A program made the translations under genes and the position numbers. The notes beneath the pieces are model-generated. The model did not search any database. It worked only from the letters and a program-made list of their open reading frames with translations, and was not told where the DNA came from. A stretch of 64,000 nucleotides of DNA from Bryoerythrophyllum caledonicum (lineage: Eukaryota; Streptophyta; Bryopsida; Pottiales; Pottiaceae), in the NCBI GenBank assembly GCA_963971425.1, contig OZ020521.1:9441519-9505518 (forward strand), read 5' to 3'. Shown here in pieces: positions 1-64,000 of this stretch; within the stretch, counting starts at the first letter, position 1; every line of letters starts with the position of its first letter.

Positions 1-280
1 CCGCAGAGCGCCTGCGCCGCGCCGCAGCTAGGGTGTCCAGGAGGGCTGCTGCGCGTGCGACCCAGTGAGGGGGCCGACATTTTTGATGTTATGGCGCCTT
101 AACTTGAAGATCAGGTGCCCACGAAGATTTTTTTACCGTCGTTAAGAGGTGGCACGCGACGCATCATGAAGGCCAGGACTTTTTTCGATGGATGGAGGAC
201 CAACAGCAGCTGGGGGGTGTGCGCGCGCACACCTCCAGTCTACAGGTTGCTCCATGAGGTGTTGTGCGAACTCCATGGGA

Positions 281-400
281 ACGGTGGCTAGGGTTTGGTT
301 GCGGTAGCTAGGGTTTGGTTGTGGCGGCTAGGGTTTGGTTGCGGCGTCTAGGGTTTAGTTGTGGCGGCTAGGTTTTGGTTGCGGCGGCTAGGGTTTGAGG
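281..400. repeat. 20-bp tandem repeat, six units
   Basis: Six head-to-tail units of 20 bp follow a pattern like GYGGYGGCTAGGGTTTGGTT, with a few substitutions per unit. Each unit contains TAGGGTTT, the core of the plant telomere repeat, but the unit length is 20 rather than 7 bp, so this is an interstitial minisatellite rather than a telomere. No open reading frame covers it. Confidence 0.85.
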
Positions 401-1384
401 TAGTGTGCTGATGTGCTATACTCAAGACTTAATGCTATTCTACGAGATATCTCTTGACTTTAGTTTTGTGTGGTTTTGGTGCCAGTGTTTCAGTTGTACA
501 AAACCTGCACTCTCTAGTTGTTGACTGTTGTGTGAACATTAAACCCTCGTCGTAATTGTAATTCTAAACATACTCAAGTTCATGTTCTCATTTGTGTGCT
601 CCACTATTGGTACTAGTCTCTATTGGAACTGTAACTGACTTTAATCATCCTGAGCCTAATCCTGGAGTTCTCTCATATTCAGAATTGAAACGAAGCTTAC
701 CAAATTCGCAAAAATCTCCTCGATGTGCAAATGTCCTCCAATCTACACAGTACATACAAAGTTGACAGAAATTAGTGAATGAAGAAAAATGCACAAGGCT
801 TTGAGGTTTCGATTGCAAGAGAGCTCACCTTACAAACTGGGAAGGAAAGAGACCTCTAGACTTGCATAGAAACCTTATATCCATGTTGGAACCTTGTGCC
901 CCAAGTTTACTAGTCAAAGTTTGACTTTAGAACTTTGGACCTTTTGCTTTGTTTCTCCTTTTGTTTAAACTTTTTACATATTATATTAAAATTTTGGGCT
1001 ATATGTAATACGAAGATAATTAGGAGATTTTATCACATAGTTTACCATATAAATTTTATGCATGTGTTGCAGGTAAAGTGAGAAGAGTTGAAAAACATGT
1101 TCAACAACAACGATGGAATGGTGACTAAATGTTGAACGCCATCAAGCACCAGTGCGTATACCACTAACACCTGCAACGTATTTTGAGGTAAATATTTATT
1201 TTTATACAACTTTAATATTATGTGTTGATTGAGCTTCTGTACTATGTTGTTTGTAGAATGACCTTTATGTGGATGTGCAAGTCCTTTCTTTTATTGGCGA
1301 TTGTAACAAGTTCCAATGGTGTCAATAATAGCAAGTAGACAACATGGTTCATTTTCTTTCCTAGGTTCATAGGATTCCTTTCGT
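401..1384. other. Intergenic, nothing recognised
   Basis: AT-rich spacer with stops in all frames. I see no conserved coding segment, no structural RNA and no clear inverted repeats before the TTAA-flanked element that begins at 1385. Confidence 0.5.
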
Positions 1385-2233
1385 TTAACCCTTAAAGGAC
1401 CAAGTGTCCAAAAAAGGCTTCTTGAAAGTTCGGTCAGGTTCCTATGGTGTCCATTTCGAACATTCTACTTTGAAGTTTTTACTATTGAAAGATATTACCA
1501 AGAGCTCAGTGGAAAAACAAATTTTTCCTAAATTGGACATTTGATGAAAAAGTTATAGGGTTTTGAATTTTAAATGGGGAGGGCGGGCACCTCGGGCACC
1601 TCCAAAAACTTTTGATGGGACACTCTATTGAAAGTGTGATTTTCAGTACTCACAAGTAATATTATTTCCTTTCATGTTGTCAAAAAATAGTTCTTGTCTT
1701 TAGTGAAAAATAGCATACCAACCCAAGTCAAACATTTTCACACATTGTCACTCATTGTCGGACAAGGTACCAAAAAAACTTCTTCTTTTCCACATAAAAC
1801 CTAGAGATCTTCGTATTTTTCACTTTTAATTTTTGCCACAACAATATGTAATGTAAACCTTCTTATGCTACACCCCGTCTCTACCTCTAAAAATTGGTGT
1901 GTAAGGAGCTAACATCATGCTTAACAAGATGGTAATGGATTTAGACCTTGTGTAGTGAAATTTTTTGACACCAACTGAAGTCAAAGTCTGCTGATCCACT
2001 AAACACAGGGAAGAAAATGAACCATTTGCTTGACTTCAAACACTATAATCTTTCAATCCATGCAGTCAAAGTTTATGAAATTTTGTACTTGTATTACTTA
2101 ATAAGTCTTAATTGAGATCCTACGGTCAGAACTAAAAATCAAAGTTTTTGTTACCCTCTTTGTTCATTGCACTAGAATCCATTAATTTTGAAGTATTTTT
2201 GGTGTAAAACTGTCACGGTACCTTAGGGGTTAA
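1385..2233. mobile_element. piggyBac-like MITE, copy 1 (TTAA-flanked)
   Basis: An 849-bp non-coding element begins TTAACCCTTAAAGG and ends CCTTAGGGGTTAA, so short terminal inverted repeats abut TTAA at both ends. TTAA targets and CCC-starting termini are hallmarks of the piggyBac superfamily; that assignment is by family knowledge, because no transposase is present. A second copy starts at 2353 in the same orientation and shares long blocks, for example GGCTTCTTGAAAGTTCGGTC near the left end. Confidence 0.7.
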
Positions 2234-2352
2234 GTTCACTTGGATTCAAAAGATTGCATCACACATGATCCAGATTTATCATCATCTTGTCAGAAATGAT
2301 ATTAGTTCTATTTTATACCAATGTTTAGGGATGCAAAACGGGTGTAGCATAT

Positions 2353-3305
2353 TTAACCCCTAAAGGATCAAGTGTCAAAAATGGGCTTCTTGAAAGTTCG
2401 GTCAGGTTCCTATGGTGTGAATTTCTAACATTCATCTTTGAAAATTACACTATAGAAAGGTATTACAAAGACTTTAGTGGGAATATAATTATTACCTAAA
2501 TTGGACATTTGTTCAAAAAAATTTAGTGTTTTGAATTTCAAATGGGGAGAGCAGGCAAGTCGGGCACGTCCAAAATCTATTGCTAGGACACTCTGTTGAA
2601 TGTGAGATTTTCAATACTCGCAAGTAATATTATTTTTCTTTATGATGTCAAAGTAAGTTCTTGTCTTTAGTGAAAAATAACATATCAATCTAAGTCAAAC
2701 ATTTTCACACATTGTCACTCGTTGTTGGGCAAGGTACCAAAAAAACTTCTTATTTTCCAAATAAAACCTAGATATCTTTTTATTTCTCACTTTTTATTTT
2801 TTCCACAACAATATGTGGTGTAAAACTTCTTATTGACCATTTGGACTACCAATCTCAAACATATTAAGTTCACAAAAAATTACAGTTAGAATTAACAAAT
2901 TCGGAACTTCCACTCCTTGTACAGTTGTTTTGAATATGCTAAACTCGTTCTCTACCTCTAAAAATTGGTGTACAAGGAACTAACATCATCCTTAACAAGA
3001 TGGTTGTGGATTTCGACCTTCTGTAGTGTCAATATTAGATACCAAGTGAAGTCAAAGTCTGCTGATCCACAGCTCGCAGGGAAGAATATGAACCATATGC
3101 TTGACTTCAAACACTATTATCTTTCAATCCGTACGGTCAAAGTTTATGAAACTTATGTATATATATTACTTAATAAGTCTTAATCGAGATCCTACGGTCA
3201 AAACTAAAAATAATAGTTTTCATTTCCTGTGTTGTTCATTGCACTAGAATCCAACAATTTTGAAGTGTTTTGGGTGTAACACTGTCATTGTACCTTCAGG
3301 GTTAA
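2353..3305. mobile_element. piggyBac-like MITE, copy 2 (TTAA-flanked)
   Basis: A 953-bp relative of the element at 1385-2233, in direct orientation and only 119 bp downstream. It starts TTAACCCCTAAAGG and ends CCTTCAGGGTTAA. Internal blocks align along the whole length (CACTCTGTTGAA, CAAGGTACCAAAAAAACTTC, CTGCTGATCCAC). It has no coding capacity beyond chance short frames. The two copies differ by many substitutions and an extra block of about 100 bp, so they are old or were separate insertions. Confidence 0.7.
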
Positions 3306-3476
3306 AGACCCGTGCATGTAATCAAAAGGTCCAATATCATCATCATATTTTGAACAGTAAATATGTGTTTAGAAACATATCTTTTATCAGATGAATGGTG
3401 CTTTTAAGGTTAACAATTAGTACATGTATTTTGACTAGTGTGCGGCCAAAATGTTCCTATTTTTTCAATAGTGATA

Positions 3477-6400
3477 ATGGAGAGCCGCACCATTCAGACT
3501 CTTTCGATACGGCCACACATCCAAAGGGATAATATGCATTCCAATAGCTCTGTGGGGGCCCGATTAGTACGAGCAGCACGTGCAAAGCAAATTCAACAGA
3601 GATCTGATGGGATCATGACATTTGAATTGGAAAGGGCAGTAGAACTGCTTTCTGAAACAGGGGATGTCGTGGGCTTAGCAACCAGGGAGCATGCATTCAA
3701 AAGTGGCATGGAATTGAATGGGTCGAAGTTGCTCCCATTCAAGGTGGCGGTGCGTATCACTAGGGTAGATGATGCATTGCATTGGACCGGAGAGATTGTA
3801 GGAGAACGCCTTGGCATGTGTGTGGGCTTGATCATTCGTTGGCATCGATCTTTGCTACGTGTAGTGGCAATAGAACCTGATATCATAGGTGTCCATGGTG
3901 ACAATGGATCACAGATATCGCCTACACAAGTGATGGCCCCAGAATTTGATTTTTCTGTGTTCATCAACACACTAGGATCCACGAAGAGGCCTCGACGCAG
4001 TAGTCATGCTTCACACGCCGTAATTGAAAGTTCACCGTTTTCTCAATCTACTCCCTCAAACATCCAAGATTTGCCCCATGTAGATGGATTTGCTTTTGTT
4101 AGACCAACACGTTGTCCCTATTCTATGCAGAATAGGAAAAGGAGAGATTCAAGGGAGCCATCATTGACGCAAGCTGCACCAGCTAAGGTATTGCTTAGAA
4201 GCGTACAAATTGCAATGGAACAAGGAGGATGCAAATGAAATTGTTTGAAAGACGTTCCAGCAAGGTATCTATTGGACATGCGATATAATGCATGGGGTAA
4301 TGAGTTTTCAGTACGAAGTACGTGGATGAGACAGATACTAGTTTATTTTTACACAAGGATGGAAGGAACTCGTCGAGACAAGTTTGTAACAAAGTTAGAT
4401 GGGAAAGAAGTTTGCAATGCTTGCTACGCTCTTGAGGTTGGATATTCACAGAGGCGCTTTAAGCAATTGAAGAAGGACTATTTAATATATGGAAGAGTGA
4501 CATCAATTCATGACAATACCTTTTCAGATCCAATCAGAGAGAGCATTAAGATGTCTGCGGCAGAGGCTTGCTTTAAATCGTTTGTCGATGAAGCTGGTTG
4601 TCCTCAACCTCATCGTTGTATTCTTGTAAGAGTGACAACGAAGTCGTGCCTCTCATTCTCCTTCCTATGAATACAGCCAAATTTGATGTAGTCAATTACG
4701 TGAACGAGGAGGTCAACAGAATTTGTAATAGCGAAACCATTTCTATGAGTTCGTTTCGGAGGATGTGGCGCATCAAGTATCCCCACGTTCAGGTACCTCC
4801 ATTCTCGAGATTCTCAAAGTGTTATCATTGTTGGGAGTATAAATGTGCCATGGAGGGAATCACCAATGCGGATGCAAGAATAAAGATAAAGGAGTTGTTT
4901 ATGTTGCATCTACGCAACCAGATGGAAGAACGTAGGCATTATTGGATATTCAAGAGGTCGTGTTATATTAGCCCTGAGCTGTATATGTGCATCATAGTGG
5001 ATGGCATGGACCAAAACACGACCATGGTACCGAGGATGCGGCAAACTGTGAAGAACATTGAACACCGGTTTGTGAAGACCCATCTGTGTGGTGCTCTTGT
5101 ACATGGTATTGGTTTATATTGCGACGTGTGGTTTGGAACTCACCACAAACACGATAGCAACCAAGTCGTGAGTACATTGTTGTACGTAATATGAGATGTG
5201 CTGCGGAGGAAGGGCTTTTTGCCACCAACATTGCGAATCCAGGCGGACAACTGCACACGCGAGAACAAAAACATTTATATGTTTGCTCTACGTGCTACAT
5301 TGGTGGGATTGGGGTTTTTTCAGGAGGTGGAACTATCTTTTCTTATAGTGGGCCATACACACGAAGATATTGATCAACGCTTCAGTTGTATATCAAATAC
5401 GTTGAAGAGGTCGGACGTGGACTCGTTGAAGGAAATGATGAGTCTTATAGAACGAGGAACATTTTCTACGGAGGCATTTGTTAGCGCCCGACTGCTAGAG
5501 AATGTATGGGATTAGAAATTGTTCATAACTCCTCACTTACTGACAGGTCATGATTCATTGGTGGGCATAACATTTCCGCACCACATGCGATTCTATATGG
5601 ACAATCGAGAAAGGCCTCGTAAGGTTCGACTACAACACAAGCATTATTGCAAGGATCCATGAGGACGAAAATTTTGAGGTCGTTGCCAAGTAGGGATGAG
5701 CGACCATCGTTTGCGGAAGTATTTAGAGCGGATGTACGGGAGTTGAAGGCGTTGGATGACTTCATTGTATTTAAACAAAGGTGCATTCAAAGATTGCAGC
5801 ATGAGGACAAGAATCGTGAGGCAAAAGTAGAGGCTGAAAGATTGAAACTCTATTTAGTTGAATTTCCACACAAAGATCGTAGCAATGAGCATCGTTCCTC
5901 ACCGTTTTGGCCTTCAGAGTTCTCCAACACCGTACCTACAGAGACTGCATCTTTGGATGTAATGGATGGTACAAGTGAAGAAAATCGCGAGATAGATGTC
6001 GTAGAGCAGGTAGTGGCGATGCTTCCAAATGCCGAGGCTCGAGGATACTTTGGTCCTCGCAGAGGAAGACCCTCTAATCAAGCAGTGCATAGGGCACAAC
6101 AAAGAGAGCGCAACTATGTTGAGGAACGCGTCGAAGAAGGAGCAATGTATGAAGGTAATCACGACCCATTTCCACCATTTAATCCACAATCTGATATTCG
6201 TTGTGGACAGTTTGTAGCCTTGAGTGTTGATCAAGCAGAGATAGAAAGTGGTGTACCATTCTATGTGGGGAAAGTGATTGAGGAAGGAAAAAACCGATGG
6301 AGACTTAAGATTAAGGTTTGCTGGTATTGGCCCATCAATCAAAGGGGGGTTGCTGATGGACATGGGTCTTCTGCACAACGTTATGCAAATTGCATAGATT

Positions 6401-6654
6401 CATTCTGGGAGCCATCTGGGGAGAGCCATAGTTGGGAAGAGAAAGATGCATGCATTTTTTCATGGGTAGACACACTGCAAAGAACCATGTCCGGGGCCAG
6501 CGGGTGGAAAAAGCGCAATGTATTTGGAGTGCAGGTTGAAAGCAGGATTTGCATTCTTCAATCATCAGAGGCTCACATCCTACAATATTTTGCAATGCAA
6601 ACCGAAGCTATCGATGACGACCGTTTGCAAGCAGCTCTAAATTCTATGGAGTAG
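3477..6654 (+). pseudogene. Decayed DUF7869-like (DDE-type transposase-like) gene
   Basis: One long coding region runs from ATG 3477 to the stop at 6654, interrupted by TGA at 4236, a frameshift near 4620-4660, TGA at 5192, TAG at 5513 and a frame change near 5650. The best preserved part (4680-5510) carries DGMDQNTT at about 5000, then ADNCTREN at about 5245, then GHTHEDIDQ at about 5350. That spacing of acidic residues resembles an RNase H-fold DDE core and matches, from memory, the DUF7869 proteins found in repeats of many plants, algae and animals. The upstream CNACYALEVGYS block and the downstream YHCWEYKC block are typical of the same proteins. The C-terminal third (5647-6654) contains a segment (GQFVALSVD to CWYWPI) that may be a BAH-like fold. 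Both TGA codons could be CGA changed by one C-to-T step. Function in this copy is lost. Confidence 0.65.
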
Positions 6655-7221
6655 ATAGTGTGTTTTTTTTAGGGTATACTAGTTGTGTATGGTAATTGAT
6701 ATATAGTGTATGTGTAAGAGTAGTATATTCTAAGGGTGATCTAAGACGTTACGTCATTAATCCTTTAGAGTAAAGTTGTATTTACTATTGGTGCTAAGTC
6801 TAATTGTTGAAGCATCTATATTTAGTTTTCACCATTGTATGCATTATGTACTACGTAGAATATCTTTTAATCAACTGCCAACCCTTGCAAAAAGTATGTT
6901 TTTTTGTAATTACGCCTGTTTATGTACTACAATCCTTCAAATCTATCTTTGAAATATTGTGAAACTATATTAAATATACATTTATCTAGTATTAACGAGC
7001 GGCCACCACAAATTAGTTGAAAATACCAAAAAATTGCTTCGAATATAAACAACCATGATTGTACGTAATATTGTTGCAGAAGCTCAATTTTTTTTTCCTT
7101 TGGAAAACATTTGTTTTCTTTGTTTTTTTTTTCCAATTTTGCCACTTTTGTTCACAATGGCCACCGTTGTACCCAAGTGCACTTTTAAATGGCCAAGTGC
7201 ATAATTGCTTAATTGCGTGTT
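6655..7221. other. Spacer between transposase relic and LINE
   Basis: AT-rich, with homopolymer T runs near 7090-7130. No gene or repeat recognised. The junction with the LINE lies at about 7222, where similarity to the other LINE copy begins abruptly. Confidence 0.4.
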
Positions 7222-8339
7222 TACATACTCTAGACAAGGAGGATACAACTATAACAACTGGAGCCTAATTGATGGATTCTGCGTACGTACAACTAACCAT
7301 ACCACATTTACTTCCACAACAGACAATAACATTCAACTGAACTCTGATCACTCACCTATACAACTCCACATCCCAAACAACACATTTATAAACCGTACAC
7401 CAACCAACACAAACAATGACCACATACGTATCCTCAACCTTATCCCACAAAACAACATAGAATTATTCAACACAAAATTCTTTGAAGAAAACTCACTACG
7501 CATTGACTCTCTAATAAACGAATTCGAATCTAATAACCATCTTTCCCAAACACAATGGCAAGAAGTCTGTCACACCCTAGATACACTCATCAACAACATA
7601 TCCAATACGATTGAACAAACTTGCAAAGCCCAACCCATATCACAAATGACAAATCGAACATCACAACAAGGTGGATATTTTCCCCGGAAACTATCTAAAA
7701 CATAGAAACAACATCTAACCATTTACCACACCATACGGAAAACCATAAAAATCGTAAATAACAACCCCCAACGGCGAAACCACCCTATTCTCAACGAACT
7801 CCAAAACCTTCAACACACACAAATCCCTAACCCACCCCCATACACCTACCTCATGACACATGGATAAATGACATAGCATTAATTGCAAAAAATGCCAACA
7901 TACAAGCCCGAAAAATCACCACCAAACATACCCAAGAAAACATTCGAAAAGCCATCTCCAAATACAGACAACTATATGAAACTAGCTCCAAGAAAATAAA
8001 CAGAAGAATATTCAAAAGTATGGAGTCCCCACCATTAGACTGCATCATCAACCAATATAACAATATACTAACTAGCCCAAAAGACATTGCAAACAAAATA
8101 TTTAACCAACAAACAAAAAACAACACACCTACGGTAAACACATGCAACTATCAACCGGACCACCGCACTACATGCACATGCGCAATACGACAATATCCAT
8201 GGCATGACCTAGATGGATTCACATTAGAAACAAGAGGAGACCCGGAAACCCCACTACACACATACTTTAAACAAGCTACATATGACACATGCCTACGTAA
8301 CCTAACAAAGCCCCCGGACCGGACCGCATACCGAACTCT

Positions 8340-9940
8340 ATCCTAAAAAATATGCCCCCAAGGTTCCACAAACTACTAAACCTCTTCTTCTCCCAGTGCT
8401 ACAAACAAAGACAAATCCCCGCTTCATGGAAACAAGTACAACGATCCTACTATACAAAAGAGGAGATCCATCCATGCTACCGAACCATAGACCCATCGCA
8501 CTAGCCAATACCATCTATAAACTATTTACGAGCACATTCACATCAATACTATCATCATATGGCGAAAAACATAAAATACTGCATGATAGTCAAGAAGGAT
8601 TCCGCGCAGAAAGAAGCACCGCTAGACAAATCCAAACAATAATAGCCGCATTAGAAGATGCACGATTTACAAACCAAGACATATTTATACTGTATGTTGA
8701 CTTTAAAAATGCCTTTGGCTCTATTGACCAGGCTAGACTTTTAGCCATAATGATGGACCTTGGATACCCCAAAGACGCCACCGCACTAGTGGGAAATATA
8801 TACTCCGAATCCTCAACTTCCTACATAGGAGAACACTTTGGTAAAACCAAACCCATAGCCATCCAAAGAAGAACAATACAAGGAGATACCCTAAGCCCAT
8901 ATTTATTTATTATATTCCTAGAATCACTACTTAGATGGCTAGATAGAGGCAACAATGGATACACATTCGGGACATCACCAACCACCATCAACTCCATGGC
9001 ATACGCAGACGACCTTGCCGCCATAACCAACAAAATCAACGCCATAAAAATATAAATTAACAAAATAGACAGGTACTGCAAATGGACAGGTATGGATGTA
9101 GGGGTCCCAAAATGTGCCATCATTGGATGCCCAAATAAATCAGAAACAAACCCCACCACATTCAAAGCCCTCATACAAACCTCTAACATTAATTACCAAA
9201 ACCAACAAATACCCGTTCTACACCAAAACGAACCATACACATATCTAGGAATAAGTCTTGTCCCCTCCCTAAAATGGAAAACCCAAATTCATGCCACCAC
9301 CAAAAAATTAATCAAACAATGCGAAGAACTAGTAGCTTGTCCGGCCATTATGAAACAAAAAATAAAAATAATCAACACAGTTTTAAGACCGGGTGTGGCA
9401 TACAGCTTCTACGCGGTACCATACTCAATGCCCGCCATCAAAAAACTGGACCAAAAAATAACTACGACACCAAAAACCGTATGCGGCATGCCAAAATGTA
9501 TGTCTAACATAATTACCCAACTACCACACAACCTCTTTGGACTAGAAGCCTTCTCACTAAAAAACGCATACCTTAGATGCATAGGAGAACAACTCCAGAA
9601 CGCTCTAAGTGACAGTGGCAGACTTGGAAAAATATACAAAGGCCTAACACATCACATCCTCGCACAATATGGCGAGGCAGAAAACATACCTAGAATTAAA
9701 AAGACAAATTGTACAAGATCACCAATAACACGTACCTTCTTCTTACTAAAACACGTAGCAAAGGTCCACCTAAAAAGCACTCTCCCCAACTTTCTTACAG
9801 AACCAAAAGCACTAGAAAAAGCCTGGACTTTTGAAACACAAAACCATAATACACTCAACACACAATTATCTCAAAAGTTATTACAAAAACTCCTAACAAA
9901 AAATATCTACGAACTAAAACAAATCTCCCTATCCAACTGA
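8340..9940 (+). pseudogene. LINE reverse transcriptase domain, copy 1
   Basis: Frame 8396-9055 carries the classic reverse transcriptase blocks: NHRPIALANTIYKLF (fingers), FILYVDFKNAFGSID (block A, catalytic Asp), QGDTLSPYLFIIFLE (block B) and MAYADDLAA (block C, catalytic Asp pair). The same frame continues after a single TAA at 9053 into the thumb (YLGISLVPSLKWKTQI, then AYSFYAVPYSMPAIKKLD) up to the stop at 9938. The TAA can be explained by one change of a CAA codon. Upstream of 8396 a deletion removes the conserved APGPDRIPN stretch that is intact in the other copy. The domain would prime cDNA synthesis at the nicked target in a functional element. Confidence 0.85.
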
Positions 9941-11479
9941 ACAGACATCATGAACAATGAAGAATTTAAAACCTACCTCTTCACCCCATCAAAACTTATT
10001 AAAAGTGCCCTAAAAATTGCACGACAACTCTTTTGTCACCCAATATATCCCCCCCCCACCCAATACACATACCAATACACATACATACTCTCATACAATT
10101 AGAGACCCATTCATCACCCCAAGAAATATCACCACTCAATCAATCCACCCTCCCCACTCCCACCCACACCACTCCCACCCCCCAAACCACATCCTCAAAA
10201 ACCCCACCACCTATCCCATTAACAACATCATACACCATGAATACAAGAAAAAAATAGAAAAAAACCAAATCGAAAACAATTACACTAGATATCTATGCCA
10301 ATGTATTCATAATAACTACACCTACAACAAATGGCTCCCCCAAAGAAACCTCTTCCCAAGACACAACCAAAACACCATTTCACATAACACAAATAAATTG
10401 ACACAATATTATCAAAGAACTCAACACAAATTCTACACCGAAATTATCCAAGTTCACCACCCACAAAACCAACCCCAAGACACAAGGTCCGTTACCCCAC
10501 CCACAATAATTCCCCTACTAAACATCTACACAACGGAATGCAACCCCGAAAAAGACACTCTTACCTCATCTAACACAATAAAAATTGACAAAGACCAAGC
10601 ACACTTATACAAAGAAGATGGAAGGCATCTTTTTACCATCCCAATCGCTAGGCTCACATGGTCGTGGAACCAATACAATACTAAACTACAAACCCCTACA
10701 AACATTGAACTAGCAACCCAACCGTTCAAAACCGAAGTCATTTGGCTATACCAAAGATACAAATATAGATTACCAAAAAATAACCCCCTTAAACTTACAC
10801 AATATACACTATCCATACCTATACTAAATTCACTAATCTCCACATTCAACATCCAACACTCATATTTCTCCTCCCCCGTCACATGCCCCATCAAACTCAA
10901 CAAATTTTACTCCCCTTTTGAAAGAGATAAAATATTCGGATCACTAGGCAAAGCCTTTGACCACAAATGGATAGGTAATGGTATGGCCCACCCACACAAT
11001 GAAGAAGAAACACAACAAGCTCTACATTGGGCCCGCCTCGCGACCAAACATGACCCAAACCACACCTCCACCCTAATTATAACCCCTCACAAAAATTGGT
11101 ACCAAAATCATAATCCACACTCGGGCCCCTTTCCCGATACACACATCATCACAATATTCGAAGCGGATTCAATAACATATGAAGAACCCACCATCCCACT
11201 AGATCTAAAAAACCTAGAATTGATTCATCCACCCTACAAATAATATGCATCCACCACCAAAATCATACTCTAGGCACACAAGAACAACTAGAACTCTCCT
11301 CCATAGCAAAGACTCTAAACGTACACCGGATACTCACAAAATTGGCCCCACCAACGCCAATGCAAACACCCGTCAACAGAAGCAAAAAATAGTCAAAACT
11401 ACACTACAATAACAATACACTAAACTACACCTTAACACCCCCACCCCTCCCGGAGTATCAAACTAACACCCCACTTAAA

Positions 11480-11915
11480 TTTAACCCCGAATATAGCTAC
11501 TATACTGATGGCTCCTTCAAACCGCCAGAAGCCCGGGATCTTGGCGTAGAAAAAGCCGGTTATGGAATATACAACGCTACGAAAGAAATCAAACTAGCCA
11601 AAAGACTACATGGACTGCAAAACATCCTCAGAGCAGAACTAATGGCCATCCACAAAACACTAGAAATCGTCTCAACAAAATACAACAATGAACCGGTGCA
11701 CATTTTTACAGATTGCATTAACGCACTATATTTATTAAACACCCAAATAACACATCCTATCCTCCATAATAGTCAGCCCGACCGGGTCATACTAGAATCA
11801 ATGGTCCAAATGATACTAAAAAGAGAACAAATCACAACCCTCCACAAAGTCTGAGCCCATGCTAATATTGATGGCAATGAACAAGCGGATAAACTTGCAA
11901 AAGAAGGAAGAGAAA
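11480..11915 (+). pseudogene. LINE RNase H domain, copy 1
   Basis: The reading frame shows YYTDGSFKPPE (first Asp), RAELMAIHKTLEI (Glu), VHIFTDCINALYLL (second Asp) and HANIDGNEQADKLA (final His/Asp region), which is the D-E-D-D order of type I RNase H. A TGA at 11852 interrupts HKV-AHANID; the other copy has Arg there, so the lesion is a single CGA to TGA change. The domain lies between the reverse transcriptase linker and the finger/nuclease module, as in RNase H-bearing LINE clades. Confidence 0.8.
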
Positions 11916-12214
11916 AATCACGTAAAAATGCCAAAGACCCACATGAACACGCCCATGCCACCCCTTACTATTTCCAAAAAGAAGATTGGTCCTCCAAAGA
12001 AGACACCCCCGATAAAGGCCCGGTCAGATTCCTGAGCAAATACCTCAAAAAACAAGACCTACATAACAATCTTGACACAATCACAGACAACTTTCTTAAC
12101 ATAGAAAAGTGGACTAACAACAATGACATAGACAATGAACTCTCTACAAATTTTTGGAAAAACCCCATCATCACCGATTCACAAATAACATGCCTTATCA
12201 AATTCCGTACCGGT

Positions 12215-12950
12215 CAATATATGGGAAACGCCCGGAAACAACTCTTCTTTGGAATAGAAAGATTTCCATCCATAACATGCCCCATATGCCCCTCAACGGA
12301 CCCCGACACATGGCTACATGTTCTACTCAAATGCCAAAACCACCACATACACGCCCTAATTGTTAAAAGACATAACAAAGCAGTATGGGAAGTCCGAAAA
12401 CTAATCACTTCCTAGAATAAATCGAGATGTTTTATACTAATGAACGCTGGCACTTTCAATAACAATCCACAAGAAAATACGGTCCCCCTGTGGCTACTTC
12501 CATGCTCATGTAACCCAACGATGTCATTGCAACGCTAGGCTCAAACCGGACATCCTTTGTGTCAAAGGTTTACCATACAATGATCCACCACCCAATAACG
12601 TCAACCAAGATTACACCATTCAATTCATTGAATTCACATATTGCAACGATAGATTTTCCCCGGAAACAATCCAAAATAAAATAGACAAATACCAACCCCT
12701 TATTGACGACATCATCGCCCTCGGATGGAATGTCGACCCCCATATGGTAATCACATCCGGCGCTCGGGCCACCACCTTTATCCCATCTATGAAAACTCTA
12801 GAAGACACCTTCAAGATACCCATTGAAACAATTAAAACATCCTTTAAAAACATTAACACCATAGCTATCCAACATGCTATGTCCATTCTTCTACATAAAC
12901 GCAAAATCGAAAACTACCAAGCCCTCCCCGATATACAGGACCCCCCCTAA
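12215..12950 (+). pseudogene. LINE CCHC finger and restriction-like endonuclease, copy 1
   Basis: CPICPSTDPDTWLHVLLKC gives C-x2-C-x9-H-x4-C, followed by VKRHNKAV. That finger plus RHN is the signature upstream of the restriction-like endonuclease of R2-type LINEs. After the frame breaks around 12412 and 12530, the coding continues with KPDILCVKG and then FIEFTYCNDRF, followed by a K-x2-K-Y segment, the layout of a PD-(D/E)XK nuclease. This copy is interrupted by a TAG and a frameshift. Identification of the nuclease is by motif order only. Confidence 0.6.
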
Positions 12951-13195
12951 ATTCTCCCCCCGCCTTGATTTATCAAGACTGGTTGGTTTTAAGGTTTTTG
13001 ACTACTTGCCTGGTTTGTGGTTAGTTCGTTGGCTAGTTGCTTGTTTTGTGATTCGTTGGTTGGTTGGTTGACTTGTGGTTCTTTGGTTTCTTGTTACATA
13101 GTGTCTACCCTCGAGAGAGGGAAGTAGTTCCAGCTCACTAATTCCTTGTCCTGTGGGCATGGTCTCAATAGTGGAACGAACAGACACTTTATTCT

Positions 13196-13236
13196 CGCCG
13201 GTCTCCTTCGGAGACCGGCGTTCTTCTTCTTCTCTT
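13196..13236 (+). promoter_or_regulatory. LINE 3'-terminal hairpin and (TTC)n tail, copy 1
   Basis: CGCCGGTCTCC, loop TTC, GGAGACCGGCG forms a perfect 11-bp stem at 13196-13220, directly followed by TTC repeats. It sits at the very 3' end of the element, where LINE reverse transcriptases recognise their own RNA. The other copy (48169-48193) and a segment at 15490-15514 have the same structure. Confidence 0.7.
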
Positions 13237-13245
13237 TGTATTGTA

Positions 13246-13817
13246 CAGTGGAGTGACACCCATATTGGCGCCTTGTGCAATTCTGGAGATAGTGTCCACA
13301 TTGCTCCTAATTTTGACACCCTTTCAAAGACTGAGATTTGTTATTTTACCATGAAATTTTAAACAAAAAATCACCTTTATGTTGAGATCATGTGTACCAA
13401 ATTTCAAGGCGAGGAGGTTTATACAAAGAATGATATTCAAGATTTACCAACAAGGGGTAGCTGTAAGAAAAGTTTCACAGCTGCCAACTTTGACATCCTT
13501 CCAAGAATTGAAGAATTTTTTTTTCCCATGGAATATTTGGAGTGGAAACACCTTTATGTTAATTACACGTGTGCAAAAAAATTCAAGTCCAAAAGATCCA
13601 CAAAGAAAATGATATTCCAAATCTACCAATAGGTGTAGTTGTGAGAAACAAAAGGGAGAATTGTTTCACAACTTCCAACTTTGACAGCCTCCATAGGGCT
13701 GAGAATTTATTATTTCAACATGAAATTTTTGTCACAAGATCATTGTTATGTTGATAACATTTAAAAAAAAATTCAAGGCCAAAAGATACATACATTCATA
13801 GTTATTTAAAATCTACC
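13246..13817. repeat. Left inverted arm of the Tc1/mariner element
   Basis: This arm matches the reverse complement of 16201-16774. It includes several spaced copies of a short motif (ACAAGATCATTGTTATGTTG and relatives such as AATCACCTTTATGTTGAGATC), so the arm itself seems built from internal repeats of about 180 bp. The transposase stop codon (13806-13808) lies at the inner edge. Confidence 0.8.
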
Positions 13818-14775
13818 GGCGTGTATGTCCTCCATAGCGTCAATCATTGCTTGCAACCTAGAGGGCATAGAAAAATATACTTGAAAGAGCTTTGTATCAC
13901 TAACTAACTTCCACTCTCTTTGAAGAACTACCTTTAACCCATCTATGTTTCTAGGACATGCCTTGTCACGTTGTACTCCATCTTTTAGAATCTTCCATAG
14001 GTTATCAATTAAATTGAGATTGGAAGAGTTTGCACGCCAATTGAGCTTCTCAAGAAGGCGCGTTTGTCTCCATTCTTCACATATTTTGGTGCAATGACGG
14101 GTGCACCATCATCCATGAGTACTACATGTGAAACTTTATTCATAAAATGAGATAATCCCCTTCGTAAACCACTTCCATGAAATCCTTTGTAGAACGTCGA
14201 TCTATGAGCATAAAAACAAGTTCTGACTTTTTCCTTCCAACAAATTTGCCCCAAATCATCAAGGAAGTCCGTCTACTGTCAAAAGTAGGAACTATACTAT
14301 TTGATGAATAACGCTCATATGCAGTTCTTCAAGCATGAATCTATCTCAAATTTTTCCCAACTTCAAAAAAATATTCTTCTTACAAAATAATATGCTTCCA
14401 ATCTTCTACGCTCCATCCACAACACTTCCCAGCAAAAGCCAACCTTTGATATATGTGACCAGGTGTTAAAAAGGTTTTTTTTATTGCAATTCAACCGAAA
14501 ATGCCACTTCTGCGTGAGAGCCTTTGAATGGTTCATCCACATGTTGAACTCGGGCATATACTAACAATCTCTAATACTGGCACGAGACAATTATTTTTTG
14601 AGTAACGCAAAGCACTACGTACATCTCTATCACTAAGTTTTGTAGTGTGACTTCCACCACAAGGTATGCGCTTGTAAGTTCCATCTACTCTAAATTTGTT
14701 CACCAACCTCTAAATTGTTCTAACAGAAACGCCAATAATGGTTGCAATTTGAACTTGAGTACTCCGTCCCTCACT
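13806..14775 (-). pseudogene. Tc1/mariner transposase, decayed
   Basis: Read leftward, the segment starts with a helix-turn-helix region (QIATIIGVSVRTI, then RLVNKFRVDGTYKRIP at about 14660-14770). It continues through SLMIWGKF near 14250, VVLMDDGAPV near 14110 (second catalytic Asp) and LIDNLWKILKDGVQRDKA near 13970 (third catalytic position, Asp here). It ends at a TAA at 13806. These are the expected blocks, in order, for a Tc1/mariner DDE/DDD transposase. Several frameshifts and stops separate them, so no protein can be made. The nearest relatives by motif appear to be the plant/fungal 'DDE superfamily' type with VLMDDGAPVH. Confidence 0.75.
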
Positions 14776-14776
14776 C

Positions 14777-15536
14777 AGGCACCACGGCCTTGGTGTGATG
14801 GATGGGGTCATGGCACACTGGTGAGGTGGTTGTGAGTTTAAGTCCTATTGCCGGCATGGTGCTTACCACCATAGTCTACCCAATTATGGTGGGGGATCCC
14901 AAGGCCTCATTGTATGGGGACCCACAAAGCCCTTGGAGGAGATGACATGTCAGTTGTCTCTAAGGCAATTAGTGTAGGGAAGCACTCAGTGTAGAAAAGT
15001 GTTTACCTTTGAGAGGGGGGAGGGGGGAGTAGTTCTATTACATTGGCCTACCCTATGTGGAGGTCTACTTCGTATATAATTAATTCAAAATGGATTGTGT
15101 CCAAATTTCTTGGAAAATATATACATTTTGTCTAAGGTGATACCCATGTGATGCCAAGGTCATACTCATGTAATATCTATGTGATACTTGTGTAATATCT
15201 AGATAATACCCATTAAGTCCGAACCACTATGCAAGGAAAAAATAATTAATTTGACACAAAATTGTTGAACTAGACCTTGGGGTACGATATGTCCTATGTC
15301 CGGTGGCCATATGCTTGGTGAAGAGAATGAACAAACACTAGTTTCCTTCCCAGACCGGAGTTTTTTGTCTTCCCTCATTCATACCAATAACATGGCCATA
15401 TGCTTAGTAAAGAGAATGAACGAACACTATATTCACACCTGTAATATGGCCATATGCTTAGTGAAGAGAATGAACAAACACTATATTCACGCCAGTCTCC
15501 TTCCGAGACCGGAGTTCTTCTTCTTCCCTCACTTAT
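14777..15536 (+). mobile_element. Possible SINE or composite insertion inside the mariner element
   Basis: Upstream is an A-box-like TGGTGTGATGG (14791) and a B-box-like AGTTTAAGTCC (14835; 9 of 11 positions fit the Pol III consensus), 44 bp apart as in tRNA genes. Downstream, GAACAAACACTATATTCACG (about 15471) leads into a hairpin (15490-15514) and TTC repeats that copy the LINE 3' end. Three repeats of ATGGCCATATGCTTAGT lie between (15305-15465). A tRNA-like head plus a LINE tail is the architecture of a SINE, but about 240 bp in the middle (15060-15300) fits neither part, so this may be two insertions. Confidence 0.4.
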
Positions 15537-16200
15537 ACCTATAATATGTCCACAAATTTCATTTAAAATCGCCATATGAAATATGTTGGGCTTTTTTTAC
15601 TAGGCTAACAAAACCTTCAATTCTCATTAACAACATTAACAATTTCATACAAAATTAGTCACTCAATCACATCACTTAGTCCATTAGGCATAACCACATA
15701 CACATCACTCAGCCTAGTAGGAATAACCACATACACATCACTAAAATACATACACATTACTAAATTATCTATGTTAACAGGCATAAGCAGCAGGCATAAG
15801 TACATACGCATCACTCAACACGCATAAACAAGTATGACTAAATTACTCATGCAACACATTACTCCATGTCTCACACATAACACACTCTTTTTCTTTGCTT
15901 CACCATTTCTCCAACATTCAATGATCACAAATCACACACAACATTCCCTTAAGTTTACACAATAGTGCTCAATTGATATTTAGAGGGGGAAACTTTGTCA
16001 TGCGTGTATGATGCAAGTGATTTTTTCTTGGTGTGACAACTCCAGACTTTTACATTTGGATGTTATTGATTTTTTTTAGATGCATTTATGATTAGGCGTC
16101 ATGTTACATGGATAAGTTCAATGAGGAAGCATGAGGTGTCAAAGATATTTCAACATCTTCACCATGTCCTTGAATTGGTTATTGTAGTTACACAAGTTGG

Positions 16201-16774
16201 TAGATTTGAATAACTATTTTTGTGTCTATTTTTTGGCCTTGAAATTTTTGGCACATGTTATCAACATAACAATGATCTTGTGACAGAAATTTCATGTTGT
16301 GATAACAAATTCTCAGCCCTAGGGAGGCTCTCAAAGTTGGAAGTTGTGAAACAATTTTCCCCTTTGTTTCTCACAACTACACCTATTGGTAGATTTGGAA
16401 TATCATTTTCTTTGTGGATCTTTTGGACTTGAATTTTTTCACACATGTAATTAACACAAAGATGTTTCCACTCCAAACATTCCATGGGAAAAAAAAATTA
16501 TTCAATTATTCTTGGGAGGATGTCAAAGTTGGCAGTTGTGAAACTTTTCTTAAAGCTACCCCTTGTTGGTAAATCTTGAATATTTTTTTTTTGGTGTAAA
16601 TCTCCAGGACTTGAAATTTGGCACACATGTTCTCAACACAAAGATGATTTTGTGTTTAAAATTTCATGGTTAAAATAACAAATTTTCAGTCTTTGGGAGG
16701 GTGTCAAAGTTGGCAACAATGTGGACACTATCCCTGGAATTACACAAGGCGCCAATTTCGGTGTCACCCGACTG
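16201..16774. repeat. Right inverted arm of the Tc1/mariner element
   Basis: Reverse-complement partner of 13246-13817, ending ...CGACTG before the TA duplication. Similarity is continuous with scattered substitutions. Confidence 0.8.
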
Positions 16775-16782
16775 TACATATA

Positions 16783-16830
16783 GTTCCCAACTGACGTTTA
16801 CGGGTTAACCCGTAAACGTCAGTTGGGAAC
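16783..16830. repeat. 48-bp perfect palindrome
   Basis: The 24 bases 16783-16806 are the exact reverse complement of 16807-16830, with GTTAAC at the centre and no loop. The sequence starts GTTCCCAACTGACG and ends CGTCAGTTGGGAAC. It lies 8 bp outside the right end of the mariner element. The central GGGTTAACCC resembles two TTAACCC transposon ends placed back to back. Confidence 0.9.
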
Positions 16831-17674
16831 CGTATATTAAGGCACGTGTTTTACTCTATAGGATACAAAATATGTATTAAAGTTTAGCAAGAGCTACATC
16901 TTTGGCTTGAAAATTCTCTAACTAACATCTTTCTTTTGGAGGTCATCATAATATCTGAACCTTATCATGTTCAAATACGACACTATACATATAGAATACT
17001 ATGGCCACCAATGGCGCCTAATGACGAACAAAGGTTAAAATTTGTGCTGGAGATGCTAGAGCTGGATGCGCATCATGGATGCAAACGGCGGGTATCATGC
17101 ACGTGACGGGTATGGAAAACGGGTATAATGAGGCGGGTACGGGGCGGGTATGTGGCGGGTTTAGGGCCCGGGGGGGTGCGTTGGAGGACGGCGAGCAGCT
17201 GCAGAACGGTGTAGCGGAGAGCTGTGGCTGGCGTTCCTCGCCAGCCACAGCCACGCAGCCGCTAAAGCCCACTTCGGAGCAGCGATTGGACAAATCGAGG
17301 GATGGTATGGCTTATTCAAAACACTGGTCTGATCAAAATCATGCGAGGTTCTTCTCAAATAATAATAATAAAATGCCTTTGTAAACAAAAGAATGAAGAA
17401 AGAGTCGTCCATCACAGAGCCCGGAGTCGTCGTCCCAACTTATCCGGCCTCCGACTCGTGATAGGAATCACAGATAGCGACTCGTGTAATGAACAATCCG
17501 CCAAAAGGTCACAGAACCTGATCGAACAAGTTCGTGGAACTCACTCGGTCCAGATTCACATCTTCTTCCTCCAATTTCACGTCTGTGTGAGAGCCTGAAG
17601 CGTGGAGGAGGAGGCTGCGTGATGTGTGGATTACAGTGGTGATTTGGAGGCTGGATTTGTGTGGGCGGAGCACA
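16831..17674. other. Upstream region of the glycerate kinase gene
   Basis: Contains repeated GGCGGGTA-type motifs at 17085-17160 and a strong hairpin at 17221-17251 (13-bp stem GCTGTGGCTGGCG, loop TTCCT). Several short overlapping frames here have no recognisable protein. The 5' end of the glycerate kinase transcript presumably lies in the last 200 bp. Confidence 0.4.
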
Positions 17675-20479
17675 ATGGAGGCGGCGGTGATGACGTTGGG
17701 GTCCTCGATGTCCATGGCGACGCCTTTTGCGCCTTCGAGGGCGTCAAATTTGGGCGTCGTGGGGGGCAGGAAGCTTGGGTTGGGGTTGGGAGGGGCAAGG
17801 CTGCAGCGGAGGAAGAGCATGCAGGCGAGAATGTGCATGGGCGAGGTGGGGTTGGCAGGCGGGCTTGCGAAGGTGGTGGCGGAGATCGATGATCAGAGTG
17901 CGCCGGCGAGTTTGCCGAAGTTCCCTTTGTTGGACTTGTTCGAGTTCATTTGCGGGTAAGTTGGTGGTGCCCAGTTAGTGATTTAGGGTGAGGAAGTGAG
18001 GTTGATTTTGATTTTGTGGGGCGTTGGTTGAAAACAGTGGGCCGCTGCTGAAGAAGCTAGGGTTTACTGGAGAAGACGTTGCGCAGCGGATTGACGAGTG
18101 GCTAGCGTTCGGAGTGAAGCTCTCGCGTCAACTGCGGTTCGACGAGTTCGGGCTCTCGCACTCTGAGAAAGTTCGCATTTACCATTACTATGTGCCCGTG
18201 TTTCTGTGGTGCAAGCGTGAGCTGGAGATTCACACGTCCAAGTTCAAGAAAGGCGAACAAGTGCCTCCATTGGTGGTAATTGCGTCTGTCTTCTATCTTA
18301 GGGTTGTAGCAGAAAAGTCTCAGCTTCTAGAAACAGATTTTGATCTTGGTTGAGAGAATTCTCATCACTTTGTGTGTTGTCAGATTGGAATTAGTGCACC
18401 GCAGGGGTGTGGCAAAACGACAATCGTGTATTCCCTTGAGTACCTCTTCAACTCTGTTGGCAGGTGAGTCTGTATTTTGTCTCTCCTTCACAGGGTTTTT
18501 CTATGAGGATTTTGGATTATGATTTTGCCTCCTGTGGTGGATGTGACAGTCGAGCGGCCTCTATTTCGATTGACGACTTCTACCTCACAGCGGCCGACCT
18601 GGTATGTGCAGAACAGTAGGTTGTATCATTATTTGCAGCTACATTACATTGATTGTATTGATTCCGATTCGCAATGTTGTGTGTTGCAGAAAAAAGTCTC
18701 GGAAAACAATCCCGGAAATCGGCTTTTGGAGGTAAATATGCCCCTTACTTGTTATCAGGCCTTGGTTGTACATAATCACTCTGGCATCCATTTGTGAGAA
18801 TGACTTTTCTAATGGAAAGATTGGACATGTGCAATTCAGATGCGGGGCAATGCGGGGAGTCATGATTTGCAGCTTGGGACTGAGACCTTGAAAGCTTTGC
18901 GGTCACTCACAACCAGTGGTTCGCCTCCACCTGCCTGGTTCAAACCCTAGCTCTCCCCATTCAGCATATGTTCTTGCTGAATATTTGTTAATATGTCGAT
19001 GATATTCATGCTTGTGAGAGTTTGTGGGGTAGGCATGCGCACTCTGAGCTTTTCAATGCTGAAGTAGAGGTATCGTGTTGGTGACTTTTAACTGAAATTT
19101 AGAACTCCTTGGCTTCAAAATGTTTCTAGGCATTTGAACTCATGGATACGTTGGTGCCTGTCATGTTTCTTAAGACTTCTGTGTTTCTTACCAAAAAGAA
19201 ATGTCGCAGGGAAAGAAATCAAGCTACCACGGTATGACAAGGTATTGGCTCCTTGTCTATAAAATTCCTTCTTCCTGCTCCCAATGAACTAGGGCAGTTT
19301 TCACTGCAGACTCTCTCGTGTCGTTTCTCTGCTTGCACAGTCCTCAGTGATGTGGAGATCAGATCTCTCGTGAGAACAGCCGAGCCTTGATAAACGCAAG
19401 TTCTGTTTTACTCTCTTCTCACATAACCTTGTGAATGTTGCAGTCTGCATTTGCTGGTCTAGGTGATCGTGCAGATCCATCACAATGGACGACTATCGAG
19501 GGTCCAGTGAAGGTATTGTTTTACCTAGACCCTTATTATTGGTTGATAAAATATTGGTCGATCTCTCAAGGATAATCCTTCTTTAATTTTTGATCCTGAA
19601 TATGTGAAGCTGTTCCACGCAGTTGTGGCTGGGTCGGAATTTAGAAGCCTGATTCTAACTTTGCTCATAGAGGTTCTGAACAGGTGGTTCTATTCGAAGG
19701 CTGGATGTTGGGATTTGAACCTGAACAAGAATCTGCAGTTACAGCTGTGGATCCCCAGGTATGTTGTTGCCGAGCTGGATTTGTTTCAATGGGTAGACCC
19801 CTTTATGGCATTTTTCTCTCTAGGGTATGTTTTGATGTGCAAGTATTGGACTGTGCAGCTTGCACCTGTGAACAAGAACTTGGCAGCGTACTACGATGCT
19901 TGGCATAAAATGATCGACTCGTGGATAGTCATCCAAGTTGATGACCCTAATTGGGTGTTCGTATGGCGGTTACAGGTAAACAGATCCATGTCTATTCAAT
20001 ATTTTGTGACCAAACGTTGTGACCAAGTTGTATCAGAAGTTTTCAGTTAGGTTTGCTTGAATCGGAATGACTGAACGATAGTGGTGTTGTTCAGGCTGAG
20101 ATTGCAATGAGGGCGGATGGAAGGGCCGGGATGACAGACGAGCAGGTTACTTCCAGATTCCCTCTTGTTTGTCCATGCACAACTTAATTTCGTAATTGTT
20201 TTCGAGTTTGCTAATATCAAAACTGAGTAATTTTCTTATCTGGTATTTTAGTTTTTTTCTCTTTTTTCATAACCTTTGGTTGGCACATTGCTAGAGTAAC
20301 CTCACTGCGATGTGCATCTCACCTTGTGCTGTGATCCTCAGGTGGCTGATTTTGTTTCAAGATACATGCCTGCTTACAAAGCCTATTTGCCAGCCCTATA
20401 TGGCCAGGGTCCCAAGAGTGCAAGAAAAGACCACACCTTAATGCTCCAGATTGACGAGGACCGCAACCCCATTGGTTGA
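17675..20479 (+). CDS. GLYK: D-glycerate 3-kinase, plastid (12 exons)
   Basis: Phosphorylates glycerate to 3-phosphoglycerate in the chloroplast, the last step of photorespiration. Exons: 17675-17955, 18038-18275, 18384-18463, 18550-18601, 18690-18731, 18840-18918, 19210-19241, 19444-19512, 19684-19758, 19859-19975, 20095-20145, 20342-20479. They sum to 1254 nt (417 aa) with all phases consistent. The P-loop APQGCGKTT is in exon 3, SIDDFYLTA in exon 4, NPGNRLLE and RGNAGSHDL in exons 5-6, LFEGWMLGF in exon 9, and VNKNLAAYYDAWHKMIDSW in exon 10; all match the plant glycerate kinase family. The first ~80 residues are rich in Ser, Ala and Arg, as in a transit peptide. The start is the ATG in frame with the conserved FPLLDLFEFICG. 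The exon 6 donor (GTTCGC) is weak; using it gives the best family match. Confidence 0.92.
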
Positions 20480-21352
20480 TGCGTTACTTGTATTGTAGAG
20501 GAGACTGATGAGAGCTCAAATAATACTGAGATAGTGTCGCAAGTGCAGCAACGATCCGACTGTTTTTATTTAGTGGGCGGCACTTCTATTACTTCTGGAT
20601 ACTAATCCCATGTCACTAGCTGCTAGTTGTGTTACATGTGCCGAATTTTTCTCAAATTTGCTATTCATAAAAAAATCGATATTCCCACCTGAGTCGATCT
20701 CTTTGCAAAATTATGCGCTATGTACTCTAAAAGATGGCATTTAGTGTGTTAAAGGAGACTGATACAAAATAGTGTCGCTTACAGAAACTAGTGTTAGATA
20801 CGCAGTTATATCAAGTTTAGGGAGTTTTACAGACACTATCATGGTAAGTTACTCTCAAAATGTCCACCTAAATGAGTGTTGTATGCTAAACGCAGATGGA
20901 CGCAGATGGATGCACCACAAACAAGGATGTACCACACAAATCATCCAACACAAATTAAGATTCCAGTTGAAGATCCACATCAAAACTTAGTTGCGTGTTC
21001 CAATAAGGATCACAGGAATAGATGCAATGATGAATATACTTTCGATGTGGTGGAGATTCACATTTACAGACAGTATACACAGACAAGTTAACTTGGGGTC
21101 GAAGCCTGCCCGAGATTAAGGCATGACGTTGACGAAATGCTCACGGTCATTACCACCGGCGGTCTTTTTATAAAATGATATTCACACTTTCTTCACGCAA
21201 CGTAGCGGTACAAGCGACTCGCTTGCTGCAGCCAACTCTCAAGTTTCGTCAAACCACATTTTGCGGCTGGCCAGGCAGCTTCGATTTCAAGGCGGTCTGC
21301 CGGAGACGTCGACGCGTTGTGGCAATAGTCTGGCCACGCCCACGCGCACGCG
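20480..21352. other. Intergenic between GLYK and the kinase
   Basis: No gene recognised. The first part is the GLYK 3' region. Bases 20875-20915 hold a short direct duplication of CGCAGATGGA. Sequence becomes GC-rich from about 21280 towards the kinase promoter. Confidence 0.4.
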
Positions 21353-21373
21353 CACGTGGGGGCGTCTTATAAG
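21353..21373 (+). promoter_or_regulatory. Candidate kinase promoter: G-box and TATA
   Basis: CACGTG (21353-21358) is followed 9 bp later by TATAAG (21368-21373), preceded by an alternating CACGCGCACGCGCACG stretch. About 885 bp separate this from the kinase ATG; GACCAGGTGAGAAC at 21430 looks like a splice donor, so a 5' UTR intron is likely. Inferred by eye only. Confidence 0.4.
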
Positions 21374-22258
21374 AGACGCAGGGGCTCTGCACTGACACTT
21401 CCGGTTGTGCGCATCACGCCAGAGGAGTCGACCAGGTGAGAACACCATCCGCTACCTTTCACCACTTTATTTGGGTTGTTTTGTGGTTGAAAATAACGTT
21501 TCCAATCCACAGGATGCAGCGCACAGGAAGCTGTTGCTCGGTCTCTAGAGATTGTCTACCATTCCAAAACTCTAGGTTTGAGCTAGCTTCTCAATCCTGT
21601 GATTGATGGATAGCGTAATATTAGAGTGAGTCTCGTACCAATCTTGAGTTATTACTGGATCACTCAAGATTCAGAAGTGGAATGAACTGGGGTGATTTGT
21701 TTGACGTCTCACTACTAGCTACCCTGTCGCCCCTCACATACTACTTCAAGTGTTTTAGCGTTGGTGAGCAGTCGGGTCACAAAAAACAAGAGAAAGCACC
21801 CTTGTCCACATTCTACGTAGGTGAAGGGCGACACTTTTTGATTGAGGAGCGACAGGGTTGTTTGTAGTGTCTCCAAGCCGCGTGCTTCGTTTTTGTAAGT
21901 GCTAGCTAGCAGGTAGGGTCTTGTCTTTGAGAATAAGCAATCTAACTATATTCGCGTTATAAGTGGGCCATCTTTTGCTAGTTTTCTGACGCTCTGGGAT
22001 GATCTCAGGTAGGCAGATGATGCTTGGACCTCGGTTGAGTTTCTCAACTTGGTCAATGTCATTTCCACTACGAGGGAACCTAATTGCAGGTGGTACAAGG
22101 GCCAGACCTTCCGCGGCGCCTGATTTTGCTGCTCCGGTGAGCCTCCGACACCACAAGTCATCTATAAGTAATCTTTCTTTGCCTGTATTTATCAAAGTGA
22201 GGAAATATCGTAAGTGGGCACTGATATCACTTCGGGCACAGCTTCTTGAAAGGTAAAT

Positions 22259-24682
22259 ATGTCTGAAGGAAGTACAAGTAGAGGGAGCTCCGACATGTCG
22301 GAAGGAGGAACAAGCAACGGTGTTGAAGGCCATGACTTCGAAAGCCGACCAGGTGATAGCTCACAGTTGGCAGACGTGGAACTGGCCCGGTCGCAGCTCT
22401 CAAAAGGGGAGGTGAAGCTGGAGGTGAAACTCGGTCAGATAGAACACACATTAAGCGGTGATTCTCTCATCGGGAAGACAGGTCTAGGTTACTACGACCT
22501 CAGAATCGCCGGTCGGATGCTGACAGACTACATCAACGACCTGATCACGTCCAACGCCTCACCCGACACGATCGTGCAGTTGAAGATTCAGGAGTACAAA
22601 GACCTCCGCGACGAACTCAAGGAGGCGAAGAAGTGGGATTCTGGAGACAGCTCTAGCCACGAACATCTCCTGATCACACCACAGCAACGAAACAAACTGA
22701 TTCTTATGCTGCACGATTACCAATCTGTTCTAGAACCTGAGAATCAGGCTGAGGATCAGATTGAGTCGCCGAGTCGGCTTTTGGATCTCGAACCGGAACT
22801 GAGATTTCACGGGGGAGAAGACGAGTCTGAGATCTCTACAGAAGTCCCACTGTACATCTCGGATTCTGATTTCTCGCATGGGCATGTATACGCGGTGACG
22901 CTCACGGTGGCTCTGGAGGCATGCGAGAAGTACGTTCACGAGTTTAAGAACGTCCTTCCCAGCGTCGTGATCTTCACGCGCCTGTGCAAGTACCTGGTCG
23001 GAACGGTGTCGCCCGTTGCAGGAGCCAAATTCGAGCGGTACCGTATCGTGTTGGATCTGCTTCACAAAATGGATCCCGAGGACGCGCCGATCCCGAGTAA
23101 CCTCCGCAACAGCATCAGTTTCTGCTTCGAATCACTCGTCGGGCTGGCGCGGCGGTTCCAGCTCGTGGAGGAACTGCTACGCAAGTGTAGTAGCCCGGAG
23201 TGGTACAAATCCGCTCTGGAGCTAGCGAACGTTCGCCCCCGGAAGCACAAGACGCGCTTGTCGGAATTCTCGCTCTCGGTTCGCAACTGCGAGTGGAGTC
23301 TCGACATCGTCGAGCTCGCGTTTCATGCACTCGAAAAGCTGCTCACTCAGGGACAGTACACCGTGAAAGACACCTCGTTCAAGTGGTCCTCCGAGAAGGG
23401 GCGCATGGTGCTGCAGATTCCAGGAAAACTCGACAGGCAGAACACCATGGAGGAGCTGACTCAGCTGAGCAAGGAGTGGCGCGCCATGGAAGAAGACGAC
23501 CTGGTGGAGCTCGTCGAGAAACTAGAGGGCCTGGTGAAATCCGAGCAGGAGAGGAAGCATCTAATCTTTCGCCGCAGCACGAACGCTGAGCGCATCGCGA
23601 GTTTTCTGAGCGAGAAGCTCCAGGGCCCGACTCCCGAGGTCGGAACCTACATCCCGTACTCCTTTAGCAAGCTAATCGACCCGTCCAACTTGAAATATCT
23701 CGAGTATCTCGACAAGGGAAGCTCCGGAATGGTGGCCATCCACGACTGGTTCGGGATGAAGGTCGCGGTGAAGAGCGTCAGAGCCATCGGCTTAAGCAGA
23801 GCGAAGTTCGAGCAAGAAGCCGCAGTTCTCGCAATGTCGCAACATCCCAACGTGGTGCGCCTCATTGGCTGCGGATTCCTGGAGAAGATCTCCTCCGGAT
23901 CCGGAACAGGGCAGCTCGTGATGGAGCTCATGGATCACGATCTCCGCAGCATCATCGAGTACCGCCAGTCAGTGCTCCCAAGCGGCTTCAGTCCGTTCTC
24001 GCCCATGGTCGCCATAGACCTCATGCTGCAGATCGCCCAAGCCATGCTCTATCTTAATGAGAATCGCATCCTGCACCGCGACTTAAAGGCAAAGAACGTG
24101 CTTGTGAACATCTGCAAGCCGTTGAAGCTGACCTCCAAGGGATCGGACACCGCCAACACGAGCTTGATGGGGATGGCGTCTGTCTCCGCAGTGCTACCCC
24201 ACACGCAGGAGAATTACGTCGCGAAGCTGGCGGATTTTGGCCTGGCGAGATGCCGCCCCCAATCCTCGTATGTGACCACTGCCATGGTAGGCACCACTGG
24301 TTGGAGAGCGCCTGAGATCTTCCACGTTCCGGACTCGGAGCTGGAAAATGTATACAAGTGGCCTGCGGATGTTTACTCGTTTGCCATGACTGGGTACGAG
24401 ATTGTCACCGGGAAGCTGCCGTTTGAGGAGGAGCCGCACTACAGCTTGCATGGTAAGATTCTGGCTGGCGAGAGACCTTCCTTTGAGAACCTAAGACAGG
24501 AATTTCCGGAGGCCGTGAAGGAACTCATTCAGGACTGCTGGGCGACGGATCCGAACGACCGGCCCAGCTTTAAAGACATTGTGAAGCGATTGTGGGAGTG
24601 CAAGGTGCTCGCTATCTTGCCTGGGTTTGAGCGCAAGATCATGCAGACAGCTTCTGCACCTGCTTCAGGAAGGTTTCACTGA
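22259..24682 (+). CDS. TKL-type protein kinase with long helical N-terminus, intronless
   Basis: An 807-aa protein from one exon. Residues 1-480 are mainly charged, probably helical sequence after a Ser/Gly-rich start (1-40). The kinase domain runs about 485-795: glycine loop GSSGMV, catalytic Lys K505 in VAVKSV, HRDLKAKN with Asp608, DFG at 659-661, TTGWRAPEIF (activation segment and APE) and DVYSFAMTGYEIVTG. All key residues are present, so it is predicted to be catalytically active. The kinase part fits the plant TKL/RAF group. From memory, the overall layout recalls moss kinases and plant MLKL-like (DUF1221) proteins, but the N-terminus was not verified. No signal peptide or membrane segment is seen. 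Base composition is GC-rich compared with its surroundings, typical of a conserved single-exon gene or an old retrocopy. Confidence 0.9.
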   Translation: MSEGSTSRGSSDMSEGGTSNGVEGHDFESRPGDSSQLADVELARSQLSKGEVKLEVKLGQIEHTLSGDSLIGKTGLGYYDLRIAGRMLTDYINDLITSNASPDTIVQLKIQEYKDLRDELKEAKKWDSGDSSSHEHLLITPQQRNKLILMLHDYQSVLEPENQAEDQIESPSRLLDLEPELRFHGGEDESEISTEVPLYISDSDFSHGHVYAVTLTVALEACEKYVHEFKNVLPSVVIFTRLCKYLVGTVSPVAGAKFERYRIVLDLLHKMDPEDAPIPSNLRNSISFCFESLVGLARRFQLVEELLRKCSSPEWYKSALELANVRPRKHKTRLSEFSLSVRNCEWSLDIVELAFHALEKLLTQGQYTVKDTSFKWSSEKGRMVLQIPGKLDRQNTMEELTQLSKEWRAMEEDDLVELVEKLEGLVKSEQERKHLIFRRSTNAERIASFLSEKLQGPTPEVGTYIPYSFSKLIDPSNLKYLEYLDKGSSGMVAIHDWFGMKVAVKSVRAIGLSRAKFEQEAAVLAMSQHPNVVRLIGCGFLEKISSGSGTGQLVMELMDHDLRSIIEYRQSVLPSGFSPFSPMVAIDLMLQIAQAMLYLNENRILHRDLKAKNVLVNICKPLKLTSKGSDTANTSLMGMASVSAVLPHTQENYVAKLADFGLARCRPQSSYVTTAMVGTTGWRAPEIFHVPDSELENVYKWPADVYSFAMTGYEIVTGKLPFEEEPHYSLHGKILAGERPSFENLRQEFPEAVKELIQDCWATDPNDRPSFKDIVKRLWECKVLAILPGFERKIMQTASAPASGRFH

Positions 24683-25734
24683 CTAACAAATTTAGTTTCT
24701 TAGCTAGCTTGAGGAAAGGTTTTAGTTAGCTTTTCCTAAGACAAGTTTTCCAGTGGACCAATCAGTCTTAGTTACGTAATCAGGGTAAGCATTATTTCGT
24801 TGTAAGCTAGTAGTGCCATTCTTTGTCTTTCATAGCGCCCACAGTCCCACGCTTTATACTGCCAAACAAGACTTGGCAGGGCTCTGATGTGGTGATTATA
24901 TGAGCACTGGGAGCAATACAATAGACACAGCAACCCACGATACACGAGGACCAGGAAATCCACTCCCTTTCAATGTAAAGTTGAATCGGACTAAAAAGGT
25001 GCTTCTAGGACTTATTTTAAAGAATAGTGTGCAATATATTGAAACCTTATTGCGCTCACACCTTCACCAGAGCTGCAAAACATCCATTGTCATAAATCAC
25101 AATTGGAATCCATACATCTCGTCGACATTCACAAGTCCTCTGCAACTGAAAAGAAGAAAAACCTGTACATATGCCAGTCACTCTCACTTGCACTGCAGAG
25201 AAGCAACCTTCACCAGGGGATAAAAACAACCACTCTCAATAACCAGACTATGCAAGGTACATAGCAACCAAGATTCACAGATGCTGTCCAATTCAACCAA
25301 AAGAAACCTAAAAGAATGGCATTGCACGCAACGTGACCACCTTCACGGGGAATAAAGACGATCACTGTCATTAATCAGACTTCGCAATTTTGATTCACAA
25401 TTTGAACAGAACCGAAACCTAAAAGGATGAGCATTCACTCATTAAATGCATTGCTTCACCTTCACCAGAGATCCAAAAACAACCACTATCATTAATCAGA
25501 CTAGTACGCAAGTGTTGTTACCATCGCTCTTTCTAGTCCACATTCACAGGTCCTGACTGGCATTGCACACAAGTGACGGCCTTCACCGGAGATACAAAAC
25601 GAACACTGTTATTAATCAGACTATGCAAGTTACATAGCAATGATAAACTGCTCTTCACAGCTCCAGTAGCACGAGCCTCTCATGGTAGTAGTACCAGCGA
25701 GAAAACATCTTCGTCTTCTCTGATGTATACCTCT
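24683..25734. other. Intergenic with short internal repeats
   Basis: After the kinase 3' end, 25040-25630 contains several loosely repeated blocks (CACCTTCACCAGAG, ACAACCACTCTCA, ATTAATCAGACTATGCAAG, CATTCACAGG) spaced about 120-170 bp apart. They resemble a degenerate tandem array. No coding gene seen. Confidence 0.45.
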
Positions 25735-26109
25735 TCATCGCCGTCGAATCCTGCTCCATATATAGGTAAGTATAGACAGGGGCGAGGAGGCATGAGATCT
25801 GAGGTCGCCTGTAACCTCAAACCCCTCGGGCCTCTGAGAGTTGGGCACAATGTACACAACTGCGTTTTCCAAGATGAAATCCGATGTGATGAGGACCTTA
25901 TTCCGGCGACCTGGAACAGTTGCAACTTTGAATCCTTGGTATGTGGACCGCTCAATAAGCTCATGAGTAAAGCAGTTATCAGCGGTCGGGTCCGCGTCTA
26001 CGGCGGAGAGGCCCTTGAGGATCTTCAGGTCTCTGTAAACCCCTGCAATGCCCTCCTTCAGCCTGATGTCCACAGTGGTCTTGTTGATGAACTTCGTGGT
26101 TAACGTCAT
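25735..26109 (-). CDS. Small unknown protein, 124 aa
   Basis: Single frame from ATG 26109 to TGA 25735. The protein starts MTLTTKFINKTTVDIRL and has a compact, beta-rich looking body (VATVPGRRNKVLITSDFIL, VVYIVPNSQRPEGFEV) with a basic tail (WSRIRRR). No signal peptide or membrane span. I do not recognise the family with certainty; the FINKTTVDIRLKEG opening resembles small uncharacterised plant proteins that start with a 'VNHT..' beta strand. It begins 72 bp after the stop of the membrane-protein gene on the same strand. Confidence 0.55.
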   Translation of the reverse strand: MTLTTKFINKTTVDIRLKEGIAGVYRDLKILKGLSAVDADPTADNCFTHELIERSTYQGFKVATVPGRRNKVLITSDFILENAVVYIVPNSQRPEGFEVTGDLRSHASSPLSILTYIWSRIRRR

Positions 26110-26181
26110 CGCTCAAGCGGGGCCTGCACAACCACCACCGATTAATCTTCCATTGAGGTAATCTTCACTTTCAGAGGAGGT

Positions 26182-27064
26182 TTACACAAGCTTACTTGGA
26201 CTCTCATCTGGCAAGAGAGTGGGTCCAGGGTTGCACAAAATCTGGCGGATCGAGACCACAAATGTGACAGAGAAGATGATGAGCACGACTGCAATCGCAA
26301 GAAACGATGCGTTGAGCCACCACGACCTCTTCCTGCCCTCCTGCTTTTTCTGCGCTTTGGCGTCCTTGAAATCGAAATTCTTCCCGTGTACCCTCAGCCA
26401 CAACAGCCAACTGATCAAGTCCTGCAATCCACGTTGAAAAATCAGATTACGGGAAAGCGAAAACGAACGAAAAATAAGGTCACAGAGAAGTGGGTTCTAC
26501 CCTGCGAGTGCGCTCGTCGTTGGCGATGGTGTGCTCCAGCTCCTTGATCTTCCGCAGCTTCAGAAGCACCCCGATGATGCACACGAAGGACGCAAGCGCC
26601 GACAGCAGCGTCGCAGTCCAGGTGTTGTTGCAATGCAGCAGGTTGGACTGCGCGACGGCCGTGAGCAGCACGCCTTGGAAGACGCTATAGAATCCTAGAA
26701 GCTGGTACACCTCGTTCTGGAAGTCGGAGCTCTGCTTGCGCTTCCTGTCGATCCGCGACGTGAACAGCTTATCCTTCTTGCTCCACGACTTGAGCGCCTC
26801 CTTGCACAGATTCGCATGCGTCCGCTCGATGCCCTTCACCCACAGAATGTTCTCAATCTCCTCCAACGCATCGTTATCCTCGTCCTTCCCGGACCTGGAA
26901 ATCAATGGCTCCCCAAGAGTACCCACAACAGCGGGCCCCTCAACTTCCCCACTCTCCTCAACTTCCCCACTCTCCTCAACTTCCCCACTCTCCTCAACTT
27001 CCCCACTCTCCTCAACATTCACCACATGCGCACCAACCAACTCAACTCCAGGTGCTTGCGACAT
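26182..27064 (-). CDS. Unknown membrane protein, 267 aa, two exons
   Basis: Exon 1 is 27064-26501 and exon 2 is 26421-26182. The 79-bp intron has donor GTAGAA and acceptor TTGCAG, phase 0, joining ...DERTRR to DLISWLL.... The N-terminus is acidic with four EESGEV repeats. A conserved-looking core follows (NILWVKGIERTHANLCKEAL, RKRKQSSDFQNEVYQLLGFY). Three hydrophobic spans are visible: about residues 121-137, 148-165 and 217-240. The pattern suggests a small plant integral membrane protein; function unknown. A possible acceptor (CTTCTCGCAG) just upstream of the ATG suggests a 5' UTR intron. Confidence 0.7.
26941..27012. repeat. 18-bp coding tandem repeat, four perfect units
   Basis: Four identical copies of CAACTTCCCCACTCTCCT on the + strand encode EESGEV repeats in the membrane protein on the - strand. 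Units are a multiple of three, so copy number can vary without breaking the frame. Confidence 0.95.
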
Positions 27065-27412
27065 CCCTGCGAGAAGAAACCCGCCGTCTTCACCAAACCA
27101 ACCTAAACCTCAACTCACATTCAAATCCTAGGAGCATCATCAAAATATGAAAAGAGTCGGCAAGCTCACCTCGATCGAGTCGGTGCTGGAATGAGATCAA
27201 GGTCACCTCAAGCCCACTCTTCACGACACCTGCTAAGGATTAGAAAAAGTCCCCTTTCCCTGACGTGCACAGACAAATCCCGGTTGCTGCGAAAGCCACA
27301 CCAGCTATCAACTGAGTTCCACCCCTGATAAACTTTTTTTCAAAACGCGGTGTCTGTACGAGACTAGGTCGCGGACGCCTCACCTGTCTGTAGCGTATAT
27401 TCTATTACGCTC

Positions 27413-27601
27413 ATGGCGTTGAAGGGCCGTCGCTATTTCCACGACTCGGAGCATCTTGTAGCGGATGCTGACTCTCGACCCTTCCAAGTTCCCAAATTTC
27501 AGCAGATTCGAGTTGCAGGCGCCTCGCTAAAGAAAATGAACCTTCACTTGCAGACAAGTTTGGACACACAGCTCATATCCTTGCTCACTGAACTCGCTTG
27601 A
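27413..27601 (+). CDS. Short hypothetical protein, 62 aa
   Basis: ATG 27413 to TGA 27601, starting MALKGRRYFHDSEHLV. No recognised domain. It lies divergent to the membrane-protein gene, 348 bp away. Could be the first exon of a longer gene or a chance frame. Confidence 0.25.
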   Translation: MALKGRRYFHDSEHLVADADSRPFQVPKFQQIRVAGASLKKMNLHLQTSLDTQLISLLTELA

Positions 27602-28053
27602 AGAATCAAAGGTCCATTGGTACACTGGTTTGGTGTCATGGGCAGTGAATGACTTGTAAATGCTATAAGTTTTCACTCTTGATGAATATTTTTACCGACT
27701 ATGTCCACTATAATCCCCCTCTTTGAGTAGTGTAGATTGTTGTGCTCTTAGTAAAAATTTATATCAAAAGTAAAAACTTACAGCATTTACAATTCATTTA
27801 CTGCACATGGCACTAAACATCAAAATCAGTGTAGTGATGAGCGTCAAAACGATTCATGTGTAACGTAGCTAGATGGCTTTCTAGAGACGTTTGTGGACAA
27901 GGGAATCTCAATGAGGTGGCAGTATTTTGCGAGTTACCTGCCATGATTCAGCTTCTGCGAGTCTGATATTTCGGTTACTACTGACTAGGATTCGAGGCAT
28001 CTGCTTTCATTTGCGTTACCAAGGATCAAAGTACAACTGCCATGGATGCCTTA
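27602..28053. other. Intergenic, nothing recognised
   Basis: AT-rich, no coding signal. A short imperfect inverted repeat (AGTAAAAATTTATATC ... AAAAGTAAAAACTTAC) lies near 27750. Confidence 0.35.
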
Positions 28054-28389
28054 GAGCATCCCCACCCTACCCGCTCCCTGCTGCGGTGGTGTGGAGTTAT
28101 TTATGATATGTAGGGTGAGAACTCAAGAGGAAGCCCCACCGGCTCACAGTTGAGCCGTATGCCCAGAAGAATCCTATAGGCTACACCACCCAAGATGCGA
28201 GAATATAGAATGTTTGCAATGAATGCAACCAATCAGTGGACCACCGAGCTACTGCCAGCGGGCCCGCTGCTCAAACATCAGCGAAGTGTGCAGAAGAAGG
28301 GTGGTAGGGCGCCCGGTGGTTGGGCCCCGCCACTATTCAATGCAAATGCATTGAATGCCCACCAGGTTTGAGTACCGGTGGGGATGCTC
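28054..28389. mobile_element. Harbinger/Tourist-like MITE with TTA duplication
   Basis: A 336-bp element opens GAGCATCCCCACC and closes with its exact complement GGTGGGGATGCTC. It is flanked by TTA on both sides (28051-28053, 28390-28392). GAGCATC termini and a 3-bp TTA/TNA duplication are typical of plant PIF/Harbinger MITEs. No coding capacity. Confidence 0.85.
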
Positions 28390-28440
28390 TTACGAGGTCA
28401 CTGGCCGGCTGTATATTTGTACCAGGGCAGCCTTTCATTT

Positions 28441-28969
28441 TGTTAAAGTAAAAGTCAACTAGGTGATCACCTGCATGTTAACCAGCAGTCAGTCCTAGTC
28501 AACCTAAAAACGATCAATAGTTTCTATATCCGCATGAGGTAAAAGAAGCTTATGTTTCTATATCCGCTCAAAGTAAAGTGAGCTTGTGTTAACTCTAAGT
28601 TAACTCCACCTTCTATGGTGGGAGGAAAGTATAAAAGGCAACTCTCCCACAGAGTTGAACACACTTCTCCATAGCTGTATATGTTTTCAATATATGTGTG
28701 TTATTTGCTCTCTCCCTTATATTTGCTCTCTCTCTCTTATATTTTGGTTTCCTTAAAGTTTGTAGCTCTATTTCCTTAGAGTATATAGCTCTATCTTAAC
28801 ACATTTGAGAGGATTTTGTTTAAGTTTTGAGCTCCTTGAATCGAATTAGAAGAAAATTAGATTACAGAGTGTAAGCCACTTTCTGATGACAGTAGAGTTA
28901 TCTATAAACTACCCACTGCCTAGTAAGTCCTCTACATTTCAGAATCTCCTTATTTAGCCTAGACAAACA
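28441..28969 (+). mobile_element. Copia-like LTR (529 bp)
   Basis: Starts TGTTAAAGTAAAAG and ends ...AGACAAACA, directly followed by TTGGTCC, the position where plant Copia elements carry a TTGGTATCAGAGC primer-binding site (here diverged after TTGGT). It contains a TATA box and CT-rich leader. No second LTR or polymerase gene was found downstream, so this is a remnant 5' LTR. Confidence 0.5.
28630..28636 (+). promoter_or_regulatory. TATA box in the LTR
   Basis: TATAAAA preceded by a GGGAGGAAAG tract and followed about 35 bp later by the probable transcription start region (CACACTTCTCC). Position within the LTR fits a U3/R boundary. Confidence 0.5.
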
Positions 28970-30924
28970 TTGGTCCAAACCCAAGGCTTGGTGAGTTGGT
29001 TGGTTAGTCGCCCAACCCTGGCCCTCTCACAGGCGACCCGTTCTCGGCCGGCCACGATGTCGCCACGCGACGGCGCCTGACCCTAGCCTCTCGCCCGCGA
29101 CCCGTTCCCCGCCCGCCATAGTGTCGCTACGCCACAACGCCGCAGCCACGTTGCCTGCCCGCCACGTAACCTCCCCGCCACGTTGGCCACGCGTGACTGG
29201 TCGGCCGCTCGACATCCCTCGCCCGGTTTCATCCTCTTCCAGTTTTCATCCGCCTCCCTAACCGTCGTTGTGTCACTTCTTGAAGATAAGTTACCTACCG
29301 ATGTCCATAGACGTCTTCTTCACTTAAATGCCTTGTTGTCCGGATTGTACCATTGTCTTGAATGCTTACAACCGCCTTTGGCATTCGATGCAGCCGTGGA
29401 TTATGGCAGCTTGTGATGACCAATGCCTGGAGGATAGGTTTTTCTCTATTCGAGTAGCTTTTTGTGTTGTCATTGTTGCATTGAGAGCCATTGATTGAGC
29501 GGGGGATTGACGAATACCGCGAGATTCTGGGAGAGTAGTTGATTTGGGGAGGGCGGGATCGTGAGAGACGGATTAGGGTTATGGAAAGGCTATGATCCGG
29601 ATTTGGAATTAGTGGAATTGTACATTCAGTGTGTGTGAAGGTGGGAGATGTGATTTGGTCGTGACGTCCTCCGGTAAGTGCTGGTCCGAGCCCGGCTTTG
29701 GAGTATCGGGCAGAAGTCGAAGGCGACAGGGTGTCGGACATCATGGAAGGCGACCGAGGTGGAAGGGATGTTGGTCGAGCGGGCGGCCGAGGTGGAAGGG
29801 GTGTCGAGCGATGGGGTGAAATTTGGTAGCGCTTGATTGAGGCGTCATTGTGCCTGGCCGAATCGACCGTTGCGCACGTCCATGGAGAGTGAGGATTGGA
29901 AGTGGAAGTGGAAGGCGACCGACGTGGAAGGGGATCAGGCGATAAGAGCGGCAGTACTTGCGGGTGCGCGCGTCTTCAGCCATGCCGTGAGGCGGTCACT
30001 CAGCTAGCAGCTATGGTTGGGCGCATTTTGAGGTGTGTGGTGGGGCGCTCGCACGGGCATAGACTGCGGCTCGCTGTGTTCTAGGGTGCTTGGTGAGGGG
30101 CTCGCTTGAGCACTATCCGCGGTTGGACGCAGCGCGAGGCACGTGCTGAGGAGGTTGCTCTGGCACCACCTACAATGGTGTGTGGGCGTATAGGGAGGTG
30201 TTGCTTGCCGCAGCACTTAGGGGGGAGCGCGTGTTCCGGACGTTGCGGACCTGACTTCTGTGGCTGGCAAGGGCACCTTCAACCTTACCCACAGTGAAGG
30301 CGATCGAAGAGCAGTAGCGCCACCAAGGAGGCATGCGTTCCCTTGTTCAATGTCCTATCCTGAATTAGGGTTTGGAACTTCTCTAAGGGTCTAGGATTTA
30401 GGGTCGTTTTAACAATCTTGCCTTTTACAATGAACCTATTTGTTTGTAGTCATTGTTGTCCGCTTGTAGTGTACCAACCTGTAATTGTGGGATGCCTTTC
30501 AGGGTTTTCTACGTGTCCATCTACAAGCCACTGCTCTTGTGTACCTCCTTAGTATCCTATAGAGAATCAGAGATGTAAGAATACAACATCATGTGCATCA
30601 TTAGGTTTTAGAGTAAGTATAGCAATTAGGCTGAGGCGCCTCACAGTCTAAGGTTACTTTAGGTTTTAGGAGTAGTTGAATAGGACACGTTAAGGGTACT
30701 CTTTAGCGTCGAGACTCATTGAAATCATCCAATTACCTATGGCGCCCAACTCAACGGATCCAATGAGGCTCAAAACCCTTCTGCAAGTTGTTTGCTCTAT
30801 TTATTGCATATTAAGGTATAGGTTATCACATCACATGTTTGCATATACTTTAAGGATAATGGATACTTGGTTTAATAGATTCCTTGTTTTCAACTAGCAA
30901 GTCAACAATCCTCAAACCCCAGAC
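28970..30924. other. Probable degenerate retroelement interior
   Basis: GC-rich at 29030-30300 with loosely repeated blocks (CGACCCGTTC with CCACGATGTCGCCACG near 29035-29130; GGCGACCGAGGTGGAAGGG near 29750-29800). Short frames occur on both strands but none shows a conserved domain. The last 500 bp are AT-rich and featureless. Confidence 0.35.
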
Positions 30925-31225
30925 TTGGGCAAACTCTCATATGCAGAAGTTGCTTGTGTGCTGCTCAAGAGGGTCACCATACTTGGTGTTGCTAACCTTT
31001 TGCAAGAGTGGCGTCTTCGAATCGAGATGCGTGTCCCAGGGCCTATTGAGAGGGTAAGTATTTACTACATTCGTGGCTGGAATACTGCATTATTTTGTCA
31101 TCGCTCTGAATAACGTACCTTATTTGATGCCCTCGCAACTTCACGTGCTAGGCAAGTTTGGTTTAGAAGATGTCATTATGTGCCAGGTTCGGTCGATAAA
31201 AAAAACGAGCTTGCACAGTGCGTAG

Positions 31226-31666
31226 ATGTTGAGCGAGTATGAGTGGCTATTGGTGGAGGTGAATTGTCTTTGGCGGTGTGACAATCGAAAAGAGGTTTCT
31301 CCTAGAAAGAGAGGAAAGGTCCTATTTTACTGCCAGTACTTCCATGAGAAATTCAACGACAAAGCCAAGCTTGGGTGGCATTGGATGATGAAGAAGTGCA
31401 AGAACTACAACTACGACCGGTATGGAGACTTGAGGATCTACTCCTCGCATGGGGAAAAAGGGAATGGCAAGATACAAGAGTTCTTCAACAAGTACAACAT
31501 GAGTATTTCAGATGCGGTGCGGGGGATACCCACTCGAAGACCCGGGCCGACTGTTGGTAATGTCCAGCACACGGCTCCAATTTTGATCCTCATGGAGTGC
31601 CTCAGCAGTGGCGAGGATGACATTTCGCCTCTTATTCGTAAGTGTCGACCTAGCATCAACTCCTGA
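31226..31666 (+). CDS. Unknown protein fragment, 146 aa
   Basis: ATG 31226 to stop 31666. Contains a basic, aromatic-rich stretch (YCQYFHEKFNDKAKLGWHWM, KNYNYDRYGDLRIYSSHG) that looks like real protein sequence. The 300 bp upstream also have open segments (LSYAEVACVLLKRVTILGVA at about 30930; LGKFGLEDVIMCQVRSIKK at about 31150), suggesting a longer, broken gene. Its place between retroelement debris suggests a repeat-encoded protein. No family recognised. Confidence 0.35.
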   Translation: MLSEYEWLLVEVNCLWRCDNRKEVSPRKRGKVLFYCQYFHEKFNDKAKLGWHWMMKKCKNYNYDRYGDLRIYSSHGEKGNGKIQEFFNKYNMSISDAVRGIPTRRPGPTVGNVQHTAPILILMECLSSGEDDISPLIRKCRPSINS

Positions 31667-32329
31667 ATTTGAGAGGGTCCTTCCATGACTCCACCGACCG
31701 TGGCAGAGTTCCGAGTGCAGCGTCATTTTGAAGCTGCGACCATTACGGACAGTCCGGGGAAGGCTCTTGCAGCTACTCCGAAGTATTCGGAGAAGGCCGC
31801 TACAACCAATGAGGAGTGTGTGGGAAGGTTGCTGCAAGTGATGAGGATTGTCTAGGGAAGGCTGCTGAAATTGATGAGAAGGAAGCGGACAAGGCTACTG
31901 CAAAGTCTAGCTCCAATAAGAGTTGCAAGCTTGGGCTCACTTCTGGGCGTCCTAAAGGATGGCACCTCTGGGCACTTCGCCAAACGCCCATGTGTCCCTC
32001 CGTTGGCTGCTGTGGGAATTCGTTCCCTTAAGGTTGTGGAGTAAACCTATAAATCCGACAAAAAAGAAAATTTAGGCACTATAAACAAAAAAAAATAGAT
32101 AAAGAATAGCGTAAGTAAATAGAATTAGCGAATAGGATCTCTTTATGAAATGAGAAACCTTAAACGGTACTATTTGAGTACTAATCCAAAGTCTGGACAT
32201 CCGGCCGAGACCGGACTATACCGTCGAGACTAGAATCCGGTCGAGACTAGACATCTAGACGAGACTAGAATCCGAAACCATCATCATGAGCCCAACTTCG
32301 TCCGACAGCCGGATGGACTTCGACCCAAC
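31667..32329. other. Upstream region of the gag-like relic
   Basis: Short open stretches rich in Ala, Lys and Glu at 31700-31990 look like more coiled-coil debris. At 32195-32275 the motif GAGACTAGAATCCGG is repeated several times. TGTGGGAATTCGTTCCCTTAAGG at 32009 resembles TGTGGGAACGATTACCTTAAGG at the end of the window, a hint of related LTR ends. Confidence 0.35.
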
Positions 32330-32336
32330 TATAAAA
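32330..32336 (+). promoter_or_regulatory. TATA box upstream of the gag-like gene
   Basis: TATAAAAGGGG, 187 bp before ATG 32523, followed by a CT-rich leader (CTCTCTCTCTTTTCCCC). Strong by-eye match to a plant core promoter. Confidence 0.5.
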
Positions 32337-32522
32337 GGGGACCACAGAAGGATGGTGCCACCCATTCTTTCTTTGTCATTTGAAACTCTCTCTCTTTTCC
32401 CCTGCCTTCCGTCTGCTTTGTTATTAATAGTCCAAAAGTGTATCCGATAGAACAAGAGCTTGTTCGAGGACAGTGCGTGCAGCGGTGATCGGAGAGACTG
32501 AGAGGTTAGGGTTTCGTAGACC

Positions 32523-34335
32523 ATGAGCGAAGCAAAAAACCGGACCACCAGAAAGATCAAGTGCCACAACCTCTTAGATGTGGCGTGGGGAGTGAAGGAT
32601 GAGAACATGGTGACGGACAACCAGTTCAACGGTAGCGTCCGGGCGCATCCGGAGCGATGGGGAGCACCGGAATGGAAGAAGACCTACGGCTTCAGTGATG
32701 GAGTAGTGAAGGTGGCCGAACGAAGGGACGACTTCTTAAACGAGGAGTTTACTAAGTACGCACACTCGAAGGATAAGTTCAGTACCGAGATCTATGCGAC
32801 GCGCACGCCCAAGTGGTATTAGTGTTTCTAAACCCTACTTTCCATCCAGAGACGTCGAGGCGGATCGTGTCCAAGTGGATCGCCACCTTCCTTGGGTCAA
32901 TGAGGCAGAAGATCACGGTGGATTGGGCTGCTCTAATCAACGACTTGATCGACCAGTTGGTAAGAAACTTCCGGAAGGTGAAGAAGGCCGGAACACCTCT
33001 TCCCTTCTATGCGCACAACGAGGTGCTAACCCCAGCAGAGCAGGATGCCTACGAGGAGCTTCTGATTTAGAAGTATGGCGGATTAGAGATGGACTCGGAA
33101 GAGAAGTCCGACGCTCCAAACCCCCCTACGATCGGCAACACAAGGACTCGCAAGAGGAGCCGATCAGTTCAGCCGGAGGCGGAACCGGAAGTAGCTCGCC
33201 CAAGCCAACTTGAAAAGGATCAAGCCGATCCGGAAGTGGTTGGTCTGTCTACCCGGCTGGGCCGAGTTCTTTGGCTGGAACTCCGGAACTCACCGGACGT
33301 CGGGGTGAGGACATTATGGAGCTGTTACAGCATACAGCATGGCGGGCCGCGCTTCTTAATCAATTCAACTCGGACAGCATGGATCTGTTGAAGGAGATCC
33401 TCCTCGAGCTGAAAGTGGAGGAGTTGAAGGACATCCTCCCTCGGATGAAGGACCTCAAACACAAGGAGATCCGGCTTAGCGTTTTGGAGGAACAACAGAT
33501 CCCCCTTATCCAATGATGAGCAAAACTCCAGCGACAGCTAGAAGAGGCAGAAACGGCGTTGGCAGAGGCACAAGTTGCTCAGAAGGAAGCGAAGGACAAG
33601 GCCAACGCATCAGTGCAAGCAATGGCGGAAGTCCGAACGACGCTGACCTTTCCGATTCACACGGTCAACTAGAGCATGTTCTTCAACGAGCGGCTGGAGA
33701 AGGAGGATAAACTGAACCAAGGTCAGATCATCCGATTCCTCATTGCTCATGGCTGGAAGATGGAGAAGACCTGGGACTTGATGCACGTCTTCGTCAACAA
33801 CATGGCGCCGAAAGAACCGGAGGTACCCACTATACCGATCAATGTTAGTTCCTCGCCGGACATAGCCGGTCCATCAAGGGCTACTCCGGAGAGTTCCGGA
33901 AAGCGGAAGGAGGTTTTGGGATCTCCAGACCACGCTTCTCCTATGAGTTGGAGTAACTTCCCCCTTTCCAGCACGGAGACGCTGAAGACCTGGAGGAACA
34001 CACTGCCGGAAGGACTCTTACAAGAGACCTCTCCTGCCTTCCGACTGCCTTCTAGATCCCCCTCCACCATCCTCTGGAAGTCGACCTCCCCACTTTCCAA
34101 ACTACGGGCGGAGGAAACTCCCACTTTCCGAGATTTGTTGGAAAAGCAAACCTATTCAACAGAAAAGACCATGAAGGTGGTGCCACCAACAGAAGAACCT
34201 CCGGCACCAACTTCAGGAAGCAAGGACAAGGATCGAGAATCTGCTTCGGAGAAGACGAACGCGGGGAGAGGGTTAATGGATGAGTCCCCTAGGCGTAGGA
34301 GCACTAGGAATAAGAGTGTCCAGAAGACACCGTAG
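32523..34335 (+). pseudogene. Decayed gag-like/coiled-coil retroelement gene, copy A
   Basis: Coding segments follow each other in three frames: 32523-32820, 32813-33391 (broken by TAG at 33068), and 33271-34335 (broken by TGA TGA at 33514 and TAG near 33670). The N-terminal part has a conserved-looking block (VLVFLNPTFHPETSRRIVSK and on to PLPFYAHNEVLTPAEQ) that aligns with the gene at 60497-62437 (VFAFLVPILHPEKPTRVTVT and on to CPFLIHLYHHF). The middle is a Lys/Glu/Ala coiled coil (QRQLEEAETALAEAQVAQKE) and the C-terminus is Ser/Pro-rich with a basic end (RRRSTRNKSVQKTP). This is the layout of the extra genes in large plant Ty3-type elements; no polymerase is present. Confidence 0.5.
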
Positions 34336-35832
34336 TTAGAGTAGAATTAGCCTTCTGAATTCTTGGTCACTTGGACTTAGTAAGTGATTAACGATGGGGC
34401 TTAGATTTGCACCCTGCTACTAACCAAAGGACTAAGGAACTTTTGTTAATACCTTAGAATCAGAAGACGGTGAGTCCGGATCTCTAATCCGGAAATTCCA
34501 GAATTTTCTTAGGAATCATCGACTTTCTTTGGAATTATCAATACTTCAAGATAAGAGTCCTAGGAATATTTATCAGACTTCTAGAAGTGGATTCTTGGAC
34601 CTTTTGGCCGTCAAGATTAGACTTTCCGGATTTCTCGCAGATAAGGTTAGACTAAAATTAGGAACTTAGCTTGTACTTAGTCAATGAGTTTTAGGAAACT
34701 CATCATCTTGTTTTCCTCTCTGAAGCTTGCGATTTCCTTATATATATTATTCTTCTTGATATCATTGAGGTATCGAGGAGCTTTTGCAAGGAAAGGATTC
34801 ATTGCGGTGAGTATTGTGTTGTTCTTTCTTGATAAGTTTCATTAAAGAGGTTGCATTAGAAATAGCCGGTTGGGACTCGAAACAAGAGAGCGCCCAAGAG
34901 AGCTGGAGATGAGTTCAGGGGAAGGCCTGATATTCTGCAAGGTCCGAAAGTAGCCAGGAGGGGAAGAGACATATTGCAGAGGTGAGCCTGGTAGTCTCTA
35001 GGGCACGGAGGCTCCGTGTAAACCCGGATTCCGGTTGAGGCCGGAGTTTACTCCCACAATTGGGAAAAAACTTTATGCGCATGTCTAAAAGGAGCTCTCT
35101 GAAGAATTTGTGAAACTTACTCAATAGAACTAAGACAATAACTTCCAAAATGTCGTTGTAGTCCGGATTTATCTCTGTGTAACCGCATCCGGACAGCCAT
35201 CCGGATGATGTGAGGGTATAAGTCTAGGAGCATCAATCGTTCACCGGTAGAGAATTAGGAAGAGTGGGTAGACAGCCACTATAAGTCATGGAACAGTGGG
35301 GCGTCCGGCCACTTTAATTTATACAACCAATGGCCTTCCAGCCAATTGTTTAAAATGTCTAGAAAATTCTCTGAGGAGGAATAGATAAATAAAACTCCAT
35401 CTTGAGATATCCAGAAGTTCAATTCCAAAATCTATTGAAAGAAAACCAAAATCCAGAAAGATCCAAATTTTTAGTGAAGGAATGAATAGAAAGAGTAACC
35501 AGTGGGGGAGTGTTTGGTAGGTTTAGTTTTGATAGTATACTCTAAAAAAAACCATAGGTCTCTATGGAAACAAAACTGGTGCGGTTTACTTTGGAATACC
35601 TTTAACACTAAATAATGGTATTTTGAAGGAATACTGACCCGACGACTTGCAACACGATTTTTGCTGGACTTCTATGTAAACAAGCTCATGTGCAATAAGC
35701 AGTAGTCACTCATTCCTGTTATGAGGTAACTTCTCTAGCTAGAGCTATGTTCTCACCATGCTCACCTAAGAACATGTTTACATTTCAAGTAAACGTACAG
35801 GGACGCAAGAACCTAAAATAGGATGACGAATC
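34336..35832. other. Repeat-derived spacer
   Basis: AT-rich with scattered GATTAGACTTTCCGG-like and TCCGGA-containing blocks similar in style to the relic upstream. No coding gene. The thioesterase gene ends at 35833 on the other strand. Confidence 0.35.
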
Positions 35833-37481
35833 TTAGTTAGCTCCGGAGCGTGAACTCTCCAAACCTAGTTTTGCAGAGATCCATTCCCTAACGTCAGAAA
35901 TCTCTTCTTTCGTAGCCGAATGTCCACCGCTGCAAAACACCAAGAGAACCACCTTTGTGAGACCACAAGGCGAGGGTGAAAAATAGAACCATCTTAGATG
36001 AGTTCTTCACAAACACAGGCATGAGCCAACGTCACTTACTTTGGATATGTCTTGAGAGTGACGTCATTGAAGCCAACTCCTCGGAAAGCATCAGACGATG
36101 CCTTTGCTAAACGCGCCGGCACTACTCCGTCATCTGCGAGAGCACCACATCGATCAATAAAATCAGTATGCAAGCATAAAAAGAACGATCACCTCATGCC
36201 AAGGCTTACAGGTTCACCCTCGGGAATCACTTACCATCACAATGGCCTATGAATAATGCAGTCTTCCCTGCACGCTTAGCTGCGTCCCGATTCCCAGCCA
36301 TTTCAGACACCAACCTCCTGAAAATGCCAGACAAATGACGTGACCACTAGAACGTTAAATCAAGTACCAAAACTAGCTGGATTCTAGCTAACAAAAGATC
36401 AAACAGTGCACATACTGGATAGTGGGCGTCCATCCACTGAGACCAATCGCAGCATCCAACTTGATAGGAAAGGGCTTTCCATTGCCCCCATACTTGCCGA
36501 GAACAGAACATGCTGTGATGTAGAGCGCTGTAGCACAGCCTTGACTGAATCCACCCACTGCTAACTTCACGTCCTGTGAGCCTCCAACTGTTTCAAATCA
36601 CAACAATTAATAACATGCCCGCCTCAAATCTGAATAAAACAATCTAAAAAAAAAACACATACGAGGCAGGGGGAAACTGTCCCTCACCTCGTGTCTTTTC
36701 GTTCAGGAGAAGCTTGGCGACAGTTTCAGCCGATCGGTCCAGACCTACCATGTCCACTTCCTGGCCATATCTGAATTCAAACCCTAGAATTCCACATCCC
36801 AGAACCCGTCACGTCAAGAATACGAAGTGAAATAAGCACAACTCTGAGAATGAGGTTTCGTTCGATAACACAGAATGAGGTTTCACTTACATGCCGTCAC
36901 TGGAATGTCTCGTGCAAGTGGAGCCGTTGGTATGATCCAGCGAATCTGCACCCAAACAAAAGAGCCACTTCAAGCTGTGGACTAGAATTGAATCATAACA
37001 CAGACGAGAAACTGAATTGTAATTCCACGTGATCTAGAAACCAAGAAAAGATGGATCTATTCTTACATTTGGAGACAACTGATCCACATTCTTGAGTTCC
37101 GTGGCCCATCTGGAGCCACAAAATCAGAGTCGAGCACATAAATCATTTAGGTATGGGTGTGTCACAAGTTATACTTTACAAACAGAAGATGAGGCATCCA
37201 CATGCGCGAAGAGAATTTTATCAGTACCTGGCACCAGAGTCACTAAAACCATGAAGCCACACCACGGTAGCCAGGTGCTCCCCCTTCGGCTCTAATATAA
37301 TTGTTTCGAAATTATACTGCCTTGTAAACCCTGTATCAGTAGCGGCAAGTGATCAGCCAAATCGGTAGGAGACGTCAAAGGGGAAAATCCAAAAAGAGCG
37401 TTACCCACTTTGATCGACTTTGTCCGCCGGAGATGGACCAGCACGAGAAGTATTACTTGACGCATTACTGCTCCCTTCCAT
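35833..37481 (-). CDS. Acyl-protein thioesterase-like carboxylesterase (9 exons)
   Basis: Serine hydrolase of the acyl-protein thioesterase/lysophospholipase family, expected to remove palmitate from cysteines of cytosolic proteins. Exons on the - strand: 37481-37409, 37330-37228, 37109-37067, 36945-36891, 36783-36688, 36587-36416, 36317-36235, 36133-36040, 35929-35833; total 816 nt, 271 aa, all phases consistent. Visible blocks: VVWLHGFSDSG (oxyanion region), IRWIIPTAPLA, TAWFEF, GGFSQGCATALY with the nucleophile Ser, AIGLSGWTP, the catalytic Asp in CDDDGVVPA, and the catalytic His in NGGHSATKEEI. The N-terminus is Ser/Thr-rich. The donor of exon 1 was set to GTGGGT because it alone keeps the frame. 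The frame stays open upstream of the ATG to an AG at about 37523, so an additional 5' coding exon is possible. Similar to plant SOBER1/TIPSY1-type enzymes. Confidence 0.88.
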
Positions 37482-38331
37482 GGTTGTAGAAGACCTTTTC
37501 CTACTCGAAGAATCCCCGCACCTGACAATCAAAGTGAAGAAGTCACAAACGGGCCACAAGCGATATTAAAATCAAGTCAAACTTCCTCATATCGGAGAGA
37601 AATGGGCACACCTTAATATTGGGCAGAACGGCAGACACCAGAAACTGCGCGCAGGTGGTTGTCTTGACACTGTGCACCATCCAAGACGTTGCGAGCCTCG
37701 CTTGAACTGCGCAACTGGGTTGTGCGTCTGCAATACTATCGCTCTCGGCATAGACGATATCATCAACCCCTGCACGGCCATGGCCGCTGAGCGGTGCATA
37801 AACAATCAGACAAGGGGCTTCAAAATCAACCCCAAAACTCAAAACCCTGGCAAAAGGAAAACAAGAACAAAATTACAATCTCCTCCAAGAGAACCTTCAC
37901 AAAATCACGAAGTCGACTTACAGATAAGATCACCGAGATGCAAATCACGAACAAATCACGCCCCAAATGTGCGTTTAAAGACTGTGCAGGTGGTCTGAGT
38001 CACATGAGGCGAATACGAGTGTTGTGTGCATGTTGGAAAGCGGTGGACATGTGGGCCGCGGTCCGAATTGCGCACGTTAAGTGGCGTCATCACGGTGCTG
38101 CGACTGCGTGGACTCCTCACAAAACAAGCTTTTCCACCGCGAGCATGCCATGAACGTGGACCCCGGATCCGCATACTTTTTGGCAAGCCTCGAATCTCGC
38201 ACGTTTTTAGGGTAACCGCTTTTGTGAAGTGTTCACATTCTTCTGTGTCCGGTTGATTCGTTCACGTCGTTTTGGAGAAGTGTTTTGATCCCTTGCAGTT
38301 GTGGGAGAGGACGTGTTTGTAGGGTTTACGG
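37482..38331. other. Shared upstream region of two divergent genes
   Basis: The thioesterase gene (-) and the SUVR3 gene (+) diverge from this 850-bp interval. It holds possible 5' exons of the thioesterase (an AG acceptor at about 37523) and open stretches without recognised domains. The last 120 bp before the SUVR3 ATG include CTTGCAG at 38291, a possible 5' UTR splice acceptor. Confidence 0.4.
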
Positions 38332-40008
38332 ATGAAGAGGAGTGAAGATGGGGTGGAGGTGTTGGAGTTGGCGATGGCGTGGCTGCCGCCGCAGGAGCTT
38401 GCGATTCTCGCGCGCACCTGCCACCGGATGGCGGCCTCCGCGCGGAGCCTGACGCGCGATCGGGTGGCGGACGCGGCGCAGGGGCTGGAGCGGTGGCCTG
38501 TGCCGGTGCGCAACGAGTTGGATCCGTGTCCCTACCCTTGGTTCCGCTACACTCCCTCTTGCTGCCGCACCTCGTCGAATCGTGCGCGTCCCTGGAGTGG
38601 CGCTTGTGAGGACCATGGCGGTGTGATCCGGACGTGCCAGGAGGACCTTGGGATCTTCCCTCTCTCTGGGATCCTGAGCTCTGTTGGATGCAGGTGAGCA
38701 ATCGCATCTAGGCTTTCAGGATTGCAATGTGATGCTTCAACCCTAAACCCTATTCTCAGATTATGGATTTTGTGAGTGCTTCTCTCAATTGGAAGAGATT
38801 TCAGTACCTTGATGTGCATACTCACAGATTTTTCGTCTTGTAATCGGACAATGTAGTTTAAGGATTACAATGCGATGCTTAAATCCTGAACCCTATTTTC
38901 AGATAATGGCTAGGTGAGGATTTTGTGAGTGCTTCGTTGTTTTAAGGATTTCAGTACCTTGATGTGCATACATGAACTCACAGAGCTGTCGTGTTGTAAT
39001 GGAGGAACATTTGTGTCTGATACATAAGTTGCTCTCATTTTCATGTATACACGTCTTCTTCTACTTGAGTCATGTGAAGAGTGCCTGTGAGGGAATATGA
39101 ATGCAATGGTCAAGGATTATTCGAGCTTGTGCAAACATCAGCCTGCTGATCATTACTATCTTGACAATACAGGTGTGCTGACAGTTGCGTTCTTGCGCAG
39201 CAGGATCAAGGTGACGGTGAACATGATGAAGATGGGTGTCCTTGCAGAGTGAATGCATATACGCAGGAGTCCGAACTGCACCTCCAAGATGCTGTCTGCT
39301 GGGATGACTCAAAGAGCACTGACAGCGCAGAGAATTCTACTGAGCTTGAGGACAGCGATGTGAACGAAGGGCCTCCCCTAATCTTGGAGTGTGGAGGAGC
39401 GTGTAGCTGCAGTGCAGACTGTCGCCTCCGAGTTACTCAACAAGGTCTTTCCGTGCGTGTCATTGTGGTGCGGCAACGGTTCACAGGTTGGGGTTTACAC
39501 GCTGCACAGCATATCAGCAAAGGATCATTTGTATGTGAATACGCAGGTAAGTGTAATAATCTCACAAGTGATTTTTTCATTTAGAATCACGTCTGACAGG
39601 GATCGTTTTTGCCTGGGTGCAGGTGAACTATTAACCACAGCGCAATCTCGAGAGCGTCAAAGGTTTTATGATGACAGTAAATCTGGATGTGGTTCAGCTC
39701 TGTTGGTTGTGAGGGAATACATGCCCTCAGGCGACGCATGTGTCCGGATCAACGTCGATGCCACAAGAGTGGGAAATGTCGCTCGTTTCATCAATCATGC
39801 TTGTGACGGAGGCAATCTGCTGCCCTGCCTGGCTCGAGCTGCTGGCTCCGTGATTCCCAGGTTAGTGCTCTTTGCTAGGCATGATATTCACGAGGGCGAG
39901 GAACTGAGATATAGCTATGGCAATTGTGGAGGTGTGGCCGGTAAAGTCTTACCTTGCCATTGCGGGACTCCGGCTTGTTTTGGTACTCTTCCCTCTGATA
40001 CCACATGA
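38332..40008 (+). CDS. SUVR3: SUVR3-type SET-domain histone H3 methyltransferase (3 exons)
   Basis: Exons 38332-38693, 39173-39546 and 39623-40008 give 1122 nt and 373 aa; donors GTGAGC and GTAAGT, acceptors AATACAG and GGTGCAG, phases consistent. The N-terminus (VLELAMAWLPPQELAILART, then WPVPVRNELDPCPYPWF) matches the F-box-like leader of SUVR3. A cysteine-rich pre-SET spans exons 1-2 (VGCRCADSC, DGCPC, ECGGACSCSADC). The SET domain has GWGLHAAQHISKGSFVCEYA, RINVDATRVGNVARFINHAC and ELRYSYGN. The post-SET is CHCGTPACFG. It should transfer methyl groups to histone H3 lysine in the nucleus. One oddity is NHAC where most SET proteins have NHSC. Intron 1 is 479 bp and intron 2 is 76 bp. Confidence 0.92.
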
Positions 40009-40329
40009 TGCCTATTGGAATCACAAAGTTCCTTCTAATTACTTGACCATTTGTATGCTGCTAAAATCTTCATGATTTTTCCACTGGATGACGTTATCAG
40101 ACAAAACGCGACTGCCATGCTCAGCTGATAGATTCTAAATCCTAAATTTTTAGTTATCAGGCCGGATGTGCAACAGATGAATCTCGTTACTAAGTTCTAA
40201 GCACCGACGCGCTTTACAACGTCTTTCCAAGAAAGGCACGGTTGCATTGTCAATGAAGCACACAATCCAATGCGTTTTAATAACCGCCATTCGTAGATTG
40301 GCCACTATTTCCTGCAACAGTTTCCCAGG

Positions 40330-40482
40330 TACACTTATCCCTCAGATAAGTTACAAATTACTAAGTTATAACCTCCGCCAAGTTTTCTGCTGATGTGGAT
40401 GGAGCTTCGCTAAGTTTTGACTAATTATTAGCCTCACTAGCACTATACTTAGTAATGATAACTTATCTGAGGGATGAGTGTA
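40330..40482. mobile_element. Short MITE with ~39-bp inverted ends
   Basis: A 153-bp foldback: TACACTTATCCCTCAGATAA at the left is matched by the complement of TTATCTGAGGGATGAGTGTA at the right, and pairing continues inwards through ATTACTAAGT. The unpaired centre is about 75 bp. No clear target duplication. It sits in the 661-bp gap between the convergent SUVR3 and hydrolase genes. Confidence 0.8.
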
Positions 40483-40669
40483 GACGTGCTATTATCAAGT
40501 TGCTACACTCTGTCACCGCCACCACAAGCACGAAGCGATTCTCAGGTTGCTGTCACCTGGTCTAACGATGAAATGTATTTACATTTGTAGTACGTACACG
40601 AAAATTGAATACTCACAGAGTCTCTTTTGAGAGAGTCTTGTGATAAGTGGTGAAAACATCAACATAATA

Positions 40670-42819
40670 TCAAATGGTTTGAACTCGGATCCACCGGGTG
40701 TCGCCGTCACGAATGGCTTTCTCGATCAGCAATGCGTTCTCCTTGGCTCGGCCCCACACAACATCCACATGGCCCTTGCCAGGGACTCCAACAAGCTCCA
40801 CGTTGGAGAATGTGCGGCTCATCTCCTCCGCCAGACGAAACTGAATCGTTGTATCGATCTCCCCGTGAATCACCAACACCTTGTGCCCGCTGTCCCTCAG
40901 TGTTTTCAACGCGGGAATGACCGCATGCGTGCCCGCCAGCAATGTGTTGTGCGCAATGTGCCACGCCGCGTCGTGGTACACTGTCAGGTAGTCATGGATA
41001 AATGATCTTGGATAGCCTTTGCTGCACGACCACCAAACATCCACAAGATTATGCTCCTCTTCCCAAAAAACAAGACTTTCTAAATACAAATTAGTAGAAG
41101 AATTTATTCCGATATGTTGCATGATGTCCTCAACCTTGTGTTCACAAAATAAGACATTGTACAAAACCAAGTGCTTTGAGCTTTACCTCTTGAGAAGACC
41201 GTGGACGCGATCCACCCAGAATGTATGCTTCGCGTAGAACAAAGTAGCTAGAAGTCGACTGATATTGTAGTACTTGCAAACAGTGAGCGCACGAACGCCT
41301 TTCAACTGCCACAATTGAAGAGTTGATGAGAAAGCTGAAATAATTGAGGTGGTAATACACAGGTTGTGAGATTTAGAGAGGCTTACTGTTAAAGGGTCGA
41401 GGGAGGAGAAGAAGGCGTCACAAGGGATCTGGGCAAGCTCTCCGTCTTCGCGCAGACAGCAGGGCGGGTAAACAGGTGCAATGAGCGTGATGGACCTCAC
41501 TCGTTGAGGGCAGCGAGCAGCAAGCGCGAGCGCGATGATGGAGCCCATGGAGTGGCCCACGAGATGGAAGCTCTGGAGCTTGTGTCTCTGGATCACGGAT
41601 CTCTCGATTGCTTCAATCTGGTCGGCCAGGGTGTAGAGACCATCCACAGGACGTGGGCTTCTCCCAACGCCGAGCAAATCCGGTGCCAGTATCTGGTGCT
41701 GCTTCTTCACCTCGTCGGGCAAGTTGGAGGCTATGTCGGTGTCGAACCAGAATGTGGCGGAGCTGAACAGGCCGTGGATGAAGATCACCGCCGTGCGCTC
41801 TGCACATCGATCCTTAGATTGTTAACCCAATACCCAAAAGAACAGGAAACCTACCTCATTCAAAGATAGGGCTGAATGCAGAGGAAAACGCTCCAGAGTG
41901 TGTGGGAAGTACCTTTCTTTTGATCATCAATGACGCTCGAAGGGGGACTCCATTTGAGATGTTCCTTTGCTCTATAGCTCTCCTCAGTCATCACGTGCAA
42001 CCTCTCCGCTGCCACACGCATTGGCATCAGGAGCGGAGCGCACTGGTCGCATTGACACTCGGACCATCGAGGCGGAATGGTGACTTCATCATCCTGAAAC
42101 CACACCATAATCCATCAACAACCTTTAACCCTAACAAACTGCTTCCAGAAAAAAAAAAAAATAGGGGTGAATGCCTGTCAACGCAACGTCGCAGAAGGTG
42201 ATTAGGTACCCTGAATTATGGACAACGATTGCAAAAGAAAGTGTAGAAAATTCACCTGTACGTTGAGATTTTCTGGGGAATTGGCACCGTCCAGCGCTAA
42301 ATCTTTGACGCGCCATCCCCAGCACTCGCACCTCTGTCGCGGCTGGGACTTGGGCTTGGAGCGCACCCACGCCCAGCGCGTACTGAGGCGCTTGATTTGG
42401 CCACGGCGCGGTCTGTGCAATGCATCTGCACCGTCGAAGCTCACATCACAGCGGGACTGCAGAATGCTGCTGCTGCCGACAATCGGCTCGACGGGAGGCC
42501 GGCCCTCAACGACGAAATCCACGAACCAGTAAAAGACACCCACCAGGAGGTTGATCAGAAACATCGTCAAGAACACGAGATCTTCCAGCAGCGGCCGCAG
42601 GGTGGTGGCGTACTGCCGCCGCAAGAGCTTGAATGCGTGCACGCCAGCCGGCTTCACCTTCACATGACTAGCTCCAAGTTGCGCCTTGCTCCGCTGCTTC
42701 GCCAGCGCGAAAGTCCCCCACACCGAGCACACCGCGGCCGCCGACACCACGGCCCAGTACAACGCCGGCCGGTGCCGCGCGCTCTCCACCACCGTCTGCG
42801 CCACCGCCGCTCGCTCCAT
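40670..42819 (-). CDS. BODYGUARD-like alpha/beta hydrolase (5 exons)
   Basis: Exons on the - strand: 42819-42256, 42093-41913, 41799-41387, 41305-41187, 41021-40670; total 1629 nt, 542 aa, phases consistent. The N-terminus has two hydrophobic spans (WAVVSAAAVCSVWGTFALA and LVFLTMFLINLLVGVFYWFV), then a Cys-containing block PPRWSECQCDQC that matches the PRWSDCHCxxC block of plant BODYGUARD proteins. The hydrolase fold shows FIHGLFSSATFW, LLGVGRSPRP, the nucleophile elbow VGHSMGSIIALA, Asp in VIHGEIDTTIQ and His in GKGHVDVVWG. BODYGUARD proteins act in the epidermal wall and are needed for cuticle (cutin) formation, so a cuticle role is inferred. The start is ATG 42819; no earlier ATG is in frame. 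Confidence 0.88.
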
Positions 42820-43896
42820 CCCAAAACTCCACGCAAACCAACAAAATTCTCCAATCACCTCCCCAAACAAAAACCAATACTCTCTGCCCCAGAAATGCTA
42901 ACCAGATTGCCGTTGCTTTCTCCTGGGCTCACCCATCAACGAACTAGCTGACTCCAGTCATCTCCCGAAGTTTGCACGCTCAACAGTTGAGCACTGGAGC
43001 CATGTGCGTGAATGAACATACTACCTACCCATCGTTTCTACCCCGGTTCACGAATCACGCGTGGTGGAATGATCTCCGAAGCTGATCAAAAATTTCTAGA
43101 TCAAGTTCGTTGCGCGTGGCTGATGTTACTGTTCCTGGCACGCAAAGGCCTTGCAAGAGCAGATTCCTGGAACCCCAAAGTTCCGATCCATCGGTGAATC
43201 GGGAAAGGAGATTCTCGTTTGAAGAGTCAGGAGAACGTGGATGCATGACTCTGTTGGAATAGAGATCGTGTCTGGGATGACTAGAAAAGAATGCATATCC
43301 TTAAGTGACGACATAAGTGGATTTCTCTGACTGAATTCTAGTAGGTATTCAGGCTTGGCCGCAACTTCCTTTTCTAGATTGTCAACTGCAAGCAAATGGT
43401 TTTGCAAGGAATGAATGTGGGGACCACCAGATAAGAGTGTCTCGCACACACTTCTTTCCAGGTGATTGAAAGTGGGGATTGTGGACCCAGATGATGACCA
43501 CCAGATGATAGGGAGGATGAAAAAAGCTGGAGAAACACTGGGTGACGGTGTTCGGGGCAACGTGATTCCTGGCACAGATGCATCCGAGATTCCGAGGGGC
43601 GAGGGACGGGATGGAAGGAGATGCGACCATGCGGCCACAGACGAGCGGAACCACGTGTAGTGGCGCTGGAAGCGAAAGGGATCTGGTGCGATGGATGCTG
43701 ACGATGCGGCAACGGATGCAATGAATCTCTGAGAATCTCGATGGACAGAGATGAGGTGGTTGGAGTTGTGAGGAAAGAGCGGAGGCGGTGGGGCCAGCGG
43801 CGGAGCTTGCAGCGGTAGTGAATCGCGCTGGGCAAGCCGCCCTGCTGAGCGATGCAGTGCGGCAACAGGCGCCCTTCTGGACGCCCAGGGCGAACT
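42820..43896. other. Upstream region of the hydrolase; no supported gene
   Basis: Contains long overlapping frames on the - strand (43126-44026), but three different frames are open over the same bases and none shows a domain, so GC-rich chance is the likely cause. The hydrolase promoter should lie in the first few hundred bases. Confidence 0.4.
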
Positions 43897-44335
43897 GAGC
43901 ACCTCCACCGCGGGCTCCCATCCTGGCAGACCTGTCAGGTTTGGTGGGTCTAGAGGAAGGTGCTCCCCCACCGCGCTGGTCGGGGCCGCCAAACTGGTCA
44001 GGCGGGATGGAGGGAGTTGGGAGCAAGCCTGGAAACGGAGAGAATATGGCGGGGGGCTGAAAATTTCACCGGGGCTAGGCTACCAATTTGGTTCTACCAC
44101 GTGGTGGAGCAACAATGGCTGTGGGAGTGGCTGCTGCTGACAGCCCATTCATTAACGCGTTTTTGCATGGACCCATAGCAGGGCTTTTATTATGAGAGCC
44201 AGGTTTCCAGGCCGGATATCCTTGCTCCTGGCTGGCGTTGCGCTAGGCGCCCTACAGCCCGACCGCGGGATAGGGTTCAGGGCCAAAATCCAGGGCAGTC
44301 TCCACCGGGCTGGCGCGTCCCTGGTGGAGGTGCTC
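43897..44335. mobile_element. MITE-like element with 13-bp perfect inverted ends
   Basis: GAGCACCTCCACC at 43897 and its exact complement GGTGGAGGTGCTC at 44323-44335 delimit a 439-bp GC-rich segment. The ends resemble the GAGCATC ends of the Harbinger-like element at 28054. The flanking triplets (ACT, TGA) are not a duplication, so the insertion is old or the ends are coincidental. Confidence 0.5.
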
Positions 44336-44665
44336 TGACCCCCTCGCTGCCTCCGGTGGGATGAACAGGGGTCAGTCCCCCGACCTTCATCACCGGCCCT
44401 TATTTTTTCGTTTTAGTGGGATAGCCATAGTGGCTACATAGGCCAGGGAGCTGTAGCACTTCTGGCTTTCTCCTGAAACCATACAATACCTTTCCAGAAT
44501 GCAACATCATGGGAGATCATCACCATATTCAAACCTTCAAGAACTTGTAATTTTGAAAACAATTCCAGCTTCTCGCGACAAGAATCAAGGAATTCTCAGC
44601 TTCATGATTGACAAACTCTGTATGTAATCAACTTCGAGCTCTTCAACTTTTGCTTCCAAAACTAC

Positions 44666-44835
44666 GTAACGCCCGCTCGCGTTTTCGGCCTGTTCATTCC
44701 GGCGAACATTATTCTGCGGAATGTTCGCGACAACAGGGCGTTCCGAAACCTCACGGAAAAAAACCCGGTTTGCAGATATGTGCAGGCAGTCGTTAGAAAA
44801 TCATCATTTAATTTTCAAACACGGGCGGGCGTTAC
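44666..44835. mobile_element. Small MITE with GTAACGCCCGC ends and central hairpin
   Basis: A 170-bp segment starts GTAACGCCCGCTCG and ends CGGGCGGGCGTTAC. Its centre holds a second inverted repeat, GCGAACATT / AATGTTCGC (about 44702-44729). Foldback with nested palindromes is typical of MITEs; superfamily unclear. Confidence 0.65.
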
Positions 44836-45224
44836 GCCAGGTGAGGCTCGGCCAGGAGGGCCTCACCCTATACAAAATGTCCCATCAAATAGAAGAATCT
44901 CCATATCCGCACCTAAATTAACGACATTAAGAGAGATGTATCAAAATTGCTCTACAATCATCCAAGGGTTTGCACCTGATGCTCATTTGTGTCATTTGAG
45001 TTTTTTGAATTTGAGTATGGGACATGTTTTCTCAAGAGTTCGTTGTAGATACATGAGCCAATGTTGTGTGTGATGTGGGCGTGTCATAGAAAATCATGAA
45101 AGATTCGTTCCAATTGATAACTCAATGTAAGTACATTATTGGGTCGCAGGCTTGTATACACACTCCGAGACAAGTTGATCACAATGTGCATGTAAGATAA
45201 GTTTACCCCCCCGTAACCTACTAG

Positions 45225-45446
45225 TTAACCCTAGAGCCCTAGGCGTTTTAGAGGAATCTCTATTCTGTTGATTATAATTTGGCAAGATTAACTTTTTGAG
45301 AATGAAACCGCGGGATCTTCTTCTAAACTTGTATGAGATGATGTGGTTAAAATTTTGTGAATTTTGACCGTACGGATTGAAAGATAATTTCAGTTTAAGT
45401 GAAAGATTTTGTACCCTGTAGGTACACTTGGGCCTTCGGGGGTTAA
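45225..45446. mobile_element. piggyBac-like MITE, short copy 3, inverted
   Basis: TTAACCCTAGAGCCC at the left and CCTTCGGGGGTTAA at the right enclose 222 bp. Its right end, complemented (TTAACCCCCGAAGGCCCAAG), matches the left end of the elements at 1385 and 2353. An inner block around ACCGTACGGATTGAAAGAT is the complement of ATCTTTCAATCCGTACGGT at 3119, so it is an internally deleted member of the same family in opposite orientation. Confidence 0.65.
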
Positions 45447-45510
45447 GCAATGTGCATATATGGAGAGAGAAAATCAAAATAAACCTACTTTTTAGTGATA
45501 GCCAATTAAA

Positions 45511-45600
45511 TTACAGTTTCAACCCAAGTGATTTCATATTTTTCCAATGAAAATTGAATTAGATATGAATTTTCAAAGTGTGCTGCCATGTTTAGTAAGT
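45511..45600. repeat. Dispersed repeat, unit 1
   Basis: AATTACAGTTTCAACCCAAG and the following TGATTTCATATTTTT stretch recur in direct orientation at 46981-47065, with about 80% similarity by eye. Further downstream both are followed by CCACCAATAGGT/CTACCACAAGGT-type sequence and CCAACCAAAAG-like blocks. Unclassified. Confidence 0.5.
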
Positions 45601-46174
45601 GGCCACCAATAGGTACCCACATGAGCAACGACCAAAAGAAAGGGGTCCTGACTAATAGAAAACCTCCATTTGAAGCTAAATGGGCGGTAACGGGATGAAT
45701 GTAGGTTGGATGTACCCCAATTATATAGGCATTGGTTATGGAATTTGGTTGGTTATAGAGGGGGCTTACCTTAAGGTGACCCACCCTACAAGTGCCAAAC
45801 TAGACAATGTGCATCTTTGGAGGGGATGCATACAACTAATTACCATCCCCACCCGTCTACAAACCTGGCGGATGAAGTGGGGTGGTGCTTCGGCAAGTGC
45901 CCCACTGGGGCGCAATCTCGACAGGGTGGGCCCGTAGAAAGTCCGCTTCCGTAAGTATAGGAATTTGAAGCCCGCAGACTGGAAGCAGGTCTACGTAGTA
46001 GCCTTTCCAAGAATGTACACGGCACGTGTCATTTTTTTCTAAACAATATTGAATTAATGTGTCGTGAACGTAGATTGTGAAGCGGTGGGGGTTGTTCCGT
46101 GTGTACTCCCGTGCGATCTAAAAGTAACCCCTCAAACATGTGATCGCGTGTGCAATGCGGTCCCGTTCCTCTTA

Positions 46175-46558
46175 GAGCATCTCCATATGTTGCACCAATC
46201 AAAACACTAGCGGTGAGGAAGTCACAATGAGCTTCCTACCATAATAAGAATTCATCACCCCAACAAATTTGGCACGGGAAAATCTAGCCAATCCATGCCA
46301 GCATGGTGTTGAGGTTCGCAACACTCCAAAAAATTAGTCAATAAAAGGGAGATTGCAGATTTTGTGCTTTAACATCGATTGGTGGCCAAGTGTATCTTCT
46401 CAAAATAGCATGTCTAGAAATTTTGTATGTTGATTTGGCGAGTCGCTCAGTCGTGGTGCGGAGGCCGGGTGGAAAAGGCCCGCCGGCCTCGCATCCCGCC
46501 CAATGCGGTGCAGGGTACCTCAGCGTGCTCCATACCATCCCAAGCAGTGCGGATGCTC
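46175..46558. mobile_element. Diverged Harbinger-like MITE
   Basis: Left end GAGCATCTCCATATG after TTA; right end GCACTGCGGATGCTC-type complement (GCAGTGCGGATGCTC) before TTG. About 8 terminal bases pair well, and the GAGCATC motif plus TTA-like flank fit the Tourist/Harbinger type seen at 28054. Confidence 0.45.
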
Positions 46559-48153
46559 TTGGGGTCGCTTTACGATGTAGGGGAGAAGTGCGCCGGCTGC
46601 TCAAGAACTAGTTAAGAACTTCAGCCCAAGGATGATTGTTTGAGGCAATGGATGGTATACTGAAGAAGATGAAATGATAATAAAACAATGACTTACTATT
46701 TTATTCAAATTGAAGTTTTCTGAAGACCAAGTTTCTTGTCCAAAGCTTTGAGGCTATCCAAGAAACTTGACCTCCAGAGTACCCCACCTCCTTCTAAATG
46801 GCATTTTGACATTGGCGGTTATGTCATTTTTTCATCCAAGTGTAAAGTTCTCAAGTGCCAATGAATTCTTCACCGTAGTTCAAACCTCCACCAGACAAAA
46901 GTCTCACTCTTCGACAATCATATTCTACAATTCCCCTAGAATTCCCAGTCTTCTCCATTGTTGTATAATGCGACCCTTTGAATTACAATTCAACCCCAAG
47001 TGATTTCATATTTTTGCAATAAAATGAGAATTAGTTACAAAATTTGAAAGTGGTCTACAATGTGTAGCCCGTTTCTACCACAAGGTGCTCCTCACAAGCA
47101 CCAACCAAAAGTAAGGGCCCATAAACAATAGCAAACCTTAATTTGTAGGTGTAAATGAGTAAACTAATGGTACTCATTTAGAACATGAATCTTTTTAATT
47201 TATATTGGAGATGTGAGTATGTGATAGCTTTGTGGTGGATTTATTTTTTAAAACTACAGGTACAAGGTTTTGAATTTCAAACAAGAAGCGTTGGTATGGC
47301 GGGCATGGTACTATATAGCTAAATAGTACCACTATAGAATTTGAATAATACTATTTTAGAACTAAATAGGGTAGAAACACACGATGCCCTAAACAAATTT
47401 GGCAAAAACAGAGAACTTGATAAAAATTTGAGAAATAGTTTTTTTCCATTTTGGTTCATTGGTGATGAAAGTTAGCTTGAATTATCATGTGAGCCTTATT
47501 TTTTTGTTATTTGGTCCCTTCTACAAGGAATTTTTAAGGAACGCTAAACTTAAGACGGGGTACATTGTGACACCAAAAACTACTAATTTTGAGTTTAGAG
47601 TTATTTCAAAGATAAAATAATTCAACAAAAATTAGATCTACCTGAAGAATCTTGATTGCTTCTTCTACCAACCAACAAAAGTGTAAAAAAATATTTCCAA
47701 TTTTTTTTATTAACCGTTTTTAGTGATTTAGTGAATAAAACAAAATATTAATTACAAATGGCAAATTGCTCTTAAACCCTTGGACCCATTAGTAATGTCA
47801 ATCATTCCACCAGATTTAATAATGTAGTTCTCCTCATTTATGTACCCTTGAAATAAATTTGTTCCAAATATGGGACATTGTGACATCAAAAGTAGGGTAT
47901 AGTAGTGTCCTTATATCCAATAGTGCATTTTTTTGTGGTAGGTTGTAGCAAAAGGACAACTTTGACAACCTTCATTGTTTATACTTTGAAAGGCTTAGAA
48001 CTCAAGAACTCAAAAAAAAAAAAAAACATCAAAAATTTATTCAATTTGATAGAAGGCAAAATATTTATCTCATCCATTGTTAGGATCTTTGATCAAATGG
48101 TTATATTTATATTTAGAGAATAAAGTTTTTTATATGTAAATGGATACTTTCTG
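46559..48153. other. AT-rich spacer
   Basis: No gene recognised. It includes the second unit of a dispersed repeat (46981-47065) and a poly-A tract at 48012. Ends where the TTC tail of the second LINE begins. Confidence 0.4.
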
Positions 48154-48193
48154 GAAGAAGAAGAAGAACGCCGGTCCCCAAAGGAGGCCGGTG
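48154..48193 (-). promoter_or_regulatory. LINE 3'-terminal hairpin and (TTC)n tail, copy 2
   Basis: Read on the - strand: CACCGGCCTCC, loop TTT, GGGGACCGGCG, then TTC repeats. Nine of eleven stem positions can pair (one is G-U). The structure is kept although the sequence differs from copy 1 at several stem positions. Confidence 0.65.
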
Positions 48194-48439
48194 TGAATAA
48201 AGTGTCTGTTCGTTCCACTACTAAGACCATGCCCACTGGACAAGGAATTAGTAAGGTGGAACTACTTCCCTCTCTCGAGCGAGGGTAGACACTATGTAAC
48301 AAGAAGCCAAGAACCACAAAACGATCAACGACCAACAAATCACAAATCAAGCAATTAGCCAACGAACTAACTACAAACCAAGCAAGTAGTCAAAAACCTC
48401 AAAACTAGCTAGTCATGAAAATCGAGGCGGGGGAAGAAT

Positions 48440-49171
48440 TTAGGGAGGGTCTTGTGTATCGGGAAGGGCTTGGTTGTTTTCGATTTTGCATTTATGTTGA
48501 AGAATGGACATGGCATGTTGGATAGCTATGGTGTTAATGTTTTTAAAGGAAGTTTTAATTGTTTCAATGGGTATCTTGAAGGTGTCTTCTAGGATTTTCA
48601 TAGATGGGATAAAGGTGGTGGCCCGAGCGCCGGATGTGATTACCATAAGGGGGCCGACATTCCATCCGAAGGCGATGATGTCGTCAATAAGGGGTTGGTA
48701 TTTGTCTATTTTGTTTTGGATTGTTTCCGGGGAAAATCTATCGTTGCAATATGTGAATTCAATGAATTGAATGGTGTAGTCTTGGTTGATGTTATCGGGT
48801 GGTGGGTCATTATATGGTAAACCTTTGACACAAAGGATGTCCGGTTTGAGCCTAGCGTTGCAATGACATCTTTGGGTCGTACATGAGCATGGGAGTAGCC
48901 AAGGGGGGACCGTATTTTCTTGTGGATTGTTATTAAAAGTGCCGGCGTTCATTAGTATAAAACATCTCGATTTATTGTAGGAGGTGATTAGTTTTTGGAC
49001 TTCCCATACCGCTTTATTATGTCTTTTAACAATTAGGGAGTGTATGTGATGGTTTTGGCATTTGAGTAGAACATGTAACCATGTGTCGGGGTCCATTGAG
49101 GGGCATATGGGACATGTTATGGATGGAAATCTTTCTATTCCAAAGAAGAGTTGTTTCCGGGCGTTTCCCAC
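48440..49171 (-). pseudogene. LINE CCHC finger and restriction-like endonuclease, copy 2 (domain intact)
   Basis: An uninterrupted 243-codon segment. Counting from its first Met, C20, C23, H33 and C38 form the finger, RHN is at 50-52, PD at 110-111 (RLKPDILCVKG), FIEFT at 136-140 with the acidic Glu138, and K154/K157-Tyr158 follow (NKIDKYQPLI). The order finger, RHN, PD, acidic residue, K..KY is that of the R2-type restriction-like endonuclease. The domain would nick the target DNA. The upstream part of the same polyprotein is broken, so the segment is not an independent gene. Confidence 0.6.
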
Positions 49172-49469
49172 ATATTGACTGGTACGGAATTTGATAAGGC
49201 ATGTTATTTGTGAATCGGTGATGATGGGATTTTTCCAAAAATTTGTAGAGAGTTCATTGTCTATATCATTGTTGTTAGTCCACTTTTCTATGTTAGGAAA
49301 GTTGTCTGTGATTGTGTCAAGATTGTTATGTAGGTCTTGTTTTTTGAGGTATTTGTTCAGGAATCTAACCGGGCCTATATCGGGGGTGTCTTCTTTGGAG
49401 GGCCAATCTTCTTTTTGGAAATAGTAAGGGGTGGCGTGGGCGTGTTCATGTGGATCTTTGGCATTTTTA

Positions 49470-49950
49470 TGTGATTTTTCTCTTCCTTCTTTTGCAAGTT
49501 AATCCGCTTGTTCATTGCCATCAATATTAGCATGGGCTCGGACTTTGTGGAGGGTTGTGGTTTGTTCTCTTTTTAGAATTATTTGTACCATTGATTCTAG
49601 TATGATTCGGTCGGGGTGACTATTAAGGAGGATAGGGTGTGTTATTTGGGTGTTTAATAAATATAGTGCGTTAATGCAATCTGTAAATATGTGCACCGGT
49701 TCATTGTTGTATTTTGTTGAGACGATTTCTAGTGTTTTATGGATGGCCATTAGTTTTGCTCTAAGGATATTTTGCAGTCGATGTAGTCATTTGGTTAGTT
49801 TGATTTCTTTCGTAGCGTATTATATATTATCACCGGCTTTTTCTCTGCGCCACGATCCCGGGCTAATTTGTTCTGGCGGTTTGAAGGAGCCATCAGTATA
49901 GTAGCTATATGCGGGGTTAAATTTAGGTGGGGTGTTAGTTTGATACTCCG
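49470..49950 (-). pseudogene. LINE RNase H domain, copy 2
   Basis: YYTDGSFKPPEQ (near 49895) supplies the first Asp. MAIHKTLEIVSTK with a preceding Glu, HIFTDCINALYLL and HKVRAHANIDGNEQAD follow. A TAA directly after EQAD and a frame change after YYTDGSF break the frame. The intact HKVRAHAN shows that the TGA in copy 1 replaced an Arg codon. Confidence 0.75.
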
Positions 49951-51585
49951 AGAGGGGTGGGGGTGTTAGAGTGTAGTTTAGTGTGTTGTTATCGTAGTGT
50001 AGTTTTGACCATTTTTTGCTTCTGTTGACGGGTGTTTGCATTGGCGTTGGTGGGGCCAATTTTGTGAGTATCCGGTGTATGTTTAGAGTCTTTGCTATGG
50101 AGGAGATTTCTTCTAGTTGTTCTTGTGTGCCTAGAGTATGATTTTGGTGGTGGATGCATATTATTTGTAGAGTGGATGATTCAATTCTGGGCTTTTTTAG
50201 ATCTAGTGGGATAGTGGGTTCTTCGTATATTATTGAGTCCGCTTCGAATAGTGCAATGATGTGTGTGTCAGGGAAGGGGCCCAAGCGTAGGTTAGGATTT
50301 TGATACCAATTTTTGTCAGGGGTTATGATTAGGGTGGAGGTGCGGTTTGGGTCATGTTTGGCCGCGAGACGGGCCCAATGTAGTGCTTGTTGTGTTTCTT
50401 CTTCATTGTGTGGGTGGGCCATACCATTACCTATCCATTTGTGGTCAAAGGCTTTACCTAGTGATCCGAATATTTTATCTCTTTCAAAGGGGGAGTGAAA
50501 TTTGTTGAGTTTGGTGGATCATGTGACGGGGGAGGAGAAGTATGAGTGTTGGATGTTGAAAGTGGAGATTAGTGAATTTAGTATAGGTATAGGTAGTGTT
50601 TATTGTGTAAGTTTAAGTGGGTTGTTTTTTGGTATTCTATATTTGTATCTTTGGTATAGCCATATGACTTCGGTTTCAAATGGTTGGGTTGTTGGTTCAA
50701 TGTTTGTTGGGGTTTGTAATTTAGTATTGTACTGATTCCATAACCATGTGAGCCTAGTGATTGGGATGGTGAAGAGGTGTCATCCGTCTTCTTCGTATAA
50801 GTGTGCTTGGTCTTTGTCAATTTTAATTTTGTTAGATGAGGTGAGAATGTCTTTTTCGGGGTTACATTCCATTGTGTAGATGTTTAGTAGGGGAATTATT
50901 GTGGGTGGGGTGATGGACCTTGTGTCCTGGGGTTGATTTTGTGGGTGGTGAGCTTGGATAATTTCGGTGTAAAATTTGTGTTGAATTTTTTGATGATATT
51001 GTGTCATTTTATTTGTATTATGTGTAATGGTGTTTTGGTTGTGTCTTGGGAAGAGGTTTCTTAGGGGGAGCCATTTGTTGTAGGTGTGGTTATTGTGAGT
51101 CCATTGGCATAGATATCTAGTGTAATTGTTTTTGATTTGGTTTTTATCTATTTTTTCTTTGTATTTGTGGTGTATGATGTTGTTCGTGGGATATGTGGTG
51201 GGGTTTTTGAGGATGTGGTTTGGAGGGTGGGGGTGGTGTGAGTGGGAGTGGGGAGGGTGAATCAATTGTGGGGGGATATTTTTTGGGGTGATGTTGTTGT
51301 TTATAGTGATGAATGGATCTCTAATTGTATGAGAGTATATATGTGTATTGATATGTGTATTGGGTGGGGGGGTATATTGGGTGGCAAAAGAGTTGTTGTG
51401 CGATTTTGAGGGCACTTTTACTTATTTTTGATGGAGTGAAGTGGTAGGTTTTAAATTCTTCATTGTTCATAATGTGTGTTCCGTTAGGTAGGGACATTTG
51501 TTTTAGTTCGTAGATATTTTTTGATAGGAATTTTTGTAATAGCTTTTGAGATAATTGTGTGTTGAGCGTATTATGTCTTTGTGTT

Positions 51586-53205
51586 TCAAGAGTCCAAACT
51601 ATTTCTAGTGTTGTTGGTTGTATAAGAAAGTTGGGGAGGGTACTTTTTAGGTGGACTTTTGCTTCGTGTTTTTAGTAAGAAGAAGGTACGTGTTATTGGT
51701 GATCTTGTACAATTTGTCTTTTTTATTCTAGTTACATTTTCGGCCCCCCCATATTGGGCGAGGATGTGATGTGATAGGCCCTTGTATATTTTCCCAAGTC
51801 TACCACAATCATTTAGAGCATTCTGTAATTGTTCTCCTATGCATCTGAGGTATGCGTTCTTTAGTGAAAAAGCTTCGAGTCCAAAGAGGTTGTGCGGTAA
51901 TTGGATTATTATGTTAGACATATATTTTGGCATGCCGCATACGATTTTCTGTGTGGCAGTAATTTTTTTGTCTAGTTTTTTGATGGCGGGGATTGAGTAT
52001 GGTACCGCGTAGAAGCTATATGCCACGCCCGGTCTTAAAACTGTGTCGATCATTTTTATTTTTTGTTTCATAGTGGCCGGACAAGCTACTAGTTCTTGGC
52101 ATTGTTTGATTAATTTTTTGGTGGTGGCATGGATTTGGATTTTCCATTTTAGGGAGGGGACGAGATTTATTCCTAAGTATGTGTAAGGTTCGTTTTGGTG
52201 TAATACGGGTATTGGTTGGTTCCGGTAATTGATGTTGGAGGTTTGTATTAGAGCTTTGAATGTGGTGGGGTTTGTTTTTTATTTGTTTGGGCATCCAGTG
52301 ACGGCACATTTTGGGACACCTACGTCCATACCTGTCCATTTGCAGTACCTGTCTATTTTGTTGAGTTGTGTTTTTATGGTGTTAATTTTGTTGGTTATGG
52401 CGGCAAGGTCATCCGCATATGCCGTGGAGTTAATGGTGGTTTGTGATGTCCCAAATGTGTAACCATTGTTGCCTCTATCTAGCCATCGAAGTAGTGGTTC
52501 AAGGAATATAATGAATAATTATGGGCTTAGAGTATCTCCTTGTATTGTTCCCCTTTGGATGGCTATGGGTTTAGTTTTACCAAAGTGTTGTGCTATATAG
52601 GAGGTTGAGGATTCAGAGTATATATTTCCCACTAGTGCGATGGCGTCTGTGGGCTATCCAAGGTCCGTCATTATGGCCAAAAGTCTAGCGCAGTCGATGG
52701 AGCCGAAGGCGTTTTTGAAGTCAACATACAGTATGAATATGTCTTGGTTTGTAAATCTTGCATCTTCTAATGGGGCTATTATTGTTTGGATTTGTCTAGC
52801 GGTGCTTCATTCTGCGCGGAACCCCTCTTGACTATCGTGTAGTATTTTATGTTTTTCGTCATATGATGATAGTATTGATGTGAGTGTGCTTGTAAACAGT
52901 TTATAGATGGTATCGGCTAATGCAATGGGTCTATCGTTGGGTAGTATGGATGGGTCTTCTTTTTTGTATAGTAGGATTGTTGCACTTGTTTTCCATGAAG
53001 CAGGGATTTGTTTTTGTTTATAGCAGTGGGTGAAGAAGAGGTTTAGTAGTTTGTGGAATCTTGGGGGCATATTTTTTAATATGGAGTTCGGTATGCGGTC
53101 CGGACCGGGGGCTTTATTATTTTCTAGGTTACGTAGGCAAGTGTCATATGTAGCTTGATTAAAGTATGTGTATAGTGGGTTTTCCGGGTCTCCTCTTTTT
53201 TCCAA
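51586..53205 (-). pseudogene. LINE reverse transcriptase domain, copy 2
   Basis: Frame 53205-52807 has CLRNLENNKAPGPDRIPNSI, LYKKEDPSILPNDRPIALAD and SQEGFRAE. Frames 52831-52300 on the - strand continue with the block A region, TAYADDLA (block C, near 52420) and the thumb; 52071-51586 holds AYSFYAVPYSIPAIKKLDKK. Several single-base frame changes and stops divide the segments. All catalytic blocks are recognisable. Confidence 0.8.
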
Positions 53206-54039
53206 TGTGAATCCATCTAGGTCGTGCCATGGGTATTGTCGTACTGCACATGTGCATGTAGTGCGGTGGTCCGGTTGATAGTTGTATGTGTTTACCGTAG
53301 GTGTGTTGTTTTTTGTTTGTTGGTTAAAAATTTCGTTTGTAATGTCTTCTGGGCTGGTTAGTATATTGTTGTATTGGTCGGTGATACAGTCTAATGGTGG
53401 AGACTCCGTAGTTTTGAATACTCTTCTGTTTATTTTTTTGGGGCTAATTTCGTGTAGTTGTCTGTATTTGGAGATGGCTTTTCAAATATTTTCTTGGGTA
53501 TGTTTGGTAGTTATTTTTCGGGCTTGTATGTTGGCATTTTTTGCAATTAGTGCTATGTTTTTTATCCATGTGTCGTGCGGTATATGTATGGGGGGTGGAT
53601 TAGGGATTTGTGTGTGTTGAAGATTTAGGAGGTCGTTGAGAATAGGGTGGTTTCGCCATTGGGGGTTGTTATTTACGATTCTTATGGTTTTCCGTATGGT
53701 GTGGTAAATGGTTAGATGTTGTTTCCATGTTTTAGATAGTTTTCGGGGTAAATATTCACCTTGTTGTGATGTTCGATTTGTCATTTGTGGTATGGGTTGG
53801 GCTTTGCAGGTTTGTTCAATTGTATTGGATATGTTGTTGATGAGTGTATCTAGAGTGTGACAGGCTTCTTGCCATTGCGTTTGGGAAAGATTGTTATTAG
53901 ATTCTAGTTTGTTTATTAGGGAGTCAATGCATATTGAGTTTTCCTCGAAGAATTTTGTATTGAATAATTCTATGTTGTTTTGTGGGATGGGGTTGAGGAT
54001 ACGTATGTGGTCGTTATTTGTGTTGGTTGATGTACGGTT

Positions 54040-54815
54040 TATAAATGTGTTGTTCGGGATGTGAAGTTGTATGGGTGAATGATCGGAGTTTAGATGGATG
54101 TTGTTATTTGTAGTGGACGTAAGTGTAGTTTAATTAATTGCACGGACGTAGAATCCATCAATTAGGCTCCAGTTGTTATAGTTGTATCTTCCTTGTCTAG
54201 AGTATGTAGTGTTTGTGGGAATATAATTAAAGTTTAGGTTTTTTGTGAATTGTTTTCATTATAGGTCTATTATTTATGGTGGGGTGTGTTGGTTTTCATT
54301 TTGTCTAGCTATGAGGGCAACGTCTCTATTGAAGTCACCACATAAGATGTGGTTGAAGTTGCTGGTGATATGGGTGGTGATGTTGATTTTGATGTCCTTG
54401 GTGAGGCTGATGTCTTCGGGATGGGATGGCATATATATGTGGTGGATTAGCCATGGTTGTAGTGGATGATTGGAGATTTCCATTGGGGATATGGGGATAT
54501 GTCCATTGGGGTGGGAATTTTTTTGATATTGCCTGGAAAGGCGTGGTTTTTGTGTATAAGAGTGAGGAGGCCCCCTCGACCCGGTGTGTATGGTCTTTTT
54601 TGTTGTATGCATCGTATTAGAGTATGTGTATTATTGAAGATAAGTTTGTAGTCAGGAAATAGTCTTTGAATGTATTTTGTAGATTTTGTGGCCGATATTT
54701 TTGTTTCTTATATGACTATGAATGTCGGAGGTGTGTTAGTGTGTGTAATGATGTTTTATAAGTTTGGGAGCGCGGTGTTGAGGGATGAGGCGTTCCATGT
54801 TATTATGCTTGTGTT
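54040..54815 (-). pseudogene. LINE apurinic-type endonuclease domain, copy 2
   Basis: TSIITWNASSLN at about 54800 is the first conserved block (Asn). RGGLLTLIHKNHAF follows, then WLIHHIYMP, HILCGDFNRDVALIARQNE (catalytic Asp and Asn) at about 54340, and SDHSPIQLHI at about 54085 (final Asp-His). This is the order of LINE apurinic/apyrimidinic-type endonucleases. At least two frame breaks and a stop occur. Copy 1 keeps only the last ~50 residues. Confidence 0.75.
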
Positions 54816-54829
54816 GTTGTTATTCGTTT

Positions 54830-56210
54830 GTGGGTTCTGGTTTTGTGGTGGGATGGGGTTCTGCGGTGGGGGTGGGTGTGAGTACTCCGGGAGGGGGTTT
54901 AGGCATTTTAGTGACTCATTTATGATTGTGTTAGGGAGGTAGGGGATTTTTTTTATTGTGTCATTTGTTGGAGGTGTATTTTGGTTGTGTATAAAGTCAT
55001 GTAGTTATTTATTTATTGATGTGTTGTAGTTTATGGCATTTAAATTTGTTTCAAGAAATGTTATGTAGGGATGTGGGATATTTATGTGTCTTTCAGGTGG
55101 GTTTTGTAGGTTTTTTAGCGTGTATAGGAGTGTATTGGCCCATTGGGTTGTATTTAGATTTTGTGTGTTCAGGAGTTGGTTGCAGAGGTTTATGTTGGGG
55201 TGTATAGTGAAGACTAGAACGTATAAAATGTGGGAAGGAGGGTATTCGTTATGTTGATTTATATATATGGCTATGTGTGGGTATGTGTGATTATGTTGTT
55301 GGTGTAATGTATGTGTGGTGTTGAGAAGGGGGGCAAAATTTTTGGCGATGTGTTCATATTTGGGTTGTAATTTAATGGTATTTGGAATAAAATATGTTTT
55401 GGCATTCTTTTTGTGTTAGGCGGGGTGTCTTTTTAATATGTTCGGCATAGGTCCTGGGTTAGTCTCTATGTCCCCTCCAATTAGTATTAATATTTTGTAG
55501 TAGGTGAGTTTTTTATTTTGTTTTATACTTTTTTGTTTTTGTATGTGGCTTTGGTTTTTTGTTTTGTGCTTTCTTAATAGTATGTTTTCGTGTAGTTTTA
55601 TAAAAGGATGCTGGATGTGAATGTATCTTTCGAGTGGGTTTTGTAAGTTAGGTCGGATTTGTAGGAGTGTATTGATCCATGTGGTTGTGTTCAAATTTTT
55701 TGAGTTTAGGAGATGGTTATATTCGTCTGTGTGTGAGTGAATAATGACTACTATTGTATATAGAACGTGGGGTGGAGGATGCTTATTTTTTTGTTGTATG
55801 TGTTGGGCGATGTTTAGGTGTGTAGTGTTATATATGTGGTGTAGTGTATGTGTGTTTTTTAAACAGGGTGTGAAGGATCTTTTAATGTGTCTATATTTTT
55901 GTTGTGATTTTATGGTGTTAGGCATGATGTATTTTTTGGTATTTGTTTTATGTGTAGCGGGGTGTTTTTTTAGTATGTTAGGTATGGGTCCCGGATAGGT
56001 TTCTATTTTTCCTTCTAGAAGTGGTAGGAGTATGTGGTGTATATGTTTGGTGTAGTATTTTAGAGTAATTGTTTTGTATATATTTTTATGGGTATTTTTT
56101 ATGTTGTTGTGATTTTTTTGGTTTGGGGAGAGGTGGGTGTTTGTATTTTGTACGAGGGTAATGAATTCTTTGTTTTTCATTTTTATATTGGGTGTAGTTA
56201 TATTTGTCAT
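54830..56210 (-). pseudogene. N-terminal part of LINE second gene with two 2A-headed modules
   Basis: From ATG 56210 the frame runs to a stop at 55416 and continues in frame beyond it. Two similar ~170-residue modules follow each other. Each begins with a 2A-like motif (GKIETYPGP at 56012-55986; GDIETNPGP at 55475-55449), then PNILKKHPA or PNILKRHPA, a block with HTLHHIYN/HTLHQQHN, PPPHVLYTIVVIIH/PPSHILYVLVFTIH, LNSKNLNTTTW/LNTQNLNTTQW and NPLERYIHI/NPPERHINI. The second copy meets D-I-E-T-N-P-G-P exactly, the consensus of ribosome-skipping 2A peptides; the first lacks the key Asn. The endonuclease domain follows. Module function is unknown. Confidence 0.7.
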
Positions 56211-56908
56211 TAACTTTTTATGTGGCCATGTGTTTATTTACGAAGCTGTATTTGTTTTTTTGATGGTGTATAGATGTATGTGTGTTTGGTTGTTTTTATA
56301 TTTTGTTGTTATTATTGTTATTATTATTTTTCTCTTTGTATTTGGCCATGTGTGTATGTGATTGTTATGTTTGAGAATATATTTATGTGGGTTTATGTTG
56401 GTATGTGAGGGGGTATGTAGGCTATTATTTTTATATGTGGTGTTAGTGTTATATGTGTTGGAGTTTATACAAGTTTTTATGTTTGTATTAGTATGTAATT
56501 TGGTATTTATACTGATGTTTATATTCGTGTATGTATTTGTACAAATGTCAATATTTTTGTCTTATATAGTATACATACATATATTTGTATTTGTATTGTA
56601 TACACAGTATTTGTTATAATATTTGTTTTTATTTTTATTTTTAGTTTTGATACAGTGTATATATACCATATGTATAGTGTATATCATATATTTTGTAGGA
56701 TATATGTCTATGTATGTATTTATGTATTCTACCATGTATTCTGATATATATATCTCCATGTATACGGTGGAAAATACTACATAGGTACTACCAAGTATTA
56801 GTATGATTTTATAGTATGTTTGGGTAGTGGCTAGATGTATTCTACTGCGGTCATATTCTATAAAATACGGATGAGGTGTTGAGTTTTTGGCCTTGAGGTT
56901 GTCTTTCT

Positions 56909-58402
56909 TCACATTTTTGACGAGTCTTCTTCAATTGAGGTGTGAGGTTTGGACCCCGTGATGTTTTGCAACATTGCAAAGGTGGTACCGACACATTCTT
57001 GGATCTTCAACATTTGGTCTTTGATTTCTTGGAGTTCTTTGGCTTTTGCTTCCGCTTGTTCTTTGACTTCTTGCCTCAAAATCTTGTTGTTTGCTTCGAA
57101 CGCCTCCATTAGGTCCTTCTTGGTGATTGCTTGGGACGGGGTGTGAAGTTTGAAGGTCTCCACCGTGTTAATGATGGCTTTGTTGATGTCTTCAAAGCCA
57201 AACTCTACGAGTTGGGCTTGGGTGGGAGGCTCAATTCCATCGATGCTCCTTCTATGAGGAGCGAACTCCACAAAGTGGCCACTTATGGGAATGGTTTTCC
57301 CCGTGAATGATCTATACACAATTGGATTAGCACATACCACATTTGCACTTCCATTATGGCAAACTCCATTGTCCTTGTGAAACCAAATAGAGCGAACATT
57401 AGAGTCTCCCACAATTGTATGGATAACATTAGTGGTCTCAATAACATTCATAAGTATAGGGAGGTGGGAGAGTGTTAGGATGAGGGCGTCTTTCTTAGCC
57501 TTCATTTCCTTGGTGATGTGGGTTCCTCCAAGTGGCTTTTTCGTTTGCATGACTTCTTGGCGTGCGGTTACTTGTAGCTCTTGGATTTTCTTGGCTTGTT
57601 GCGGGGTGGTGGTCAAGATGAAGGCAAATCCATCTCCTTTTGCCTTCTGCATGCTAGTCACTTCAAAATCATGCCCACGTTTAAAGCTAGATTCAAGGAC
57701 CTCTTTAAAGAGGTGATTAGCGGCAATGTTATGTAAGGAAGGACTTTGAATTTTGACTGATAAACTAGAATGGTGTGCAATACTGTGGTAAGTTTTACAT
57801 ACCTTTCCCACCACGTTGACCTCATCGATTTTGAGAATGAAGGGTCTAATCCCTTTGAGGAGGAGTAGGCCATCAATTGCCGGTTTTGCAAGGTGTAGCT
57901 TGATTAGTCCTAACCAAACACCTTTTTTCCCTCCTCCTTATTTGATGCTTAAGCAATGAATTGAGATAGATTCGATGAGCTTCTTACCAAGAGGGATGTC
58001 CATGTCTTTGAGGCGGTTAGTAACCATCGCTTTGACTTCATCATGCAAAATAGGGTTAGTGGGTAGTTCGAAATAAATAGCAACTTGGAAATCTAAAACT
58101 AAGCCCGTACCTTCATCCATAGGAATATTGGTTGGCACTTGTGTGAGGTTGTAGTGTTGCCCTCCTAGGCCACGTGCCTCTCTCGAGTGTGGATAGTGAA
58201 TCTGTGGGATGTGTGGAAAGGCCATTCGTGCTTGCTTGACTTCTCGGGCTTCATTCTCTTTGAGCCCTCTGGTCAACATGTCTTCGGTTGTTTCTTCGTA
58301 AAGGAGCTCATCCAATCCCTCTTCCACAGCTAGGTCTTCCATCACTTGCAAACCTAGCCAAAATTTGAAGCAATTGATGTCAGGAGTGGTGATGAGTGCC
58401 AT
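56909..58402 (-). pseudogene. LINE first gene (ORF1-like), one in-frame stop
   Basis: From ATG 58402 (MALITTPDINCFKFWLGL) the frame is open to TAA at 57938 and continues in the same frame, without any shift, to the stop at 56909; about 497 codons in all. Visible parts: an acidic N-terminus, DEGTGLVLDFQVAIYFELP, FAFILTTTPQQAKKIQELQV, NVIHTIVGDSNVRSIWF and a C-terminal coiled coil (AFEANNKILRQEVKEQAEAK). No CCHC knuckle or RRM was recognised. A coiled coil is common in LINE first proteins, which bind RNA. The TAA lies between ...HCLSIK and GGGKKG. It could instead be a captured or unrelated gene upstream of the LINE. Confidence 0.5.
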
Positions 58403-58787
58403 ACCTTTTTTTCCCCTGTCATCTTGGACGTTTATGCTCTTCTTGCTGCTCCCGGATTCTTCTTCGTTTCTCCTGTAGCCTTTCTCTTTTGGGGCTGTGA
58501 CTTATTGTACAACCAACTCGTCAACTTCCATCTCTTCATTGAACATAATGCTCCTCCTACTATTCATTTCAAGGCAACCCTTATGATGTAAATTTTTTTG
58601 AAAGAAAGGTGTCGTACCACAAATTTTAATTTTTTTTAGTTAAGAAGTTAACTATGCTAAATCCTAGACTAATTAGTTCAGGTTTTAAGTTAATACTACT
58701 TTGGTATAGTTTATTAGATAGGTTAGGGTACAAAATTAAAAGGGATTGTAAGGATACCTTAAAACCACGAAGCATGGACCTAGGACC

Positions 58788-59052
58788 AGCCCAAGCTGGA
58801 GCCCAAGACTGGAGCCCAAGCCGGAGCCTAAGCCTGGACCCCAAGCTCGGACCCAAAGCCCGGACCCCAAGCCTGGAGCCCAAGCCGTAGCCCAAGACTG
58901 GAGCCCAAGCCGGAGCCTAAGCCTGGACCCCAAGCCCGGACCCCAAGCTTGGAGCCCAAGCCTGGAGCCCAAGCCGGAGCCCAAGACTGGAGCCCAAGCC
59001 CGGACCCCAAGCCCGGAGCCTAAGCCTGGACCCCAAGCCCGGACCCCAAGCC
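58788..59052. repeat. 12-13-bp GC-rich tandem repeat
   Basis: About 20 units of GCCCAAGCCTGGA or GGACCCCAAGCCC alternate irregularly. Long frames open on both strands here (Leu/Gly/Pro-rich) are by-products of the repeat. Confidence 0.85.
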
Positions 59053-59339
59053 CGGAAGAGTGATCTGGACAAGGAGTGAGAGACAAATACAAGTTGTAAA
59101 GCGAGAATCGAACGTGCCGAGCCCGGAGCAATAGCTGGAACGAAAGGAAGAAACGTGGAATCTACAACCGCAGCCCGTCGGAATCTTCCCCTTAAGCTCC
59201 GGTCAACTACTTAACCGACCTCACCTGACCTCTATAGCACCACTGATTAGAGAGAGGACGAGCTGAAGCCAGGAACAAGAGAGAACGAGCTGAGCCAGAA
59301 GCAAGTGAGAAGACGAGCTGAGCTAGGAGCAGGGAGAGG

Positions 59340-60320
59340 ACAAACACAACCCGGAGGCACCGTCGAGGCAAGCCCGGAGGCACTATTGCGTACAAGCCCG
59401 GACGCGCTATCGAGGTACTTCCGGAGGCACTGTCGAGGCAAGCCCGGAGGTACTATGGAAACAAGCCCGGAGGCACTCACTCTTACCAGCCCGGAGGCAC
59501 TGTCGAGGCAAGCCCGGAGGCACTGTTGCTTACAACCCAGAGGCACCTTCACGTACGAGCCCGGAGGCGCTGTCGAGGTAAGCCCGGACGCACTCATCCT
59601 TACAGCCCGGAGGCACCTTCACTGTCGAGCCGGAGGCACCTTCACGTACGAGCCCGGAGGCGCTGTCGAGGTAAGCCCGGACGCACTCATCCTTACAGCC
59701 GGGAGGCACCTTCACTGTCGAGCCGGAGGCACCTTCACGTACGAGCCCGGAGGCGCTGTCGAGGTAAGCCCGGAGGCACTCACTCTTACCAACCCAGACG
59801 CACTGTCGAGGCAAGCGTAGAGGCACTGTTGCTTACAACCCGGAGGCATCTTCACGTACGAGCCCGGAGGCGCTGTCGAGGTAAGCCCGGAGGCACTCAT
59901 CCTCACTCCCGGAGTCACTCATCTTTACAGCCCGGAGGCACTGTGGAGGCAAGCCCGGAGGCACTCACTCTTACCAGCCGGAGGCACTGTTGAGGCAAGC
60001 CCGGAGGCACTGTTGCTTACAACCCGGAGGCACCTTCACTTACGAGCCCGGAGGCGCTGTGGAGGTAAGCACGGAGGTACTCATCCTTATAGCCCAGAGG
60101 CACTGTGGAGGCAAGCCCGGAGGCACTCACTCTTACCAGCCCGGAGGCACTGTTGAGGCAAGCCCAGAGGCACTATTGCCTACAACCCGGAGGCACCTTC
60201 ACGTACGAGCCCGGAGGCGCTGTCGAGGTAAGCCCGGATGCACTCATCCTTACAGCCGGGGACACTGTAGTAGCCGAACCGGAGGCACCACCACTTACCG
60301 CCTAGAGGCACCATCACACC
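59340..60320. repeat. Satellite array based on GCCCGGAGGCACT
   Basis: The short unit AGCCCGGAGGCACTGTCGAG occurs dozens of times with spacers such as CTTCACGTACG and CTCATCCTTACA. A higher-order period of about 93 bp is visible (for example GGCACCTTCACGTACGAGCC at 59540, 59635 and 59728). Frames across it on both strands translate to repetitive Arg/Gly/Pro-rich sequence and are not considered genes. Confidence 0.85.
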
Positions 60321-60496
60321 AACTACAGCACCGGAGAGGTCCAGCCCTGTGCACGGACCTTAGGGGAACTCGAGAAGACGAATCGGTACTCCTAAGACAG
60401 TCCACAAGGGGGCAGCGGGTACCCAAGAATTGTGAACCAGAGGAAAGGAAGTAGAACGAGGAAGTAGAGGGGGGTCATGGCCTCGTCCCCCTAGTA

Positions 60497-62437
60497 ATGG
60501 CCTCGGTCAAAGCCATTTTTCCCTCCATCCCCAAGGAACCTCTTGAGCTTACTGAGCTCAAGGAGGATCTCCTCTACATGGGTTGCCTCTCCCTCCTCGA
60601 ACGTTGTTGGAGTGTTTGTATTGAGTCCACGGTACAAGAGTTAAGGCGAGACTCGTTGCCAGAACCCGAAGGAGAGAGTATCCAGGCTTGCCCAAATCGG
60701 TGGACGATGGGGAAGTGACAAGAGGTGTATGAGTTCCCTCGGCAGGGTGCAGAATGGACTAGTTTGAAGAAAGAAAAGTATGCCAAAGGACGATTCAGCA
60801 CCAAGGACTCCAAGAATGGTTACGGTTTGAAAGATTGCATAGACCCTCGAGCACGACGTGTCTTTGCATTCCTGGTACCTATTCTACACCCTGAAAAACC
60901 TACACGAGTCACCGTAACCCTTACCAACACCGTGTACGGAGCATATCTAGGGGAGAGGATGGTGAATTGGGCCATCATCGTGAAAGACGTAGTACTTCGG
61001 TTGACAAAGAGTGTTAGCAATGCCAAGCGTTCTCCTCTTTGCCCCTTCTTGATCCACCTCTACCATCACTTCAAGGAAACAACGCCGGAGGAGACAACGG
61101 CGTACGGGACTCATTTGATGATGAAGAAGTTCCAAGGGACCGAATCGGAGTTCGAGTGAGGCTCTAAAGGAGGAAGCACTTCCTCCCCATCAGCAGAAGA
61201 GGTACCTCTACCCCCCAAGCGCCAGAGAAGGAGAGAAGGAGGAGCCCCTTCTACTCGGACCCGAGCCGCCCTACGCGCAGCAGTTACCGGACCAGCACAC
61301 CTCGGAGACAAGACCTACCGAGCATTCGAGTTAATTGAGGCCCTTCGTGTGTATGTAGAAGATACGGACAAGACCTTGGCACAGGTGAGCAGCTTGGTGG
61401 GCAACCCACCCATCCAAGGACTAGTGGCGGCGGTCAAGGAAAGTATAGGAGGAGCGACCGACCTTCGTAGAATGGAGCAGAAGGTCCACCGACTCACCCT
61501 CAAGATGACCAAGATGAAGAGTCGAGCCTTAGAGGCAGAGAAGAGGCAGAAGGAGGCTCTTCTCCAAGCCAATGCCTCTGCAGAGGCATTATAGCGAGTG
61601 GAGGATGCTTTGTACCTACCTGTAGATGTTGTACTCAAGGCCCGGATGTTCGATGCGAGGTTGGAGAGAGACGACCACATTTCGAGCAAGAGGGTGATCG
61701 CATTCATGATGGAGCAAACCGTGAAGGTTGAGGAGGCTTATGCCAGCATGAGATTATTGGTAAGCAACCTCACGCACATCTTACCCAAGTTTGTGGATGA
61801 CTCCGATAGTTCAAGCAAGGATGGAGATTCCGACTCCGACATAGAAGATCGCGGTACCGGCGACAACAAAGGGAAGGCGGTGGTGGACCTTGACAGTCCA
61901 CCTCCTCTCGTGCAACCTGCTAGTGTCCCTGCGAGACCATCTCCTTCGGAAATCACCACCCAGACACAAAGTGGTTGGAAGGAGAGCTCAGATGCAGGAG
62001 TGAAACCCCCACCCTTGATCCGTCATCGCCAGCGACCCCGCAGCGACCCCATTCGTTCTACACCAGTTATGGTCCCACCATCGAGTGTCTTTTCCCTGGG
62101 AAAGACTACCAGTGAGAGTTCTTCTCACTGGCACCTCCCGGTTCTTACATCCGGCCCGGATATCATGACGACTCTGAATCAGGTACCGATTCCTCCAGCC
62201 CGGTCTGAGTTTCCTCCAGTTCATGTCTCCTTACCCGTTACCTCCACCGGGATGGGCACCACTTTCTCTACAAGAGGAACCGTGTCCCGTTCATTTGCCA
62301 CTCCGACTCATCCCACGGATGCCACTTTGGCACCCTTGATGACACTTGCTACGGCCGCGCCCACCCCTTCTTCGAGCCGAAGCTCCAAGAAGCGTAGAAA
62401 GAAGGAGGAAAAGAAGAGGCTCGAGGAGTTGGCGTAG
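60497..62437 (+). pseudogene. Gag-like/coiled-coil retroelement gene, copy B, broken only by stops
   Basis: A single 647-codon frame from ATG 60497 to TAG 62437 is interrupted by TGA at 60716, TGA at 61157 and TAG at 61592 and has no frameshift. The N-terminal domain (ELKEDLLYMGCLSLLERCW; YAKGRFSTKDSKNGYGLKD; VFAFLVPILHPEKP; CPFLIHLYHHFKETTPEE) is related to the relic at 32523. It is followed by a basic linker (PPKRQRRREGGAPSTRTRAA), a coiled coil (RALEAEKRQKEALLQANAS), an acidic patch (DDSDSSSKDGDSDSDIED) and a Ser/Pro/Thr-rich tail ending SSKKRRKKEEKKRLEELA, a likely nuclear signal. Domain content suits an accessory protein of a large non-autonomous LTR element. Confidence 0.55.
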
Positions 62438-62512
62438 GGTAGATAGGACCCTATGTCTGTAGGGCCAGGATCTTGGTTTGTAGGTCACTATTCATTCCGG
62501 GATTTGGCCCCC

Positions 62513-63522
62513 TGTTGACTTTGGGTTTTGACTTGGTTTTGCCTTGGGTTTTGTGAAATAAGTTACCTTCTGACGGTGCATGTCGTGTGGAGTGACAGCC
62601 ACCGCCGCCAAGAGTAGTTAATGCGCCGTTTTAGTTAGAAGGTATCGTTTGAGTTTGGACTCTTGTGTGAGTCCTTCGCAGTATAAGAGAGGAGTCTCAT
62701 GGCCTCTTTCTTCACTGTTTGATGTGTGTATTCGCTTTCAGTTTGAATTCTAAATCTACGCTCTAAGAAGACCTTTGAAGGTTGGAGAGCTCGGATTGCA
62801 TACATGACTGTGAGTGCCATTTCAAGTAGTCTACTCCTCAAGTCTATACTAATTGTCCAATCACTGTTTCCATGTTCCATCAAGTAGATTAGTCCCGGTG
62901 GATGGAAATAACAGGTGAGGTGAGAGGATAGTTAGTAGGGGCGTGACTCTAACTCTAAACCGTTACAGTTGTTTCCTTGTTCCATCAAGTAGAATAGTTG
63001 GGGTGGATGGGAATAACAGGTGAGATTGTACGTGTCTAGGGAAGGACGAGGGGGGAGTGACGGATGTGTAAGGGTCATAGTGAGTCTTGAGTGACCTTCC
63101 GGCGTACCGGTTGGTGTCGGTTGTGAAGACTCGTATCATTCCCTGAAGCACCCTACCTCCCGTTGTATCGGATGTGGAGGGAGGCTGAGAGGAGGACGGA
63201 TAGTGGGCAGGTAGGCCCCTTGTTCACTTACATTACGCCCCTCACAGTGTCGGAAACACGGGTCTAACCCCTCCTTCGGCGGGGGATCTCAGTGACGCCA
63301 TAACCATCCAAGTGAGTGAGTAGAGTTAGAAGGAGAGAATGGGAGGAAGAGCCTCTGTTACTTGTGTCAAACACTAAAATCTCTGTGAGTCCTCAGATCA
63401 TCGTCCGTGGTGATAAAAACCCCTGCCGAGTACGCATGTACTCTGGATGTCCATATTGTGCATAGGTGTAACTATAAGCCCTAGCTCTAATCTAAAGTTT
63501 GAGTAATAAAAGTCCTTCCTAC
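62513..63522 (+). other. Possible LTR-like region downstream of the gag-like gene
   Basis: Begins TGTTGACTTTGGG just after a purine/G-rich stretch and includes a TATA-like TATAAGA at 62682 followed by a CT-rich leader. Direct repeats of CCATCAAGTAGA (62877, 62983) and GGATGG.AATAACAGGTGAG (62900, 63006) mark an internal duplication of about 106 bp. I found no matching second LTR inside the window, so the call is tentative. Confidence 0.3.
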
Positions 63523-63798
63523 ACGTACGAGGTAGGACGTACGAGGTAGGACGTACGAGGTAGGACGTACGAGGTAGGACGTACGAGGTAGGACGTACGA
63601 GGTAGGACGTACGAGGTAGGACGTACGAGGTAGGACGTATGAGGTAGGACGTACGAGGTAGGACGTACGAGGTAGGACGTACGAGGTAGGACGTACGAGG
63701 TAGGACGTACGAGGTAGGACGTACGAGGTAGGACATACGAGGTAGGACGTACGAGGTAGGACATACGAGGTAGGACGTACGAGGTAGGTCGTACGAGG
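63523..63798. repeat. 14-bp satellite, about 19 units
   Basis: Nearly perfect head-to-tail copies of ACGTACGAGGTAGG; a few units have ACATACG or ACGTATG. The unit is not a multiple of three but is free of stops in all three - strand frames, which explains the overlapping Tyr/Val/Arg/Pro-rich frames there. Confidence 0.95.
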
Positions 63799-64000
63799 AG
63801 ACAACACGCGTACGAAGAATGGGGTACTTGGTGTAATTAACACCCAGCCTTTGTGATCTAAACCTTTATTCTCTCCTTTCTTTTGATTGTATCTATTGTA
63901 TAATTGATATTGTATAGATTTTTGGCTTGTTGTTAGTCGTTGTAGTTCTCGGTGACTCTCTGTGGGAACGATTACCTTAAGGGTATCTTTGTGTTAAAAT
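63799..64000. other. Window end; possible LTR/internal boundary
   Basis: AT-rich. CTCTGTGGGAACGATTACC at 63958 resembles the conserved CTGTGGGAACGA tract found near the LTR ends of many plant Ty3-type elements. The element would continue beyond the window. Confidence 0.3.

Follow-up and report, generated by a model that had tools for sequence, protein, structure and literature searches.

Most LINEs carry either an apurinic-type or a restriction-like nuclease, and plant L1 elements possess an apurinic-type endonuclease (APE), an RNase H and a CCHC-type finger. Dualen/RandI elements, described from Chlamydomonas (reportedly by Kojima and Fujiwara in 2005), are best known from green algae, and their two nucleases and RNase H stand in the same order as in the element analysed here; to our knowledge, neither a PCIF1-like domain nor 2A-headed modules occur in Dualen. 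R2 elements are, as far as we know, without an APE or an RNase H. For Dualen/RandI we draw on passages of three papers (PMC4640811, PMC3636483, PMC3747384), in which Dualen is reported with both nucleases and an RNase H (PMC4640811) and RandI tails are given as (ATT)n or (CTATTT)n (PMC3747384), whilst in the passages available of a 2022 review of land-plant transposons the plant LINEs are L1 and RTE (PMC9033089).

We analysed a stretch of 64,000 nucleotides (the window) from the moss Bryoerythrophyllum caledonicum, in which an initial annotation had reported a LINE with APE, reverse transcriptase (RT), RNase H, CCHC and restriction-like endonuclease (RLE) motifs. The motif-bearing element is real, and the earlier observation is confirmed with small corrections, the motif set being present on the minus strand of the window copy in the expected order. 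Ten more copies of the family, taken from the same 437-Mb genome, gave the domain order as ORF1, then a single large ORF2 with a 2A peptide, APE, RT, weak chromodomain-like stretch, PCIF1-like domain, RNase H, CCHC-RHN finger and putative RLE. The features in the window are as follows.

48154-58501, minus strand: LINE copy 1, decayed, of a high-copy LINE family
7222-13275, plus strand: LINE copy 2 of the same family, 5' end lost inside the APE
56912-58501, minus strand: ORF1, ~530 aa, open pieces 57941-58501 and 56912-57937 with one stop at 57938-57940
55598-56111, minus strand: module 1, ~175 aa, degenerate 2A-like head GKIETYPGP, coordinates from alignment with module 2
55061-55592, minus strand: module 2, perfect 2A head DIETNPGP at 55449-55472, from alignment and motif
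54073-54803, minus strand: APE, frameshifted in copy 1, with TWN, ETK, GDFN and SDHSP
52162-52956, minus strand: RT core, RVT_1 match (1.3e-24)
51047-51154, minus strand: weak chromodomain-like stretch, PF00385 under cut-off
50216-50671, minus strand: PCIF1-like domain (PF12237), HPHN at the NPPF position
49481-49909, minus strand: RNase H of PF00075 type (9e-10, 39.3 bits in the window copy)
49016-49114, minus strand: CCHC finger C-x2-C-x9-H-x4-C, then RHN, by motif
48560-48850, minus strand: putative RLE domain, KPD...E...K-x2-KY...GAR, by motif, outer limits approximate
48154-48195, minus strand: 3' end, hairpin then (TTC)n tail, by fold z and tail pattern

The family thus occurs twice in the window; the two copies share 91.1% identity over 6059 aligned columns (54208-48156 vs. 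7222-13275). When the codons of the region were shuffled 300 times and matches counted per three frames, the expected number of chance matches was 0.0 for the RLE core, CCHC-RHN, GDFN, SDHSP and 2A motifs and 0.003 for [FY]ADD. That one element carries all of these motifs holds for their order and content, but copy 1 itself is split by stops and frameshifts (four stops in the RT frame, three in the frame 50518-48443), and the one-frame architecture therefore rests on the other copies. L023 is uninterrupted for 1240 aa from the end of the RT through the PCIF1-like domain, RNase H, CCHC finger and RLE, L013 for 1141 aa across the same span, and the ORF2 of L011 has two stops. An excess at third codon positions was found in all 12 ORF2 stretches (fraction 0.44–0.65, vs. 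0.30 in the 3'UTR, where it is absent), and from the 2A motif to its end ORF2 is ~2,380 aa long. A two-ORF split, suggested by a frameshift common to both window copies, was rejected because L011, L013, L017 and L023 read through the frameshift site.

A chance patchwork of nested insertions could mimic one element, and the sequence above 55564 does vary from copy to copy, whilst L023 adjoins an older reversed copy. Against this, seven of ten fetched copies have the block 55564-48154 beginning no more than 6 bp from a common point, as does L009, where it is split in two, and the block has a common 3' end at 88–92% identity; with a single reading frame and codon-position bias throughout, a patchwork is barely conceivable. 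For copy 1 the longest word shared between its flanks was 6 bp, not a credible target-site duplication, and two scans for relatives in viral contigs confirmed none.

The APE motifs of copy 1 lie on the minus strand at ~54803 (TWNASSLN), 54328-54348 (GDFN) and 54073-54087 (SDHSP), and their letters are kept in most copies covering those sites. The frameshifted piece in copy 1 matched Exo_endo_phos_2 at 0.0066, under the cut-off; one of two further copies tried passes in the Pfam search (L015, Exo_endo_phos 25.7 bits vs. a cut-off of 24.5) and L009 gave no APE match. The claimed position of an APE N-terminal to the RT is borne out by both the motifs and the L015 score. The RT has its YADD at 52408-52419 on the minus strand, and among PDB chains its nearest matches are R2 proteins (6.3e-28), followed by human L1 (2.1e-17). 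The RT tree sample included human L1, two L1s of the same genome and three R2s; the L1 clade excludes the element with support of 99/96, and the three R2s form a clade (97/96) that likewise leaves it out. A firm grouping with plant L1, which the initial annotation had raised against its own reading, was looked for here and not found, the L1 clade excluding the RT of the element.

The RNase H scored 9.8e-13 in L023 (48.9 bits vs. a cut-off of 25.8). The D-E-D-D signature reported earlier is incomplete in copy 1, because K replaces the catalytic E found in the other copies, though the RNase H itself is present by Pfam. At the 3' end, fold z values of −7.3, −2.7 (copy 1) and −7.2 were obtained for the hairpin in the three ends tried, and its covariation came to one compensatory pair, not above shuffles; (TTC)n follows in 10 of 12 copies by the tail pattern, which missed L013 and L021. 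The tail is thus a short repeat and not poly(A). These features bear on whether the element is a plant L1 with an added C-terminal domain, since APE, RNase H and a CCHC-type finger occur there too. However, the L1 clade excludes the element, its RNase H matches PF00075 with RVT_3 not listed and its tail is (TTC)n, which makes a modified L1 highly improbable. An embryophyte host, as had been proposed, is supported by 31 NAM/NAC matches (many are paired exons, so the genes are fewer) and by numerous zf-RVT matches like those of plant L1s (429, of which 150 were scored).

The C-terminal domain is recognised as a putative RLE by its motif, KPD...E...K-x2-KY, at 48689-48847 on the minus strand. Its D, E and K-x2-KY are kept in 11/11 copies, the order CCHC-RHN-KPD-E-K-x2-KY matches R2, and in the R2Bm construct solved as 8ibw an A stands where KPD has its D. 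Neither the Pfam and PDB searches with the domain nor a phmmer search of PDB with the C-terminus returned a match, and the CCHC-RHN finger aligns with R2Bm 932-973 in phmmer domain 2 at −0.7 bits, non-significant alone. With an HMM built from three solved R2 RLE cores, none of the C-terminal segments came up among the 14 matches listed. A longer HMM including CCHC-RHN placed ten C-terminal segments among the best 14 of 663 searched (3.5–7.6 bits), but these are near-identical and so worth about one match, and the best of 13,260 decoys reached 7.2 bits and one unrelated segment 8.2. BLOSUM45 local alignment with solved R2 RLEs gave z of 0.9–1.4, with 204–363 of 2000 shuffles equally high. As the R2 profiles and shuffles are non-significant, we base the RLE assignment on the motif and its order rather than on score. 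A C-terminus that is not a nuclease, with the APE as sole cutter, would agree with these scores; against it stand the R2-like motif order, the residues kept in all 11 copies and in one sister copy, and the A at the KPD aspartate in 8ibw, and we regard it as very unlikely. Of the profile checks proposed in the initial annotation, those for APE, RT and RNase H exceeded Pfam cut-offs, whilst the R2-type nuclease stayed non-significant with small R2 profiles. The two-nuclease LINE in one ORF2 is upheld on these terms, with APE and RNase H by score and the RLE by motif.

Between the RT and RNase H lies a PCIF1-like domain that had not been named before (PF12237, cut-off 31.1 bits; copy 1, 1.9e-10 and 41.0 bits; L023, 41.8 bits), although the broken copy 1 fragment by itself scores 14.6 bits, under the cut-off. 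Its alignment with human PCIF1 (6irx) has an E of 0.88. The NPPF position reads HPHN in 10/11 copies and DPHN in one, and elsewhere HPHN in L069 and HPHT in L071; the NPPF catalytic motif is in none of these 11 copies, L069 or L071. In the passages available on PCIF1, NPPF disruption lowers activity (PMC6318281). We speculate that the domain most probably serves to bind the element's own mRNA at its capped 5' end rather than to methylate it. There is a bare hint of a chromodomain in ORF2, PF00385 scoring 15.4–18.2 bits in four fragments, all under the cut-off of 25.1, and not listed for the 409-aa frame of copy 1 or the 1240-aa frame of L023.

The 'extra N-terminal modules' noted earlier resolve into ORF1 (56912-58501) and two tandem ~175-aa modules with 2A-like heads. 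ORF1 had no Pfam match above cut-off, and its 342-aa piece no match in the PDB search; it has 120 genome matches at 56–94% identity (self excluded), and ORF1-like DNA lies 5' of the ORF2 block in 6/10 fetched copies by blastn. The 2A heads of the modules had gone unnamed. Modules 1 and 2 align with a score of 455 (maximum 103 in 300 shuffles), and D-I-E-x-N-P-G-P is kept in 7/9 copies covering the site. L1Tc and sea urchin 2A elements are APE-type, from other hosts, in the passages available (PMC4981915).

From its domain content, the element is likely to be a two-endonuclease non-LTR retrotransposon, of putative Dualen/RandI type, hosted by a land plant. Judging by position, the ORF1 product may accompany the RNA; ORF2 would yield one polyprotein, from whose polymerase part the N-terminal module would be parted by 2A ribosome skipping, as the motif suggests. 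The APE, the C-terminal PD-(D/E)XK nuclease or both would nick the target, the RT would copy the element RNA from the 3' hairpin and (TTC)n via target-primed reverse transcription, the RNase H would remove the template and the other nuclease may cleave the remaining target strand. An R2-group LINE that gained an APE, or the reverse, would be Dualen-like in working and yet not a member; the RT's nearness to R2 proteins among PDB chains fits such a separate lineage, as do the PCIF1-like and 2A modules, which are not known to us as Dualen features. However, both nucleases and the RNase H are reported for Dualen in the passages available (PMC4640811), and a short-repeat tail for RandI (PMC3747384), such that a separate origin seems unlikely.

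Recent spread of a sister family in the genome is suggested by 33 of the 150 scored PCIF1 matches, which fall within frames all exactly 3087 aa long and contain no stop themselves; one such copy keeps the RLE motif and HPHN. Somewhat short of an even chance, we put forward the possibility of an own land-plant LINE lineage, with a giant ORF2 polyprotein (3,087-aa frames in the sister family), two nucleases, duplicated 2A-headed N-terminal modules, a captured PCIF1 domain that a conserved HPH substitution has turned into a reader of RNA caps or a new catalytic site, and a recently active sister family. If true, a two-nuclease LINE with seemingly intact recent relatives would widen the list of land-plant LINEs, and would offer a system for asking which nuclease makes which nick, a question out of reach of LINEs with a single nuclease. 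A LINE polyprotein containing a PCIF1-like domain would hint that the mRNA cap is directly connected with retrotransposition.

Compared with known systems, the element resembles plant L1 in its APE, RT, RNase H, CCHC-type finger and two ORFs, but differs in an RT outside the L1 clade, the RLE motif and a tail without poly(A). It shares with R2 the CCHC-RHN then RLE motif order and the nearest solved RT, but has a scored APE and an RT outside the three-R2 clade (97/96). The D(V/I)ExNPGP motif is found here, as in the 2A-bearing L1Tc and sea urchin elements, in a non-LTR retrotransposon. The PCIF1/CAPAM m6Am methyltransferase is matched by PF12237 above cut-off, with HPHN for NPPF and no WW domain listed in the element. 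With Dualen/RandI it has in common an APE, an RNase H, a short-repeat 3' tail and, by motif, a putative RLE alongside the APE, and it differs in its land-plant host, 2A-headed modules, PCIF1-like domain and (TTC)n tail.

The window contains two copies of the LINE, both of which are interrupted by stops and frameshifts:

58501-48154, minus strand, decayed LINE copy (the window copy)
7222-13275, plus strand, second LINE copy, 5'-truncated (copy 1), sharing 91.1% identity with the window copy over 6059 aligned columns

An inverted repeat pair (13242-13810 and 16205-16778, 84–91%) starts right past the 3' end of copy 1, which sits at or within the repeat so paired, and beyond the 5' end of the window copy lie GC-rich tandem arrays with units of ~13 bp and 23/70 bp, plus a 14-bp array (58775-60260, 63453-63854). 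In the 437 Mb assembly containing the window, the reverse transcriptase (RT) recruited 6475 first-look candidates, and all 70 scored matches, the window's own among them, shared at least 85% identity with the query. The ORF1 search returned 120 matches at 56–94% identity (excluding self), some of them (for example C7:2835002-2836027, locus L034) listed in open frames of ~1230–1380 aa versus 530 aa in the window copy; in the L034 sequence as read, no frame >250 aa was seen. The land-plant-type genome proposed in the initial annotation was supported: NAM/NAC domains gave 31 genome matches, many of them paired exons, and zf-RVT, a domain typical of plant L1, gave 150 scored matches out of 429 candidates, counts consistent with a land-plant host poor in NAC genes, for instance a bryophyte or lycophyte. 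The genome's top PF00078 reverse transcriptase matches had cores of ~160 codons, several in open frames of 1193 aa or 1378 aa, and presumably resemble LTR-type elements.

Ten more copies were picked from the RT matches because their open frames were long. They show that ORF2 consists of one frame, which runs from 2653 to 11040 in L011 with two stops inside; its final 1141 aa are open in L013, as are 1240 aa from the end of the RT to the last domain in L023, and in other copies it is frameshifted. Pfam searches of four proteins from these copies recovered three of the domains given in the initial annotation: the apurinic-type endonuclease (Exo_endo_phos) in L015 (1.1e-5, 25.7 bits, cut-off 24.5), with no such match in the L009 protein, RVT_1 in all three proteins containing the RT (89.3–96.0 bits, cut-off 29.6) and RNase_H in L023 (9.8e-13, 48.9 bits, cut-off 25.8). 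A block equivalent to window positions 55564-48154 is common to the copies at 88–92% identity, and starts at the same point within 6 bp in seven of ten, and also in L009, where the block is split; in L025 and L023 it begins later. As the copies upstream of this block are only 63–74% identical to the window copy, or have no match, the 5' part is a mosaic. This region (55061-56111, L009-L027) holds duplicated 2A modules in the window copy, a ~123-nt tandem unit in several copies and a second endonuclease start in L011.

Against the PDB, the RT matched three R2 entries best (6.3e-28 to 5.5e-27), followed by human L1 (2.1e-17) and R2Bm (1.6e-15). In a maximum likelihood tree of 11 rows, human L1 and two L1s of this genome fell on one side of a branch supported at 99/96, R2 was supported at 97/96 and the window LINE family at 100/100. 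An RT lying firmly within plant L1, the outcome that would have told against the original Dualen-like reading, was thus not seen. The tree, which is small, unrooted and built without Dualen, weighs against the element belonging to L1 and has no power to place it in Dualen.

The C-terminal domain is less certain. The order of its motifs, CCHC (C-x2-C-x9-H-x4-C), RHN, KPD, E, K-x2-KY and GAR, matches that of solved R2 proteins (the R2Bm construct 8ibw has A in place of the KPD aspartate), and D, E and K-x2-KY are conserved in all 11 copies and one sister-family copy, with deviations in L013 (R for the P of KPD) and L023 (P for the R of GAR). Such conservation inside one family is weak evidence for a restriction-like endonuclease. 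A three-sequence R2 HMM of this nuclease did not find the domain, its scores with a longer R2 HMM fell in the range of decoys, and in pairwise alignment 204–363 of 2000 shuffles scored equally high. The proposed PD...E...K..KY nuclease therefore stands on motifs and their order and not on profile or shuffle scores, and we keep a restriction-like endonuclease as a working reading.

The extra N-terminal modules of the initial annotation proved to be an ORF1 and, in the window copy, two tandem modules whose alignment with each other scored 455, against at most 103 in 300 shuffles. A 2A-like sequence heads both modules, and that of the second module is perfect. D-I-E-x-N-P-G-P is retained in seven of the nine copies covering the site, the exceptions being L011 and L025; in L009 an altered motif lies outside the collinear block. 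The 2A motif and its presence in non-LTR retrotransposons are described in part of one source (PMC4981915); a passage of another reports no natural 2A use in plant viruses (PMC12846837). We infer that the 2A peptide would be functional in this LINE family.

ORF2 also encodes a PCIF1-like domain. PCIF1_WW (Pfam, cut-off 31.1) scored 41.0 bits in copy 1, 41.8 in L023 (1.1e-10) and 49.3 in L069, a PCIF1-match sequence; the broken fragment in the window copy, taken alone, stayed under the cut-off (14.6 / 12.3 bits). Genome-wide, 150 of 2614 candidates were scored and all 150 exceeded the cut-off, 33 of them in frames of exactly 3087 aa with no stop in the match (for example C8:15561129-15561545; L069, L070). 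These frames of identical length, of which 417 + 440 bases of one copy were read and the rest taken from the match table, indicate a sister family that has spread recently and looks recently active. Direct alignment with human PCIF1 was weak (E 0.88). Disruption of NPPF lowers PCIF1 activity, according to part of one report (PMC6318281); at this position ten of 11 copies carry HPHN and one DPHN, L069 carries HPHN and L071 HPHT. A motif kept yet changed, in a domain under constraint, suggests binding or an altered role, and choosing between the two would be speculation. A literature search on PCIF1 with retrotransposon or reverse transcriptase found no title linking them.

Between the two window copies, differences at codon positions 1/2/3 were 62/43/142 in the endonuclease–RT part, 10/9/16 in 51671-51324, 35/29/61 in 51421-49823 and 19/14/36 in 49823-48443, with 11/10/7 in the 3'UTR. 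Against the per-column majority of 11 copies, all 12 ORF2 stretches showed a third-position excess (fraction 0.44–0.65, the maximum in the PCIF1-like domain), compared with 0.30 in the 3'UTR (29/36/28). This pattern implies that the whole of ORF2, including the 2A module and PCIF1-like domain, was kept by purifying selection in the source elements ancestral to these copies.

The tail pattern was found in ten of 12 copies (not in L013 or L021), all ten ending in a hairpin and (TTC)n. The hairpin gave fold z-scores of -7.3, -2.7 and -7.2 for the three ends tried, with covariation not above shuffles. A table of PMC3747384 gives short-repeat tails for RandI, and poly(A) tails for most L1 families of flowering plants (224 of 233).

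Dualen is described as carrying both nucleases in parts of two papers (PMC4640811, PMC3636483) and as present in all curated Chlamydomonas-related species in part of a third (PMC8226300). A section of a 2022 review gives the LINEs of land plants as L1 and RTE (PMC9033089). Among the titles listed in searches of mostly open-access literature on Dualen, RandI or the two nucleases, none dealt with a land-plant case. The two-nuclease plan is already known from Dualen; relative to such LINEs, we rate its host as new here, along with its 2A modules and PCIF1-like domain.
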